Of a stretch of DNA of 64,000 nucleotides, positions 1 through 64,000 are shown piece by piece. The stretch comes from Actinomycetota bacterium (GTDB taxonomy: Bacteria > Actinomycetota > Acidimicrobiia > Acidimicrobiales > RAAP-2): NCBI GenBank assembly GCA_009726065.1, contig WLNA01000001.1, forward strand, positions 62,001 to 126,000, given 5' to 3'. How positions within the stretch are numbered: position 1 is the stretch's first letter; each line of letters begins with the position of its first letter. The position numbers and the translations under genes were made by a program. The notes under the pieces were generated by a model. It saw nothing but the letters and a program-made list of their open reading frames with translations. It searched no databases and had not been told where the DNA came from.

Positions 1-2009
1 GTACGTGCTCTGGCCTAGGTACACGTTTTGAAGTAGATCCGGACCTAGTGATTCCCGACCATTCGTTGAGCGTAGCGGATGGTGCGATAGCTCCATGGGG
101 AGGAAATCGCGCTCGATATTTCGATCGATTGCTCCGAAGCGTTTGCGATTTCGGAGATTTTTCTTCAGACACGCCGTGGGCGGCGCTCCGCGACCAAGAT
201 CGCGAGCTCCTGCTCAAAGGAATTGACGGCGAGAAAGTTGAATACAGATTTATAAAGAAGAATGGTCGCTCCGCGACGTTCATGGCGCAGTTTCGTGGTG
301 TGATTCATTGGCTTGAGCGCCAATGGCAGGAGGCTGAGGGTGACTGGTCTCGCGATCAAGCGGAGCAGTACATGCGAGAGGTTGAGTGTCGGGCCTGCAA
401 TGGCCAACGCCTAAAACCAGAAATTCTTGCGGTACTCATCGGCCAAACGAATATCGCGGAGGTGAGCAACTTCACCATCGACGAGGCTGTGGCTTTCTTT
501 CAATCGTTAAAACTAAACAAGCGAGACGCCAAGATCGCTCAACAGGTTGTGAAGGAAATCAACGAGAGATTGAGCTTTCTGCTCGATGTCGGTTTGGATT
601 ACCTCACCTTGAGTAGGGCGTCAGCCTCCCTCTCTGGTGGCGAGGCACAGCGAATCCGACTGGCCAGTCAGATTGGCTCGCATCTGGTTGGGGTTCTCTA
701 TGTGCTAGACGAGCCGTCGATTGGACTACACCAACGCGACAACAGACGTCTCTTCTCAACGCTAGAACGGTTACGAGATCTGGGTAACTCGGTAATAGTT
801 GTCGAACACGACGAAGAGACCATTCGCCTTTCTGACTTCGTGGTTGATATCGGACCCGGGGCCGGTGAACACGGAGGAGAGATCGTGCACGCGGGAACCG
901 TAGCTAGTCTCCTGGCCAATCCGAAATCCTCTACAGGTCAGTACTTATCTGGCGCCAAAGCAATCGCTGTACCCAAAGCAAGGCGTACCGTGGAGGCGGG
1001 ATTTCTTTCGGTCATCGGTGCCAAAGCAAATAATTTGAAGAATGTCGATGCTGAATTCCCATTGGGCCGTTTTATCGCCGTGACCGGGGTCTCGGGTTCT
1101 GGAAAATCGACCTTGATCAACCAGATTCTTTTATCTGGGCTTCAGAAACACTTCTATCGGTCGAAAGTACAAGTCGCCGAGCACGATGCGATTATCGGTG
1201 TGGAATTCATCGACAAAGTCGTCGCCGTCGACCAGCAGCCGATTGGGCGAACCCCAAGGTCAAATCCGGCCACCTACACCGGAGTGTTTGACAAGATCCG
1301 GAAATTGTTTTCAGAAACCCAAGAGGCCAAAACACGCGGATACCTTCAGGGCCGCTTTTCATTCAACGTTAAGGGTGGACGGTGCGAAAATTGCTCGGGT
1401 GACGGAACGATAAAAATTGAGATGCACTTTCTTCCTGATGTGTATGTGAATTGTGACGTATGCAATGGCAGTCGCTATAACCGTGAAACATTGGAGGTTC
1501 TTTACCGAGGGAAGTCGATCGCAGACGTGCTGCATATGCCGATAGCGGAGTCGCTCGAGTTTTTCTCCAAACAACCATCGATATCGCGGCATATTCAGGC
1601 GTTGGTTGACGTGGGCCTGGGCTATGTGAGACTGGGACAGCCTGCCCCAACGCTGTCTGGAGGCGAGGCGCAGCGTGTCAAACTGGCTACAGAACTCGCT
1701 CGGCGTGCAACCGGGCACACGCTTTACGTTCTTGACGAACCGACGACGGGACTGCATTTCGAGGATGTCGATAGGTTATTGACTGTGCTGCATCGCCTTG
1801 TAGACCAGGGCAATACCGTATTGACCATCGAACACAATCTCGATGTAATCAAGACTGCGGATTGGATCATTGATCTTGGCCCGGAGGGTGGGAAGCGGGG
1901 TGGCACTGTAACGGCTGTCGGCACTCCAGAGGATGTGGCGAAGACTAAAACAGCCACGGGTGAGGTGCTCCGAGCGGTGCTACCTAAGACAAGGACTGCG
2001 AAGCGCTAG
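1..2009 (+). CDS. uvrA: UvrABC excinuclease subunit A (5' end outside window)
   Basis: UvrA is the damage-sensing ATPase of nucleotide excision repair. The reading frame is open from base 3 (residues CSGLGTRF and onward), so the gene enters from the left edge. The GTG at 48 lies inside the protein and is not a start. About 668 of the usual ~940 residues are visible. Seen in order: a zinc-finger half [12 protein letters not shown], the first ABC signature [12 protein letters not shown] with [11 protein letters not shown], the second Walker [10 protein letters not shown], the C-terminal zinc finger CENCSGDG...[10 protein letters not shown], and the second signature [12 protein letters not shown] with DEPTTGLH. 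The uvrC start lies 4 bases after the stop, so the two excision genes are probably co-transcribed. Confidence 0.97.
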
Positions 2010-2013
2010 GCCT

Positions 2014-3873
2014 ATGGAAAAGCCTCAGGGCATACCCACGGAAAGTGGCTGCTACATCTTTCGTGATCAACACCAGACGATTATTTATGTCGGCAAGGCC
2101 AAGAACCTATCTAGTCGGCTTGGAAGCTATTTCAGTCGATCGACTCAAATGTCAGCCAAGACCGTCGCTCTCATGGAAATGGCCTGCGAGGTGGAGTGGA
2201 TTGTAACGGGCACCGAAGTTGCAGCGCTTATCCTCGAGAACGATTTAATTAAAAAGCATCAGCCTCGTTTCAATATCCGACTGAAGGACGACAAGTCCTA
2301 CCCGTATTTGGCACTTGACTTGCGGCAAGACTTCCCTGTGCCGTACATGACGAGATCGGCGCGCCAAAAAGGTGTGCGGTATTTCGGTCCTTTTGGGCAC
2401 GTAAGGAACGCTCGAGTAATGCTGGACGAGGTTCTACGTATCGCACCACTACGTTCTTGCAGTTCCTCGAAGTATCAGGCTCACGAGCGACGAGGACGGG
2501 CATGTTTGCTTTACGACATTGGTAAATGCTCGGGACCCTGTGTGGGGGCAATCGAGAAACCGGCGTACGACGATCTGGTGGCCACGTTTGTCAAGTTTTT
2601 CAGTGGCCAGAAGCGCGAGCTACAAGAACGATTAGAGCAAGAGATGAATCAAGCATCGCGTCTGCAAGATTACGAGGGTGCCGCACGAACACGAGACGCG
2701 CTGGTAGCCCTTCAGAAGGCATCACAAGAGCAGGCTGTAGTACTTGGAGAAGGTACAAACTTGGATGCAATCGCGGTCACTCGAGCAGATGCTCGAGCCG
2801 TCGTGAGTTGCTTTTTCATTCGCCATGGCCGAATTGTGGGACGAACAAACAAGCTCTTCGATGTCGGCTACGAAACGACAGATAGCGACGTCATGGAGGC
2901 CTTCGTTGTTGGTCATTACGACTCGGAATCGATTCCAAGTTTGATTATTTCGAATGTCGAACTGGCCGATTCAGCGCTGCTCGCCGATTACCTGATTTCG
3001 ATAGCGAAGCGTCAAACTCGAGTTTCCCCTCCTCGAGGAGACAAACAGCGCTCGGTAGTGGCGTTGGGCCTTGCTGATGGCAACACCGTTTTGAGGAGAG
3101 ATTCTCTTCGGCGTCAGAGCGACCATAACATTCGCTCAAAAGCGCTGCTAGAGATTGGCTCCACTCTCGGGTTGTCAGCGCCGCCATACCGTATCGAGTG
3201 CTTCGACATGAGCCATCTCCAGGGAACCAACTATGTCGGATCAATGGTGACGGTAGTTGACGGACTCCCGCAGCGGTCTGGCTATCGTCACTTCAATGTG
3301 AAAACTGTCCTCGGCAATGACGACGCTGGTGCTATGAGGGAAGTTCTGACCAGACGGTTAGCGTATTTACAACTGGGGAATGAAGACTCTCGATTTCCTC
3401 GACCAGACCTCATTGTGGTCGATGGGGGGCTCCCACAACTCTCAGCAGCTCTCGACGCCGTCAACGCTCTAGGACTTTCCGGAACGGTTGAAGTCGTTGC
3501 GCTGGCTAAGAGGGAGGAGCTGCTCTATCGACCAGGTAGTTCCTTGCCAATTCGGTTGGACCAAGGCTCTGAGGCGCTGTACCTGCTCCAGCGCCTACGC
3601 GATGAAGCGCATCGATTTGCAGTTACTTTTCACCGTTCAAAACGCGGCATCTCAATGATTAGCACGACATTGGACTCAGTCGCTGGTCTCGGTCCGGCGC
3701 GGCAAAGACGGCTGCTGCAGGAATATGGCTCGCTGAAGGAGATGCGATCACTTCCCCTGGATTCGCTACTTGAGCTGTCGTGGCTACCACCGACCGTGGC
3801 GCGAGCACTCTACGATCGTCTGCATGAGACGGGCATGCCCCGTCTAGAGAAGGGGAGCGTTCCCGATGAATGA
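2014..3873 (+). CDS. uvrC: UvrABC excinuclease subunit C
   Basis: UvrC makes the two incisions flanking a lesion in nucleotide excision repair. The ATG at 2014 is chosen because MEKPQGIPTESGCYIF matches the family N-terminus, and longer versions of the frame run back into uvrA. The protein is 619 residues, the normal size. Visible: GIY-YIG nuclease domain (GCYIF near 12-16, YVGKAKNL 25-32), UVR coiled motif binding UvrB (about 202-237, QDYEGAARTRD), RNase H-like C-terminal nuclease with IECFDMSH (about 392), and a C-terminal helix-hairpin-helix region (about 555-610). It sits 4 bases after uvrA and overlaps rapZ by 8 bases. Confidence 0.97.
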   Translation: MEKPQGIPTESGCYIFRDQHQTIIYVGKAKNLSSRLGSYFSRSTQMSAKTVALMEMACEVEWIVTGTEVAALILENDLIKKHQPRFNIRLKDDKSYPYLALDLRQDFPVPYMTRSARQKGVRYFGPFGHVRNARVMLDEVLRIAPLRSCSSSKYQAHERRGRACLLYDIGKCSGPCVGAIEKPAYDDLVATFVKFFSGQKRELQERLEQEMNQASRLQDYEGAARTRDALVALQKASQEQAVVLGEGTNLDAIAVTRADARAVVSCFFIRHGRIVGRTNKLFDVGYETTDSDVMEAFVVGHYDSESIPSLIISNVELADSALLADYLISIAKRQTRVSPPRGDKQRSVVALGLADGNTVLRRDSLRRQSDHNIRSKALLEIGSTLGLSAPPYRIECFDMSHLQGTNYVGSMVTVVDGLPQRSGYRHFNVKTVLGNDDAGAMREVLTRRLAYLQLGNEDSRFPRPDLIVVDGGLPQLSAALDAVNALGLSGTVEVVALAKREELLYRPGSSLPIRLDQGSEALYLLQRLRDEAHRFAVTFHRSKRGISMISTTLDSVAGLGPARQRRLLQEYGSLKEMRSLPLDSLLELSWLPPTVARALYDRLHETGMPRLEKGSVPDE

Positions 3874-4707
3874 GATTCTCGTAGTCGCCGGTATGTCGGG
3901 TGCAGGTCGGTCAACGGTATCGGCGGCCCTCGAGGATGCGGCTTGGTCCGTGATTGACAATTTGCCTCTCGAACTGATTACGCGAGTTTCTGAACTGGCG
4001 TCACCTGGGGGCGCCGAATCGACTGGCCTCGCTTTTATCGTGGGTCGCTCTGGTGGCCTTGACCCCGAACATTTGCTCCGGACCATTGCTGAGTTACGCC
4101 AGCAGGGTTTCGCCGCAAGATTACTTTTTCTGGACGCACCCGATGACGTTTTGGTAAGTCGATTCGAAGGCAATAGAAGGCGCCATCCCGTCTCCGCCTC
4201 CTCAGTGGTTAATGCAATTCAGGGAGAGCGAAACCTCCTGAGGCCACTCATGGAATCTGCTGACTTGAACATTGATACCGGAGCTCTTAATACCAATCAG
4301 CTGCGTCGACGGATAGCCGAACTGTTTAATTCAATTCCGAGTGGCTCCATGAGAATTAACATCATGTCTTTCGGTTACTCCAATGGGATTCCGCGAGATG
4401 CTGATGTAGTGATGGACTGTCGATTCCTACCTAACCCTCACTGGGTGGAGGAATTGCGAGCCCATACGGGCCTGGAGTCGGAAGTCTCTGAATACGTAGT
4501 AAGCCATGCCGACGCACAGCGTTTTTTGACGGATGTAGTCGGGATGTTGAACTGGCAGATACCCGTTTTTGCGAAAGAGGGGAAGACTTATTTTTCGGTC
4601 GCCTTCGGCTGTACTGGTGGTAAACATCGCTCCGTTGCCATAGCCGAAGAAATCGCAACCCGCCTCGGTGGTGGCGTAACGGTGTTTCATCGTGACGTCG
4701 AGCGTTC

Positions 4708-4711
<4 letters not shown>
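3866..4711 (+). CDS. rapZ: RapZ-family RNA-binding nucleotide-binding protein
   Basis: RapZ/YvcJ family P-loop protein of 281 residues. In E. coli RapZ is an RNA adaptor controlling amino-sugar synthesis; in actinobacteria the role is not settled. Residues 9-17 form the P-loop GMSGAGRST. The usual Lys is Arg, a substitution I recall as common in actinobacterial members. The C-terminal half has the family blocks MSFGYSNG, DVVMDCRFLPNPHW and GCTGGKHRS. The start overlaps the uvrC stop by 8 bases, and the stop overlaps yvcK by 4. The uvrC-rapZ-yvcK order is typical of actinobacteria. Confidence 0.93.
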
Positions 4712-6604
<1,893 letters not shown>

Positions 6605-6606
6605 CA

Positions 6607-7728
6607 ATGCAGCTACCGTCAATCGACGATCTCGGTGATATTTCAGGTAAGCGAGTTTTAGTCAGGGTCGACTTCAATGTTCCGTTAGCAGATAGACAGG
6701 GAACATTGGTTGTTACGGACGATTTCCGGATTCGAAGCGCTCTGCCGCTTTTCCGTGAGCTCCAAAATCGCGGGGCCCAAGTGACTGCCTGCACCCATCT
6801 CGGAAGGCCGAATGGTGCTGCCGTAGATAAGTACAGCGTGAAGCCAGTGCGCGACCATCTCGATTCTTTGATCGACGGAGTTGACCTACTCGAAAATCTC
6901 AGATTCTCACCGGGCGAAGAAGGCAATGATCGTGCGTTTGGTGTAGCGCTGACAGACTCCTACGACTGTTTCGTAAACGAAGCGTTTGGGGTATCGCATC
7001 GTGAACATGCATCCATCATGGTCCCTCCAACATTGATCCCATCGGCGGCCGGGCCGAATTTGGCTCACGAGGTTGAAACGCTGACTGGACTATTGACAAA
7101 CCCATTGCGACCATTCGTGGCGATAGTTGGCGGGGCGAAAGTGGCCGACAAGATCGGAATAACTAAAGTCCTAGTTGACAAGGCCGACGCCGTTATTGTC
7201 GGCGGTGGCATGGCCTTCACATTCTGGAAAGCATTGGGCCGCTCCATTGGCGATTCCCTTGTTGATCTTTCACGTATCGACGAGGTTGGCGAGCTTCTCG
7301 CAACGGGCCGTGTTCACATTCCAGACGATGTTTGGGCGCTTCCTGTGGGCTCTCCCTTCGGGGTGGGCGGCGAAGAGACCCCTAGTCATTTTGTGGGTAA
7401 TGTACCGGACGGCTTTATGGCCCTCGATATCGGTCCGGAATCCGCCCAGCGTTTTGCGAAAATACTTGCTACTGCTGGCACGGTTCTTTGGAACGGCCCT
7501 ATGGGAGTTTTCGAAGACCCCAGGCTCGCATCAGGTACTCGACTGATCGCCGAAGCGCTCGCTACGTCAAAAGCGATATCGGTGGTCGGCGGTGGAGACT
7601 CTGCGGCCGCGGTGGAGCAATTCGGCGTTGCTGAGCGGATGTCGTTCATTTCCACTGGTGGTGGGGCTTCGTTGGAACTACTCGAATACGGAGATTTGCC
7701 TGGGCTTAGAGCCCTAAGAGGGGAGTAG
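6607..7728 (+). CDS. pgk: Phosphoglycerate kinase
   Basis: Transfers phosphate from 1,3-bisphosphoglycerate to ADP. At 373 residues it is slightly shorter than the usual ~390. Visible: VLVRVDFNVP near 17-26, HLGRPNG, ENLRFSPGEE, the hinge VGGAKVADKI, the nucleotide-binding WNGPMGVFE and the C-terminal GGGDSAAA with STGGGASLE. Co-transcribed between gap (2-base gap) and tpiA (3-base gap). Confidence 0.97.
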   Translation: MQLPSIDDLGDISGKRVLVRVDFNVPLADRQGTLVVTDDFRIRSALPLFRELQNRGAQVTACTHLGRPNGAAVDKYSVKPVRDHLDSLIDGVDLLENLRFSPGEEGNDRAFGVALTDSYDCFVNEAFGVSHREHASIMVPPTLIPSAAGPNLAHEVETLTGLLTNPLRPFVAIVGGAKVADKIGITKVLVDKADAVIVGGGMAFTFWKALGRSIGDSLVDLSRIDEVGELLATGRVHIPDDVWALPVGSPFGVGGEETPSHFVGNVPDGFMALDIGPESAQRFAKILATAGTVLWNGPMGVFEDPRLASGTRLIAEALATSKAISVVGGGDSAAAVEQFGVAERMSFISTGGGASLELLEYGDLPGLRALRGE

Positions 7729-7731
7729 AAG

Positions 7732-8514
7732 ATGTCCAATAATCGAGCGCTAGTAGTAGGCAACTGGAAAATGAATCTTGATCACGTCGAGGCGATTCAT
7801 CTAGTACAGCAATTAGGTGTTTTGCTGCGCGCCCACGCGCCCGAACGAACCGATGTGGTGGTCGCACCACCATTTGTTGACCTTCGCTCATCCTGTTCGG
7901 TTATTGAGGCCGACAGGCTCTCTATTGGAGTGGCAGCCCAGCATGTAAACCCGTCTGAAAGTGGTGCATTTACAGGCGAGATCTCGGCTGCCATGCTCAA
8001 ACGACTAGGCGTGCAGCGAGTGATTATCGGTCACTCCGAGCGTCGGGAGATGTTCGGCATGACGGATGAAATAGTTGCGACAACTGTGCGTTCAGCGTTG
8101 CAGTCCGGGCTACGAATTATCTTGTGTGTTGGAGAGGGTTCTGATGAGCGTGAAGCCGGAGAAGCCATCAGCTTCGTATCTGCACAATTGGCCTCAGCTC
8201 TCGATGGTATTCAAGAGTCGTACTTTGACCAGATCGATATTGCATATGAGCCAGTATGGTCAATAGGTACTGGGGTAAACGCTTCTTCGGAAACTGTGGT
8301 CGAGATGACAAATGCAATACGTAGGTGCATCAATCCGTTGTTGCGTAATCACGCGGCGGTTATTTATGGCGGCTCTGTCAAACCTGAAAATGCAGAAGAG
8401 TTGATACGTCTGGGTGGCTGTGACGGTTTCCTTGTTGGGGGAGCGAGTCTGAACGCCGAGCATTTCACCCAAATTGTGACGATAGTCGATGGATGCTACG
8501 GTAAGCATCGCTGA
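7732..8514 (+). CDS. tpiA: Triosephosphate isomerase
   Basis: Interconverts dihydroxyacetone phosphate and glyceraldehyde 3-phosphate. 260 residues, normal length. The active-site set is complete: Lys13 in GNWKMN, His101 in IIGHSERR and Glu173 in AYEPVWSIGTG, plus phosphate-binding YGGSVKPEN and FLVGGASL. An AGGGGAG ribosome site lies just upstream. Completes the gap-pgk-tpiA block and is followed after 11 bases by secG, an order shared by many Gram-positives. Confidence 0.98.
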   Translation: MSNNRALVVGNWKMNLDHVEAIHLVQQLGVLLRAHAPERTDVVVAPPFVDLRSSCSVIEADRLSIGVAAQHVNPSESGAFTGEISAAMLKRLGVQRVIIGHSERREMFGMTDEIVATTVRSALQSGLRIILCVGEGSDEREAGEAISFVSAQLASALDGIQESYFDQIDIAYEPVWSIGTGVNASSETVVEMTNAIRRCINPLLRNHAAVIYGGSVKPENAEELIRLGGCDGFLVGGASLNAEHFTQIVTIVDGCYGKHR

Positions 8515-8525
8515 TTGGAGTTTTT

Positions 8526-8756
8526 GTGCTTACAGGAATTGTTGTTGCGGTCTCAGTTATTAGTGGTGTAGGGCTTATCTTTCTGGTCTTGATGCACTCT
8601 GGTCGGGGCGGTGGTATTTCAGACTTACTCGGAGGTAGTTTGGGCTCTGTGGCGCAGGGTTCCACCGTGGTTGAAAGAAATCTCGACCGCTTCACCGTGG
8701 CGGTCGCAATGATCTTCTTTTTCGCAGTTCTCACGCTCGATTTGCGCCTGCAGTAA
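8526..8756 (+). CDS. secG: Preprotein translocase subunit SecG
   Basis: 76-residue SecG, the small non-essential subunit of the SecYEG channel. Two hydrophobic segments (about 3-23 and 54-72) flank the conserved cytoplasmic loop with HSGRGGGISDLLGG. The start is GTG at 8526 behind TTGGAG. The position after tpiA is the usual one. The stop TAA overlaps the next gene's ATG by one base. Confidence 0.9.
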   Translation: MLTGIVVAVSVISGVGLIFLVLMHSGRGGGISDLLGGSLGSVAQGSTVVERNLDRFTVAVAMIFFFAVLTLDLRLQ

Positions 8757-10369
8757 TGATGCGCCCGCGAGGGTTAATTGCAGCGCTAACTGCATTCGCC
8801 ACACTGGTTGTCGCTGGGCCCAGCGCAGGTGCTAGTCCGGTTAATACGGGTACGTTACACATCTACGTTCCAGGTTCATTCGCTGGTTGTACTGCGACGA
8901 GCGTTAATAGTTCGCCGGCATTGCGTTCGATCATGGACTTAATTCGGCCCAGTGCATTCCTTCCCAACAGTGTCGGCCGTTTGATTGGCGTTCGCGGACC
9001 TATTCTTTCGGCCGAATTGACCTCGCTTAAGCCTCAAGCCGTTGTGTACACCATTGATCGCACATTTCATTGGTCTAACGGAGATACGTTTTCGGTTGCC
9101 GACCTAACCAATGTCATCGTCGAAGGTAGACAGTCTTCGGCCACATGGGCCGATGGTTACCACCACATCGTTAGTTTTGCGATTGGACCAAAGAAGAATA
9201 CTCTTCGTGTCGTATTCGATAACCACTATTCGGATTGGTCGCGGATGTTTCGGAGCCTCGAGCATGCGCCAGTGCCACGCCAGTGTCGGTTCGATCAAAT
9301 TGTTTCGCAACCTTCTCTAGGTCCCTACACCCTTCTGTCATTGACACGTGCTGTTGCAGTGCTCCAGGCGAACGAGTCTTGGCCGCACTATGAACAGTTG
9401 TACCGAACCGTGATTGTTGAAGCTGGGGCGCCTGCAACCCGTATCGGAGCCACTCCTTTTGTAGATTTGCGATACGGCTTTACCAGGCAGGATCTCACCG
9501 CTTCCAGTATCCATACGGATCGTTACGCAAAAATTGGGGTATCTAATCACACGGCCGTAGTGCTCTATTCGCCTCGCCGCTACCTCTCCAGTCAACTCAA
9601 GGTCAGAGAGTATTTGAGTGCCGCGCTCAATCGGCAGGAACTGATTAACCAGCTAATTGGAGAACAGACATTTGCTATAGCACCTGCAAGGTTCAATTTA
9701 ATTGGGCAGGCACAAATTGGCTATATCGGTGACGGAGGCCTATCGCCCGTGACGCAGATGACCGTTCCTGATAGTTCCGATTTACAATTTACGGGCACTG
9801 GCGACTGCCGGTCGTGTGCGAGTGCACTGTTGAATCACGGTTTCGGTTTACGCATCAGATCGGGTGGCGTGATCTTCAATGGACTTCCTTTGGTAGTTCG
9901 ACTTGCCGTAGGACCATCTCCAAAGATGAGAGAGTTAGCCGCATTGATTCAGTCGCAGTGGCGAATGGCTGGTGTCAGTTCCTTTATAGCTAGGTATGAC
10001 ACAGAGTTAGCCGCTGCCAACGCCGTAGCCTATGGTGCAGCCGAGACGGCACTGGTAGAGCAAACAGTTGGACCAGTAGGCAGTACGGCAGCCGCTTGGT
10101 ACGGACCCCGTCGATCCGATCAGTTCGATGCGGGATGGCGTTCGCCACAGGCGAATAGCGCCGCGCTCGCTGCGTTGTCTGCGTTCAACCCAGTAGAAGC
10201 ACTCACCTCCTGGAAGAGTCTCGACCAAATTATTGCTTCGAACTTCTGGATGAGGCCTTTGTTTGCAATGCCTTATTACCTCCGTTGGAGCTCTAGTATT
10301 TCAACCGTCTCGCCGAGTAATAGCTTGGAAGGATTGTTGTGCCAGTTGACGTTGTGGAATGCGACCTGA
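8756..10369 (+). CDS. Extracellular solute-binding protein, family 5-like, orphan
   Basis: 537-residue secreted protein. Residues 1-26 look like a Sec signal peptide (positively charged MMRPRG, hydrophobic core, AGA cleavage region) with no lipobox Cys. The body resembles family 5 (oligopeptide/nickel) periplasmic binding proteins: TIDRTFHWSNGDTFSVADL near 98-116 and VREYLSAALNRQELINQL in the second lobe. No ABC permease or ATPase is nearby, so ligand and partner are unknown. It overlaps secG by one base and so probably belongs to the glycolysis-secG transcript. The gene ends shortly before tRNA-Leu. Similarity is moderate, so a diverged binding protein with another role is possible. Confidence 0.75.
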   Translation: MMRPRGLIAALTAFATLVVAGPSAGASPVNTGTLHIYVPGSFAGCTATSVNSSPALRSIMDLIRPSAFLPNSVGRLIGVRGPILSAELTSLKPQAVVYTIDRTFHWSNGDTFSVADLTNVIVEGRQSSATWADGYHHIVSFAIGPKKNTLRVVFDNHYSDWSRMFRSLEHAPVPRQCRFDQIVSQPSLGPYTLLSLTRAVAVLQANESWPHYEQLYRTVIVEAGAPATRIGATPFVDLRYGFTRQDLTASSIHTDRYAKIGVSNHTAVVLYSPRRYLSSQLKVREYLSAALNRQELINQLIGEQTFAIAPARFNLIGQAQIGYIGDGGLSPVTQMTVPDSSDLQFTGTGDCRSCASALLNHGFGLRIRSGGVIFNGLPLVVRLAVGPSPKMRELAALIQSQWRMAGVSSFIARYDTELAAANAVAYGAAETALVEQTVGPVGSTAAAWYGPRRSDQFDAGWRSPQANSAALAALSAFNPVEALTSWKSLDQIIASNFWMRPLFAMPYYLRWSSSISTVSPSNSLEGLLCQLTLWNAT

Positions 10370-10408
10370 ATGGCCCCCTGTTCCTCTTGAGATAAACTGC
10401 TTACCCAC

Positions 10409-10494
10409 GTCGAAGTGGTGAAATGGCAGACACGCTAGCTTGAGGGGCTAGTGCTCGAAAGGGCGTGCGGGTTCAAGTCCCGCCTTCGACACCA
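10409..10494 (+). tRNA. tRNA-Leu(GAG)
   Basis: Class II tRNA, 86 bases. The acceptor stem GTCGAAG pairs with CTTCGAC (10484-10490), the discriminator A is at 10491 and CCA is encoded at 10492-10494. Anticodon stem CTAGC/GCTAG encloses a loop with anticodon GAG, a variable arm follows, and the T arm contains GGTTCAAGTCC. A possible -10 TAAACT lies at 10393-10398 with no clear -35. Confidence 0.96.
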
Positions 10495-10564
10495 AACTTT
10501 TACCAATATGCCGAAGGAGGTCTCCCGAGGCTTAGCGGCGGTACCATTCCACATGGAGGTGCGC

Positions 10565-11377
10565 ATGACACAGGTCTTATTGGTTGCCTACGAAACGCGC
10601 CCTGACGCCGTCGAACTAGCGGTGACCGCAAAAGAGCAGCTTGAATCTCTTGGTATCGATACGTCAATCGCGAAGGTCGGTGATATACCCCGTATTCCTG
10701 AATTGACGACCGACTCCATTGTGGTTTCATTAGGCGGGGACGGAACATTTCTGCGGGCTGCTCGTTTCGCCCACGGAGCGTCGGCGACCGTTATGGGGGT
10801 GAACCTCGGTCGAGTTGGTTTCCTAGTGCCTGCCCAGCCCTCTGAAATCGTTTCACAGGTGATTGCATACCGCGACGGTGGTGCTGTTGTCGAAGAACGC
10901 ATTGTTCTCGATGTTCGACTGTCCGACGGCACTCACGACATTGCGATTAACGAGGTTGTGGTCGAGCGTTCGCAAGCTGGACATATGGTGCGTTTGCGAA
11001 CCTTTATCGCCGGCGACGAGTTTCTTACGTACTCAGCCGATGGTGTTCTTGTCGCCACGCCCACTGGGAGTACTGGTTACAATTTTTCGGCGGGAGGACC
11101 AGTAATGGGAACGAATCTTCCAAACATGGTTATGACCCCTATAGCCCCCCATTTCACTGTTGACCGTTCAATTGTCGTATCGGCAGATACTGAAATTTCA
11201 ATGTCGGTATTAGATCGTCCAGGGCTAGTAGTCGCGGACGGAGTTCGACTGGGCAGCATTGAACCAGGCGAATCTCTCACTATCTGTTCACACGCCACCC
11301 CGATTCGCGTTGCGCTTCCCCAAGATTCAAAGTTCGGAGCACGCTTGCGTCATAGTTTGCGAGAAGGGCATGCCTAG
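10565..11377 (+). CDS. nadK: NAD kinase
   Basis: Phosphorylates NAD to NADP. The start is ATG 10565 behind a clear GGAGG site. The frame extends upstream into tRNA-Leu, which cannot be coding. 270 residues. Visible: GGDGTF (57-62), MGVNLGRVGFL, the NE motif in AINEVVVER, and the substrate block ADGVLVATPTGSTGYNFSAG. Overlaps recN by 8 bases, and the nadK-recN pair is conserved in actinobacteria. Confidence 0.95.
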   Translation: MTQVLLVAYETRPDAVELAVTAKEQLESLGIDTSIAKVGDIPRIPELTTDSIVVSLGGDGTFLRAARFAHGASATVMGVNLGRVGFLVPAQPSEIVSQVIAYRDGGAVVEERIVLDVRLSDGTHDIAINEVVVERSQAGHMVRLRTFIAGDEFLTYSADGVLVATPTGSTGYNFSAGGPVMGTNLPNMVMTPIAPHFTVDRSIVVSADTEISMSVLDRPGLVVADGVRLGSIEPGESLTICSHATPIRVALPQDSKFGARLRHSLREGHA

Positions 11378-12950
11378 GCCTCGGTTAGTTTCACTGGCGG
11401 TCCGCGGTCTCGGCGTAATCGAGGATTCGACACTGGAATTCTCGGATGGCTTCACAGTGGTTACAGGGGAAACTGGAGCCGGGAAGACATTACTTGTCGA
11501 CGCGCTGACGCTTTGCCTCGGAGGTGATGCTCGATCTCCACGCCGAGGACAGGAGATGATTGCCGCCGCAGTTTTTGTCGATGCTTCCGGCAGCGAGATC
11601 TCACTTCAGCGCTCTCTGGTTTCGGGATCTCGTCTAAAGGCCCACTTAAATGGCGTTCCCACGAGCAGCGAGGCGCTCAGATTAATTGGAAACGATTTGC
11701 TCGCACTCCACGGTCAACACGATTCCCTTCGACTAAAGAGTCGGAGCGACGTTCTGGGCCTTGTGGACGCCTTCGGTTCCATAGACACTTCGGAACTCGG
11801 TGAATTGCGCTCTACGCTTGCGAATCTACATTCGGAGCAGTTGCATCTCGGTGGCTCCTATGAAGAAAGAAGTAAGGAGATGGATTTCATTGATTTCCAA
11901 CTTCGTGAAATCGATTCCGCCAAAGTACATTCCTCAGGCGAGTTGGACTCGATAGTCCACGAGCTGATTTCGCTCACTGCTGTTAGTGAACAGCACGACG
12001 CAATCTCATCGCTCATTCAGGTTGCGGATGGTGAAGAGGGTTCACTCTTAGACATCTTGGGTGGGGGAGTCTCTGCATTGGGTTCTAGCGGAATCGTTGG
12101 CGAGCTCAGAGATTCACTCTCTGAAACCATACGGCAGTTTCGTGATTATCTTCGTGAGTTACGCGATATCGCTGATTCGACTGAAGCTGATGCAGAGCGA
12201 ATCGACCACCTTAATGGGCGCTTGGAGTTGCTTCGCAGCCTCGCTCGTAAATTTGGGGGATCCCTTGAATCCGTCCTTCAAGAGCGAGCCAAATTAGGCG
12301 AACGCCAAATATTCCTAGCTACAGCGGAGGAGCGAAGTCTGCTGATTCAAGAAGAAATTGTTCTATTGGAACAACAGGTGGCACGCGAAGCCTCTCGTAT
12401 TCGCTCTCTTCGCGCCACCACGGCGAATCGACTTAGCCATCTCGTGCAAGATCAGCTGGAGCGGGTGGCCCTGCCGAATGCTCGGATGACTATTGAAATT
12501 GATGGTGACGATGGTTCTAGTGTCGACATTACGTTTCGTCCCAACCCCGGCTCAAGTGCCGGTTCTCTTCAAGCGATTGCATCAGGTGGCGAGCTCTCGC
12601 GTATCCTGCTTGCGCTTTCGCTCGTTACGGCGTCAGACGGATTAGTTACGGTATTCGATGAGATAGATGCCGGAGTGGGTGGCAATGTCGCACAATCTAT
12701 CGGAGAATGCCTCGCTGATCTAAGTCGCAGTCGACAAGTTATTGCCGTCACGCATCTGGCAACAGTGGCAGCGAGGGCGCGACACCATTTCGTGGTCGAG
12801 AAGTCTGTCGCAAGCGGCCAGACCAGAACGCTGGTCCGATTACTATCGAACGAGCAACGCCCGGCTGAAATTGCCAGGATGCTGGCGGGCGATGAAGCCA
12901 ATTCTGAGGCGCTTGCTCTAGCTAGACAGCTGCTTTCTTCACCATCCTGA
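11370..12950 (+). CDS. recN: DNA repair protein RecN
   Basis: SMC-like ATPase of double-strand break repair. The ATG at 11370 gives MPRPRLVSLAVRGLGVIED, the normal family N-terminus; longer forms would run back into nadK. 526 residues, somewhat short for the family. Visible: Walker A GETGAGKT (33-40), LLALHGQHDS, a central coiled-coil stretch (about 150-350), ABC signature SGGELSRI and Walker B VTVFDEIDAGVGG. Overlaps nadK by 8 bases. Confidence 0.95.
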   Translation: MPRPRLVSLAVRGLGVIEDSTLEFSDGFTVVTGETGAGKTLLVDALTLCLGGDARSPRRGQEMIAAAVFVDASGSEISLQRSLVSGSRLKAHLNGVPTSSEALRLIGNDLLALHGQHDSLRLKSRSDVLGLVDAFGSIDTSELGELRSTLANLHSEQLHLGGSYEERSKEMDFIDFQLREIDSAKVHSSGELDSIVHELISLTAVSEQHDAISSLIQVADGEEGSLLDILGGGVSALGSSGIVGELRDSLSETIRQFRDYLRELRDIADSTEADAERIDHLNGRLELLRSLARKFGGSLESVLQERAKLGERQIFLATAEERSLLIQEEIVLLEQQVAREASRIRSLRATTANRLSHLVQDQLERVALPNARMTIEIDGDDGSSVDITFRPNPGSSAGSLQAIASGGELSRILLALSLVTASDGLVTVFDEIDAGVGGNVAQSIGECLADLSRSRQVIAVTHLATVAARARHHFVVEKSVASGQTRTLVRLLSNEQRPAEIARMLAGDEANSEALALARQLLSSPS

Positions 12951-12969
12951 AGATTTGAGAAATTCGTAT

Positions 12970-12975
12970 TACAAT
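12970..12975 (+). promoter_or_regulatory. Candidate -10 box of pyrG
   Basis: TACAAT ends 8 bases before the GTG of pyrG, inside the 33-base recN-pyrG gap. No ribosome site lies between, so the mRNA would be leaderless or nearly so. No convincing -35. Confidence 0.55.
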
Positions 12976-12977
12976 GA

Positions 12978-15165
<2,188 letters not shown>

Positions 15166-15187
<22 letters not shown>

Positions 15188-16086
15188 TCGCTGAAAGCGT
15201 CGAACAGTATCTTTTGATGTTGACCGTGATTGACGGGCGTAGTCAGTTCACGATTTCAAGCTACGAGTCTGATTTGCGTTCGTTGCTACAACACATAGGT
15301 AGCGAACGGGCTCTTTTGGGAATTTCGGCTGCGGAATTGGATGAGTATTTCGCCCACCTTCGTAGCATTGGAAGAAAACCGTCCACAGTTGCGCGCGCAA
15401 TGAGTACATGTCGAAGTTTTTATCGGTTTCTCGTAGATGAGCGAATTCTCATGGTCGACCCAACAGCTCGGCTGCCGATTGCTACAAGGTCTCAATCGCT
15501 GCCAAAAGCATTAGCCGAGTCAACTATTGACGCTCTGATTCATAGCGTTCAGGGTGACTCACCACTCGATCTACGAGATCGGATGATAATCGAGTTTCTT
15601 TACGGAACGGGAGCGCGAGTGACGGAAATGTTGAACGCGGAGATTCAGGATATTGATCTCGACGAAATGTTGATACGTGTTATGGGCAAAGGTTCTAAAC
15701 AACGGCTGGTCCCAGTTGGGACGAAGTTGGCTTTTTCTCTGAGGGAGTATCTCGGACCTCAGGGACGTCAGAAACTTGCAACATCCAATTCGAAATCATG
15801 GCTAGTTGTAAACCAGAGAGGGAATCCGCTTACCAGGCACGGAGTGAACGAGATATTAGTTAGGCGCGCGCGCACTGTCGGCATGGATTCCACTGGACTG
15901 CATGCTCACGCTTTTAGACATAGTTGCGCAACCCACATGATCGCCCATGGTGCTGATATTCGAGTAGTCCAGGAACTTCTGGGGCACAGTTCCATCGCAA
16001 CTACACAGCGTTATACGAGTGTTGCGCTCACCACTCTCCGGACCGCGTATGAGAGTGCACACCCTCGTGCGGTCAACCTGCCCTAA
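15166..16086 (+). CDS. xerD: Site-specific tyrosine recombinase XerD
   Basis: 306-residue tyrosine recombinase that resolves chromosome dimers at dif. N-terminal SAM-like domain, then the catalytic set Arg151 (GARVTEM), Lys in MGKGSKQRLVP, His248-x-x-Arg251 (HAFRHSCATH), His274 (LLGHSSIATT) and nucleophile Tyr283. The C-terminal AYESAHPRA fits XerD more than XerC. The GTG start overlaps the Nudix gene by 22 bases and aligns with the family start. The stop TAA is also the first three bases of the -10 of the next gene. Confidence 0.92.
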
Positions 16087-16089
16087 GTT
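16084..16089 (+). promoter_or_regulatory. Candidate leaderless -10 box, site-2 protease gene
   Basis: TAAGTT ends exactly 6 bases before the ATG at 16096. Its first three bases are the xerD stop codon. No ribosome site is present. Confidence 0.55.
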
Positions 16090-16095
16090 AACAAG

Positions 16096-16761
16096 ATGAG
16101 CAAAACAGTATTTATTTACATCATCAGCGCAGTGATCGCGGTTACATGCCACGAGGCAGCTCACGGATACGTTGCAAATTTCTTCGGTGATCCCACGGCT
16201 AAACAGGCGGGTCGATTATCGATTAATCCTCTTCGACACATTGATCCTTTCGGCACCTTGCTGTTGCCCCTTTTGCTTATTGTTGCTGGGCTTCCGGTGT
16301 TTGGTTACGCCAAACCCGTGCCAGTCAATATTGGACGCCTGAGGAAGCCGAGGAACCATGCGCTACTCGTCTCCCTAGCTGGACCGGGCCTTAACTTGAT
16401 CTTCGCAATGTTGGCTGTTGTGCTGTGTCGCCTAAGTGGCGCGGCCTACGATTCGCCGTCTGGTTCGATCATTGCGTCTAGCGCCCTTTCGCTCAACGTC
16501 GCAGAGATTTTTGGGCTCTTCGGACTCGTAAATGTACTTTTGGCAGTTTTCAATCTTCTGCCCTTACCGCCACTGGATGGAAGTGCGATACTCGAACGAC
16601 TCGTACCACAGCGCCACGTCGTCCGGTATTACGCATTGAGACAATCTGCTATGCCATTTCTGCTCGGATTTCTGCTCCTCAATGGTCTATTTTTTCATCT
16701 TGGAGGCGGCATGCTTAATTCTCTGCTGAACGCTTTTGAGCGCCTCGCCTTCAATAGCTAA
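16096..16761 (+). CDS. Site-2 protease family membrane metalloprotease (M50)
   Basis: 221-residue integral membrane protease of the S2P/M50 family. Zinc ligands and catalytic Glu are in HEAAH (His19, Glu20, His23), with the third ligand Asp161 in NLLPLPPLDGS. Four to five hydrophobic segments. It lacks a PDZ domain and is the short form common beside trpS and scpA in Gram-positives. The substrate is unknown. The stop overlaps the trpS stop on the other strand by 4 bases (CTAA). Confidence 0.9.
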   Translation: MSKTVFIYIISAVIAVTCHEAAHGYVANFFGDPTAKQAGRLSINPLRHIDPFGTLLLPLLLIVAGLPVFGYAKPVPVNIGRLRKPRNHALLVSLAGPGLNLIFAMLAVVLCRLSGAAYDSPSGSIIASSALSLNVAEIFGLFGLVNVLLAVFNLLPLPPLDGSAILERLVPQRHVVRYYALRQSAMPFLLGFLLLNGLFFHLGGGMLNSLLNAFERLAFNS

Positions 16762-17729
16762 GAGAGAAGTCCCATAGCGGCTGAGGCCCGGCGATATGTC
16801 TCGGCTGCAATCGGCTCCGCTTTACCTGCACCAATCGTCGCCAGTCGCGCCAATTCAGCGGGATCGCTAAGCAAATCTTCGTATCTCAACCTGATGGGAG
16901 TGAGGGTCTCGACAAGTGCTTCTGTTAGATCTGCCTTTAAATCGCCATAGCGAGTGTACGAGGCTGCTATTTCAACTGGGGATCGATTGGTGAGCGCTCC
17001 AAAAATATCCAAAAGGTTGGACAAACCTCGCTTGCTTTCCCAGTCGTACTTCACTTCGTTGTCGGTGTCGGTAACGGCTCGTTTAATCTTCTTGGCGATT
17101 GATGACTCGGACTCAAAGAGGTCGATGGAGCCCTGAGGGCTGCTCACCGACTTTGACATCTTCCGGATCGGTTCTTGAAGATCCATAACTCGGCCGCCGA
17201 ATTGAGGAACCATGCCTTCCGGTACTACGAAAGTTTGGCCGTATCTATTATTAAATCGTTCGGCAAGCTCACGCGCAAGCTCAAGATGTTGCCTTTGATC
17301 GTCACCAACGGGAACGTGCGTTGTTTGATACAGCAAGATATCTGCCGCCATCAATACTGGGTACGTGAGCAAACCGACTCTATAACCACTCTGGCGGTCG
17401 GCCTTTTCTTTAAATTGCGTCATCCGCTTGAGTTCGCCGTAGGACGCTACACATTCGAGTAACCAGTTGAGCTGGGAGTGCCAAGGAACTTGACTTTGGA
17501 TGAAGAGCGTGCATTTATCATGGTCAATGCCACAGGCCAAGAGTGCGGCAAATAAGTGCCGAGTGTTGGCATTCAGGGTCGCCGGATCGATGTCTCCGGT
17601 GAGCGAATGAAGATCGACGACACAATAGAGCGAATCTTCATTCTGATTGGCAACCCAATTACGTATAGCGCCCAGATAATTTCCTAGATGTGGGGTGCCG
17701 GTGGGTTGAATCCCAGAGAGAATACGCAT
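16758..17729 (-). CDS. trpS: Tryptophanyl-tRNA synthetase
   Basis: Class I aminoacyl-tRNA synthetase charging tRNA-Trp. 323 residues, normal for the bacterial form. The HIGH-type motif is TGTPHLGNYLG (10-20), the substrate block is GDDQRQHLELAR, and the KMSKS motif is at about 190-194. Convergent with the site-2 protease and divergent from scpA across 68 bases. The ATG lies 6 bases after a TACGCT hexamer. Confidence 0.97.
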   Translation of the reverse strand: MRILSGIQPTGTPHLGNYLGAIRNWVANQNEDSLYCVVDLHSLTGDIDPATLNANTRHLFAALLACGIDHDKCTLFIQSQVPWHSQLNWLLECVASYGELKRMTQFKEKADRQSGYRVGLLTYPVLMAADILLYQTTHVPVGDDQRQHLELARELAERFNNRYGQTFVVPEGMVPQFGGRVMDLQEPIRKMSKSVSSPQGSIDLFESESSIAKKIKRAVTDTDNEVKYDWESKRGLSNLLDIFGALTNRSPVEIAASYTRYGDLKADLTEALVETLTPIRLRYEDLLSDPAELARLATIGAGKAEPIAAETYRRASAAMGLLS

Positions 17730-17735
17730 GGCTCA

Positions 17736-17741
17736 AGCGTA
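17736..17741 (-). promoter_or_regulatory. Candidate leaderless -10 box of trpS
   Basis: On the minus strand TACGCT ends 6 bases (TGAGCC) before the trpS ATG. No Shine-Dalgarno. The same hexamer serves mpa. Confidence 0.55.
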
Positions 17742-17785
17742 CTAATGAGGTCCCCACTAAAGGCGCAGGCTCGCCGGAAATTGAG

Positions 17786-17791
17786 TAATCT
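17786..17791 (+). promoter_or_regulatory. Candidate leaderless -10 box of scpA
   Basis: TAATCT ends 6 bases before the GTG of scpA in the 68-base trpS-scpA divergent gap. Confidence 0.55.
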
Positions 17792-17797
17792 TGTTGA

Positions 17798-18574
17798 GTG
17801 ACTTTCGTCGTGACGACGCCGTCATTTACCGGCCCAATCGAACTCCTTCTCCAGCTGATCAGCACGAGAGAGAAGGACATTCTCGACGTGCCACTTGGAC
17901 CAATTGTTGACGAGTTTGTTTATGCTCTACGAGATGCTGCAAACGTTGTCGGCGTGGAGGAGCTCTCTGAGTTCCTGTTAGTGGCGGCAATTTTGCTGGA
18001 GATGAAGAGTCACGCCTTGCTGCCTGGAAAAGCCGAGTCCGATCCAGACGAAGAGTTCATTGGCTGGGAGGAGCGGGATGTTCTCCTCGCACGCCTCTTG
18101 GAGCTTCGGACATACTCCGGCGCTTCTGACTCCTTTATAGCCCTTTTTGAACGAGCGGCTCGAAGTTATCCTCGACTCGCTGGACTTAATGAAGGCTTCG
18201 ACGTTACGCCACCCGATCTTCTCCAGGGTGTCACTCCTGAGTCGTTAGCGTTGGCCTATCTCAAGGGTATCGAGGAGAAGCCGGTCCCAGTAGTGCGTCT
18301 TCATCACGTAACGGTCGACGCAGTGACGGTGGCGGAGACCGTGGCATCGTTGGCTCAACGGCTACCCACCCTCGGCCGTATCACTTTTAGGGACCTCGTG
18401 ATAGGCCTCGACACACGAATCGAGATAATCGTTCACTTTCTAGCGCTCCTAGAGCTGTGCAAGCTTGGTCGTATCGATCTCGGTCAAGGAGACACATTCG
18501 GTGAAGTGAATATTGAATGGGTGGGCGACGACAGCCGACTCGAAATTGGAATGGTGGATACCTATGAGGGTTAG
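17798..18574 (+). CDS. scpA: Segregation and condensation protein A (kleisin)
   Basis: 258-residue ScpA, the kleisin bridging SMC heads in the bacterial condensin. N-terminal TPSFTGPIELLLQLIS...DILDVPLGPIVDEF and LVAAILLEMKSHALLP are family hallmarks. The C-terminal winged-helix segment has FLALLELCKLGRIDL. GTG start, apparently leaderless. Heads a tight run scpA-scpB-rluB-aroH-tyrA-aroA-cmk-plsC in which every junction overlaps. Confidence 0.94.
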   Translation: MTFVVTTPSFTGPIELLLQLISTREKDILDVPLGPIVDEFVYALRDAANVVGVEELSEFLLVAAILLEMKSHALLPGKAESDPDEEFIGWEERDVLLARLLELRTYSGASDSFIALFERAARSYPRLAGLNEGFDVTPPDLLQGVTPESLALAYLKGIEEKPVPVVRLHHVTVDAVTVAETVASLAQRLPTLGRITFRDLVIGLDTRIEIIVHFLALLELCKLGRIDLGQGDTFGEVNIEWVGDDSRLEIGMVDTYEG

Positions 18575-19157
18575 CGGATCGTTGGAACAGCAACTCGAGG
18601 CAATGCTAACTGTGGCACTCGAGCCGATCACAGCCGCCGAATTGGCTGACGTGCTGGCGGTGGACGCAGACTCTGTCACAAAAACGCTGCGGACACTTCA
18701 AGTGGAATTAATCGAGAAAAAACGGGGGTATATCTTCGTTGAGCTAGCGAGTGGCTGGACTATGCAAAGTTCATCCGAAGTTGCTGACGCGGTCGCACGC
18801 TTTGCGAACCGCGATGTGTCGCACCGTCTGAGTGCTGCGGCTCTGGAGACCTTGGCGATTATCGCTTACCGGCAGCCAATATCCCGTGTCCAGATCTCGG
18901 CATTACGAGGCGTGAACGTTGACGGTGTATCACGATTATTGGAGCAACGGGGCTATATCGAAGTTGTAGGAAAAGCGGAGGGACCCGGCCAACCAGTTCT
19001 CTATGGAACGACAGAAACTTTTCTAGATCGCATGGGACTCGCGTCCATTGGCATGTTGCCGCCAATTGAGAATTTTCTTCCACCAGTTAGCCTCGCCCAC
19101 GAATACGCCGACGACATGAGCCCTTCGGTAGAGGTTCAAGATGGCAGTGCCGAGTGA
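18564..19157 (+). CDS. scpB: Segregation and condensation protein B
   Basis: 197-residue ScpB, the winged-helix partner of ScpA. The start at ATG 18564 (MRVSGSLEQQLEAML) overlaps scpA by 11 bases; a longer frame from 18513 would lie fully inside scpA. Family block LSAAALETLAIIAYRQPISRVQISALRGVNVDGV is seen across about 92-125, followed by GQPVLYGTTETFLDRMGL. GTGA overlap with rluB. Confidence 0.93.
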   Translation: MRVSGSLEQQLEAMLTVALEPITAAELADVLAVDADSVTKTLRTLQVELIEKKRGYIFVELASGWTMQSSSEVADAVARFANRDVSHRLSAAALETLAIIAYRQPISRVQISALRGVNVDGVSRLLEQRGYIEVVGKAEGPGQPVLYGTTETFLDRMGLASIGMLPPIENFLPPVSLAHEYADDMSPSVEVQDGSAE

Positions 19158-19894
19158 GCGAAGGTGAGCGACTACAGAAAGCACTAGCCCGTGCAGGGCT
19201 AGGTTCACGGCGAATGGCTGAAATTCTCATCGAAGCGGGTCGCGTAACTATTGATGGCCGCGTCGCCGATTTGGGAAACCGTGTGGACGCCGATTCGCAA
19301 GAAATTCGAGTCGACGGCAAATTGGTACCCGCCGCACCCAGCGCTGTTTATTTCCTCTTAAATAAACCTACAGGAGTCATAACCACTGCCGATGACCCTC
19401 ATGGTCGGCCTACGGTCGTAGAGATGATCAACACCGACGTGAGGATCTTTCCTGTCGGTCGACTAGATATGACTACCGAGGGACTCCTTCTGCTAACCAA
19501 CGACGGTCGATTGGCCCATCTGCTAACGCACCCATCCGTTGGCATCGAAAAGGAGTATCTCGTCCGAGTAGAGGGCGATCCCTCCCCAGCGTCGATTAGG
19601 CGATTACGTGAAGGTATTCAGCTGGAGGATGGTCTAACAGCGCCCGCCCAGGTAAGTCGTGTGAGTGACGGTGTGTTGAGGATTGTCATCCATGAAGGCA
19701 AGAATCGGCAAGTTCGGCGTATGTGCGAGGCTATCGGCCACGACGTAATCCGCCTAGTAAGAACCAGAATAGGACCTATTCAGGATGCGAAATTGACACC
19801 TGGCGGTTCACGTTCACTATCAGTTGGTGAAGTGAGAAAACTGATGGACGCTGTCGGCTTTGCGGGACAGCCAGAAACTACGATTACATCATGA
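19154..19894 (+). CDS. rluB: 23S rRNA pseudouridine synthase (RluB/RsuA family)
   Basis: 246-residue pseudouridine synthase. The N-terminal S4 RNA-binding domain (ERLQKALARAGLGSRR) is followed by a catalytic domain with Asp105 in GRLDMTTEGLLLLTNDG and the C-terminal HEGKNRQVRRMCEAIG. The scpAB neighbourhood favours RluB (23S rRNA), but RluB, RluE and RsuA cannot be separated with certainty here. Overlaps scpB and aroH by 4 bases each. Confidence 0.92.
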   Translation: MSEGERLQKALARAGLGSRRMAEILIEAGRVTIDGRVADLGNRVDADSQEIRVDGKLVPAAPSAVYFLLNKPTGVITTADDPHGRPTVVEMINTDVRIFPVGRLDMTTEGLLLLTNDGRLAHLLTHPSVGIEKEYLVRVEGDPSPASIRRLREGIQLEDGLTAPAQVSRVSDGVLRIVIHEGKNRQVRRMCEAIGHDVIRLVRTRIGPIQDAKLTPGGSRSLSVGEVRKLMDAVGFAGQPETTITS

Positions 19895-20259
19895 AAGATC
19901 GCGTTGTAGCTTTGAGGGGCGCCACAACTGTGGAGTCTGACTCTGAAGAGGACGTGTTTCCAAGGGTCCAAGAGATGCTTCTCGAGTTAATGGCTCGTAA
20001 TGGGTTGGCACACGATGACATCATCAGTGCATTTTTCACATCAACGCCAGACTTGACCTCTGTGTTTCCAGCGACGGCTTCGCGCGCTATCGGCTTTGGC
20101 GATATCCCGCTCATATGTGCCTGCGAGATCGCCGTCCTTGGAGCAACGCCACAGTGCGTCCGAGTGATGCTGCACGCGTACTCCTCGCATGCTCGAAATG
20201 AGATTCGACACGTGTACCTCCACGGTGCACAGGGTCTTCGTGATGACCTCCCAGGCTGA
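19891..20259 (+). CDS. aroH: Chorismate mutase, AroH type
   Basis: 122-residue monofunctional chorismate mutase of the B. subtilis AroH fold, converting chorismate to prephenate. Seen: ALRGATTVESDSEEDV at the N-terminus, TSTPDLTSVFPA, and the C-terminal active-site block CVRVMLHAYSS followed by IRHVYLHGAQGLRDDL. It sits directly before tyrA and supplies its substrate. ATGA overlap with rluB. Confidence 0.95.
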   Translation: MKDRVVALRGATTVESDSEEDVFPRVQEMLLELMARNGLAHDDIISAFFTSTPDLTSVFPATASRAIGFGDIPLICACEIAVLGATPQCVRVMLHAYSSHARNEIRHVYLHGAQGLRDDLPG

Positions 20260-21319
20260 TCAACACGCCCACGTTGTCGGTCTGGGGCTGATTGGCGGTT
20301 CAGTCGCCTTGGCGCTGAAAGATCAGGGTTGGTCTGTGACGGGCGTAGATCGTGACCAGAGTGTCGAATCTTTGGCGCTGAGCCGAGCCATGATTGTCAG
20401 TACGGTCGCCCATCGGGAAACCACCCTTCTCTTTGTATGCACCCCGGCGGGTCAGGTTATTGAAATTGCCAAGCAGCTCCTGAATGATTTTGACTCCGAA
20501 AAAGTTGTCGTTACAGACGTGGCCGGCGTAAAAGGATCCATTGCTTCCCAGATTTCCGATGGGCGCTTTATTGGGGGACACCCGATGGCTGGTTCTGAGA
20601 TGAGAGGCCTCGAAGGTGCGGACGCAGCCTTATTCACGGGTTGCACCTGGGTACTAACCCCCTCATCAACCACCTCACCGGATAGTTATGCCAGATTGCA
20701 CGGCGTACTTCGTGACATTGGTGCAGTTGTGATGGCGCTCGATGCGGCAGATCACGACCGAATGGTAGCGATGGCGAGCCATGTGCCGCATTTAGTGGCT
20801 GGCGCCTTAATGAATGAAGCGAACGACATGGCGCAGGCGGACGGCGCACTCTTGCAACTCGCCGCTGGCGGCTTTAGAGACATGACGCGGATTAGTGCAG
20901 GGGACCCCACAATTTGGCCCGATATTCTCTTCGAGAATAGCGACGCGGTTCTTGCGGGTCTTTCGCGATTGCAAGAGCGCATCACAGAACTAACCACGCT
21001 CGTGCATGCCAAAGATCGAGTGGCGTTGCTCAAGACCCTCGGGTCGGCGGCTGATGCCCGTCGGAGACTTCCAGGAAGCGCAGCGCTCACCACAAAGCTT
21101 ACGGAGGTGCGTATTCCAGTTCCCGACCGCCCGGGCGTGCTCGCCGAGATTACGACCCTCGCCAGCGAACTACAGATCAATATTTTTGACATCGAAATAG
21201 GGCACAGCGTTGAAGGTTCACCCGGTGTACTCCTACTCTCAGTAGAGAGTACTCAAGCCCCGAAACTCATGGGTGCTCTTAGAGGTCGAGGGTTTGCCGC
21301 CGGGATGAAATCGCTGTGA
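20243..21319 (+). CDS. tyrA: Prephenate dehydrogenase with C-terminal ACT domain
   Basis: Oxidative decarboxylation of prephenate towards tyrosine. ATG 20243 is chosen (GTG 20240 also possible); the frame goes further back into aroH but those residues are not family-like. 358 residues: Rossmann loop GLGLIGGS (13-20), catalytic His113 in GHPMAGSE, and an ACT domain near the C-terminus (VRIPVPDRPGVLAEIT...FDIEIG) suggesting tyrosine feedback control. Overlaps aroH by 17 bases and aroA by 4. Confidence 0.94.
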   Translation: MTSQADQHAHVVGLGLIGGSVALALKDQGWSVTGVDRDQSVESLALSRAMIVSTVAHRETTLLFVCTPAGQVIEIAKQLLNDFDSEKVVVTDVAGVKGSIASQISDGRFIGGHPMAGSEMRGLEGADAALFTGCTWVLTPSSTTSPDSYARLHGVLRDIGAVVMALDAADHDRMVAMASHVPHLVAGALMNEANDMAQADGALLQLAAGGFRDMTRISAGDPTIWPDILFENSDAVLAGLSRLQERITELTTLVHAKDRVALLKTLGSAADARRRLPGSAALTTKLTEVRIPVPDRPGVLAEITTLASELQINIFDIEIGHSVEGSPGVLLLSVESTQAPKLMGALRGRGFAAGMKSL

Positions 21320-22596
21320 AGTCGTTGACCATCTCGGCCTCGAGTGAGTTCACTCGCTCGATATCAACGCCTGGAGATAAAAGTATCTCCCACCGAGCGT
21401 TGATGCTATCTGCATTGGCTAATGGAAAGTCTGTCGTGCGCGGCCTCTCTCTAGGTGAAGATGTCGGACGGACAGCAAACATCATGCGGCAGCTAGGCGC
21501 CACTATCGAAGAAGCGTCCGGACTTTTCCTCGTCACGGGTTTGCCACAGGGCTTGCGAGCCACAGACGAGCAGCTTTACTGCGGTAACTCAGGTACGACA
21601 ATTCGGCTTTTGTTGGGAATACTCAGTGGCATAAAGGGAACACACCGGGTCACCGGCGATGCCTCTCTTTCTCGGAGGCCCATGGATCGAGTGGCCATAC
21701 CCCTGAATTTGATGGGCGTAAGAGTGAAAGGGGAGGGGCCTGCGATTACACCTCCGCTGACCTTGTCGGGCAGCGAAACTCTTCAGTCAATTGACTACAC
21801 CATGCCGCGCGCTAGCGCTCAGGTGAAATCTGCACTTTTGCTTGCCGGCCTCTTTGCGCATGGAATCACCATTGTCCGCGAAGACGTCAGAACTCGTGCC
21901 AATACCGAGGAAATGCTCTCAGCGGCTGGGATCGTGGTTACGTCGACAGATCACGGCGACGGTCGGGTTGTGACGGTCGAGCCAGGCCGACCCCAACCTT
22001 GCGAATGGAATGTGCCGGGAGATCCTTCTCAGGCCGCCTTTTTTGTTGTAGCTGGCCTCATTCACCCCCGCGGCGATGTCAAGATCGCAGCAATCTACGA
22101 CGGTGCCGAACGACTTGGCTACCTGTCAGTCTTAAATCGCATGGGTGCTCACATAACCCAAAGTCGCACAGCGGAGGGACTTCGCCTTCACGTTCGCCAT
22201 AGCGAGTTGCGAGGTACCACCATTCATTGCAGTGAAATTCCGTCAGTTGACGAGGTACCAGCGTTGGTTGTTGCAGCTTGTGCGGCAGCAGGGGAGACCG
22301 TATTTGTTGATATGTCGGAATTGCGCATCAAAGAGTCGGATCGTTTTACCGAGTCGATCCGACTCGCCGAGGCACTCGGAGGGTCAGTGGAAGTGGATGG
22401 TGACAACTTCTCCATTACTGGCATGGGCTCTGCAAAGGATTTTCTTCCGTTCGAATTTGACGCCCCTGACGACCATCGGATGGCAATGGCTTCATCAGTG
22501 GCCGCCTTTTGTGGCCAAGGTGGAGTAATTCACGGCGTCGAATCTGTCGACACTTCATTTCCGGGGTTCTTCAGCCTTTTGACGAGTGCATCATGA
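21316..22596 (+). CDS. aroA: 5-enolpyruvylshikimate-3-phosphate synthase
   Basis: 426-residue EPSP synthase of the shikimate pathway. Visible: STPGDKSISHRALMLSALA with Lys22, GNSGTTIRLL, SLSRRPMDRV, and LRIKESDR. The GNSGTT loop differs from the E. coli GNAGTAMRP form and resembles glyphosate-tolerant class II enzymes; that reading is an inference from one motif. GTG start overlapping tyrA (GTGA), ATGA overlap with cmk. Confidence 0.96.
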   Translation: MKSLTISASSEFTRSISTPGDKSISHRALMLSALANGKSVVRGLSLGEDVGRTANIMRQLGATIEEASGLFLVTGLPQGLRATDEQLYCGNSGTTIRLLLGILSGIKGTHRVTGDASLSRRPMDRVAIPLNLMGVRVKGEGPAITPPLTLSGSETLQSIDYTMPRASAQVKSALLLAGLFAHGITIVREDVRTRANTEEMLSAAGIVVTSTDHGDGRVVTVEPGRPQPCEWNVPGDPSQAAFFVVAGLIHPRGDVKIAAIYDGAERLGYLSVLNRMGAHITQSRTAEGLRLHVRHSELRGTTIHCSEIPSVDEVPALVVAACAAAGETVFVDMSELRIKESDRFTESIRLAEALGGSVEVDGDNFSITGMGSAKDFLPFEFDAPDDHRMAMASSVAAFCGQGGVIHGVESVDTSFPGFFSLLTSAS

Positions 22597-23216
22597 CAAC
22601 TACGCCCGTAGTGGCTATCGACGGCCCGGCCGGTTCCGGTAAATCCACCATCGCCAAGCTGTTAGCCGAGCGGCTTAACTGGTCCTTTTTAGATACGGGT
22701 GCAATGTATCGCGCAGTAACTGCTCTGGCGCTTCGGCAGGGCATTGAGCCGCAAGACACGCTTGCTATCGCCGCAGTCGCCGCAAACGCGCGTATCGAAA
22801 CAATTCCGTTTATTTCCATCAATGATTTGGATGTGACGATCGAAATCCGTCAACCTGCTGTAAATCACGCAGTATCAATCATCGCGGCTAACCCCATGGT
22901 TCGAGCTGCCATGGTTGAGCGTCAACGCGAGTGGTCGGTTCGACAACCAGTGGGCACCGTCGTCGAAGGAAGAGACATAGGTACCGTGGTCTTCCCGGAC
23001 GCGCTTTTGAAAGTGTTTCTCACGGCTTCCGTCGAAGAACGTTCTCGGCGACGAGGAGATGAGACGGCCGCCTCGATACAACGAAGGGACGATATTGACT
23101 CAAATCGAGATCATTCGCCCCTGAGGGCGGATGCTGGAGCGGTCGTCATAGATACTACCGACAAGGATATTGCAAGCGTTATCGAGGAGATTGTTCAATG
23201 TCTGAATCTACGTTGA
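22593..23216 (+). CDS. cmk: Cytidylate kinase
   Basis: Phosphorylates CMP and dCMP. Start ATG 22593 (MTTTPVVAIDGPAGSGKST) overlaps aroA by 4 bases; the upstream in-frame Met lies inside aroA. 207 residues, normal. P-loop 11-19, DTGAMYRA, VEGRDIGTVVFPDA and the lid ERSRRRGDE are seen. The aroA-cmk pairing is common in bacteria. Confidence 0.96.
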   Translation: MTTTPVVAIDGPAGSGKSTIAKLLAERLNWSFLDTGAMYRAVTALALRQGIEPQDTLAIAAVAANARIETIPFISINDLDVTIEIRQPAVNHAVSIIAANPMVRAAMVERQREWSVRQPVGTVVEGRDIGTVVFPDALLKVFLTASVEERSRRRGDETAASIQRRDDIDSNRDHSPLRADAGAVVIDTTDKDIASVIEEIVQCLNLR

Positions 23217-23860
23217 ATCTGAAAATTAAGAAGACGATCGGCTACCGAATTGTTCGGCTAATCGTCGTCGTGGTCTGGCGCGTAATGTTCCGGCCGCGAG
23301 TAGTGGGCGCTGAGAACATTCCGTCAAGCGGTCCCGTTCTACTTGCTCCGATACATCGTTCCAATATCGACTTCGCGTATCTAGTGTTCGCCACGAACCG
23401 CAAAACATTCTTCATGGCTAAAGATTCACTCTGGAAGATTCGCCCCATAGGGGCTCTCATTCAACTTATGGGAGCATTTCCAGTGAAACGAGGTACTGCC
23501 GACCGTGATTCATTAAAGAATGCACAGCAGGTGCTCAATGAGGGCCAGGCCCTTGTCCTCTTCCCCGAAGGCACCCGACAGGAGGGAGACCTGGTTGGGC
23601 CCTTATTTGAAGGGGCAATGTTCATTGCGAGTCGCGTGGGAGCGCCCGTAATACCCGTAGGTTTAGGCAATACCGAGAAAGCCATGCGTAAAGGATCGAA
23701 ATTCCCGAGACCCGTCCGCACCACTGTGGTTATCGGAACGCCGATAGCGCCACCGCAAAGCAACACACGCGTCACCCGTACCGAACTTAACGCGGCAACA
23801 GAAGAACTTCGAGCGGGATTGCAAAAGGCCTACGATCAGGCCCGAGCGATGTTGAATTAG
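23198..23860 (+). CDS. plsC: 1-acyl-sn-glycerol-3-phosphate acyltransferase (PlsC-like)
   Basis: 220-residue membrane-associated acyltransferase of phospholipid synthesis. N-terminal hydrophobic helix (about 15-30), catalytic HRSNID (His53, Asp58), and FPEGTR (122-127). GAGGAG precedes the ATG, which overlaps cmk by 19 bases. Last gene of the scpA run. Its stop overlaps the facing glycosyltransferase by 4 bases (TTAG). The acyl-acceptor specificity is inferred from the family. Confidence 0.92.
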   Translation: MSESTLNLKIKKTIGYRIVRLIVVVVWRVMFRPRVVGAENIPSSGPVLLAPIHRSNIDFAYLVFATNRKTFFMAKDSLWKIRPIGALIQLMGAFPVKRGTADRDSLKNAQQVLNEGQALVLFPEGTRQEGDLVGPLFEGAMFIASRVGAPVIPVGLGNTEKAMRKGSKFPRPVRTTVVIGTPIAPPQSNTRVTRTELNAATEELRAGLQKAYDQARAMLN

Positions 23861-24663
23861 CGTTCACGCCACCATGTTTTAAACACCACTCGGGCGTACC
23901 TAAATCCAAAAAGCCAGTTACTACCCTTTTTCGTGGTACCAGATTGACGAGGATGCCAAACGGTTGGCACCTCGCTGACGCGCCAACCCCGCTTGAGCGA
24001 AGTAATCAAGAGTTCTGACGTCTGGTACTGCTCTTGTTCCAAGCGGTCAATAACATCCGCCAGCATCGATACGCGCAACCCTCGATAACCAGTAGACGTA
24101 TCCGTGAGGCGTTGCCTGGTCATGACATTCACAATGAAACTGAACACTCGTACGCCCACCGCGCGAAAATGATTCTCAGTTGTGTCTACGCCCAAACGTC
24201 GAGAAGCTAGGACAAAGTCGCTTCGGTCTTCAACAATGTCCCGAATAAGTTCGGGCAGCTCTACCGGATCATTTTGACCGTCAGCATCGAGGGTAACGAT
24301 GTATTGAGCGCCCCGTTCAATACAGAAGCGATATCCAACCTGGAGAGCGACACCGTGTCCAAGATTCACGGGGAATTCAATGACGATGACCTCAGGAAAG
24401 GTGCGGCAAATCTCCGCCGTGCGGTCATCGCCTCCGTCTACCACCACAATCGTGGTGTAGGGCTCGCCCAAGACTAACGTCGGCATTTTCTCGAGAACTG
24501 GACCTATATTTCCTTCTTCTTCGTACGCTGCAATCAGTGCGACAAACGGCTTGGGTACGAAGCCGGGCCGCTCAGAGTCAAGCTGCTCCAGAGCTTGACG
24601 AATTGCATACTTCTTCATGGAGTCGTACCGGCGCTTCTCCAGATCAATCAACTTCGATGCCAC
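23857..24663 (-). CDS. Family 2 glycosyltransferase, polyprenyl-phosphate sugar synthase-like
   Basis: 268-residue GT2 enzyme. GT-A features: ALIAAYEEEGNIG (42-54), VDGGDD (75-80), catalytic DADGQ (126-130), TSTGYRGLR. Layout resembles dolichol/polyprenyl-phosphate mannose or glucose synthases without the C-terminal membrane domain. The start is GTG behind AAAGGA, 9 bases after the stop of the HD-domain gene, so ispH-HD-GT forms a minus-strand operon. With ispH making isoprenoid precursors, a polyprenyl-linked sugar donor is a sensible but unproven role. Confidence 0.82.
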   Translation of the reverse strand: MASKLIDLEKRRYDSMKKYAIRQALEQLDSERPGFVPKPFVALIAAYEEEGNIGPVLEKMPTLVLGEPYTTIVVVDGGDDRTAEICRTFPEVIVIEFPVNLGHGVALQVGYRFCIERGAQYIVTLDADGQNDPVELPELIRDIVEDRSDFVLASRRLGVDTTENHFRAVGVRVFSFIVNVMTRQRLTDTSTGYRGLRVSMLADVIDRLEQEQYQTSELLITSLKRGWRVSEVPTVWHPRQSGTTKKGSNWLFGFRYARVVFKTWWRER

Positions 24664-24672
24664 AGGTGTCCT

Positions 24673-25239
24673 TTAGATGCTTCGGGGCTTACTGAACACT
24701 TGACGAACCATAGGTTCGAAATGCTCCAGCGGGCGAGATGTAAAAGCGGGGTCGAAACTTGTCTGGTCCCATTCGTCGGCGAACCGTATCGCCAGGTCGT
24801 AATAGGGCTTATCCGTGTGATTACGCCGCAAGTCGGGATCCATGCCGAGGTGTGAGTAGTAGTGCTTACCCTGGAAATCTTGATGCGCACAGATCATCCA
24901 ATAGACGTCCTCTCGCACGTACGGACGCAAAATCTCTGCGGCAATCTTTGGATGATTGGCGACTGAAATAATTTTTCCGATGTCGTGACAAAGGGAGGCC
25001 ACAATGACCTCCTCGTCCATGCCAGCGTCTTCGGCGCGCGTCGCTGTTTGTATAGCGTGTTCGAGCTGATTGACTGCAAAACCATCAGTCACATTTTCAA
25101 GGTCTGCCAGCATCGACAATATGCGATCGGCCACCCGAGGCTGTGCGGCTACCGTCACCTCGGCGATATGCATCCACTGTTCCCGTGTTGATTCGTCCAT
25201 ACGAGCAAAAGAAGTCACACTCATATTGTCGCACTTCAC
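24673..25239 (-). CDS. HD-domain protein, PhnZ / myo-inositol oxygenase-like
   Basis: 188-residue helical protein with a six-ligand HD metal site: His61, His85-Asp86 (LCHDIGK), His96, His119 (CAHQD) and Asp158 (WDQ). From memory, this pattern and the 24-residue step from the first His to HD resemble PhnZ-type mixed-valent di-iron oxygenases more than ordinary phosphohydrolases. The Tyr and Glu that PhnZ places 10 and 7 residues before the first His are Thr51 and Phe54 here, so the substrate would differ. The start is uncertain: GTG at 25239 or ATG at 25224. No Shine-Dalgarno is seen for either. Follows ispH after 28 bases. Confidence 0.7.
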   Translation of the reverse strand: MKCDNMSVTSFARMDESTREQWMHIAEVTVAAQPRVADRILSMLADLENVTDGFAVNQLEHAIQTATRAEDAGMDEEVIVASLCHDIGKIISVANHPKIAAEILRPYVREDVYWMICAHQDFQGKHYYSHLGMDPDLRRNHTDKPYYDLAIRFADEWDQTSFDPAFTSRPLEHFEPMVRQVFSKPRSI

Positions 25240-25267
25240 CGAAGCGCCTCGGTGTGTATGGGTTCAA

Positions 25268-26296
25268 TTACGCCGAGAGCACCGTGGCGGCTGAGAAGTC
25301 TCGATCCCGAGCGGCCACGTCATCAGCCGGCAACGAACCGCTGAAACTAAGGCAGATGAGAGATTCCAGAGAGCGGAGCAGTTCACGAAGTTCCGGTGGA
25401 GGAGGGAAGTACTCATCCTCAATCGTAACGGGATTGACATAAACACCATCACGAGGACTCAACTTCTTGAGTACTTCGTCAACAAGAGATTCTGGCGCCG
25501 ATGCGCCCGCAGTTACGCCAATGGTTCCTGAGAGGTCGTCTGGTAGTTCTGACGCCTCATTCACTCGATACACACGTTCGCAGCCCACTGACGTTGCGAC
25601 CTTTGTTAACGCAACGGTGTTTGAGGAGTTGGCCGATCCAATGACCACGACGGCATCAGCCGTCGCTGCGATCTCACGAAGAGCGGCCTGTCGATTGGTC
25701 GTGGCAAAGCAGAGGTCGGAGCGATTCGGAAGCCAAAGATCAGGAATCTTCCCGATTGCGTAATCACGGAGATACTGCCATTCATCGAGAGACAAGGTGG
25801 TCTGACTTAGTAGGGCGAATGGCCCGGAGAGGAGGGCGACGGCATCAATATCTGACTCACTCTGTATCAAATGAACCGAATCTGGCGCTACGGCCATTGT
25901 TCCAACAGCCTCCTCGTGACCCTCGTGGCCTACGTACAACACCGTGTAGCCCTTCCGTGATCGCACCTTGAGTTCGTGATGGACTTTGGTCACCAGTGGG
26001 CATACAGCGTCTATGACCGTTCCGCCATTTTCTTGGGCGGTGGCAATGACTGATGGTGGTGACCCATGTGCGCTCAACATCAAGGGTGCGCCTTGTGGAA
26101 CCTCGCTAACGTCATCAACAAAAATAACGCCCAGCTGCTTAAAGTGATCAACCACATACTGGTTATGAACGATTTCGTGATAGCAGTAGACCGGCGGAGT
26201 GAAGACCTTCGTCATCCAGTCCAACGCCTTAATAGCCTTCTCGACTCCGGCACAAAAGCCCCTCGGTGACGCTAGGAGCACCTTGTCGACGTTCAT
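25268..26296 (-). CDS. ispH: 4-hydroxy-3-methylbut-2-enyl diphosphate reductase
   Basis: Last step of the MEP isoprenoid pathway, making IPP and DMAPP with a 4Fe-4S cluster. 342 residues. The three cluster cysteines are Cys15 (PRGFCAGV), Cys99 (DAVCPLV) and Cys196 (DLCFATTNRQ). HEIVHN, SAHGSPP, GHEGHEEAVGT and the substrate loop GSANSSNT are present. First gene of a minus-strand operon, apparently leaderless (ATG 6 bases after TAGGCT), divergent from the DUF512 gene. Confidence 0.97.
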   Translation of the reverse strand: MNVDKVLLASPRGFCAGVEKAIKALDWMTKVFTPPVYCYHEIVHNQYVVDHFKQLGVIFVDDVSEVPQGAPLMLSAHGSPPSVIATAQENGGTVIDAVCPLVTKVHHELKVRSRKGYTVLYVGHEGHEEAVGTMAVAPDSVHLIQSESDIDAVALLSGPFALLSQTTLSLDEWQYLRDYAIGKIPDLWLPNRSDLCFATTNRQAALREIAATADAVVVIGSANSSNTVALTKVATSVGCERVYRVNEASELPDDLSGTIGVTAGASAPESLVDEVLKKLSPRDGVYVNPVTIEDEYFPPPPELRELLRSLESLICLSFSGSLPADDVAARDRDFSAATVLSA

Positions 26297-26302
26297 GATT
26301 CC

Positions 26303-26308
26303 AGCCTA
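26303..26308 (-). promoter_or_regulatory. Candidate leaderless -10 box of ispH
   Basis: On the minus strand TAGGCT ends 6 bases (GGAATC) before the ispH ATG. No ribosome site lies between. Confidence 0.55.
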
Positions 26309-26334
26309 ACGAGAAGTGACCGCTGAGCGGGACC

Positions 26335-26340
26335 TAGTCT
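26335..26340 (+). promoter_or_regulatory. Candidate leaderless -10 box of the DUF512 gene
   Basis: TAGTCT ends 6 bases before the GTG at 26347. This supports that GTG as start over the out-of-frame ATG at 26342. Confidence 0.55.
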
Positions 26341-26346
26341 TATGGG

Positions 26347-27726
26347 GTGTCGGGCGCTGTAATTTCCTCAGTTTCACCTTCGTCGCCAGCGGCGACGTCA
26401 GGCCTGCTTGTCGGTGACACCATTACTTCGATTAACGGTGTCCCACCTACAGATGTTATTGAATATCAACGTTTAACCGATGGGGACGATGTCGTTCTCC
26501 TCATTCAACGTGAGAACGAGGAACTTCTAAGGCGATTCGCAATTTCAAAAGAGGCCGGTCAGCCCCTAGGTATAACGGTGGAGAGCGCGGTTTTCGACCG
26601 TATCCGAACGTGTGACAATCACTGCAGTTTCTGCTTTATCTACCAACTGCCCAAAGGAATGAGGCGGAGTCTCTACATCAAAGATGACGACTACCGCCTC
26701 TCCTTTCTTTACGGCAACTACACCACGATGACGCGCTTCACGGAATTTGATCTCGAACGCGTTGTCGATGAAGGGCTTTCACCCCTCTATGTCTCTATAC
26801 ACACGACTAATCCTGAGTTGCGGGCCGAGATGCTTCGAAATCCTCGAGGAGCCACATCCTTGCGTTGGCTTGGTGCGCTGCTCGAACTGGGTATTGCCGT
26901 TCATGGTCAAGTAGTTCTTTGCCCGGGAGTCAATGACGCCGACCACCTGGAGCAAACGTTGAGTGATGTTTTAACCAAATACGCAAATCTTCGAACGCTC
27001 AGCATTGTCCCGGTGGGCGTCTCCACGTTCTCAACAGAAGAGAGCATGCGGCCGATGACGAGCACAGAGGCCCTGCAAACCATTGGCACTGTTGAGCGAT
27101 GGGCGCAAGTGGCCTTAGATGTTGTAGGAAGACCGGTCTTCTATGCCAGTGATGAGTTGTATCTGATTGCTGGCCTCCCTACACCGATGGTGAGCGACGA
27201 AGACATCGTTGACCTCATCGAGAATGGAGTCGGACTTTCGGCTACTTTCACGGATAGCTTTCTAAATAGAACCCCAATGAATTCGCTAGGGACCGGGTTC
27301 TTTCAGAGCGTTGATGGAGCTCCGGCTTTGGGGTATCGAGCGCCACGCCTCAGCCAAGATGCACCCACGCAGCTGGATTCGAGGGAGCAACTTTGCATCC
27401 TGACTGGTGAGTACGGAGCTGGAGTGCTGGAATCTGTCATTAAGGAAGATTTAATTGAAATCCGAGCCGTACGTAACGATTATTTCGGTGGCAATATCAA
27501 AGTTGCCGGACTGATGACCGGTGCAGACATCACTCGAACCATGCTCGAACGCGGTCTTAAGGGTGTCCGCTTCGTCCTACCTGATGTTTGTCTCTCCGAA
27601 GGCCGATTCCTAGACGGAATGACCCCAGCCGAGCTACCCGCCTTCGTAGATATCGTTCCAACCAGTGGTGTTTCACTTCGCGAGTATCTTGATATATGGC
27701 GATCTGACAGGAGCAAGCGTCCATGA
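26347..27726 (+). CDS. PDZ / radical-SAM-like DUF512 protein
   Basis: 459-residue protein of the DUF512 family, function unknown. The N-terminal PDZ-like segment (about 1-70; ISSVSPSSPAATSGLLVGDTI) is followed by a radical-SAM-like cysteine motif C89-x3-C93-x2-C96 (RTCDNHCSFCFIYQLPKGMR), a TIM-barrel-like region and the DUF512 region with LPDVCLSEGRFLDG at the C-terminus. Members very often sit next to der, as here (ATGA overlap), hinting at a link with ribosome assembly or translation. The reaction is unknown. Confidence 0.85.
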   Translation: MSGAVISSVSPSSPAATSGLLVGDTITSINGVPPTDVIEYQRLTDGDDVVLLIQRENEELLRRFAISKEAGQPLGITVESAVFDRIRTCDNHCSFCFIYQLPKGMRRSLYIKDDDYRLSFLYGNYTTMTRFTEFDLERVVDEGLSPLYVSIHTTNPELRAEMLRNPRGATSLRWLGALLELGIAVHGQVVLCPGVNDADHLEQTLSDVLTKYANLRTLSIVPVGVSTFSTEESMRPMTSTEALQTIGTVERWAQVALDVVGRPVFYASDELYLIAGLPTPMVSDEDIVDLIENGVGLSATFTDSFLNRTPMNSLGTGFFQSVDGAPALGYRAPRLSQDAPTQLDSREQLCILTGEYGAGVLESVIKEDLIEIRAVRNDYFGGNIKVAGLMTGADITRTMLERGLKGVRFVLPDVCLSEGRFLDGMTPAELPAFVDIVPTSGVSLREYLDIWRSDRSKRP

Positions 27727-29027
27727 AGCCACAAGTAGTTATTGTGGGGCGCCCCAATGTCGGGAAGTCCTCACTGGTTAATCGTCTAGCCGGACGGCGT
27801 GTCGCCGTCGTCGAGGAGCATCGCGGAGTTACACGCGACCGGAAAACATTCGAAGTCGAATGGACGGGTTCCAAGTTTGATGTAGTTGATACTGGCGGGT
27901 GGTTGCAGTCTGGTGACGAACTCGAAGAAAAAGTGTCCCAGCAAGCTGTCGCGGCGCTCGACCAGGCTGCGCTGATTTTGTTGGTTGTCGACGCCGCGGT
28001 CGGCATGACTGATGAAGATCAGTCAGCCGCTCGCTGGGTACTGCGAACGGGTCGGCCCGCAATGTTGATTGCCAATAAAGTTGACGATAATTCGCAAGAG
28101 GCTCTGATCTGGGAATTTATCGGACTCGGTATGGGGGAGCCCTTCCCGGTGAGTGCACTTCACGGCCGCGGCTCCGGAGACCTGCTGGACCGTTTGGTCG
28201 AGCATCTCACCAACGTTGAGTCAGAGGCCAGAATGGGTGACGTCGAAGACGAGCCAATCGATGAGGAGTCCCTACGCGTCGCCATTGTCGGCAGGCCTAA
28301 CGTCGGCAAATCGACCCTCTTCAACCGCCTTATTGGCGAGGAACGCTCAGTGGTGCACGACATGCCCGGAACTACTCGTGATGCGGTCGACACCGTTGTC
28401 GACACGCCACACGGCAGAATCCGTTACATAGATACGGCTGGGATGCGTAAGAAGGCTCGTACCGAGGCAGGCCTTGAGACGTACGCCGTTCTTCGTAGTC
28501 TTGAGGCGCTCGATCGCGCCGACATTGCCGTACTTGTCATCGACGCCACTCAGGGTGCAACCGGACAGGATCAACGGCTTGCCGAGAGAATTTCGGCAGC
28601 TGGATGTCCCGCCGTCGTCGTTCTCAACAAGTGGGAGTTGCTTGATGCGGAAATGCGACTCGAATGTATGGCAACAGTGGGAGACAAGCTCGCTTTCCTT
28701 GGTGACGCACCCGTCCTCAAAGCCTCCGCGCTGACTGGCAAGGGCGTACATAAGTTGCTACCCGCTTTGACTGATAGTGCTGCTTCGTATGAGAAGCGTG
28801 TTCCGACCGGCTCCCTCAATCGGGCGATACGGGACATACAGATTAAGCAGCCCGCACCGTCAGGAAGGATTCGCTATGCCGTGCAAGGTGCCGTCGAGCC
28901 ACCTACATTCACATTGTTCTGCTCGGGACGTCTACCCCAAACGTACTTGCGATATGTTGAACGTTCACTTCGGGAACGCTTTGAATTCGGAAGTACTCCA
29001 CTCCGCATTCGAGTACGAGTTGACTAA
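27723..29027 (+). CDS. der: Ribosome-assembly GTPase Der (EngA)
   Basis: 434-residue tandem GTPase needed for 50S subunit maturation. First G domain: GRPNVGKSS (9-17), DTGGW, NKVD. Second: GRPNVGKST (190-198), DTAGMRKK, NKWE. A C-terminal KH-like domain ends with LRIRVRVD. Overlaps the DUF512 gene by ATGA. A small zinc-ribbon gene follows after 2 bases. Confidence 0.97.
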   Translation: MKPQVVIVGRPNVGKSSLVNRLAGRRVAVVEEHRGVTRDRKTFEVEWTGSKFDVVDTGGWLQSGDELEEKVSQQAVAALDQAALILLVVDAAVGMTDEDQSAARWVLRTGRPAMLIANKVDDNSQEALIWEFIGLGMGEPFPVSALHGRGSGDLLDRLVEHLTNVESEARMGDVEDEPIDEESLRVAIVGRPNVGKSTLFNRLIGEERSVVHDMPGTTRDAVDTVVDTPHGRIRYIDTAGMRKKARTEAGLETYAVLRSLEALDRADIAVLVIDATQGATGQDQRLAERISAAGCPAVVVLNKWELLDAEMRLECMATVGDKLAFLGDAPVLKASALTGKGVHKLLPALTDSAASYEKRVPTGSLNRAIRDIQIKQPAPSGRIRYAVQGAVEPPTFTLFCSGRLPQTYLRYVERSLRERFEFGSTPLRIRVRVD

Positions 29028-29029
29028 TC

Positions 29030-29206
29030 GTGAATTGGTGCGAGACCTGCGAACGACCTCAAGATGGCCTTACCTGCTCTAATTGTGGTGGCGAAATAGC
29101 TCCAGCGGTGCGGGCCCCGATTCCATGGCGCTGGAGATTGTTTCTCGTGGCTACCGTGGTCTATGTAATTTGGCGTATCTACCAATTGGTCAATTGGTTG
29201 ACCTGA
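29030..29206 (+). CDS. Small zinc-ribbon single-pass membrane protein
   Basis: A 58-residue frame fills the der to gamma-carbonic-anhydrase gap: GTG 29030 to TGA 29204-29206. Residues 4-19 carry two CxxC pairs (CETC at 4-7, CSNC at 16-19) that look like a zinc ribbon. Residues 36-54 are one hydrophobic helix (RLFLVATVVYVIW...), with tryptophans at both membrane edges. It begins 2 bases after the der stop and ends 9 bases before the next gene, whose GAGGAG site abuts the stop. The fit to the gap and the Cys pattern support real coding. Function unknown. Confidence 0.75.
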   Translation: MNWCETCERPQDGLTCSNCGGEIAPAVRAPIPWRWRLFLVATVVYVIWRIYQLVNWLT

Positions 29207-29215
29207 GGAGCAATA

Positions 29216-29734
29216 ATGGCTATCTACGCACTCGGTGGACGAGTTCCATCAATCCATCCTGACGCCTTCGTGCACCCCGACGCAACCATTATCGGAGACG
29301 TCACGATAGGAGCACGGTCATCGGTTTGGCCTTCCGCCGTTCTCCGGGGAGACTACGGAACAATCATTATTGGCGAACGTACCTCGATCCAAGATGGTGC
29401 CGTCGTCCATGCTGTTGAAGCTTTCCCGACGATTGTTGGTGACGACGTAGTGGTCGGTCACCTCGCACATCTAGAGGGTTGTGTAATTCACAACGGGTCT
29501 TTGGTAGGGAGCGGGTCGATAGTCCTGCACCAGGCGCACGTTCACACGGGAGCGACAGTTGGCGCTGGTGCCGTAGTGACCAACAACCAGATCGTGCCCG
29601 AAGGCGCTCTCGCCGTAGGCGTACCAGCGAAGATTAGAGAGGGTGCGAGTAGTGGGCCCCTTATTGCAGCATCGGCCGCTGTTTACGTGGCCAACACAAT
29701 TCGTTACAAGCAAGAACTCACGAGATTGGATTAA
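29216..29734 (+). CDS. Gamma-carbonic-anhydrase-like hexapeptide-repeat protein
   Basis: 172-residue left-handed beta-helix protein of the gamma carbonic anhydrase/YrdA family. Repeats run from about 15 to 145. One ligand-type His is in DGAVVHA. The loop reads GHLAHLEGC where canonical enzymes have GHxxxxHGC, so the last His is Glu and a His appears two residues earlier. I recall this variant as common in actinobacterial members. Carbonic anhydrase activity is therefore unproven. ATG after GAGGAG; overlaps the next gene by one base. Confidence 0.85.
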   Translation: MAIYALGGRVPSIHPDAFVHPDATIIGDVTIGARSSVWPSAVLRGDYGTIIIGERTSIQDGAVVHAVEAFPTIVGDDVVVGHLAHLEGCVIHNGSLVGSGSIVLHQAHVHTGATVGAGAVVTNNQIVPEGALAVGVPAKIREGASSGPLIAASAAVYVANTIRYKQELTRLD

Positions 29735-30552
29735 TGATGCAAATTGCACGCTCTAGTAACCGCCTGTTGCTCCACGAGAGTGGACATTTTTACGAAATTG
29801 TTGGTGCCGAGGACACGCTCGGTTTTGGGGTGGGATCAGTCCTGGGCCAGCTCGAGTCGCTTCAACGGGGTGACGAAGTGATGGATATTGGAGAACTCCA
29901 GTCTCCATTCCCTCGCCCCTCACAGATTTTCGCTGTCGGACTCAATTACAAGAATCATGCTGCTGAGATGAACCTTCCCCTTCCCGTGACTCCGATGGTC
30001 TTCGGGAAATTTGCTTCGTGTATTGCCGATCCCAATTCGGATGTGGTTATCCCAGGCGAGACGACCGATTGGGAGGCCGAACTGGTCATCGTAATTGGTG
30101 AATCTGGTCGAAATATTTCGAGCGCTAACGCACTTTCCCATGTGGCGGGCTACATGGTGGGACAGGATGTCTCTGAGAGAACGGTCCAGATGGCGTCTAC
30201 GCCAGCGCAATTCAGCATGGGCAAGAGTTTTCAAAATTTTGCACCGATGGGCCCTTGGTTCACCAGCGCTTCGGAAGTTGCGAATCCGAACGATTTGCTA
30301 ATTCAATGCTCACTTAACGGCGTGCTCATGCAGGACGAATCAACCGAAGACATGGCATTCCATGTGCCAGAAATCATCGCATTCATATCTTCAGTCTGCG
30401 AAGTAAGAACGGGGGACCTGATTTTCACCGGAAGTCCAGCGGGTGTGGGGCAAGGCCAGAATCCCAAACGGTTTCTGCGTGACGGAGACGTGCTGACAAC
30501 GTCTATTGAAAAACTAGGAACTATTACAAATACGTTTCGTGGTAGCAACTAG
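29734..30552 (+). CDS. Fumarylacetoacetate hydrolase family protein
   Basis: 272-residue FAH-family enzyme. Members cleave or decarboxylate beta-diketo acids such as acylpyruvates with Mg. Visible: FAVGLNYKNHAAEMN, the metal-ligand block DWEAELVIVIG, GYMVGQDVSER, SMGKSFQNFAPMGPW and DLIFTGSPAGVG. Starts one base inside the gamma-carbonic-anhydrase stop and ends 2 bases before the alkylsulfatase-like gene. Substrate unknown; acylpyruvate hydrolase and oxaloacetate decarboxylase are alternatives. Confidence 0.87.
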   Translation: MMQIARSSNRLLLHESGHFYEIVGAEDTLGFGVGSVLGQLESLQRGDEVMDIGELQSPFPRPSQIFAVGLNYKNHAAEMNLPLPVTPMVFGKFASCIADPNSDVVIPGETTDWEAELVIVIGESGRNISSANALSHVAGYMVGQDVSERTVQMASTPAQFSMGKSFQNFAPMGPWFTSASEVANPNDLLIQCSLNGVLMQDESTEDMAFHVPEIIAFISSVCEVRTGDLIFTGSPAGVGQGQNPKRFLRDGDVLTTSIEKLGTITNTFRGSN

Positions 30553-30554
30553 CG

Positions 30555-32468
30555 ATGAGTACAACCGAGCGCAAGAACGCAACTAGCCATACAAGGACCC
30601 TCCTCGCCGCCAGCTTGGGTTCTCTGCCTTTTGAAGATCGCTCCGATTTCGACCGGGCCATAAGAGGCAAACTCGCAGAAGCTACGGATCGCCAAATAAT
30701 TGGTCGATTTGGACACGCTGTTTGGGATTTAGACGCTTACGAGTTTGAATCGGCCGCTGGATCTGATTCCGTTCATCCGAGTTTGTGGCGTCAAGCTCAA
30801 CTCAATAATGCCTCCGGTTTATTTCAAGTCACAGATGGCGTCTACCAAGTTCGTGGACTAGATATCTCGAATATCACCTTCATTAGGGGGCACGAGGGCT
30901 GGATTGTGATTGACCCTCTCACAGGCACCGAGACCGCGGCGGCATCACTGCAGTTGATAAATAGCCATCTTGGTGAGCGACCAGTGAAGGCAGTGATTTA
31001 CACGCACTCTCACACCGATCATTTTGGAGGCATTCTCGGCGTCGTAACTGAGGAGGAAGTCTCGAATGGTTCAGTTGAGATCTTTGCCCCAGCGGGCTTT
31101 TTGGAGGCAGCGGTTTCAGAGAACGTCATCGCTGGCACCGCGATGCTTCGTAGAGCGATGTACATGTACGGCGTGCTCTTGCCTAAGGACGAACTTGGAC
31201 ACGTTGATACCGGCCTAGGTAAATCCTTGCCAGCCATGCCGGGGGTGACGCTGATTGCACCAACAATCGATATTCACCTGACTGGCGAACGCCATGTTGT
31301 TGACGGCGTTACTCTTGAATTCCAGATGACGCCGGGAACCGAAGCACCAGCGGAGATGAACATCTTTCTTCCCGACTTCCAGGCTCTTTGTCTCGCCGAG
31401 AACTGCACGGCCAACCTTCACAACCTCTACACATTGCGTGGAGCGCAAGTCCGAGACGCCCTTGGTTGGTCAAAATACATCAACGAATGCTTAACAGAAT
31501 TCTTGCCGAAGATTGACGTCGCCTTCGCGTCGCATCATTGGCCGCGTTGGGGTGTAGATGAGATCCGGGAATATCTAGAGAACCAAAGGGACCTATACCG
31601 TTCGATTCACGATCAAACCATGCGACTCGCCAATCACGGCCTCACCATGAACGAGATTGCGGAGGAAATTGCGCTTCCGCCGCATCTAGCGAAACAATTC
31701 TACAACCGCGACTACTACGGCACCGTTCGTCACAATGCCAAAGCGGTCTACCAGCGTTACCTGGGCTGGTTCGACGCTAATCCAGCTCACCTCAACCCAC
31801 ATACGCCAGTTGAAGCTGGGAAGCGTTACGTAGAGTTCATTGGAGGCTCGGAGACCCTTTTGGCTCAAGCTCGAAGTAGCTTTGAAAAGGGTGACTACCG
31901 CTGGGTGTGCGAAGTAGTCAACCACCTAGTTTTCGCGGAGCCGGAGAACATCGAAGCCCGGTACCTACAAGCCGATGCGCTTGAACAGTTGGGATACCAG
32001 AGCGAATCTGGTCCGTGGCGCGACTTTTACCTGACTGGAGCCCAAGAACTCCGTGCCGGAGGAAGTGCGCTCAAGGGAGTTCGAGGGAACTCGACCGGAC
32101 CATCATTTATGAGAGCTATGACGATGAACATGATGACCGACGTAATCGGAGTCCGGCTTAACGGTCCCGCCACCAAGGATCTTTGGTTAACCATCAGTGT
32201 GACCCTTACAGATCGCGACGAGCCAACCGAACGTATTGAAATTCGTGGGGGCGTGCTCTCGTCACGCCACGCGCTGGAGAGCGAGGTGGTTGACATCGCA
32301 ATCACATGCGAGCAGTCTGCGTTCGCCAGATTTGCAGGTGGTTCAAATACGATCGACGAGATTATGGGAGATTCCATGTTCTTGATCGATGGTGACCTGG
32401 ACGCAATGAGACTTCTGGAAAATCATCTCGACATATTTGAGTTTGGCTTTGAGGTCGTGCTTCCTTAG
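30555..32468 (+). CDS. Alkylsulfatase-like metallo-beta-lactamase fold hydrolase
   Basis: 637-residue class III (SdsA1-like) alkylsulfatase homologue. The metallo-beta-lactamase motif is HSHTDH at 151-156 with downstream ligand region ENCTANLHNLYTLRGAQVRDALGWSKYI, typical of linear alkylsulfatases. The C-terminal third looks like dimerisation and SCP2-type lipid-binding domains. No signal peptide is seen, unlike the secreted Pseudomonas enzyme, so it probably acts in the cytosol on alkyl sulfates or related esters. Last gene of the der run. Its stop overlaps the facing acetyltransferase stop (TTAG). Confidence 0.87.
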   Translation: MSTTERKNATSHTRTLLAASLGSLPFEDRSDFDRAIRGKLAEATDRQIIGRFGHAVWDLDAYEFESAAGSDSVHPSLWRQAQLNNASGLFQVTDGVYQVRGLDISNITFIRGHEGWIVIDPLTGTETAAASLQLINSHLGERPVKAVIYTHSHTDHFGGILGVVTEEEVSNGSVEIFAPAGFLEAAVSENVIAGTAMLRRAMYMYGVLLPKDELGHVDTGLGKSLPAMPGVTLIAPTIDIHLTGERHVVDGVTLEFQMTPGTEAPAEMNIFLPDFQALCLAENCTANLHNLYTLRGAQVRDALGWSKYINECLTEFLPKIDVAFASHHWPRWGVDEIREYLENQRDLYRSIHDQTMRLANHGLTMNEIAEEIALPPHLAKQFYNRDYYGTVRHNAKAVYQRYLGWFDANPAHLNPHTPVEAGKRYVEFIGGSETLLAQARSSFEKGDYRWVCEVVNHLVFAEPENIEARYLQADALEQLGYQSESGPWRDFYLTGAQELRAGGSALKGVRGNSTGPSFMRAMTMNMMTDVIGVRLNGPATKDLWLTISVTLTDRDEPTERIEIRGGVLSSRHALESEVVDIAITCEQSAFARFAGGSNTIDEIMGDSMFLIDGDLDAMRLLENHLDIFEFGFEVVLP

Positions 32469-32920
32469 CTCTCAACAATGCCCACTAGTCGGGCTGGATT
32501 GCCCGCAACTATCTGGTTCTCAGCCACATTTTCCAAAACCACGGCATTGGCGCCAACAACTGCGTTATCGCCCACCTGGACGGCACCCAATACCACAGCG
32601 CCCGGATAGAGGGTTACCCCATTCCCGATCGTTGGGTAGGAGATCCCGTCCCGAGAGCCGAGTGTGACATTATGAAAAATACGACAATCCCGCCCCACGA
32701 CAACACCGGGGCCAATCACGACTCCCGTGCCGTGAATGAAAACAGTACCTTCGCCGATCACGGCGCCATGCACTATTTCTATTCCAGAAATGAATTTCCC
32801 GACGGAGAGAAGTAGGGACGCAATATCTCCATGTCCTAGTGAATCCGCCCTTCTAGACAGCCGATAGAGGCGCAGAGCGTGCCACTGTGTTGCAAGGATT
32901 CGAGAGAGGAATCGTGTCAT
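32465..32920 (-). CDS. Short serine O-acetyltransferase-like protein
   Basis: 151-residue hexapeptide acetyltransferase. The start is ATG 32920, fixed by AGGAGGG six bases upstream; the longer frame from 32944 would begin inside the hairpin. The beta-helix has GIEIVHGAVIGEG, HGTGVVIGPGVVVG, FHNVTLGSRDG and AGNPARLVG, which match the catalytic part of serine acetyltransferase CysE. The ~80-residue N-terminal domain of E. coli-type CysE is absent. No cysK is nearby, so a different acyl acceptor remains possible. Confidence 0.75.
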   Translation of the reverse strand: MTRFLSRILATQWHALRLYRLSRRADSLGHGDIASLLLSVGKFISGIEIVHGAVIGEGTVFIHGTGVVIGPGVVVGRDCRIFHNVTLGSRDGISYPTIGNGVTLYPGAVVLGAVQVGDNAVVGANAVVLENVAENQIVAGNPARLVGIVES

Positions 32921-32940
32921 TTCAAGCCCTCCTAGGTAGA

Positions 32941-32971
32941 ACAAGAACCGGACATGTCGTCCGATTCTTGT
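32941..32971 (-). terminator. Strong hairpin after tRNA-Pro
   Basis: ACAAGAACCGGAC (32941-32953) pairs with GTCCGATTCTTGT (32959-32971), 13 positions with one mismatch, loop ATGTC. It starts 3 bases after the CCA of tRNA-Pro on the minus strand and ends 20 bases before the acetyltransferase ATG. No U-run follows, so it may be a Rho-type stop, a processing signal or a leader structure rather than a classical intrinsic terminator. Confidence 0.5.
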
Positions 32972-32974
32972 TCT

Positions 32975-33052
32975 TGGTCGGGCTAGCGGGATTTGAACCC
33001 ACGACCTCTTGACCCCCAGTCAAGCGCGCTAACCAAGCTGCGCCATAGCCCG
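32975..33052 (-). tRNA. tRNA-Pro(GGG)
   Basis: 78 bases including encoded CCA (32975-32977). Acceptor stem CGGGCTA pairs with TAGCCCG over 7 pairs. Anticodon stem CTTGA/TCAAG holds loop CTGGGGG with anticodon GGG. The T arm has GGGTTCAAATCCC. It lies between thiS and the acetyltransferase gene on the same strand. Confidence 0.97.
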
Positions 33053-33075
33053 TGAAGTACCTACTGTACTACGCC

Positions 33076-33276
33076 TCATCCGCCAGCAGCCGCAGTGACA
33101 ATCTCAATAACATCTGCATGGAGAAGTGCAGTCACAGCCCACTCTGACCTTGGAATAACACTCCCATTAATTGCTACGGCCACTCCAACCCTAGGAAGCG
33201 AGCGTTCCTCCACAAAGTCCGCCACACTTGTCGCCAACGATGAAACCGACGACCCGTTGAATTCGACTTCAATCAT
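33076..33276 (-). CDS. thiS: Sulfur carrier protein ThiS
   Basis: 66-residue ubiquitin-fold sulfur carrier for thiazole synthesis. It ends in AAAGG, the diglycine that is adenylated and thiocarboxylated. VAVAINGSVIPRSEW and ADVIEIVTAAAGG are typical of the family. It overlaps thiO by 8 bases. thiG, which usually follows, is not in the window; tRNA-Pro comes next. Confidence 0.9.
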   Translation of the reverse strand: MIEVEFNGSSVSSLATSVADFVEERSLPRVGVAVAINGSVIPRSEWAVTALLHADVIEIVTAAAGG

Positions 33277-34315
33277 TCCAGAACTCCTGCGCGCGGCGAT
33301 AGGCCAGCGGGGCCATCAGAACGCCGTGACGGTAATAGCCAGTGTGCCAAGCCCACGAACCGTTAAGTCGCTCAAGGAACGACTGTCCACTTGGGCCCAC
33401 TGGTCGTAATCCCGATCGAGCCTCTAGAAATTCCGCATCATCGAGTGAAGGGCAGAGCTGAATTCCCAACCGCAAAAGGTCGGCGACCGCTTGTGCATCC
33501 ACATATCGCTCATCACTCTCGTCTGAGCTTGCGCCAATAATTACTTCGCCATTGGGTCGGTCGACTACGTAGATAGAACGGCCATCGATCAGCGCGCGCA
33601 CCATGCGAGGAGGAACCAACTCACGGCGTCTCAATCGGAGCGTGACCCCTCGAACTGAACGGAACGATTTGGCAGCGGCTGTATCTACGAGAGATTTTTG
33701 AGATCCCGTACAGAGTATGCCTGAATCAAATTCGTACCTACCCTTTTCAGTTCGAACAACAGCGGTAGTGCCACCCTCGATTGCGACGACGCACTCCGTA
33801 ATTATCGAAACGCCATTAAGTTGCAGATTCGCTAATAGTGCCTCGACCAATTTCTCGACGTCCACAAAGCCGTCATCTGGGAAGAGGACTCCTTGAGTGA
33901 ATCTCGGCGAGATGCCCGAAAACAGTGATGAGTTGCTTAATCGGGTCACGTGCTCCATTTCAAGCGAGGATTTCTGGGCGAACGCAGTCAGCCTCTTCAC
34001 TTCTTCACTATCGCCTCTTGAGAAGCCCGTCAAAAGAGAACTTGTGCGCGGGAAGAAGATATTCGGGGGGCCTTTGATGACGTCGAGGAGTGCCGGCCAA
34101 TCCGCTAGAGATTGTGCTGCATCCTCCAGGGCGTGAGCCTCGCCCGCGAGAAGCTCTGCACCCGGTGAAAGCATGCCGGCGGCCGCATACGTGGCCCCAG
34201 AGCCGATCCCTGGGTCAAATATCGTGACTGGACCAAGTTCGAGAGCGGCCAGTGCGGATACCAGGCCGATAATTCCACCACCAACGACAACCTTGGGTTT
34301 GGTGGACATCTCCAT
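33269..34315 (-). CDS. thiO: Glycine oxidase ThiO
   Basis: 348-residue FAD-dependent amine oxidase (DAO family) making the dehydroglycine used for thiamine thiazole. The ATG at 34315 (MEMSTKPKVV) is preferred because a TACATT hexamer ends 6 bases upstream; the longer frame would run through both divergent promoters. FAD loop VVVGGGIIGL (9-18), AAGMLSPGAEL, and C-terminal GLRPVGPSG and GYYRHGVLMAP are seen. Overlaps thiS by 8 bases, which supports ThiO over other DAO enzymes. Confidence 0.88.
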   Translation of the reverse strand: MEMSTKPKVVVGGGIIGLVSALAALELGPVTIFDPGIGSGATYAAAGMLSPGAELLAGEAHALEDAAQSLADWPALLDVIKGPPNIFFPRTSSLLTGFSRGDSEEVKRLTAFAQKSSLEMEHVTRLSNSSLFSGISPRFTQGVLFPDDGFVDVEKLVEALLANLQLNGVSIITECVVAIEGGTTAVVRTEKGRYEFDSGILCTGSQKSLVDTAAAKSFRSVRGVTLRLRRRELVPPRMVRALIDGRSIYVVDRPNGEVIIGASSDESDERYVDAQAVADLLRLGIQLCPSLDDAEFLEARSGLRPVGPSGQSFLERLNGSWAWHTGYYRHGVLMAPLAYRRAQEFWND

Positions 34316-34321
34316 ATGTTC

Positions 34322-34327
34322 AATGTA
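34322..34327 (-). promoter_or_regulatory. Candidate leaderless -10 box of thiO
   Basis: On the minus strand TACATT ends 6 bases (GAACAT) before the thiO ATG. It nearly abuts the gltB -35 on the other strand. Confidence 0.55.
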
Positions 34328-34331
34328 GGCG

Positions 34332-34361
34332 TTGCAAATACGGACAGTTCGTCTGTACAAT
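34332..34361 (+). promoter_or_regulatory. Promoter of gltBD
   Basis: -35 TTGCAA (34332-34337), 18-base spacer, -10 TACAAT (34356-34361). It predicts a leader of roughly 34 bases with an AAGGAAG ribosome site before the gltB ATG. Best two-box promoter in the window. Confidence 0.65.
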
Positions 34362-34401
34362 GGGCACGGGCCAGCGTCGTCCCGGTTAGAAGGAAGACGC
34401 G

Positions 34402-37400
34402 ATGAACCAGATCTATGACCCGCAAGGCGAACACGACGCGTGTGGCGTTGGAATGGTCGCCAATCTTGACGCCATACCAACGGCGAGCACGGTCTCCGAC
34501 GCCCTCACCATTCTGGAGAACCTCGAACACCGGGGAGCAACTGGTTCCGACCCAAATAGTGGGGATGGCGCGGGCATTCTCCTGCAGCTACCGCATTCAT
34601 TTCTGGCGGCGGTGACTCAAGATCTTGGGATTTCCCTCCCTGAAGCAGGCCAGTACGGAGTGGGGCAGTGGATGCTGCCCGCTGCAGACTCTGCAGAATC
34701 AAGAGTGATCATCGAAGAGGCCTGCACTGAAACTGGCCTGACCACGTTGGGGTGGCGCGAGGTACCTGTGGACTCCTCACTGCTGGGTGGTGCTTCGAGG
34801 GGTTCCGAACCAGTCCACATGATGCAGTTCGTATCGGGCGATTTAGCCTGGAGTCAAGATCAGTTGGAATATCGCCTCTACATTGCACGCAAGCGCGTGG
34901 CAAGAAAGTCTTCAGCGTACGCTTCATCATTTTCAACAAGAACCATTGTCTACAAGGGCATGTTGACATCAGCGCAACTCCGTCGTTACTTTGCGGATCT
35001 CCGTGATCCGCGCCTCGAGACAGCCATCGCTCTGGTGCATTCGCGCTTTTCGACGAATACCTTCCCTCGCTGGGAGCTCGCTCAACCGTTCCGTTTTATC
35101 GCCCACAACGGTGAAATTAATACCGTCCGCTCCAATCGATCCTGGATGGCGGCACGCGAGTCGAAGTTCAAAACAGACAATTGGTCCGATGCGTCCGATC
35201 TCGCACCCGTCATCACGCCATCCATGAGTGACTCGGCGAGCTTTGACGAGGCTGCCGAATTGCTCTTTATGAATGGACGTTCGCTCCCACACTCCATTCT
35301 CATGATGATTCCTGAAGCTTGGGAACGGGCCACCACGATGGATCCAAAAAAGCGTGATTTCTATCGTTTTAACGCTGCCTTGATGGAGCCTTGGGACGGC
35401 CCCGCGAGCGTCAGCTTCTGCGACGGAACGCGTGTTGGCGCCGTTCTGGACCGCAATGGACTGCGACCTGCACGGTACTGGGTCACCGGTGACCGTCGGG
35501 TCATATTCTCATCAGAAGTAGGGGTTCTGGACATTGAACCCTCAAACGTCATCGCCAAGGGCCGGCTTCGTCCTGGACGTATGTTCTTGGTCGACATTGA
35601 ACGAGGGGTCATCGTTGACGATGCGGATATCAAAGATGAACTGGCCTCAACTCATCCCTATACCGAATGGCTCGAAGAACATCAGATCGATCTGGACACA
35701 CTTGCCAAACAGTCCATGCTCTTACCAGAGCACGAATCTCTCGTGCGGCTTCAACACCTTTTTGGCTATACCGAAGAAGAGATTCGTTTAATTCTTACGC
35801 CAATGGCGCGCAACGGTGAGGAACCCATCGGCTCCATGGGCTCCGATTCACCAATTGCTGTTCTGTCGACTAAATCGAAACCGGTATTCGACTTCTTCAC
35901 ACAGCAATTCGCACAGGTAACGAACCCTCCCCTTGACGCCATCAGAGAGGAGCTAGTTACGTCACTACGCGTGGGTATCGGCGGACACGGAAATCTCTTG
36001 AGCGCCACGCCCGACCATGTGCGACAGATAGTGCTTTCTGCGCCCGTCATCGACTTAGAGGATTTGGCCAAAATTCGATACATTGAAGATTCCGGTGTAG
36101 GTACCTTCAAATCAACCGCTATTGATGGTCTTTTCGATGTGGCCAACGCCTCGAAGGATCCTCGTCAAGCAATGCTTGCCGGCTTAAAAGAACTTGAGGA
36201 CCACGTCGTTGCCAGTGTCCGCTCTGGAGTCAATCTCGTAATTCTGTCGGACCGTAATTCCACCGTGAATTCAGCGCCTATTCCAAGCCTGCTGCAAGTG
36301 GCGTCAGTCCATAACCGGCTCGTCCGAGAGCACTTACGCGCCGATACCGCACTGATTGTTGAAGCGGGCGATGTAAAGGAAGTGCATCATGTTGCGCTCT
36401 TGCTGGGCTTTGGCGCCTCTGCGGTCTGTCCCTACTTAGCACTCGACACCATCGAGGAGTTGGCCCGTCTCGGACAGTTTGAGGACGAGGCTCCCGGACA
36501 AGCGCGCTACCGCTATAACAAAGCCTTGTCGAAGGGTGTTCTCAAGGTCATGTCCAAGATGGGCGTCTCGACGGTGGCTAGCTACATCGGCTCGCAACTT
36601 TTCGAAGCGATTGGCGTCGACCAAGAAGTGGTCGATCGTTGTTTCCCCGGAATAGCTTCAAAGATTGGCGGTCGGGGCTTCGCCGGTTTCGCTCAAGACG
36701 TGCTGCGTCGTCACGAAGTGGCCCACGGTCTCGAGGTCTCTCAGGAACTAGAGACCCGTGGTGAGTACCAGTGGCGCCGCGAAGGCGAACCGCATCTCTT
36801 CAATCCCCAGACCGTCTACACATTGCAGCATGCGACGCGGGAAGGTCGGATGGATGTGTTCCGCACTTACACCCGCCTGGTCGATCAACAGGAACGCCAG
36901 CGTGTCACGTTACGGAGTTTTTTCGAAGTACAGCCGCTCGGTCAAGCTATAGATATTTCCGAAGTTGAGCCTGTGTCAACCATTATGAAGCGCTTCTCCA
37001 CAGGTGCGATGTCCTATGGCTCAATCTCTGCTGAGGCTCATGAAAACCTCGCCATTGCCATGAACCGTCTAGGTGGTCGTTCGAACACCGGTGAGGGTGG
37101 AGAAGACGAGGAACGCGACACATTCACGGACCCACGGTTCAATCGTCGTTCGGCAATTAAGCAGGTTGCCTCAGGTCGATTTGGTGTCACGAGTCGCTAC
37201 CTTGTCAATGCCGATGACCTGCAGATCAAAGTAAGTCAAGGTGCGAAGCCAGGAGAGGGAGGGCAGCTGCCGGGTCACAAGGTCTACCCATGGGTTGCCA
37301 AGACCCGACACTCCACTCCAGGAGTGGGTCTCATTTCACCACCACCTCACCATGACATCTATTCGATTGAGGATTTGGCGCAACTTATATTCGACCTGAA

Positions 37401-38841
37401 GAACGCCAATAATCAAGCGCGTGTTCACGTCAAATTGGTGAGCGAGGCTGGGGTCGGTACGGTCGCCGCCGGTGTTGCCAAGGCCAAGGCCGACGTGATC
37501 TTGATATCTGGTTATGACGGTGGAACGGGAGCAGCGCCACTCACTTCACTCAAACACGCTGGCACGCCATGGGAAATTGGACTCTCCGAAACGCAGCAGA
37601 CACTCGCCGCCAACGGGCTCCGTGATCGCGTCACCGTCCAAGTTGATGGTCAGCTAAAGACTGGTCGCGATGTGTTGATTGCAGCACTTCTAGGCGCAGA
37701 GGAGTATGGATTCGCCACAGCACCCCTGATTGTCTCGGGCTGCGTGATGATGCGCGTTTGCCATCTCGACACATGCCCGGTCGGCATCGCCACGCAAAAC
37801 CCCGTTCTGCGAGAACGGTTTACCGGCAAACCAGAGTTTGTTGAGAACTTCTTCGAATTCATCGCCACTGAAATCCGCGAGTATCTCGCAGCAATGGGCG
37901 CGCGTACTCTGGATGAAGTTATAGGGCGTAGCGACCTGATCTCGGTGGAGGAATCCACTGAATTGCGCGATGCCGGGGTTGATTTCAATGCAATCCTGCA
38001 ACCACCCGTGGATGGTCAGCGCATTCGGCTTGAAGCACAAGATGACCTCTTGGCAGACAGCTTGGACTGGCAGTATTTATCTGCGGCCGCCGATGCTGCT
38101 GAACGTGGAGTTCCCTATCGCTTTGATGGATTCATCAACAACGTGCAGCGGACTGTGGGTACGCTCACAGGATCAGAGATCACTCGCCGGGGCGTCCGAA
38201 TGACACAAGATGATCAGATTGTGCTCAACTTTGAAGGTTCAGCCGGACAGTCATTGGGCGCATTCATGCCCAAGGGTCTAACGATTCAGCTCACGGGCGA
38301 CGCCAACGACTACGTCGGTAAGGGACTCTCTGGGGGCCGAATTGTTGTGCAGCCCCATGTTGATTCACCTTTCGCGAGCGAGGAGAACATCATCGCAGGG
38401 AACGTGATTGGCTATGGGGCGACCAGTGGGGAGATTTTCCTCCGGGGCATTGTTGGAGAACGACTCGCCGTACGAAACTCTGGAGCGACCATTGTGGTCG
38501 AAGGTACAGGGGACCACGTCGCGGAATATATGACCGGCGGGGTAGTCGTAGTCCTAGGACCTACTGGTAGGAATGTAGCGGCCGGCATGTCGGGTGGGAG
38601 CGCATACTTCTACGATCCCGAACAGCAGTTAACGACAAACTTGAGCGCGGGGCTTTTCGATGTTGACCCGCTCGAATTCGATGATGATCATTTCTTGCAC
38701 GATCTCCTGAAGAGATTTGTTGCTGCGACCGGTTCCGAGATTGCCAAGGCGATGATCTCCGATTGGGCTAGCGAGCGGATGAACTTCGTTCGCGTACAGA
38801 GCGTCGAATACCGCAAAGCATTGGAGGTGAGCAATGGGTAA
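34402..38841 (+). CDS. gltB: Glutamate synthase large subunit
   Basis: 1479-residue ferredoxin- or NADPH-type glutamate synthase alpha subunit, moving the amide of glutamine to 2-oxoglutarate. The N-terminal class II glutaminase starts at Cys14 (EHDACGVG) after a 13-residue propeptide. FMN domain block GGRSNTGEGGED and QVASGRFGVTS. The 3Fe-4S ligands are Cys1114, Cys1120 and Cys1125 (CHLDTCPVGIATQ). The C-terminal GXGXG helix has GGVVVVLGPTGRNVAAGMSGG. Followed by gltD with an 8-base overlap, which indicates the NADPH enzyme. Confidence 0.98.
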   Translation: MNQIYDPQGEHDACGVGMVANLDAIPTASTVSDALTILENLEHRGATGSDPNSGDGAGILLQLPHSFLAAVTQDLGISLPEAGQYGVGQWMLPAADSAESRVIIEEACTETGLTTLGWREVPVDSSLLGGASRGSEPVHMMQFVSGDLAWSQDQLEYRLYIARKRVARKSSAYASSFSTRTIVYKGMLTSAQLRRYFADLRDPRLETAIALVHSRFSTNTFPRWELAQPFRFIAHNGEINTVRSNRSWMAARESKFKTDNWSDASDLAPVITPSMSDSASFDEAAELLFMNGRSLPHSILMMIPEAWERATTMDPKKRDFYRFNAALMEPWDGPASVSFCDGTRVGAVLDRNGLRPARYWVTGDRRVIFSSEVGVLDIEPSNVIAKGRLRPGRMFLVDIERGVIVDDADIKDELASTHPYTEWLEEHQIDLDTLAKQSMLLPEHESLVRLQHLFGYTEEEIRLILTPMARNGEEPIGSMGSDSPIAVLSTKSKPVFDFFTQQFAQVTNPPLDAIREELVTSLRVGIGGHGNLLSATPDHVRQIVLSAPVIDLEDLAKIRYIEDSGVGTFKSTAIDGLFDVANASKDPRQAMLAGLKELEDHVVASVRSGVNLVILSDRNSTVNSAPIPSLLQVASVHNRLVREHLRADTALIVEAGDVKEVHHVALLLGFGASAVCPYLALDTIEELARLGQFEDEAPGQARYRYNKALSKGVLKVMSKMGVSTVASYIGSQLFEAIGVDQEVVDRCFPGIASKIGGRGFAGFAQDVLRRHEVAHGLEVSQELETRGEYQWRREGEPHLFNPQTVYTLQHATREGRMDVFRTYTRLVDQQERQRVTLRSFFEVQPLGQAIDISEVEPVSTIMKRFSTGAMSYGSISAEAHENLAIAMNRLGGRSNTGEGGEDEERDTFTDPRFNRRSAIKQVASGRFGVTSRYLVNADDLQIKVSQGAKPGEGGQLPGHKVYPWVAKTRHSTPGVGLISPPPHHDIYSIEDLAQLIFDLKNANNQARVHVKLVSEAGVGTVAAGVAKAKADVILISGYDGGTGAAPLTSLKHAGTPWEIGLSETQQTLAANGLRDRVTVQVDGQLKTGRDVLIAALLGAEEYGFATAPLIVSGCVMMRVCHLDTCPVGIATQNPVLRERFTGKPEFVENFFEFIATEIREYLAAMGARTLDEVIGRSDLISVEESTELRDAGVDFNAILQPPVDGQRIRLEAQDDLLADSLDWQYLSAAADAAERGVPYRFDGFINNVQRTVGTLTGSEITRRGVRMTQDDQIVLNFEGSAGQSLGAFMPKGLTIQLTGDANDYVGKGLSGGRIVVQPHVDSPFASEENIIAGNVIGYGATSGEIFLRGIVGERLAVRNSGATIVVEGTGDHVAEYMTGGVVVVLGPTGRNVAAGMSGGSAYFYDPEQQLTTNLSAGLFDVDPLEFDDDHFLHDLLKRFVAATGSEIAKAMISDWASERMNFVRVQSVEYRKALEVSNG

Positions 38842-40297
38842 GATTGACGGCTTCCTAACCATTGGACGAGAGAATCCCGCTCGCAGGCCGGTTCCCGTGC
38901 GTCTTCGTGACTGGCGCGAGGTTTACGAGCCACAGTCAGATGAGCAGTCTCGGGATCAGGCTGCCCGCTGCATGGACTGCGGTATACCTTTCTGCCACCA
39001 AGGGTGTCCTCTCGGCAACTTGATTCCAGAGTGGAACGACCTCTACTACAAAGGTAACTTTTCCAGCGCCCTTGAGCGGTTACACCAGACCAATAACTTT
39101 CCCGAGTTCACTGGACGACTCTGTCCGGCCCCGTGCGAATCGGCCTGCGTCGTGTCAATATCTAGAGACGCAGTATCCATTGAGAGAACCGAATACGAAA
39201 TCATTGAGCACGGTTTTGCTGCCGGCATTGTTATGCCAGATATCGCTCCACTGAGAACTGGAATGAGCGTTGCGATTATTGGCTCCGGCCCCAGTGGTCT
39301 TGCGGCTGCGCAACAACTCGCTCGCCAGGGCCATGACGTAACGGTGTTTGAGCGTCAAGAAGCTATTGGCGGACTTTTGCGTTTCGGAATCCCAGAGTTC
39401 AAAATGGAGAAGGCGATTTTGGATCGCCGGTTAGATCAGATGACCGCGGAGGGCGTGCGGTTTAGGCCCGCCACGACAGTCGGTGACGATGGCGATATTT
39501 CGATCACGCAGTTGCGAAGTGAGTACGATGCCGTCATCTTTGCGATAGGTTCCACCATCCCTCGTGACATCCCCGCCCCAGGGCGACAGCTGCGTGGCAT
39601 TTATCCCGCTATGGCATATCTCAAACCAGCCAACATCGAAGCAATAGGCGGTTCCGTTTCACCCATCCAGGCCACCGGAAAACACGTCGTTATCCTCGGC
39701 GGCGGTGACACTGGTGCAGACTGCCTTGGCACTGCACACCGTCAGGGTGCCGCCTCGGTGACCCAGGTGGAGTTACTACCACAGCCAACTCCCACGCGTC
39801 CACAGAGCCAGCCATGGCCGACGATGCCGACGATCTACAAGGTGACGAGTGCTCACGAAGAGGGTGGCGGTCGGGAATACGCGATGCGCACGAAGGAATT
39901 CCTGAGTCGAGACGGTACTTCACTATCTGGAATTGTTGTCGAACACTTGGTTTACGCCAGTGACGGCACAGTAACGATTGACCGTGAAGAGGAGATCCCA
40001 GCCGAGATGGTCTTCATTGCTGCAGGATTTGTGGGTCCCGAACTCGATTTTCTTAGCGCCCTAGACCGGGATGCGAGACAGCACATTAGGGTCGATGCGC
40101 GCTGGCAGGTATCACCCGCTGAGGGCGAATTGGCACCTCTGTTTGCCGCCGGTGATGCAGTTCGAGGTCAGAGTCTCATTGTTTGGGCGATAGCCGAAGG
40201 TCGATCGGTAGCTGCCTCGGTACACGCCTTTCTCACTCCTGATGCGCCGGAGCTACCCGCTCCGCTCGTTCCATATGAGAAATCTTGGACTGCCTGA
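38834..40297 (+). CDS. gltD: Glutamate synthase small subunit
   Basis: 487-residue NADPH-dependent beta subunit feeding electrons to GltB. N-terminal 4Fe-4S cysteines: Cys46, 49, 54, 58 (CMDCGIPFCHQGCP) and Cys97, 101, 105 (CPAPCESAC). FAD loop AIIGSGPSGLAAA, then the NADPH loop VILGGGDTGADCLG, and C-terminal FAAGDAVRGQSLIVWAI. GGAGGTGAGCA precedes the ATG inside gltB. Confidence 0.97.
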   Translation: MGKIDGFLTIGRENPARRPVPVRLRDWREVYEPQSDEQSRDQAARCMDCGIPFCHQGCPLGNLIPEWNDLYYKGNFSSALERLHQTNNFPEFTGRLCPAPCESACVVSISRDAVSIERTEYEIIEHGFAAGIVMPDIAPLRTGMSVAIIGSGPSGLAAAQQLARQGHDVTVFERQEAIGGLLRFGIPEFKMEKAILDRRLDQMTAEGVRFRPATTVGDDGDISITQLRSEYDAVIFAIGSTIPRDIPAPGRQLRGIYPAMAYLKPANIEAIGGSVSPIQATGKHVVILGGGDTGADCLGTAHRQGAASVTQVELLPQPTPTRPQSQPWPTMPTIYKVTSAHEEGGGREYAMRTKEFLSRDGTSLSGIVVEHLVYASDGTVTIDREEEIPAEMVFIAAGFVGPELDFLSALDRDARQHIRVDARWQVSPAEGELAPLFAAGDAVRGQSLIVWAIAEGRSVAASVHAFLTPDAPELPAPLVPYEKSWTA

Positions 40298-40316
40298 TAG
40301 CCGGCCAACAATTTTG

Positions 40317-40322
40317 TATTAT
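40317..40322 (+). promoter_or_regulatory. Candidate -10 box of the acyl-CoA synthetase gene
   Basis: TATTAT in the 52-base gap after gltD. The gap is AT-rich compared with its surroundings. No clear -35. A leader of about 20 bases would carry the GGGGGAA site used by the GTG at 40350. Confidence 0.4.
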
Positions 40323-40349
40323 CTAGAAAATCATTTGTAGGGGGAAATA

Positions 40350-41966
40350 GTGAAAAGTACGATGCAAGATGCGCCATTGCTAATCAGCAATATTGTTCGC
40401 CACGGCGAATGGCTCTACGCTGACAAAAAAGTGTTTACCGTGCACGCAGATCGTGTTCAAGAAGCTACGTTTTATGAGATTTCGAAGCGAGCGGAGCGGC
40501 TCGCTAGGGCGCTGGCCAAGCTTGGTGTGCAGGCAGGGGACCGCGTGGCGACATTCCAATGGAACAATCAAAGCCACATGGAGTCCTACATCGCAGTTCC
40601 TTCTATGGGTGCGGTGCTTCATACACTCAATATTCGGCTCTTCCCAGAGCAACTCTCCTACATCATTAATCACGCCGAAGACAAGGTCATAATTGTCGAT
40701 GGCTCCTTGATTCCACTGCTGGCCAAAGTGAAGGACGAAATCAAGGGAGTCAAGCACTTCATCGTTTCGGGACCTGGTGATCGCTCCCTCCTCGGTGACA
40801 CCCTTGACTACGAAGAACTGGTTATGTCGGAGGAGCCCGGATTCGTCTGGCCTGAATTCGATGAGCGCAACGCAGCAGCGATGTGCTACACCTCTGGGAC
40901 CACGGGAAACCCTAAGGGCGTGGTCTATTCGCATCGGTCAACATGGCTCCACTCCCTGGCATCGATGTCATCAAACTCAATTGGACTCTCCGAACGCGAC
41001 CGCGTTCTGCTCATTGTTCCAATGTTCCATGTGAACGCATGGGGAGTGGCTTACACCGCGCTCTTTAGTGGATGCGAAATCATCATGCCGCAAATGTTTC
41101 TGCAAGGCGAGCCGATATTGAACATGACCAAGACGCTCCGTCCAACAATCGCTTTGGGTGTTCCCACAATTTGGAATGATGTATTGCGCGTGGCCGAGAG
41201 CGACCCGACGGCTGACCTGTCAAGCCTTCGCGGCATTCTCTGTGGTGGCGCCGCCGTACCTCGGTCAATGATTGAAGCCTTCCGCGATCGCCACAATCTT
41301 GATGTCATTCAAGGTTGGGGTATGACCGAAACGAGCCCCCTCGCGGCCGTTTCCATTCCTCCATTTGGTAGCAACCCCGAACACGACGTTGATTATCGTG
41401 TCAAGGCTGGTCGCATTGTTGGTGGTGTTCAGATTCGAACTGTCGGAGAGGACGGATCTGTACTCGCTCACGATGGCAAGAGTGTCGGCGAGTTCGAAAT
41501 CCGCGGACCCTGGATTACGGGCTCATACTTTGGTGTTGATGACCACGAGAAGTTCCACGATGGTTGGCTTCGCACGGGAGACGTCGGCACTCTCGATGGT
41601 GAAGGTTTTATGGTCATCTCTGACCGTAGCAAGGACGTCATCAAGTCTGGTGGTGAATGGATCAGTTCCGTCGAGCTCGAGAACGAAGTGATTGCCCACC
41701 CCGAGGTGTTCGAGGCCGCTGTCGTTGCTGTTCCCGATGCTCGCTGGGATGAACGCCCAATGTGCTGCGTAGTTCGCAATCCTGACTCCACGGTAACGCT
41801 CGAGGAAATTCGAGCCTTCTTAGAGCCTCGAATTGCGAAGTGGTGGATGCCGGAACGATGGTGCTTTATCGACTCAGTCCCCAAGACCAGCGTTGGTAAG
41901 TTCGACAAGAAGGTTCTACGCGCGCAGTACGCAGCGAACGAGCTGACTGTCACGACCTTTGAGTAG
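40350..41966 (+). CDS. Acyl-CoA synthetase (AMP-forming)
   Basis: 538-residue ANL-superfamily fatty-acyl-CoA ligase. P-loop YTSGTTGNPKGV (180-191), RVLLIVPMFHVNAWG, GWGMTETSP, hinge DRSKDVIKSGGEWIS, and catalytic Lys in SVGKFDKKVLR. The arrangement resembles medium/long-chain fatty-acyl-CoA ligases; chain length cannot be read. GTG start 5 bases after GGGGG; ATG 40362 is an alternative. A small helical gene follows after 2 bases. Confidence 0.9.
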   Translation: MKSTMQDAPLLISNIVRHGEWLYADKKVFTVHADRVQEATFYEISKRAERLARALAKLGVQAGDRVATFQWNNQSHMESYIAVPSMGAVLHTLNIRLFPEQLSYIINHAEDKVIIVDGSLIPLLAKVKDEIKGVKHFIVSGPGDRSLLGDTLDYEELVMSEEPGFVWPEFDERNAAAMCYTSGTTGNPKGVVYSHRSTWLHSLASMSSNSIGLSERDRVLLIVPMFHVNAWGVAYTALFSGCEIIMPQMFLQGEPILNMTKTLRPTIALGVPTIWNDVLRVAESDPTADLSSLRGILCGGAAVPRSMIEAFRDRHNLDVIQGWGMTETSPLAAVSIPPFGSNPEHDVDYRVKAGRIVGGVQIRTVGEDGSVLAHDGKSVGEFEIRGPWITGSYFGVDDHEKFHDGWLRTGDVGTLDGEGFMVISDRSKDVIKSGGEWISSVELENEVIAHPEVFEAAVVAVPDARWDERPMCCVVRNPDSTVTLEEIRAFLEPRIAKWWMPERWCFIDSVPKTSVGKFDKKVLRAQYAANELTVTTFE

Positions 41967-41968
41967 GC

Positions 41969-42160
41969 ATGAACGCAGAAGAACTAGAAGAACTCGCTGG
42001 TCAGATTAGTTCAATTATCGACCGGGTAACTGATTTAGCGTACGTTGCTCTTCGTGAACAAACCGCAGGTAACGCAGAGTTCAAGGATATCGAGAAGAAG
42101 CTCAGTACGGTCCGTCGCTCGCTCGTAAAAGCAGAGGGAACTCTTCGTACGTTGAATTAA
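41969..42160 (+). CDS. Small helical hypothetical protein
   Basis: 63-residue charged protein without Cys or membrane segment. It reads as two amphipathic helices (AEELEELAGQISSIIDRVTDL and DIEKKLSTVRRSLVKAEGTL). The ATG is 2 bases after the acyl-CoA synthetase stop, and the stop overlaps the facing LOG gene by 4 bases (TTAA), so the frame fits exactly between two real genes. Function unknown; a partner of the synthetase is one guess. Confidence 0.7.
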   Translation: MNAEELEELAGQISSIIDRVTDLAYVALREQTAGNAEFKDIEKKLSTVRRSLVKAEGTLRTLN

Positions 42161-43179
42161 TCGACCCAGCTATTAATTGCAGATATGAGGTCGCGCACCT
42201 CACCGTAGCTACGCCGATCGAATGTGAAAGCCACCCGTGCAAGATTCACTTGATCGTACGAAGAACGCTCCGGACCTGTCGCATCGATGACCTCAATAAC
42301 ACCTTCGGTCACAATATGACTGAAACGTGATCGGATTTCTTCCAACTGCTCACTAGTGGGACCGTGATGCATCCGCAGCACCATACGGTGACCGACCATC
42401 CTCAAAGAGTGGTAGTTGCGATAGAAGCTGGTTAGAGCGTCCTGAGCCGTAGCGACATCTGTGGCAATCGTAAAAAAACGATGATCGAGTTCGCTGACAT
42501 AGCCATCACTGATGACCGCACCACGAATAAAAGCAAGCCAGTCGTTCCAATAGTGCCCATCGGGCGTGTCAATCAGTACAACGGGTGCCGGTACTGCCTT
42601 ACCGGTTTGCAACAGCGTGAGTAACTCAAAGCATTCATCGAGAGTTCCGTAGCCGCCAGGAAAAATTGCGAAGCCCTTCGACTCTTTAGTGAGGGCAACT
42701 TTTCGTGTGAAAAAGTAACGCATCTCTACCAATTTCACGTCCGATGCGATGAACTCGTTAGCACCCTGTTCGAACGGAAGTCGGATGTTGACTCCGAACG
42801 ACTTCTCCCGCCCAGCCCCCTCAATGCCGGCAGCCATAATGCCGGGTCCAGCACCCGTGATGATCATCCAGCCCTCTTGAGCCATCGCTGCGGCGAATGC
42901 CTTAGTCAATTGATAAAGGGGATGAGTATCTGGTGTTCGCGCCGATCCGAATATTGTTACCTTCGAAACATTTCGGTACGGTGCGAAGACTTCAAAGGCC
43001 TCAACCAGTTCAGCGAGTGCTGTTTCGGCAATTTTGAGATCCAGGGTGTCGGGATCTTGTTCGGCCAGTAGCACCACATTTTCAAGGAGGGATCGCAGAA
43101 GAGCACTTCTCTGGTTTGTTTGGGGCTTCGAGGCAGTGATTGCTGTAAGCAGCGAGGCGATTTCAGCGTCGTGGGTCAC
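42157..43179 (-). CDS. LOG-family protein (cytokinin riboside monophosphate phosphoribohydrolase-like)
   Basis: 340-residue protein with a central LOG/lysine-decarboxylase-like Rossmann domain: VTIFGSART near 73-81, GAGPGIMAAGIEGA and the signature PGGYGTLDE at about 174-182. N- and C-terminal extensions (about 70 and 100 residues) are absent from the plain ~190-residue LOG. Family members release free bases from nucleoside monophosphates. The ATG overlaps the fbiC stop by 4 bases, so it belongs to the tkt-tal-pgi-fbiC run. Confidence 0.85.
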   Translation of the reverse strand: MTHDAEIASLLTAITASKPQTNQRSALLRSLLENVVLLAEQDPDTLDLKIAETALAELVEAFEVFAPYRNVSKVTIFGSARTPDTHPLYQLTKAFAAAMAQEGWMIITGAGPGIMAAGIEGAGREKSFGVNIRLPFEQGANEFIASDVKLVEMRYFFTRKVALTKESKGFAIFPGGYGTLDECFELLTLLQTGKAVPAPVVLIDTPDGHYWNDWLAFIRGAVISDGYVSELDHRFFTIATDVATAQDALTSFYRNYHSLRMVGHRMVLRMHHGPTSEQLEEIRSRFSHIVTEGVIEVIDATGPERSSYDQVNLARVAFTFDRRSYGEVRDLISAINSWVD

Positions 43180-45446
43180 GCCACACCGTAAAGAGTTGTT
43201 CGCTGGCGTAGCGGGCGCCCTAGAGGTGCTACGAGGGCTTCTAGCGTCGCCACATCCATCTCCTGGCCGTGGGCAGCACCGGCTGCGCGCGAGATATTCT
43301 CGTCCATCAGCGTGCCTCCGAGATCGTTGGCACCGGCCTTAAGGAGTTCACGGCTGCCTTCAACGCCCAATTTCACCCAGCTGACCTGAATATTGTTGAT
43401 CAGGCTGGCGTAGTGGAGCCGTGCTACTGAGTGCATGAGAACCGTCTCACGGAAGGTCGGCCCCTTGCGACTACGACCCTTTAGGAAAATTGGCGTGGCC
43501 ATATGAACGAATGGGAGAGGAACAAATTCGGTAAATCCGCCCGTCCTCTTTTGAAGCTCTCTGGTTACCAAGAGGTGTCTGGCCCAGCTACGTGGCTCTT
43601 CGACGGCACCAAACATGATGGTGATATTCGAACGCAGCCCAATACTGTGCGCTGCTTCATGAACTTCGAGCCATTGGGCTGTGTTGATTTTGTCCGGGCA
43701 GAGTATGGCTCGCACGGGATCATCCAAAATTTCGGCCGCCGTGCCAGGCAGGGTCTTGAGGCCGGCATTCTTCAAACGCGTCAGATAGTCCACCAGGCTC
43801 ATCTCGCTTCGACGCGCTCCCTCAAAGACCTCGAGAGCGCTAAAGGCGTGGATGTGTATATCGGGGGAGCCCGCACGGACAGCCGCAATAACGTCGACGT
43901 AGTAGTCACCATCAAACTTGGGATGAATTCCACCCTGCAGGCAGACTTCAGTGGCGCCCTTTTCAGCGGCTACTTGGACTCGCTCGGAGATCTCGTCGAG
44001 AGTTAGTAGGTACGGGTCACCTCGCAAATTGAGCGAAAGTGGACCCTTGGAGAAAGCGCAGAACTTGCACTTGAAGGTACACACATTCGTGTAGTTGATG
44101 TTTCGGTTAATGACGAAGGTGACGTCTTCACCAACTAGGTCGCGACGAACACCGTCGGCTAGGTCGGCGATGGCTGCGACATTTGTGCCACGAGCGCTAA
44201 AGAGCGTCACAATCTCATCCTCTGAGAACTCATAGCCCGGCTCGTAGCGATGGAGGATTTGCTCAATTCTTCCGGTCAGGGGACCTTTGGTGAACGTTGG
44301 TGGTGTGGAATCTCCACCTGAGAACCACTCATCATCACGTCGATGGCCGTGCGAGTTAGAAAGCGCCAACACGGACGGTCTCACGTGGTCGTCTAGGAAA
44401 TTATCGCCATGCCATTGGGGATAGACGGTCAAGCGAGGCGCAAGATGCAGTCCTCGGCGCTCTACTTCGCCGCTGAGGGTCTCTACTACGGGCCACTGCC
44501 GCTCGGGATTGACGTGGTCTTTCGTAATTGGAGAAATACCACCAAAGTCGTCGATGCCATAGGCGAGGAGTCGTGCCGGATCGTCGCTGAGGTTAGGGGG
44601 AGCCTGTAGATGAATGTCGGCGGGCAACATGAGTCGCGCGGCAGCAATAGTCCAGAAGAACTCTTCCTCCTCGGCGGCGGGATGATCAGCCATGGCCGTT
44701 TTGGCCTTAGGTAAGAAATTCTGAATAATCACTTCTTGAACATGACCAAACTGCCGATGCGACTCCGCAATAGCGAACAAAGCTTCTATGCGGTCTCGTC
44801 GGTCTTCGCCAATGCCAACTAGAAGTCCCGTGGTGAAGGGAATCTGCAGTTCACCGGCGGCACGCAACGTAGCCAATCTCCGAACGGGTGCCTTATCTGG
44901 GGCTAAGCGATGAGCTTCTAAGGGGCGCAAGGTTTCGAGCATCATGCCCTGCGAGGCGGTGACGGTGCGCAGCTGTGCTAGCTCGTAGGAGAACAGGGCT
45001 CCAGCGTTCGCATGGGGGAGCATTCCCGTTGTGTGCAAGATCGTGCGGGCAACTTCGGCCACATAGTCCACGGTCGACCGATATCCGTGTGAGGCCAACC
45101 ACCGCGCCGCATCGTCATAGCGGAGTTCGGGCCGCTCACCGAGAGTTAAGAGGGCCTCAGTAACACCAACCTTCTGTCCGGCCTCCACAATCTCCATCAC
45201 TTCTTCAATGCTCATATACGGAGAAGGCAGATGGGCGGGTGGCTGCGCGAAGGTGCAGTAGCCACAACGATCACGACAAAGTTTGGTCAATGGAATAAAA
45301 ACCTTGGGGGAGTATGTGACGACGTCCCCAAACTGCTTCCGGGCCATGGCGTACGCGTCTGGGGCGAGCGAGTTTGATGATTCCCCCTCGAGCTGAAAGT
45401 GCTGCGAGGCGTTCTTCGAGGCGATGGAGGTGTCAGCCATTGGCAT
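43176..45446 (-). CDS. fbiC: FO synthase FbiC (fused CofG-CofH)
   Basis: 756-residue double radical-SAM enzyme making the 7,8-didemethyl-8-hydroxy-5-deazariboflavin (FO) core of coenzyme F420. CofG half: cluster motif Cys57-x3-Cys61-x2-Cys64 (CRDRCGYC). CofH half: Cys456-x3-Cys460-x2-Cys463 (CTFKCKFC), with GGIHPKFDGDYY and GTAAEILDD. N-terminus is about 100 residues shorter than I recall for the mycobacterial protein. Starts 5 bases after the pgi stop. A second Met three codons in (45440) sits 8 bases after a TAAGGT hexamer, so a shorter form is possible. Confidence 0.96.
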   Translation of the reverse strand: MPMADTSIASKNASQHFQLEGESSNSLAPDAYAMARKQFGDVVTYSPKVFIPLTKLCRDRCGYCTFAQPPAHLPSPYMSIEEVMEIVEAGQKVGVTEALLTLGERPELRYDDAARWLASHGYRSTVDYVAEVARTILHTTGMLPHANAGALFSYELAQLRTVTASQGMMLETLRPLEAHRLAPDKAPVRRLATLRAAGELQIPFTTGLLVGIGEDRRDRIEALFAIAESHRQFGHVQEVIIQNFLPKAKTAMADHPAAEEEEFFWTIAAARLMLPADIHLQAPPNLSDDPARLLAYGIDDFGGISPITKDHVNPERQWPVVETLSGEVERRGLHLAPRLTVYPQWHGDNFLDDHVRPSVLALSNSHGHRRDDEWFSGGDSTPPTFTKGPLTGRIEQILHRYEPGYEFSEDEIVTLFSARGTNVAAIADLADGVRRDLVGEDVTFVINRNINYTNVCTFKCKFCAFSKGPLSLNLRGDPYLLTLDEISERVQVAAEKGATEVCLQGGIHPKFDGDYYVDVIAAVRAGSPDIHIHAFSALEVFEGARRSEMSLVDYLTRLKNAGLKTLPGTAAEILDDPVRAILCPDKINTAQWLEVHEAAHSIGLRSNITIMFGAVEEPRSWARHLLVTRELQKRTGGFTEFVPLPFVHMATPIFLKGRSRKGPTFRETVLMHSVARLHYASLINNIQVSWVKLGVEGSRELLKAGANDLGGTLMDENISRAAGAAHGQEMDVATLEALVAPLGRPLRQRTTLYGVA

Positions 45447-45451
45447 GAACC

Positions 45452-46729
45452 TTAGTGAAGTAGGCCGAGTAAATGCTCACCTGGGGCTAGTTTCACTCTT
45501 ACAACGTCACGGCCACGGCCAGTTAGGTCCTGAAAGTCACCTCGAGCTTGTGCGCCTAATAAATCATGGAACGAGTATTCGCGACCCGATATTCGCTCAG
45601 GTGTACTCGATGGTTCAATAAGAATCTGCAAAAAACGAAGCGAAGCAGAGCCGCCCTTATGAATCTGGCCTGTGGAGTGGAGGTATCGGGGACCTAGGCC
45701 GGCGCTGACCTCATGGCCCATCATTGCCATCGAGGACCGTAGCGAGGCGACTTCTGGGGCGCAGCTGAGTGGTCCGTAGACCTGGAGCACAAAGGGACCA
45801 CCTCGTTCGATCCAACCCCCCAGGTTGGCAGGATCGATAAATTCATCCGGCGTCGGACTGCTCAGCTCTGCGAACGTTCTCCGCTTTGCAGACTCCACAT
45901 CGGGTTGATCGAATGGATTGACTCCAAGGGCCGTACAAAGCCCCACGGTAAAGGCGTGCGTACGTTGGACATGGAGTGCAATATCTAATATCTTCCGGGG
46001 TGCGCCAGGCGTAGGTAGTAGCCCTTTGCCATCTTTTCCCGTGGATTCAGCGAGCAGTTGTTCCTCCCAGAGAGCGGTAAAGGACGTTAGAGGGTCTCCC
46101 GACACTGTCATCGTGTCCCATCCTGATGGTGGGGCAGCCTGCATTCCGTGGACGAATGATTCGATCCACTCTTCCTCGCCTAAGACAGTCTCTGGGACGC
46201 TCGTGGCGCCCGCTATCAAGATGGGGGCAATCCCAAAGACAGAGAGTGCCGAAAAGCGCCCACCAGTTTGGGGGTCACCCTGGAGCACTACTGCTCCCAG
46301 TGATTGACCTAGTTCATCTAAGGGAGTTCCCGGATCCGTGATAATCGTCAAGTCGCTGGCCCGAGCACCATGCGAAAGGGCGTAGGCCATCGAGGCGATC
46401 GTTTCCACGGTTCCACCCGACTTGGAACTGACCACAAGATTGACATTCTCAAAATTCGTAGATTGAATCGTGTCGGGGTGGGAAGTATCAAGAATGGTCA
46501 AGTCCGTACAACCCAACTCGCTCGCCAGCATGCCGGCTCCAGAAGAACTACCTCCCATGCCGACAAGAACTGTCTTTTCGTGGTGTCGAAGGTGTGCCCG
46601 TTGGACACTCCCAACTACTGAACCAAGCGCCGCCGGGTGAGACATCCAACCCATCCAGTTGTGGGGATCACCAGGAATGGCTGCACAGTCGCCCGTGACT
46701 ATGCGCCGTGCAATACCATGCGGGTCCAT
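45452..46729 (-). CDS. pgi: Glucose-6-phosphate isomerase
   Basis: 425-residue SIS-domain isomerase of the short actinobacterial type, often encoded beside or fused to transaldolase. Seen: VLVGMGGSSSGAGML, VVSSKSGGTVET, and C-terminal GLGPRYLHSTGQIHKGG. Six bases separate it from tal upstream and five from fbiC downstream. No Shine-Dalgarno, as expected for a gene translated by coupling. Confidence 0.92.
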   Translation of the reverse strand: MDPHGIARRIVTGDCAAIPGDPHNWMGWMSHPAALGSVVGSVQRAHLRHHEKTVLVGMGGSSSGAGMLASELGCTDLTILDTSHPDTIQSTNFENVNLVVSSKSGGTVETIASMAYALSHGARASDLTIITDPGTPLDELGQSLGAVVLQGDPQTGGRFSALSVFGIAPILIAGATSVPETVLGEEEWIESFVHGMQAAPPSGWDTMTVSGDPLTSFTALWEEQLLAESTGKDGKGLLPTPGAPRKILDIALHVQRTHAFTVGLCTALGVNPFDQPDVESAKRRTFAELSSPTPDEFIDPANLGGWIERGGPFVLQVYGPLSCAPEVASLRSSMAMMGHEVSAGLGPRYLHSTGQIHKGGSASLRFLQILIEPSSTPERISGREYSFHDLLGAQARGDFQDLTGRGRDVVRVKLAPGEHLLGLLH

Positions 46730-46735
46730 TACCGT

Positions 46736-47848
46736 TTAACCGCGCAGCTTCTGAGACACCGTGGCTAGTAGTTCGTCGTAGGACGAAATGAATGCGCTGA
46801 CACCTTCATCTTCGAGGCGTTGCGTCACTTCGGCCAAGTCAATTCCGGCAGCGGCGAGTTGAGCAAGCGTCCCGGCCAGAACCCGGCGATCCGACTCCCG
46901 TAGTAGTCGGCTCTTCGCTGAGTCTCCGTGGTCGGCATAAGCCTCTAGAGTCGGATCTGGCAGGGTATTTACCGTGTCGTGCGCGACGAGCGTATCGACG
47001 TACAGGAGATCCGAATAGGCCGAATTCTTCGTGCTCGTCGAGGCCCACAGGGGTCGTTGTAGTTGTGCGCCCGCCGCTAGGAGGGCCTGAAACCTTGGGG
47101 TTGCTACCCGCTCTTGAAAGATGTCGTAGGCCCCCGCCGCTTGTGCGATTGCGGCCGTGCCACGAAGTTGAGAGTCATCGGGGAGGAGTGGATCGATAGC
47201 GGTGTCGACCCGGCTGATAAAAAATGATGCAACGCTCGCTATTCTCGAAATATCTTTACCCGCGACACGGGCCTGCTCTATTCCACTCACGAAAGCATCG
47301 AGCACTTCGGCGTAGCGCTCGAGTGAGAAAATAAGCGTTACATTTACGTTTATTCCCTCCGCTAGCACTGCACTAATGGCTGGTAGACCAGCAGTCGTTG
47401 CTGGAATCTTGATCATCAGATTTGGCGAACTGCTTAGATTGCCCGCTAGGCGCTTAGCGGCGGCAATCGTTCCTTCAGTGTCATGCGCTAATCGAGGGGA
47501 AACTTCGAGCGAGACGAAGCCATCAAGCGAACGTCGTTCGCCTGTCGATAGTGATCGAACGGATGCTTCATAGACCGGGCGCAAAATCGCACACGCATCA
47601 CGAACATCTTGTACGGCGAGCAACTCAAAGGCTTCTTCCGGATCGGTCGTTGGCAGCCCGGCAATCAAAGCGTCATAGGCGTTGGAGGAAGCAACGGCCT
47701 TGGCAAAGATTGAGGGGTTGGACGTGACGCCCCTGACGCCGCGGTCAACAAGATTCTGAAGCGTTCCGTCGTTGAGCCAGTCGCGTCGGATGTTGTCGAC
47801 CCAGGCACTTTGCCCGTGTTCCAAATACAAGGCGTCAAGCTTGGTCAT
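46736..47848 (-). CDS. tal: Transaldolase
   Basis: 370-residue transaldolase moving a dihydroxyacetone unit between sugar phosphates. Schiff-base Lys147 in LMIKIPAT; GVRGVTSNPSIFAKA and NVNVTLIFSLERY are typical. ATGA overlap with tkt and six bases to pgi form the non-oxidative pentose phosphate block. No opcA or zwf is present in the run. Confidence 0.95.
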   Translation of the reverse strand: MTKLDALYLEHGQSAWVDNIRRDWLNDGTLQNLVDRGVRGVTSNPSIFAKAVASSNAYDALIAGLPTTDPEEAFELLAVQDVRDACAILRPVYEASVRSLSTGERRSLDGFVSLEVSPRLAHDTEGTIAAAKRLAGNLSSSPNLMIKIPATTAGLPAISAVLAEGINVNVTLIFSLERYAEVLDAFVSGIEQARVAGKDISRIASVASFFISRVDTAIDPLLPDDSQLRGTAAIAQAAGAYDIFQERVATPRFQALLAAGAQLQRPLWASTSTKNSAYSDLLYVDTLVAHDTVNTLPDPTLEAYADHGDSAKSRLLRESDRRVLAGTLAQLAAAGIDLAEVTQRLEDEGVSAFISSYDELLATVSQKLRG

Positions 47849-49842
47849 GACTGCTCCAAGCGATGGCGAACAGCTGCAGCTACCGAACTGGGAGTCAAGT
47901 TGAAATATTCGAAAACAAAATCTGCGGGAGCACTGATACCAAAGGTGTCAATCCCAAGTGACTCATCGGCATATTTCGCCCAACCTAGAGTGGCGCCTGC
48001 CTCAATCGAAAGACTGGGAATATCGCGCCGGATAACGGCCTGTCGATAATCCTTGGGCTGTTCTTCGAAGCACTCCCAGCAGGGCAGGGCGACTATTCGA
48101 ACGTTGATACCTTCAATCTCTAATTCATCGGCCGCACCAACTGCCGTACCTACTTCGGAGCCAGTCGCCACAAGAGTGAAGGCGGCATTTGGATGGTCCC
48201 GAAGTATGTAGCCACCGCGCCGAGCGCCGGCGGTTGAGTTTTCAGCATCCGAACCTCGAAGCACGGGCAGGTCTTGACGGCTCAATATCAGCGCGGTCGG
48301 ACCATGAGTGTGCGTGGTCATGACATCACCAATCAGCTGTAGTGCCTCATTGGCGTCGGATGGTCGCACCACGTGAAGGCCGGGCATGGCCCTCAGCGCC
48401 ATTAGATGCTCCACCGGTTGATGGGTGGGACCGTCTTCTCCCACTCCGATCGAGTCATGTGTAAAGACGAAAGTCACCGAGGCTTCACTCAATGCGGCCA
48501 GACGGATCGCCGGCCGTACGTAGTCAGAGAAGACGAAGAAAGTTGAGCCGACCGGGCGTACGCCACCATGCAGTGCCATTCCCACCATGGCGGCACCCAT
48601 TGCAAACTCCCGGATTCCATAGTAAATCTGACGACCGCCAGGGTTCTCGGCAGACTGGGCCGGCTCGTTCGGCAAGAGGACGCCCGTGTTGTCAGTAAGG
48701 TCGGCCGAACCCGAGAGGAGTCCTGGCGCAAGTGGGGCCAGGACATCGATCGCCCGTTGCATCGCCTTGCGGGTAGCAACCTTCGTGCCTTCTTCGTAGC
48801 GAGCCATCAGCGGAGCTGTGGTTGGCACTCCACCGGAAGCCACTTGGGCCAACAGTCGTACTCCCAGTTCACCTGAGGCCGTAAGGCGACCTTCCCAGTG
48901 TGTTCGCTCCGACCTCTGCTCTACAAGCGACTCAACCATCGCAGAGGGAAGATCGTCTGCAACATTGAAGCTGATGTCGGGATCTAATCCGAGTGCCACC
49001 TTGGTGTCGCGTATGACCTCGGCGCTAAAGGGTGAACCGTGTGCCTCGCGCCGATCAATCATCGTTAGCGCTGGAAAGCCGATGTGCGACCGAAGGACGA
49101 GCAGAGTCGGACGCTGGGTCTCCGCTTTGGCTGCGCGCAGACCAACCTCCAGTGCATCACAGTCGTTAGCCACTTCGCCCAGCTCGATGACATTCCAGCC
49201 GTAGGCACGGAATCGAGCCGGGGTGTCATCCGCCAGAGCCAAATTGGTCTCACCATCAATGGTGATGCGGTTGTCGTCATAGATAACCGTCAAGCCTGCC
49301 AATTTGAGGGATCCGGCAAGGGACGCGGCCTCATGGGAAATTCCCTCTTCGATACATCCATCACCGGCAATAACCCAGGTGTGATGCTCAATCAGATTGG
49401 CGCCAAAGGATGCACGCAGAAATCGCTCCGCGAGGGCCATGCCAACGCCATTGGCGATTCCTTGACCGAGCGGTCCGGTCGTTACCTCAACCGTCGGAGC
49501 CACCCCAACCTCGGGGTGGCCTGGAGTTCGGCTGTGGGGTTGCCGGAATTCCAAAAGGTCTTCTCGGGTAATCCCGTACCCGAAAACACGTGCGATTCCG
49601 TACTGCAGAATTGAAGCGTGGCCGCAACTCAAAATAAAACGATCACGATCCAACCAACCAGGGTGAGTTGGATCGTGACGGAACACTCGCGAGAACAAAG
49701 TGACCGCAAGTGGGGCAAGCGCCATAGCCGTTCCGGGGTGACCCGACTTCGCCTTCGCCGGGGCGTCCATGGCCAGTGCGACTATTTCACGGATCGCCCG
49801 GTCCTCTAGCTGTGATGCATGCTCGTATTTAACGGTCTTCAC
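47845..49842 (-). CDS. tkt: Transketolase
   Basis: 665-residue thiamine diphosphate enzyme. His35 in SGHPGTAMALAP, the TPP motif beginning GDGCIEEGISHEAAS, and the THDSIGVGEDGPTHQPVEHL block are present. GTG start with no ribosome site; TACTCT ends 7 bases upstream. Heads the minus-strand run tkt-tal-pgi-fbiC-LOG and is divergent from a thioesterase over 61 bases. Confidence 0.97.
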   Translation of the reverse strand: MKTVKYEHASQLEDRAIREIVALAMDAPAKAKSGHPGTAMALAPLAVTLFSRVFRHDPTHPGWLDRDRFILSCGHASILQYGIARVFGYGITREDLLEFRQPHSRTPGHPEVGVAPTVEVTTGPLGQGIANGVGMALAERFLRASFGANLIEHHTWVIAGDGCIEEGISHEAASLAGSLKLAGLTVIYDDNRITIDGETNLALADDTPARFRAYGWNVIELGEVANDCDALEVGLRAAKAETQRPTLLVLRSHIGFPALTMIDRREAHGSPFSAEVIRDTKVALGLDPDISFNVADDLPSAMVESLVEQRSERTHWEGRLTASGELGVRLLAQVASGGVPTTAPLMARYEEGTKVATRKAMQRAIDVLAPLAPGLLSGSADLTDNTGVLLPNEPAQSAENPGGRQIYYGIREFAMGAAMVGMALHGGVRPVGSTFFVFSDYVRPAIRLAALSEASVTFVFTHDSIGVGEDGPTHQPVEHLMALRAMPGLHVVRPSDANEALQLIGDVMTTHTHGPTALILSRQDLPVLRGSDAENSTAGARRGGYILRDHPNAAFTLVATGSEVGTAVGAADELEIEGINVRIVALPCWECFEEQPKDYRQAVIRRDIPSLSIEAGATLGWAKYADESLGIDTFGISAPADFVFEYFNLTPSSVAAAVRHRLEQS

Positions 49843-49849
49843 CGTCAGC

Positions 49850-49855
49850 AGAGTA
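49850..49855 (-). promoter_or_regulatory. Candidate leaderless -10 box of tkt
   Basis: On the minus strand TACTCT ends 7 bases before the tkt GTG. A TTGATG sits upstream at only a 15-base spacing. Confidence 0.45.
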
Positions 49856-49891
49856 GTTAAAAATTAACGACATCAAGGTGAATGGGGTCGG

Positions 49892-49897
49892 TAGCCT
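49892..49897 (+). promoter_or_regulatory. Candidate leaderless -10 box of the thioesterase gene
   Basis: TAGCCT ends 6 bases (GAACCT) before the ATG at 49904. No ribosome site. Confidence 0.55.
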
Positions 49898-49903
49898 GAA
49901 CCT

Positions 49904-50299
49904 ATGGCCCTCCAAGTACCACCAAACTGCGATCTCACCCTCGGCCTGAGGTGCGTCGACAAGTCTGTGCCGGGGGCCACTGTCTGGGAGATGCGCGCCG
50001 ACGAGCGTTTCGCAAACCCGGCGGGGATTATCCAGGGGGGATTCCTGGCCGCCATGCTTGACAGCTCCATGGGGGCAAGTGCCGTCACGGCCTTGCGTGG
50101 TCGCAAGGCCAATGTGGCCAATGCGGAGATGAAGGTTTCGTATCTCAGGCCGGCCAAAGTGGGTGGAATACTGCGTTGTGAGACTCAAACGACCCATGCC
50201 GGCAGCACCGTACTATTCCTGGAGGGGCGTGTTCTCGATGAACAGGGCCAAATAGTGGCGCAAGCGACGTCTTCTTACATAGCCCGAGACCGGACGTAG
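49904..50299 (+). CDS. PaaI-like hotdog-fold thioesterase
   Basis: 131-residue hotdog protein. The catalytic region reads FANPAGIIQGGFLAAMLDSSMG, the Asn-Gly-loop-Asp arrangement of PaaI/YbgC-type acyl-CoA thioesterases, followed by EMKVSYLRPAKVG. It probably hydrolyses an acyl-CoA; the chain type is unknown. Its stop TAG also forms the first three bases of the -10 for the next gene. Confidence 0.88.
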   Translation: MALQVPPNCDLTLGLRCVDKSVPGATVWEMRADERFANPAGIIQGGFLAAMLDSSMGASAVTALRGRKANVANAEMKVSYLRPAKVGGILRCETQTTHAGSTVLFLEGRVLDEQGQIVAQATSSYIARDRT

Positions 50300-50302
50300 G
50301 CT
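50297..50302 (+). promoter_or_regulatory. Candidate leaderless -10 box embedded in a stop codon
   Basis: TAGGCT ends 6 bases (CTCGTT) before the GTG at 50309, and its TAG is the thioesterase stop. The same hexamer serves ispH. Confidence 0.5.
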
Positions 50303-50308
50303 CTCGTT

Positions 50309-50662
50309 GTGAAGTTTGGCGACATAAAGAATGTATTCCGAGGCCAGACATTGGCCGAAGAGGCAGAAATGATTCGGGATGTGGCCCAGCGCTACGTCCG
50401 AGAAGAGACGCTCGATCCAGTGAAGGCCCTGGGCCGCTACACGGCCTTCGGCTGCCTCGGCTCCTTTCTTGTAGGGACGGGCGGACTACTGATTCTCGTG
50501 GGCCTCCTTCGTCTCCTACAGAATCAGTTCCATGGAACCACTAGTTGGATTCCCTATTTGCTAGTCACCATTGGTGGAGCCGCTGCACTTGCGCTGACTG
50601 CACTTAAAATTCAAAGCGGTCCGAGTCGACGAAGGCTTGCCGCCCGTAAGGACAAAAAGTAG
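50309..50662 (+). CDS. Two-helix membrane protein of unknown function
   Basis: 117 residues. A soluble N-terminal part (1-45) contains LAEEAEMIRDVAQRYVREE. Two hydrophobic helices follow (about 47-70 and 82-102), then a short basic tail (SRRRLAARKDKK). GTG start, apparently leaderless. The stop overlaps the next start by one base. I recall similar small membrane genes upstream of trmI in other actinobacteria, but no function is assigned. Confidence 0.75.
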   Translation: MKFGDIKNVFRGQTLAEEAEMIRDVAQRYVREETLDPVKALGRYTAFGCLGSFLVGTGGLLILVGLLRLLQNQFHGTTSWIPYLLVTIGGAAALALTALKIQSGPSRRRLAARKDKK

Positions 50663-50847
50663 TGAGAGCCCAGTCACCAACCAGAGTTGAGTTAGAGGAA
50701 AGAGTCCGTTCCTTTATAAGTTTCGCCAATGATGGCGAAGGCGAGAATTCGGCCGCAACCCAGTCTGCTGGCCTCGCCCTGGGCGTCTTAGGTGCACTCG
50801 GTGCGTTCATGTGGGGAAGGCGTCGAGGACGTCGGCGTCGCAAATGA
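50662..50847 (+). CDS. Small single-pass membrane protein with Arg-rich tail
   Basis: 61 residues. N-terminal acidic helix (ELEERVRSFISF), hydrophobic segment about 36-51 (AGLALGVLGALGAFMWG) and a basic tail GRRRGRRRRK. GTG start overlapping the preceding stop; ATGA overlap with the next gene. The tight coupling on both sides supports coding. Function unknown. Confidence 0.7.
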   Translation: MRAQSPTRVELEERVRSFISFANDGEGENSAATQSAGLALGVLGALGAFMWGRRRGRRRRK

Positions 50848-51020
50848 TTCAAAAGGTTCTCGGAGGAGCAATCGCATTAGCGGTACGCCAAGCTCGCAGA
50901 CAGATTAAACGTGAGATGGCGTGGCTCTGGTGGGCCATAGCCGGCGTGGCGTGGTTCATCCGACACGGCGAACGACGTCGCGTCAGAGCCGATACCAAGG
51001 CGCAGCGGAAGGCTAAATAG
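50844..51020 (+). CDS. Small basic membrane-associated protein
   Basis: 58 residues from ATG 50844, which overlaps the preceding stop as ATGA; an upstream in-frame Met at 50811 lies inside that gene. A basic N-terminal helix (VRQARRQIKRE) precedes one hydrophobic Trp-rich segment (MAWLWWAIAGVAWFI, about 26-40) and a basic tail. Overlaps trmI by one base. Function unknown. Confidence 0.68.
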   Translation: MIQKVLGGAIALAVRQARRQIKREMAWLWWAIAGVAWFIRHGERRRVRADTKAQRKAK

Positions 51021-51823
51021 TGAGCGCATCAATAATTCACGATGGAGAACGGGTTATGTTGATCGATCAGAAAGATCGGCGCTACCTGATTACCCTGCGG
51101 CCGGGAGCCTCTTTTCACACCCACGCTGGAATAGTGCAGCACGACGCGATCATTGGCCTCGAAGAGGGTGACTCAGTAGATGGAAGCACCGGTCGACCGT
51201 TCTTGGTTCTTCGACCGATGCTCAGCGACGTCGTATTGAAAATGCCTCGAGGGGCGCAGGTGATTTATCCGAAGGATCTCGGCGCCATCTTGATGGCTGC
51301 AGACATTGGTCCAGGAATGAAGGTGCTCGAAGCGGGCATTGGGTCGGGCGCACTATCGATGACGATTCTTCGGGCGGGTGCCCTCATTACCGGCTACGAA
51401 ATTCGAGAAGATTTTGCACAGCGGGCCAAGGAAAATGTCACCGCAATGTTGGGGGAAGACGTTCCGTATGACATCCACATTCGTGACGTTACCCAGGGTA
51501 TCGACGGAGATGACTTTGATCGCGTCGTGCTCGATATGCCGGAGCCTTGGGCCGTAGTGGAGCACGCTGAAAAGGCTCTAAGGCCTGGGGGAATATTTCT
51601 CGCCTACTTGCCCACAATCAACCAGACGCAGCAACTTCGTCAAACACTCGATCGCCACGCATTTGGTTTAGCTGAGACTGTGGAGATTCTTCGTCGCACG
51701 TGGCACATAGATGGTCGAAGCGTTCGACCTGACCACCGGATGGTTGCCCACACGGGCTTCTTAACGAGCGCGCGCAGACTTGTCCGACGGATGCATATTG
51801 AGTCGCGGGGCGAAGATATCTAG
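51020..51823 (+). CDS. trmI: tRNA (adenine-58-N1)-methyltransferase TrmI
   Basis: 267-residue SAM-dependent methyltransferase modifying A58 in the T loop of tRNA. Motif I LEAGIGSGALS (103-113), EIREDFAQRAKENV, catalytic-region VLDMPEPW (about 171) and RPGGIFLAYLPTINQ. The neighbourhood directly before the proteasome locus matches the mycobacterial order, where this gene also lies close to mpa. GTG start coupled to the small gene before it; stop overlaps the ferredoxin stop (CTAG). Confidence 0.95.
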   Translation: MSASIIHDGERVMLIDQKDRRYLITLRPGASFHTHAGIVQHDAIIGLEEGDSVDGSTGRPFLVLRPMLSDVVLKMPRGAQVIYPKDLGAILMAADIGPGMKVLEAGIGSGALSMTILRAGALITGYEIREDFAQRAKENVTAMLGEDVPYDIHIRDVTQGIDGDDFDRVVLDMPEPWAVVEHAEKALRPGGIFLAYLPTINQTQQLRQTLDRHAFGLAETVEILRRTWHIDGRSVRPDHRMVAHTGFLTSARRLVRRMHIESRGEDI

Positions 51824-52056
51824 TCGCGTTCGATGAAGATGCACTCGCCGGGACACTCTTCTGAGGCCTCGACTACTGCATCCTCGAGCTCTTCAGGCAC
51901 GGCGGCAAGGCCGGTGGCACCACCGGGGCTGCTCTTTACGTCGGTGCCTTCTTTAACGTAGGCCAGACCATCGTCGAGCAGGGTGAATACCGCTGGGGCA
52001 ATTTCCTCGCATAGGCCATCGCCTGTACAGAGATCTTGGTCGATCCAAACCTTCAT
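51820..52056 (-). CDS. 3Fe-4S-type ferredoxin
   Basis: 78-residue ferredoxin. The cluster motif is Cys10-x2-Asp13-x2-Cys16 and, near the end, Cys68-Pro (CPGEC, with Cys72 also present). Asp in the second position is typical of the 3Fe-4S ferredoxins that serve actinobacterial P450 and related oxygenases. No P450 is nearby. GGAGGA precedes the ATG. Placed between trmI and mpa and convergent with trmI. Confidence 0.9.
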   Translation of the reverse strand: MKVWIDQDLCTGDGLCEEIAPAVFTLLDDGLAYVKEGTDVKSSPGGATGLAAVPEELEDAVVEASEECPGECIFIERD

Positions 52057-52086
52057 TTGTCCTCCGAAGCGTGAACGTTGGTTTTC

Positions 52087-52092
52087 ATTCTA
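52087..52092 (-). promoter_or_regulatory. Candidate -10 box of the ferredoxin gene
   Basis: TAGAAT on the minus strand with a weak TTCCTG -35 at 17 bases (52110-52115). It gives a leader of about 24 bases holding the GGAGGA site. Confidence 0.4.
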
Positions 52093-52150
52093 ATCGGCCC
52101 CTGTGGCACCAGGAACGTTTCACGCTTGAACCAAACCACTGAGCCGTGGA

Positions 52151-52156
52151 TACGCT
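52151..52156 (+). promoter_or_regulatory. Candidate leaderless -10 box of mpa
   Basis: TACGCT ends 6 bases before the mpa ATG. TTGAAC at 52126-52131 could be a -35 with a long 19-base spacer. Confidence 0.55.
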
Positions 52157-52162
52157 AAATGT

Positions 52163-53899
52163 ATGGAAGAGTCAGCAGTCTCTCAAGAACCACTTCGCGA
52201 TGCCCTGAGGGACGCCCTCGAAGAGATCGATTCCTTGAAACGTCGCCTCCAGGACCAACCACTTCGAGTTGAGACGCTCGAAGAGCAACTCCTCGAAGCG
52301 AGAGGCCAGTTGACTCAATCTCGCTCCAGTAACGAGAAGCTAGCGGCGGCCATGCAGCAGACGCGAGACCAGTTGGCTACCTTGCGAGAAGAAGTCGAAC
52401 GACTCACCCAGCCACCAGCCGTCTACGGGACTTTCTCTAACTTCAACGCCGATGGAACTGTTGACATCATCGCTACAGGGCGCAAAATGCGCGTGTCGAT
52501 TATTCCGGCCCTTGATCCAGGCCAACTCCACCGAGGAGACGAAGTGGTGCTGAATGAGTCATTCACGGTTATTGGCATTCGCAACTTCGACGGGCAGGGC
52601 GAAGTTGTCACCGTCAAGGAGGTCATCGACGAACGCCGAATTCTCATCTACTCACGAGGGAGCGAGGAGCGAGTCGTCGAATTGGCGGACGCTCTCGCTG
52701 ACGAGAAGTTACGCTCGGGCGACACTCTGCTCTTCGATGTTCGGAGCGGGTTTGTTGTAGAGAAGCTGGCCCGACAAGAAGTTGAGGATCTGCTTCTCGA
52801 AGAGGTACCCGACATCAGCTACGCCGATGTGGGCGGACTTGACGCTCAGATCGAAAGTATTACCGACGCCGTGGAATTGCCCTACGTTCATCGGGCCCTC
52901 TTCAAGGATTACGAGTTACCCGCACCCAAGGGCATATTGCTTTACGGGCCACCTGGTTGTGGCAAGACAATGATTGCCAAAGCCGTCGCAAACTCTCTGG
53001 CTGCCAAAGTTGCGGCCATCACGGGCAATACCAACGTGCGTTCCTACTTCCTCAACATCAAGGGTCCCGAACTGCTCAATAAATACGTAGGGGAGACCGA
53101 GCGACAGATCAGATTGGTTTTCCAACGAGCGCGCGAGAAGGCTGAAGAAGGCGTCCCAGTCATTATCTTCTTTGACGAAATGGACTCGCTCTTTCGAACC
53201 AGGGGAACTGGAATCAGTTCCGATATGGAGTCAACAATCGTTCCCCAACTGTTGGCCGAGATTGATGGTGTCGAGTCATTGCGTGACGTGATTGTTATCG
53301 GGGCTACCAACCGTGAAGACCTCATTGATCCAGCCATCTTGCGTCCGGGGCGACTTGATGTGAAAATCAAGATTGAGCGGCCCAATGCCGAGGCGGCGAC
53401 TCAAATTTTTGAAAGATACCTACACGACGCCTTACCTCTCGACGGCGGTGAAGTGGCAGGAATCGGAGGCGGTGATTCGCACAAGGCAGCCAATGCCATG
53501 ATTGAAAAGACAGTCGAAGAGATGTATCGCTCTGACGATGCGAACCGTTTTCTAGAAGTCACCTATCAAGGTGGCGATAAGGAGACCCTTTATTTTAAAG
53601 ACTTTGCTTCGGGCGCCATGATTGAAAATATCGTGCGACGAGCCAAGAAGCTCGCTGTGAAACGAGAGATTGGTGGCGGGACTCGAGGGATTAAGACAGA
53701 AGACCTGGTGAGTTCGATTCGCCAGGAATTCCGCGAGAACGAGGACCTTCCCAACACCACAAATCCCGATGACTGGGCCCGAATCTCGGGCAAGAAAGGC
53801 GAGCGAATCGTCTTCATCAGGACGCTCGTCAATCAAGAGGCTCCTGATCCCACAGGGGGACGTTCAATCGACCACGTGGGCACGGGTCAGTACCTCTAG
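52163..53899 (+). CDS. mpa: Proteasome-activating AAA ATPase (Mpa/ARC)
   Basis: 578-residue ring ATPase that binds Pup-tagged proteins and threads them into the 20S proteasome. N-terminal coiled coil (about 10-85, heptads with [11 protein letters not shown] and LREEVERL) captures Pup. An OB-fold region follows, then the AAA module with Walker A GPPGCGKT (262-269), Walker [27 protein letters not shown]. It ends in GQYL, the proteasome-docking tail. First gene of mpa-dop-pup-prcB-prcA. Confidence 0.97.
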
Positions 53900-53901
53900 T
53901 T

Positions 53902-55392
53902 ATGGCCATCGCCAAAGTATTGGGAATCGAAACTGAATATGGGATTACGGGCGGACCCGATGGAGATCCAGTAACCGCTTCGAGCATTCTCGTTAATGCA
54001 TTTGCCCGCAACGGTGTGACGCGCATTAACTGGGATTTCGGCGACGAATCTCCGGCGAATGATGCCCGACACATGCCCCTATTGACATCGGTGGCGCCGA
54101 TGGTCGAGACACATCTGGCGAACACTGTTCTCACGAATGGAGCCAGGTTCTACGTTGACCACGCCCACCCGGAGTACTCATCCCCCGAATGTCGCACACC
54201 GCTTTCGGGCCTGCTCTACGACCGCGTTGGCGAAGACGTCCTCTTGCACGCAGTCCGAGTAGCCAATCAGACCTCAGAGGGTATGCCTCCCATTACGGTG
54301 TACAAGAACAACACCGACGGCAAGGGAAATTCCTACGGGACCCACGAGAACTATCTCGTAGACCGCGAAATACCCTTCGCCGAGATAGTTCGAGCGATGG
54401 CACCACATCTGATTTCTCGCCAAGTGATTCTGGGCGCCGGCAAGGTTGGCTTCGAAACGGAGTACTTCGAAGAGTTGGCGCCACGGTTTCAAATAGCTCA
54501 ACGATCAGAGTTTTTCGAAGAGTTGGTTGGCCTGGAAACGACACTAAAGCGACCCATTGTCAATACCCGAGACGAGCCCCATGGTGACCCCGAACGCTTC
54601 CGTCGTCTCCATGTAATCATCGGTGATGCCAACATGAGCGAGGTTGCTACCTTCGTCAAATTGGGAAGCACGGCGCTCTTGTTGGCCGTCCTCGAAGACC
54701 GCGGCTCAGGCGTCTTCCCACCAATGCCAAAAACGCCGGTACGGGCGGTGCGGGAATACGGGGCGGACTTAACCTTGACACACGGTCAAGAGGCCGTGGA
54801 TGGTCGCACGCGCTCAGCTTGGGACTATCAGGATGAACTTTGGAATCTGGCCGAAGGGTACGTCAATGGTGGAGACGGTTCAGCGGTCGCTTCCGAGGCC
54901 GAACTTACGCTTCTCTTAACTAATTGGCGCGAGATGCTCGATGGTGTACGCGACGCTCCCGAGAGCGTGGCCGATCGGGTTGATTGGGTCGCCAAGCTCC
55001 GACTGGTGAATGGCATGAGGGAACGTCACGGTCTCAGCGATGAAGATCCACGACTCGCCGCCATCGACATTCAATATCACGACATACGGCCCGAAAAGAG
55101 CTTGGCACGCAGGGTGGGCCTGCGGAAGCTCCTCGAAGCCAGTGCGATTGGTGAAGCCTTTCACAACCCACCACGAGATACGAGGGCTTACTTTCGTGGA
55201 CGTTGTATTGCCCAATATCCCAATGAAATAGCCGCCGCCAACTGGGACTCCATCATCTTTGACCTCGGAGTCGACCCGTTGCACCGTGTTCCTATGATGG
55301 ACCCATTGAAGGGTACGGCAGAACTCCTGGGAGAATTACTCGACAACGCGTCAAGCGCTGAGGAGCTCCTGCGAGCCCTTGGAACACTTTGA
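53902..55392 (+). CDS. dop: Depupylase / Pup deamidase Dop
   Basis: 496-residue carboxylate-amine-ligase-fold enzyme. GIETEYGI (8-15) carries the Mg-binding Glu. The extra residues after it relative to PafA (GGPDGDPVTAS) are in the place of the Dop-specific loop. HPEYSSPECRTP and RDEPHGDPERFRRLHVIIGDANMSE are shared with PafA. Because Pup here already ends in Glu, deamidation is unnecessary and Dop would act only to remove Pup. Starts 2 bases after mpa. Confidence 0.95.
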   Translation: MAIAKVLGIETEYGITGGPDGDPVTASSILVNAFARNGVTRINWDFGDESPANDARHMPLLTSVAPMVETHLANTVLTNGARFYVDHAHPEYSSPECRTPLSGLLYDRVGEDVLLHAVRVANQTSEGMPPITVYKNNTDGKGNSYGTHENYLVDREIPFAEIVRAMAPHLISRQVILGAGKVGFETEYFEELAPRFQIAQRSEFFEELVGLETTLKRPIVNTRDEPHGDPERFRRLHVIIGDANMSEVATFVKLGSTALLLAVLEDRGSGVFPPMPKTPVRAVREYGADLTLTHGQEAVDGRTRSAWDYQDELWNLAEGYVNGGDGSAVASEAELTLLLTNWREMLDGVRDAPESVADRVDWVAKLRLVNGMRERHGLSDEDPRLAAIDIQYHDIRPEKSLARRVGLRKLLEASAIGEAFHNPPRDTRAYFRGRCIAQYPNEIAAANWDSIIFDLGVDPLHRVPMMDPLKGTAELLGELLDNASSAEELLRALGTL

Positions 55393-55398
55393 GGATCT

Positions 55399-55596
55399 AT
55401 GACCGAGCAAGAGCATCTACAAAAACCATCACCCGAGAAAAACACTGAGACGACGAGCGTCGATCTTGTTGCCAATGCATCTAAGAACGAGCAGTTGAAG
55501 CATGACCTCGACAGCCTTCTCGATGAAATTGATGAAGTACTCGAAGACAATGCCGAAGAGTTTGTTCGCAATTACATCCAAAAGGGTGGTGAGTAG
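55399..55596 (+). CDS. pup: Prokaryotic ubiquitin-like protein Pup
   Basis: 65-residue disordered modifier. The C-terminal half (LVANASKNEQLKHDLDSLLDEIDEVLEDNAEEFVRNYIQKGGE, split here only by length) carries the Mpa-binding helix region and ends in GGE. Most Pups end in GGQ and need deamidation by Dop; this one is encoded ready for ligation by PafA. Lies 6 bases after dop and overlaps prcB by one base. Confidence 0.95.
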   Translation: MTEQEHLQKPSPEKNTETTSVDLVANASKNEQLKHDLDSLLDEIDEVLEDNAEEFVRNYIQKGGE

Positions 55597-56390
55597 TGGC
55601 CCTGCCTATTTTTGACGTCACGACAGACCCCGGACCCTCCTTTCAGAACCTTCTAAAAAAGCTGAATATTCCTCTCAGCGTGCCGGGAGCTACGGACGAT
55701 CCGATCCATGCCACGACAGTGGTGGCATTGCGATGCGATGAAGGTGTCGTGCTAGTCGCAGATCGGCAGGCCACGGCCCAGGCGATTGCGGCTCGAGATA
55801 TGCGCAAGATTGCCGAGGCTGACCGCTTTACGGCCATTGCCATTTCCGGAACCGCCGCTGCTGGCATGGAATTCATCCGTATCAGCCAACTCTCATTTGA
55901 GCATTACGAAAAAATGATGGACGAGACGTTGAGTCTCGAGGGTAAGTCCAACTATCTCTCTGCATTGATTCAAGAAGTAAATCTAGGCACTCCGTTCACA
56001 GTTCTGCCGCTTGTCGCCGGCTTTGACATCAACCACAACAGGGGCCGAGTGTTTGAATACGACGGTGCCGGTGGATGCTACGAAAAAGACGACTTTGGGG
56101 TTATTGGTTCCGGTACGCCTTTCGCCGAATCTGCGCTTCGATTGGGGTACCGCGAAGGCCTAACGCTGAACGAATGTATCGAGCTCGGCGCATTGGCGAT
56201 CTACGAAGCGGGCGACAACGACCCTTTCACGGGTGGACCGGACTTCGTTCGGGGGATATTTCCAATCGTGGTCACCGTAACGTCCGATGGATTCACCGAA
56301 CAGCCAGAGTCTGAAACAAAGGCAATCTTCGAGGCCATTAATCAGCGACGTACGGCCAGCAAGGGTCGAGCTGGTGGTGATCTTCGATGA
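55596..56390 (+). CDS. prcB: Proteasome beta subunit
   Basis: 264-residue precursor of the catalytic 20S subunit. The propeptide is 39 residues; the nucleophile would be Thr40 in HATTVVAL. The residue before it is Ala rather than the usual Gly. VLVADRQAT (active-site Asp region), FTAIAISGTAAAGMEF and VIGSGTPFAESAL follow. GTG start overlaps the pup stop; ATGA overlap with prcA. Confidence 0.95.
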   Translation: MALPIFDVTTDPGPSFQNLLKKLNIPLSVPGATDDPIHATTVVALRCDEGVVLVADRQATAQAIAARDMRKIAEADRFTAIAISGTAAAGMEFIRISQLSFEHYEKMMDETLSLEGKSNYLSALIQEVNLGTPFTVLPLVAGFDINHNRGRVFEYDGAGGCYEKDDFGVIGSGTPFAESALRLGYREGLTLNECIELGALAIYEAGDNDPFTGGPDFVRGIFPIVVTVTSDGFTEQPESETKAIFEAINQRRTASKGRAGGDLR

Positions 56391-57064
56391 CGATGCCGTT
56401 CTACGTAACCCCCGAACAACAGATGAAGGACCGGGCCGAGTACGCCCAGAAGGGCATTGCTCGCGGTCGCTCTCTGATTGCCTGCATCTATAACGATGGC
56501 GTTCTATTCGTCGCCGAGAATCCTTCGGCGTCATTGAACAAAATAAGTGAGATTTATGACCGCATTGGGTTTGCGGGGGTTGGCAAGTACAACGAGTTCC
56601 ACGAGCTCCGTACCGCCGGTGTCCGTTGGGCCGACTCTACGGGATTTCGTTATTCCCGTGAAGATGTGGATGCACGGTCTCTTGCCAATGTCTATGCGCA
56701 ATACCTCGGGACTAGCTTCACCGATGGCGGCAAGCCCCTCGAAGTAGAGGTTCTCGTAGCTCAACTGGGCATTCGAAATAAGCCGACCAAGATTTACCAC
56801 ATAGCTTTCGAAGGCACTATCACTGACGAGACTCGCTTTGCGGTCTTGGGTGGTGATAGCGAGACGATTCGCACGCGCTTTGTAGCCGAGGGCGATGACG
56901 TAACAACTTTGGGGATCACGTTGCAACGAGCGGTTCGTGCGCTTTCAGGCCCCGACCGAACGTTGCCCGCTGCTGATCTCGAGGTCGCTCGCCTAGAGGA
57001 TTTAGGAAATCGAAGGACCTTCACCCGCTTGAGCGATGACCTCGTCGGTCAATTGCTGGCCTAG
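56387..57064 (+). CDS. prcA: Proteasome alpha subunit
   Basis: 225-residue structural ring subunit. The N-terminal gate segment [24 protein letters not shown] is typical of actinobacterial PrcA, followed by [21 protein letters not shown]. There is no N-terminal Thr, as expected. C-terminus ends [11 protein letters not shown]. Overlaps prcB by four bases. pafA follows after 32 bases with its own -10. Confidence 0.95.
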
Positions 57065-57084
57065 TTCCGTTCAACGGGCTGAGG

Positions 57085-57090
57085 TACGGT
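57085..57090 (+). promoter_or_regulatory. Candidate leaderless -10 box of pafA
   Basis: TACGGT ends 6 bases (TCTCTC) before the pafA ATG. No ribosome site. Confidence 0.5.
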
Positions 57091-57096
57091 TCTCTC

Positions 57097-58464
57097 ATGC
57101 ACCGGCGAATCTACGGTCTTGAGACTGAATACGGAATCACCTACAGCTTTAACGGTCAACGCCGGCTCAGTCCCGATGACGTTTCACGTGTTCTTTTCAG
57201 AAAAGTGGTGGCGTGGGGTAGGTCGAGCAACGTTTTTCTTGAAAATGGTTCCCGACTGTATCTCGACGTCGGTAGCCACCCTGAATATGCCACAGCGGAG
57301 TGCGACAATCTCTACGACCTGGTCGCGCAAGACAGCGCGGGGGAGCGCATCCTTCAGAGCTTGGTGGCGTCAGCGCAACGCCAACTCAGCGATGAGGGCA
57401 GTAACGGTTCGATCTATCTCTTTCGGAATAACACGGATTCGGCCGGCAACAGCTACGGCTGTCACGAGAACTACTGCACCGAACGCGATGAAGACCTCAA
57501 GCGGCACGAGCAGTTCCTCATTCCTTTTTTGGTGAGCCGGCAGATATGGAGTGGCGCCGGCAAGGTTGTCACGACTGCCTCACGGGGTACCCATTTCGGA
57601 CTCAGTCAGCGGGCCGAACATATATGGGAGTCAATTTCGTCAGCGACTACGCGTAGTAGGCCCATTATTAATACGAGAGATGAGCCACACGCTGATCCCG
57701 AGAAATACCGCCGACTACACGTCATAGTGGGGGACTCCAATATGAGCGAATTCGCCACGTTCGTCAAGGTCGGTGCAACTTGTCTCATATTGTCGATGAT
57801 CGAGGATCGTCACACCATCTTGAGGGACCTGACTCTCGAACAGCCAATTAAAGCGTTTCGAGAAATTTCAATGGATCCCTTTGGTGACGGTCACTGCAAG
57901 GTCCGACTAGCCAATGGACGAGAGATGACGCCCCTCGAGTTGCAAGAAGAGATCTGCGAACGAGTTGAGGCTTACACGGTAAAGCGCGAGATACCTTCAG
58001 ACCAACTCGAAGCACTTCGTCTATGGCGGGGGGTGTTGACCCAGTTGCGTCTTGACCCGCTGGTACTCGCCGACAGGCTGGACTGGGTAGCCAAGTACTC
58101 CTTGATCGAAGCACTCCGCGCCAAAGAACACGTGCCCCTCACGGATCCCAAAGTGCAGCTCATAGATCTCCTCTATCACGACACAGATCCTCAGCGGGGC
58201 CTCTATCACCGCCTGGCCGCTAAAGGCAACTTGATTCGAATGGTTGACGAGCCACTTGTTCAGTCAGCAATAACACAGGCACCCGAGACCACTAGAGCCA
58301 GGATGCGAGGAGCCTTCGTTCGACGTGCCAAGGAAAAAAATCGGGACTTCACCGTTGACTGGGTGCATCTGAAGTTGAATGATCAAGTACAACGGACCGT
58401 CCTTCTAAAGGACCCATTCACGAGCCATGACGATCGGTTCGATCGTCTCTTAAATTCCCTCTAA
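57097..58464 (+). CDS. pafA: Pup ligase PafA
   Basis: 455-residue ligase that attaches the C-terminal Glu of Pup to substrate lysines. GLETEYGI (7-14) has the catalytic Glu, followed by [27 protein letters not shown] and [25 protein letters not shown]. It lacks the Dop loop, which separates it from the Dop paralogue upstream. In many actinobacteria pafB and pafC follow; here a signal peptidase gene comes next. Confidence 0.96.
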
Positions 58465-58486
58465 CTAAATGGGAGGTCGTGCCGAC

Positions 58487-58492
58487 TAGGGT
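58487..58492 (+). promoter_or_regulatory. Candidate -10 box of lepB
   Basis: TAGGGT ends 8 bases before the lepB GTG in the 36-base pafA-lepB gap. No ribosome site near the start. Confidence 0.4.
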
Positions 58493-58500
58493 TAGCAGTC

Positions 58501-59130
58501 GTGGGGGACAATCAGGCAGACGATGTAGTGTCGGATGTCAGTGCCGTGGTTGATGTCTCCCCTGAAGGCAACCAGCAGCCAGGTGCCGGAAGAAAATCGC
58601 TGACTCGCTGGCTCGCCGAGTGGCTGGGCATAATCCTGATTGCTCTTAGCGCAGCGTTTCTCATTCGCGCCTACGTCTTCCAAACTTTCTACATACCTTC
58701 AGTATCGATGGTTCCAACGCTTCAAGTTGGCGACCGAATAATTGTTTCTAAGTTGTCGACGGCTTTTGGCGACATCAACCGTGGAGATGTCATTGTTTTC
58801 AAGCACCCGCCACAGGAGCAGTGCGGGGGTGACACCGGGCCGAATTCCGACCTCGTCAAGCGAGTCATCGGCTTGCCGGGAGACCGACTGACGAGTCGTA
58901 ATAACAAAATCTACATCAACGGAGAACTACTGATCGAACACTGGGAGCATGCGCCAGACCTCGGAAACGAAATTGGCAATGTCAAGGTGCCTAAGAATCA
59001 GTACTTCATGATGGGTGATAATCGACCCAGCTCGTGCGACAGTCGGATATGGGGTACCTTGCCAAAATCACTGATTGTGGGCAAGGTTGTCCTGCGGATC
59101 TGGCCTCTTTCGCAAATCGGACACCCGTAG
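58501..59130 (+). CDS. lepB: Signal peptidase I
   Basis: 209-residue membrane-bound serine protease removing Sec and Tat signal peptides. A cytoplasmic acidic N-terminus, one membrane helix (about 41-58), catalytic Ser69 in PSVSMVPTL and general base Lys120 in VKRVIGLPGDR, then GDNRPSSCDSRIWG. Sits between pafA and tatA, where pafBC is found in many relatives; near tatAC it forms an export cluster. Confidence 0.95.
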   Translation: MGDNQADDVVSDVSAVVDVSPEGNQQPGAGRKSLTRWLAEWLGIILIALSAAFLIRAYVFQTFYIPSVSMVPTLQVGDRIIVSKLSTAFGDINRGDVIVFKHPPQEQCGGDTGPNSDLVKRVIGLPGDRLTSRNNKIYINGELLIEHWEHAPDLGNEIGNVKVPKNQYFMMGDNRPSSCDSRIWGTLPKSLIVGKVVLRIWPLSQIGHP

Positions 59131-59152
59131 TACCGGACCCATAAATGAGTCC

Positions 59153-59158
59153 TACAAT
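59153..59158 (+). promoter_or_regulatory. Candidate leaderless -10 box of tatA
   Basis: TACAAT ends 6 bases (GGCACT) before the GTG at 59165. The box matches the actinobacterial -10 consensus well. Confidence 0.6.
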
Positions 59159-59164
59159 GGCACT

Positions 59165-59539
59165 GTGTTCAACCTGAGCCCTTTCAAGTTGATGATCATT
59201 GTGGCAGTCATCTTGATCTTCCTCGGACCCGACAAATTGCCACAAGCAGCGCGCCAGATCGGCGAAGGCTGGCGTTCGCTCAAGAAGTTCCAACAGCGTG
59301 TGGAGTCTGAGGTTCGAGAAGCGATTCCGTCCCTCCCCAGTAGTGGAGATTTAGCGCGCGTCGTGCGTAGCCCCGTGAATCTCTTGAATGAAATTGCCAG
59401 TCGCACCCAATCAATCGACGATCTTGTCGAGGACAGCCCGCCGCCAGCAGATACCAACGACGATGAAATCGAACCGGATACTTTGATAGTTGGCGAGTTC
59501 ACGCCACCGCCGCCACCGCCAGACCCTTCTTGGAATTGA
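59165..59539 (+). CDS. tatA: Sec-independent translocase protein TatA/TatB
   Basis: 124 residues. GTG 59165 (VFNLSPFKLM) is chosen because TACAAT lies 6 bases upstream and the N-terminus then fits the family; the frame continues back into lepB. One membrane helix (about 8-20), then FLGPDKLPQAARQIGEGWRSL, the hinge and amphipathic helix. A long acidic and proline-rich tail (PPPPPPDPSWN) follows. TatA and TatB are hard to tell apart here; only one such gene is in the cluster. Confidence 0.88.
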   Translation: MFNLSPFKLMIIVAVILIFLGPDKLPQAARQIGEGWRSLKKFQQRVESEVREAIPSLPSSGDLARVVRSPVNLLNEIASRTQSIDDLVEDSPPPADTNDDEIEPDTLIVGEFTPPPPPPDPSWN

Positions 59540-59545
59540 GTAATC

Positions 59546-60280
59546 GTGGATAGTTCCTTTCAACGGGCCTCTCGTGGCATGACGCTGACGCAGCATCTCA
59601 GCGAAGCACGTCGGCGCATACTCCTCAGTTTTTTGGCGGTCGTCGTCTTTGGCATATTGGCCTTCGTCGAATACAACGCAATACTGACATTCCTTGAGAA
59701 GCCCTACTGTGACTTGAACTTGGCGGAATCATGCCAGCTAACCGCCATTGGCGCGTTGAGCGCATTCTCAATCAGGATCAAGATTGCTTACTACTGCGGA
59801 ATGCTCTTTGCGTCGCCGGTAGTCCTCTGGCAAATATGGCGGTTCATTACTCCTGGATTGAAGAAGAGGGAACGGCGCTACGCTCTCTCCTTTCTGATCG
59901 CCGCCACTATGTTCTTCGCCGGTGGATGCTCAATGGCTTTCTTGATGTTTAACCACGCTCTTCAATTCCTCAACGCCATCGGTGGTTCCGGCATAACTAC
60001 TTTGTACACCGCCGACTCCTACATCGGTCTAATTATTTTGATGATGTTCGTCTTTGGCTTGACCTTTGAGTTCCCAGTCATTTTGGTGGGGCTCCAACTC
60101 GGGCGAGTGGTCACCTCCCGCCAACTCTTGAAGTTTTGGCGGTACGCCATCATCCTCATTACGGTGGCCTCCGCCGTCTTCACCCCGAGCGGTGACCCAC
60201 TTTCGATGATGGCAATGATGATCCCGCTTCTTGCTTTCTACTTTTTGGCCATTGGCGTCGGAAAGTTGGCCAAGCGGTGA
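59546..60280 (+). CDS. tatC: Sec-independent translocase protein TatC
   Basis: 244-residue six-helix membrane protein that recognises twin-arginine signal peptides. N-terminal LTQHLSEARRRI, then membrane helices, the RFITPGLKKRERRY loop and FGLTFEFPVILVGLQLG. GTG start 6 bases after tatA. Its TGA overlaps the GTG of the helicase gene. Confidence 0.95.
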   Translation: MDSSFQRASRGMTLTQHLSEARRRILLSFLAVVVFGILAFVEYNAILTFLEKPYCDLNLAESCQLTAIGALSAFSIRIKIAYYCGMLFASPVVLWQIWRFITPGLKKRERRYALSFLIAATMFFAGGCSMAFLMFNHALQFLNAIGGSGITTLYTADSYIGLIILMMFVFGLTFEFPVILVGLQLGRVVTSRQLLKFWRYAIILITVASAVFTPSGDPLSMMAMMIPLLAFYFLAIGVGKLAKR

Positions 60281-62412
60281 CATCAATAAACCGTGATGAA
60301 TTCATCGCGGGTCTTGGTTTTGGAGTGGACGAGTTTCAAATCGAAGCCTTCGACGCGATCGACACTGGTCAAAACGTTCTCGTCAGCGCACCTACAGGCT
60401 CCGGCAAGACACTGGTTGCCACCTACGCCATCGAAAAGGTTCTGCGAGAAGGAGGTCGCGCCTTTTACACGACTCCACTCAAGGCTCTTTCGAATCAGAA
60501 ATTTGGCGAATTGGGGAAGCGTTTCGGCACCGAGCACGTGGGCCTCTTAACGGGCGACACTTCAGTCAATCGTGGTGCTTCCATCGTGGTCATGACTACC
60601 GAGGTGCTTCGCAATATGCTCCTGACCGAGTCTGGACGCGTGCAAGATCTCTCACTCGTCGTTATGGACGAAGTTCACTACCTGCAGGATCCCTTCCGGG
60701 GTGGAGTCTGGGAAGAGGTCATCATATTGACTCCTTCTGAGGTGCAGTTTGTGGCCCTCTCAGCCACCGTGGCTAATGCTCCCTTTCTCGGTGAGTGGCT
60801 TACCGAAGTACGCGGACATACTGAAGTCATCGTGGAGCTGGAGCGACCAATCACACTTCACAACCATGTGGCCATTCACCGTCGAGGTCAGAATATGCCC
60901 GAACTTTTCGATCTACTTGACGGCGATCGCCTCTCAGATCCGGCTCGAAAAGTTGATGCCCTACTTAAGAATTCTCGAAGGTTTCGACCTGGCCCCCAGT
61001 GGCGCGGAGACCGGTCCAGCGCTCCGCCGCCGCCATACAGCACACCTCGGCGGAGCGATCTACTACGAGTAATAGACGACGAAGATTTTGGTCCGACCAT
61101 TTACTTCATTTTCTCTCGAGCGGGTTGTGATGATGCTGTTCGGCAGTGTCGACGCGACGGCGTTCGCTTCACAACTCGTGACATGGCGTCTGCAATAGAC
61201 GACATCGCCACCGATCGGGTTCGTTCATTCGAGGACGACGACCTTAACGCCCTCGGTTTTCCAGAGTTTCAAGATTCACTACGCAATGGCATTGCGGCGC
61301 ACCACGCCGGGATGGTACCGGCCTTCCGGGAGATTGTTGAAACATGTTTCGAGCGAGGCCTCCTCGGCGTAGTTTTTGCGACCGAGACACTGGCGTTGGG
61401 AGTCAATATGCCTGCTCGTTCAGTGGTGCTCGAGAAGTTTTCGAAATACTCCGACGCCGGCCGCAACACACTTTCGAGTGGCGAGTTTGCGCAGATGACC
61501 GGACGGGCTGGACGCCGTGGTCTCGATGATGAGGGTCACGCCATTATCAGCTTCGCCCTCGAGACTTCGATGGCTGATATTGGCCGAGTGGCAGTCGCTC
61601 CGGCACCTGATCTTCATAGTTCTTTCCGTCCCACCTACAACTTCACCGCCAACCTGATTCACCACTTTGATGAAGAGATGGCCCTCACCATTTTGAATCG
61701 GAGCTTTGCCCAGTTTGAAGCTGACCGGAGACCCGCTGGTGTTCGCCGCACCTTGACTGACCAGATGATGGCTCGACGGAGTGTCTTCGAAGACCTTGGG
61801 TACGGATTGAAGTGGACGCTAACGGCCCGAGGTGAGGCCCTGCGGTCCATTTACCACGAAAATGACTTACTACTCTGCGAGGCTTGGTTCGAAGGAGCCT
61901 TCGACGATATCGAACCGGCCACCTTGGCGGCCGTCCTTAGTTGTTTTGCCTTCGAGGGCCGTCGGACGAAGCCCAAGCCGGCCGCCAAGGGGACTAAGCA
62001 GCGCAAGCCCAAGGACATTAAAGACCGCCTAGGGCCCCAACGGCGTGCTGACATCATTGACCGACTCGCACTTATCTCCACGCTGCACTTCCGTGTGGTG
62101 GAGAGTGAGGAACGACACAAGGTGAAGCACGCGAAGGGCCTGGATGACGGCTTTGCCCGAGCCATTGCGTCTTGGACCCGAGGGGCCTCGCTGGCGACGG
62201 CTCTGGACGTTGCGGATGCCGAGGTGGGCACGATGGCTCCGGGAGATTTCGTGCGTCACGCCAAACAGGTTGCCGACCTGTGCGAGCAAATTGCCCGATT
62301 AGCGGTGGGGACCGAAATTGTCGCCGTAGCCGAGGAGGCGAAGGCGGGCATTTTGCGCAGCGTGGTAGCCGGTTCTATGGGAATCCCTCATTTGCCAGGT
62401 TCTACGCTCTAA
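60277..62412 (+). CDS. Ski2-like DEVH-box helicase (HelY/Mtr4-like)
   Basis: 711-residue superfamily 2 helicase, probably acting on RNA. Walker A APTGSGKT (38-45), TTPLKALSNQK, DEVH at 131-134, LSATVAN, ATETLALGVNMP and QMTGRAGRRGLD. The C-terminal part has a shortened arch-like region and a Lys-rich stretch (about 565-585). The mycobacterial counterpart HelY is clearly longer. The tatA-tatC-helicase order is conserved in actinobacteria. Confidence 0.92.
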   Translation: MTSINRDEFIAGLGFGVDEFQIEAFDAIDTGQNVLVSAPTGSGKTLVATYAIEKVLREGGRAFYTTPLKALSNQKFGELGKRFGTEHVGLLTGDTSVNRGASIVVMTTEVLRNMLLTESGRVQDLSLVVMDEVHYLQDPFRGGVWEEVIILTPSEVQFVALSATVANAPFLGEWLTEVRGHTEVIVELERPITLHNHVAIHRRGQNMPELFDLLDGDRLSDPARKVDALLKNSRRFRPGPQWRGDRSSAPPPPYSTPRRSDLLRVIDDEDFGPTIYFIFSRAGCDDAVRQCRRDGVRFTTRDMASAIDDIATDRVRSFEDDDLNALGFPEFQDSLRNGIAAHHAGMVPAFREIVETCFERGLLGVVFATETLALGVNMPARSVVLEKFSKYSDAGRNTLSSGEFAQMTGRAGRRGLDDEGHAIISFALETSMADIGRVAVAPAPDLHSSFRPTYNFTANLIHHFDEEMALTILNRSFAQFEADRRPAGVRRTLTDQMMARRSVFEDLGYGLKWTLTARGEALRSIYHENDLLLCEAWFEGAFDDIEPATLAAVLSCFAFEGRRTKPKPAAKGTKQRKPKDIKDRLGPQRRADIIDRLALISTLHFRVVESEERHKVKHAKGLDDGFARAIASWTRGASLATALDVADAEVGTMAPGDFVRHAKQVADLCEQIARLAVGTEIVAVAEEAKAGILRSVVAGSMGIPHLPGSTL

Positions 62413-62424
62413 TCTCAAAACCTC

Positions 62425-64000
62425 ATGCACCCCTATGCGACCGAGGAATTCACAGCCGCTGAAACTGACGTTTTGCGGCGCTACTTCACGAACCTCGAGG
62501 GTCCCGTATTTGCGTTGGTCAATCTTCCTGAAGTTGTGAAGGGCGCGCTCTTTGCTCGCTATTCACGCTCGTCGAAGAGCTTGCGCCGACTCTTCTTGGA
62601 TGAGTTCGTCGAGGACTTAGTGCTCGATGGTGATGAGTCAATCGACGCCACGATCGGCCTAGAACGTGCGGATGATCTCTACCAGAAAGTCTTCTTTGAG
62701 TACGGCGACGATTCAGTCGCCCAACTCGGTGGCGTGCATCTCGCGTGCGAGCAGGCTTCGAATGTTTTGACCAAGATTCTCGAATGGGGCCGCATCATGA
62801 GTTACCTCGAGCAATCGACACGGTATCTGGGCTATGACAAAAGGTTGAGTAATGGGTTCTACCGCTATTACCGCGACCACGACCTTCTCGACAGCAAATA
62901 TGGCGCTAAGTACGTTGGCGAAATGGACCGGATGTTTGACGCCTATAGCGAGCTGCTTCCGAAGATTGTTGACTTCACTACCAAGAAATTCCCTAAGACA
63001 GTGGAAGATACTGACTTTTCTTATCGCATGGCCATTCGAGCCAAAGCTCTCGATGCGGTACGCGGTCTCCTACCTGCGAGCGCGCTCTCAAACGTAGGCA
63101 TCTACGGCTCGGGGCAGGCTTACGAGTCCCTCCTGCTGCGCATGCGCGCGCACCCACTCCCAGAGGCCCGCCACTACGCCGACATGATGTTGACCGAACT
63201 GCGCAAAGTGATTCCGTCTTTCCTTAAGCGGGTCGATCTAGAAGATCGAGGCGTCGCTTGGACCAACTACCTCGCCGACACCAAGTCCGCCACGGGCCAG
63301 ATACTTCGTGAGCTCTGGGATGACGTTTCATCTGAACCCGGTGAATCAGTCAATCTCATTGGCTTCGATCCCGACGGCGAACAACGGATCGTAGAGGCCA
63401 TCGCATTCGCCCACTCCACGACCTCTGACGAGGAGGCCAAGCGACGCGTGGCAGCATTGACCCCCGCCGAGCGCGCAGCAATTCTCAGAACCTACGTGGG
63501 GGACCGAGGTAATCGGCGGCATCGTCCTGGTCGTGCCTTCGAACGAACTGATTACCGGTTTGAACTGGTCACGGACTACGGCGCATTCCGGGATCTTCAG
63601 CGGCATCGCCTTCTCACCATTGAATGGCAGCCTCTCACGACGGAGCTCGGCTACGACACTCCATCACTTATTGAAGAGGCTGGCTGCGGAGCAGAGTACG
63701 CAGCGAGCCTGGACCGCTCTCGAGAGCTATATGAGACGCTCGTTGACGAATTTCCGGAGCAGGCGCAGTACGCCGTTGCCTTGGCGTTTCGAATTAGGTA
63801 CGTCATGCAGATGAACGCGCGTGAAGCCATGCACCTGATTGAGCTTCGTTCTGGCCCTCAGGGTCACCCCAGTTATCGCCGCGTAGCCCACGAAATGCAT
63901 CGATTAATAGGCGAAGTGGCCGGCCACACGACAATCGCCGACGCGATGTCCTACGTCGACTTCAGCGATACCGATCTTGAGCGACTAGAGGCCGAACGGG
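62425..64000 (+). CDS. Double-domain ThyX-like protein (3' end outside window)
   Basis: A frame open from ATG 62425 to the right edge, at least 525 residues with no stop. Both halves resemble flavin-dependent thymidylate synthase ThyX. N-terminal half: FARYSRSSKSLRRLFLDEF (about 46-64) and YLEQSTRYLGYD. C-terminal half: DLQRHRLLTIEWQPL with RHR at 393-395, and HLIELRSGPQGHPSYR. In true ThyX a Ser follows RHR after seven residues; here that position (403) is Pro. dTMP synthesis is therefore doubtful. No ribosome site precedes the ATG, which is 12 bases after the helicase stop. Confidence 0.7.
   Translation, partial: MHPYATEEFTAAETDVLRRYFTNLEGPVFALVNLPEVVKGALFARYSRSSKSLRRLFLDEFVEDLVLDGDESIDATIGLERADDLYQKVFFEYGDDSVAQLGGVHLACEQASNVLTKILEWGRIMSYLEQSTRYLGYDKRLSNGFYRYYRDHDLLDSKYGAKYVGEMDRMFDAYSELLPKIVDFTTKKFPKTVEDTDFSYRMAIRAKALDAVRGLLPASALSNVGIYGSGQAYESLLLRMRAHPLPEARHYADMMLTELRKVIPSFLKRVDLEDRGVAWTNYLADTKSATGQILRELWDDVSSEPGESVNLIGFDPDGEQRIVEAIAFAHSTTSDEEAKRRVAALTPAERAAILRTYVGDRGNRRHRPGRAFERTDYRFELVTDYGAFRDLQRHRLLTIEWQPLTTELGYDTPSLIEEAGCGAEYAASLDRSRELYETLVDEFPEQAQYAVALAFRIRYVMQMNAREAMHLIELRSGPQGHPSYRRVAHEMHRLIGEVAGHTTIADAMSYVDFSDTDLERLEAER

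Follow-up and report, generated by a model that had tools for sequence, protein, structure and literature searches.

Three HD-domain oxygenases had been characterized as of 2020, namely PhnZ, TmpB, and MIOX, which are the ones named in section 1.4 of a review of that year (PMC8177086). According to this review, all three contain an Fe(II)/Fe(III) pair with the substrate on Fe1 and O2 on Fe2, and they start with hydrogen abstraction through a superoxo species, for which no reductase is needed (PMC8177086). The ligand pattern of diiron HD oxygenases is given in section 1.4 as H..HD..H..H..D. The same six-ligand pattern is listed for YqeK, a dinuclear phosphatase, and the review warns that cofactor and substrate are not readable from sequence alone (PMC8177086).

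Here, we analyzed an HD-domain gene within a stretch of 64,000 nucleotides (the window) from an actinobacterium of the order Acidimicrobiales, and compared it with these enzymes. No publication on this HD lineage was recognized in the open-licence literature.

The HD-Domain Gene and Its Neighbors

An earlier note on the window had described the product of this gene as an HD-domain protein with a possible di-iron oxygenase site, encoded in an isoprenoid/glycosyl operon. The open reading frame proved to be real, and the predicted metal ligands (H61, H85-D86, H96, H119, and D158) were found at the residue numbers assigned in that note (table 1). Comparison with a 90% identical congener revealed changes at 0.064 of nonsynonymous versus 0.734 of synonymous sites, indicating purifying selection on the gene. 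Folding of a possible hairpin at the start codon on the minus strand was no better than that of shuffled sequences (z = -0.22). The generic Pfam HD model was the sole model which the protein matched above its cut-off.

Table 1. Coordinates of the HD-Domain Gene, Its Neighbors, Predicted Site Residues, and Decayed Copies (Window Positions Unless a Locus Is Named)
Feature	Position	Strand	Remarks
HD-domain gene, putative diiron oxygenase	24673..25239	-	188 aa; GTG start, ATG at codon 6 possible alternative
ispH/lytB	25268..26296	-	28 nt upstream of HD gene, same direction; Pfam LYTB E 4.9e-77
GT2, polyprenyl-phosphate-sugar-synthase-like	23857..24663	-	9 nt downstream of HD gene, same direction; Pfam Glycos_transf_2 E 1.2e-18
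H61 codon, predicted metal ligand	25057..25059	-	112/112 rows
H85-D86 codons, HD dyad, predicted metal ligands	24982..24987	-	H85 112/112, D86 111/112
H96 codon, predicted metal ligand	24952..24954	-	112/112 rows
H119 codon, predicted metal ligand	24883..24885	-	112/112 rows
D158 codon, predicted metal ligand	24766..24768	-	112/112 rows
T51-D52-G53-F54, place of PhnZ/TmpB YxxE loop	25078..25089	-	no Glu at 54 in 112 rows
K89 codon, HD+3	24973..24975	-	K 66, D 45, T 1 of 112 rows
Q123 codon, place of PhnZ K108	24871..24873	-	Q 112/112; hhalign register
Decayed HD copies between ispH and GT2 in two congeners	L187 2567-2818; L198 1218-1415		one with large internal deletion

As the earlier note had stated, the gene lies between ispH and a family-2 glycosyltransferase gene (GT2), whose product scored 72.5 bits on the NCBIfam PpgS model (cut-off 370). 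The note's remark that phosphonate genes are absent nearby also agrees with our data: none was seen among the neighbors examined, and two pairs of PhyH and PhnZ-type HD genes are present on other contigs. Elsewhere in the window, positions 30555-32468 (plus strand) encode a 637-aa protein which by eye resembles an alkyl sulfatase of the metallo-beta-lactamase fold.

The position of the gene would fit a role in isoprenoid or polyprenyl-sugar metabolism together with ispH and GT2. Among 50 loci from GTDB species genomes, ispH is found upstream on the same strand in 26 (in three, the contig end is too close to judge) and GT2 downstream in 25, and the gaps in the window are 28 and 9 nt. On the other hand, in 23 genomes of the same genus the HD gene is intact between ispH and GT2 in ten, whereas in eight ispH and GT2 (in G020, the GT2 start) are adjacent with no HD gene. 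Fragments of the gene are left in two genomes, one having lost residues 56-152 by an internal deletion (G005) and the other retaining residues 123-188 only (G007); three genomes (G009, G015, and G022) are undecidable at this locus. Moreover, ispH-HD is retained in the absence of GT2 in further families of the order, and homologs in Halomonadaceae, in Acidobacteriota, and on plasmids have unrelated neighbors. Since ispH and GT2 persist where the HD gene has been lost, we rejected an isoprenoid/glycosyl role as the default, and the functional tie suggested by the earlier note was not supported. Such a role appears very unlikely. The "isoprenoid/glycosyl operon" probably tells where the gene is located and no more, this address being an old one, with the HD gene as an accessory at a fixed place.

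Metal Ligands of the Family

Relatives were collected from GTDB species genomes (50 loci), plasmids (19 records), 61 related genomes (37 of which had a match of any strength at an E value of 0.001 or better), and 396 genomes from the same phylum (26 of which had a match at 1e-15 or better). After merging of identical rows, the family alignment contains 112 distinct rows, one of which is from the window; two fragments (L057 and L031) and three PhnZ-type rows (L002, L003, and L032) were left out.

The H..HD..H..H..D ligand set of mixed-valent diiron HD oxygenases is present in this family (112 rows). Its spacing is conserved as well: D86 and H96 are 10 residues apart and H96 and H119 are 23 apart in every row, and the distance from H119 to D158 is 39 in 104 rows, 42 in six, and 40 in two. 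F162 is invariant like Q123 (112/112), and R138 and D163 occur in 111 of the 112 rows. Position 54 is mostly Phe (82 rows; Tyr in 29 and Cys in one), and position 51 is variable (Thr in 56, Val in 20, His in 13, and others). Because YqeK shares the six-ligand pattern, the ligands alone do not decide between an oxygenase and a phosphatase.

Predicted Fold

An AlphaFold model of the window protein was obtained with a mean pLDDT of 94.8 and a pTM of 0.89. Searching it against PDB with Foldseek gave only PhnZ (best E value 9.5e-7) and TmpB (1.2e-5), ten chains in all, below an E value of 1e-3. In VIA-align, PhnZ ranked first (Z = 18.5, rmsd 2.9, 153 aligned), followed by TmpB (Z = 17.6, rmsd 2.8, 152 aligned) and mouse MIOX (Z = 11.8, rmsd 3.4, 141 aligned), with chains of glycyl-tRNA synthetase and of CCA-enzymes next at only 8.9. 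YqeK (PDB 2O08 and 8WMY) reached a Z of 6.6-7.1, as against 18.5 for PhnZ. Foldseek rows below MIOX and VIA-align rows at Z of 8.9 or less were not accepted as relatives. A second model, made for a Halomonadaceae member of the sister type (R58/D89, described below; pLDDT 96.4), gave 17.2 for PhnZ, 16.3 for TmpB, 12.4 for MIOX, and then 8.9. Models of both site types therefore match PhnZ, TmpB, and MIOX ahead of all else.

This order, with a gap after MIOX and YqeK at 7.1 at best, supports the earlier suggestion that the site is of the oxygenase type rather than the phosphohydrolase type. Superposition on mononuclear phosphohydrolases, which had been set beforehand as the refuting outcome of the structure prediction, was not seen at the fold level. 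Judged from the models, this small protein is likely to be most similar to HD-domain enzymes that use two irons and O2 to split a substrate bond. A fold match is no proof of function.

The main rival explanation is a dinuclear HD phosphohydrolase, either YqeK-like or new, which would hydrolyze a phosphoester and use its two metals for hydrolysis only. Besides the ligand pattern of YqeK, it is favored by the generic Pfam HD model being the only one above its cut-off and by one homolog annotated as a phosphohydrolase, though labels of that sort are automatic. The low rank of YqeK in the structural comparison argues against it, and on balance we consider it improbable, if deserving of some weight. 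Residue 58 and the partner genes of the sister type, which also bear on this question, are discussed below.

MIOX (PDB 2HUO and 2IBN; PF05153) resembles the window protein in more than its third place among the fold matches: the ligands are shared, both lack the YxxE loop of PhnZ and TmpB, and MIOX works without a hydroxylase partner, as the window type seemingly does. However, the window protein is shorter, is 17% identical to MIOX in the structural alignment, and scores 18.5 bits on the Pfam MIOX model (cut-off 25). Such subthreshold Pfam MIOX matches were obtained for 17 of 31 family members.

Separation from the Phosphonate Oxygenases

PhnZ (PDB 4N71, 4N6W, and 4MLM/4MLN; TIGR03276 and NF052439), the best fold match, shares with the window protein the six ligands and the GxxxNQLEH start of the site, and TmpB (PDB 6NPA; NF049941) shares the fold and the ligands. 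For a reference of the PhnZ type, 18 proteins from the same order, including two from the window's own genome, were aligned. In PhnZ-like numbering, the Tyr and Glu of YxxE, K108, R109, S126, QGG, R158, and D161 are invariant in these rows. The roles of the YxxE residues are those given in PMC8177086.

The window family differs from this pattern. YxxE reads TxxF in the window, with T51 and F54 aligned to PhnZ Y24 and E27 (numbering as in PMC8177086) through the G-x-x-x-N-Q-L-E-H stretch. The position of K108, four residues after the fourth His, is Gln in 112/112 family rows versus Lys in 18/18 PhnZ-type rows, and that of R158, three before the last Asp, is Asp in 81 of the 112 rows and Arg in none. 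From the fourth His to the last Asp, all 18 PhnZ-type rows have 57 residues versus 39-42 in the window family, which lacks 18 residues at the LSxxS..QGG motif and around it (hhalign places gaps over the LSxxS stretch). HD+3 is Lys in the window instead of His. The same losses are seen in comparison with TmpB, and the window type has no TmpA-like neighbor. In PhnZ, K108, S126, T129, and R158 have roles in phosphonate binding. The replacement of the PhnZ Tyr and Glu by Thr51 and Phe54 noticed earlier was borne out, and it is accompanied by the loss of K108, R158, and the PhnZ-type loop. Because these four residues and the loop are absent, a different substrate, which the earlier note had considered possible, is likely.

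Profile comparison between the window family and the PhnZ type gave a probability of 99.4% and an E value of 3.1e-21 (hhalign). The window protein itself scored far below the cut-offs of NCBIfam TIGR03276 (50 of 214.6 bits), TmpB (34.8 of 300 bits), and PhnZ1 (26.3 of 300 bits). A tree of 123 rows, built by a quick method without bootstrap from 194 columns after near-identical rows had been thinned, split 20 PhnZ-type rows from 103 family rows with an SH-aLRT of 100. Membership in the PhnZ/TmpB phosphonate oxygenases was rejected because the PhnZ-type marks (motifs, spacing, and NCBIfam scores) fail, and by sequence comparison the window family forms a branch of its own beside them. The substrate is probably not a phosphonate, since the residue blocks typical of the phosphonate enzymes have all been exchanged or lost. 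An alternative reading, that of a divergent phosphonate oxygenase belonging to the PhnZ/TmpB pathway type, would be in line with the nearest fold and profile, with the PhnZ-type genes carried by the window's genus, and with a sister-type partner which in one tested case (L081) lies above the NCBIfam TmpA cut-off. Against it stand the lack of Glu at position 54, the changed K108 and R158 positions in all 112 rows, the shorter spacing, the low NCBIfam scores, and the split in the tree, which make it very unlikely.

Two near-copies of a PhyH-family gene paired with a PhnZ-type HD gene are located in the window's genome, on contigs C8 (L002, 597-2028, plus strand) and C4 (L003, 1138-2617, minus strand). 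Their HD proteins are 92% identical to each other and score 202 of 214.6 bits on TIGR03276, just under the cut-off, and the hydroxylases score 262 and 252 of 500 bits on the methylphosphonate hydroxylase model, also below the cut-off. Phosphonate oxidation in the window's lineage probably takes place with these pairs, elsewhere in the genome. In two genomes of the window's genus (G017:C29 52316-53923 and G029:C40 19049-20653), a TmpA gene above the NCBIfam cut-off is next to a PhnZ-type HD gene, and these are likely to be TmpA/TmpB pairs in Acidimicrobiia.

Two Types of Active Site

Two site types were distinguished in the family. The Q58/K89 type comprises 66 rows, mainly from Acidimicrobiia, including the window, other Acidimicrobiia, Glycomyces, and Acidobacteriota; one extra row combines Q58 with T89, and Q58 is thus found in all 67 window-type rows. 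The R58/D89 type (sister type) comprises 45 rows from Halomonadaceae, other Pseudomonadota, and Actinomycetota, all of which have Arg at the third position ahead of the first ligand His (H-3). As far as the aligned residues tell, the exchange between Q58/K89 and R58/D89 is nearly perfect. The R/D type is supported in the tree (41 rows, SH-aLRT 99); resolution is lower at the base of the window type, where three f7 paralogs (L106, L119, and L025) stand apart.

At HD+3, the Lys of the window (K89) and the Asp of the sister type correspond to His in PhnZ, TmpB, and the PhnZ-type copies of the window's own genome. This is also the position of the MIOX substrate lysine, K127, so that a Lys at HD+3 is common to the window protein and MIOX.

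The other exchanged position bears on the phosphohydrolase alternative. An Arg at H-3 is described as common to HD phosphohydrolases (PMC8177086, legend of Fig. 3). The window protein has Q58 at this place, which argues against a phosphohydrolase, whereas R58 of the sister type occupies it and counts against the oxygenase reading. The presence of this Arg in the sister type also puts in question the use of Arg at H-3 as a phosphohydrolase mark.

One sister-type copy, on an Acinetobacter plasmid (L089, 7926-8504), has R138 changed to Cys and D163 to Asn, and is perhaps altered or inactive.

Partner Genes of the Sister Type

The PhnZ and TmpB genes sit with PhnY and TmpA. In the sister type, a TmpA/gamma-butyrobetaine-dioxygenase-like gene was found directly before the HD gene in all 12 Halomonadaceae loci with upstream DNA (in L069, it is too short to judge). 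In L081, the Pfam domains TauD and GBBH-like_N were identified in this partner, and its score on the TmpA model (423.6 bits) exceeds the cut-off of 400. Genes for a GbdR-like regulator and a choline-type substrate-binding protein surround the Halomonadaceae pair, together with variable neighbors (class II aldolase, aminotransferase, or thiamine-diphosphate enzyme). A Pseudomonas plasmid contains the same TmpA-like/HD core, followed by choline dehydrogenase and aldehyde dehydrogenase genes.

Flanking genes at unannotated loci were called with a scorer of GC by codon position, whose starts may be wrong and which may miss genes. Because even the HD gene went undetected by this scorer in 12 of 42 loci (L122, L123, L127, L129, L132, L135, L136, L137, L141, L028, L079, and L084), absence of a neighbor from its lists means little. 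TmpA-like partners were counted by tblastn instead, and neighbor families were read for chosen genes. A TmpA-like gene was detected within 1.5 kb in 18 of 44 D89 rows (at least 1.2 kb of upstream DNA, identical rows counted once), which are not independent cases because twelve are close relatives. Besides L139, the others come from the Pseudomonas plasmid and from two actinobacterial families, of which one is represented by three genomes and the other by a single genome. In 17 of the 18 rows, the gene is directly upstream on the same strand with a gap of -39 to 81 nt, and in L139 it is convergent; L176 is one more case, in which the motif was unread by the pattern. No TmpA-like gene was found within 1.5 kb in 26 of the 44 D89 rows, among which are the remaining eight loci on plasmids (L084-L091). 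A TauD gene is located about 5 kb from the sister-type HD gene in Tistrella.

The TmpA-like partners of the R/D type, which recall PhnY/PhnZ and TmpA/TmpB (TmpB likewise being encoded behind such a gene), therefore support oxygenase chemistry and speak against the phosphohydrolase alternative. Quaternary ammonium compounds are suggested by the sister-type operon, which combines a hydroxylase, a putative HD oxygenase, and a binding protein of the choline type.

On a Phaeobacter plasmid (L087, 8001-10483), the sister-type HD gene is annotated as "inositol oxygenase family protein" and is followed by sterol desaturase family and 3-methyl-2-oxobutanoate hydroxymethyltransferase genes, with no TauD annotated in the stretch.

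Context of the Window Type

By tblastn, no TmpA-like gene was found within 1.5 kb in any of 60 K89 rows with flanking DNA (none of 63 when three misread rows are included). Among 14 genomes of the same genus with the intact gene, TmpA matches (NF049936) were detected in two (G017 and G029). Both adjoin the PhnZ-type HD gene rather than the window-type one, and a TmpA partner elsewhere in the genome was thus rejected. TauD-family matches were absent from eight of the 14 genomes, single absences weighing little because the genomes are in part incomplete (completeness of 66% for the one carrying the window). The window type is without a nearby hydroxylase-plus-oxygenase plan and probably has none at a distance either. 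It may act alone, like MIOX.

The neighbors in the window indicate no substrate. A MIOX-like route from inositol to glucuronate was unsupported, as uronate isomerase (PF02614) was found in only one of the 14 genomes (G029). Paralogs of the window type outside the ispH locus, seen in three f7 genomes (L129, L132, and L134), have neighbors that include genes for a sugar-acid-dehydratase-like protein of the enolase superfamily, amidohydrolases, dehydrogenases, and an ABC transporter whose permease is of the branched-chain/sugar type. These hint at a polyol or sugar-acid-like substrate, in the f7 paralogs only.

Proposed Reaction and Implications

Considering the evidence as a whole, the window protein is quite probably an HD-domain oxygenase with a dinuclear iron site, on a branch of its own, which cleaves a C-C (or C-X) bond in a small hydroxylated compound other than a phosphonate. 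We infer iron, the use of O2, the reaction, and the substrate class from the ligands, the fold, the clade, the losses in the site, and the sister-type partners described above. In such an enzyme, H61, H85, D86 (bridging), H96, H119, and D158 would coordinate a mixed-valent Fe(II)/Fe(III) pair. One iron would be chelated by a substrate that is hydroxylated at the carbon under attack, and O2 would bind to the other. The superoxo would then take a hydrogen from the substrate, the neighboring C-C (or C-X) bond would be cleaved, and the four-electron oxidation would bring the iron pair back to its starting state without a reductase. In the R/D type, the TmpA/gamma-butyrobetaine-hydroxylase-like enzyme would install the hydroxyl first. 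The window type would act alone, like MIOX, on a compound already bearing one.

A broader view, which we put forward tentatively and for which the odds are somewhat less than even, is that the family is a further functional class of HD diiron oxygenases with C-C cleavage, comprising two site types with a moved cation (K89/Q58 or R58/D89). One type would be the second half of a hydroxylase/oxygenase pair acting on trimethylammonium compounds, and the other would act alone on a polyol- or hydroxyacid-like substrate. The exchange of K/Q for D/R represents a natural experiment on the tuning of an HD site. Proteins now labeled as phosphohydrolase or HD domain-containing protein would be corrected accordingly, and a separate lineage, found in three phyla, which shares fold and ligands but has another pocket, would widen the range of what this iron chemistry cuts.
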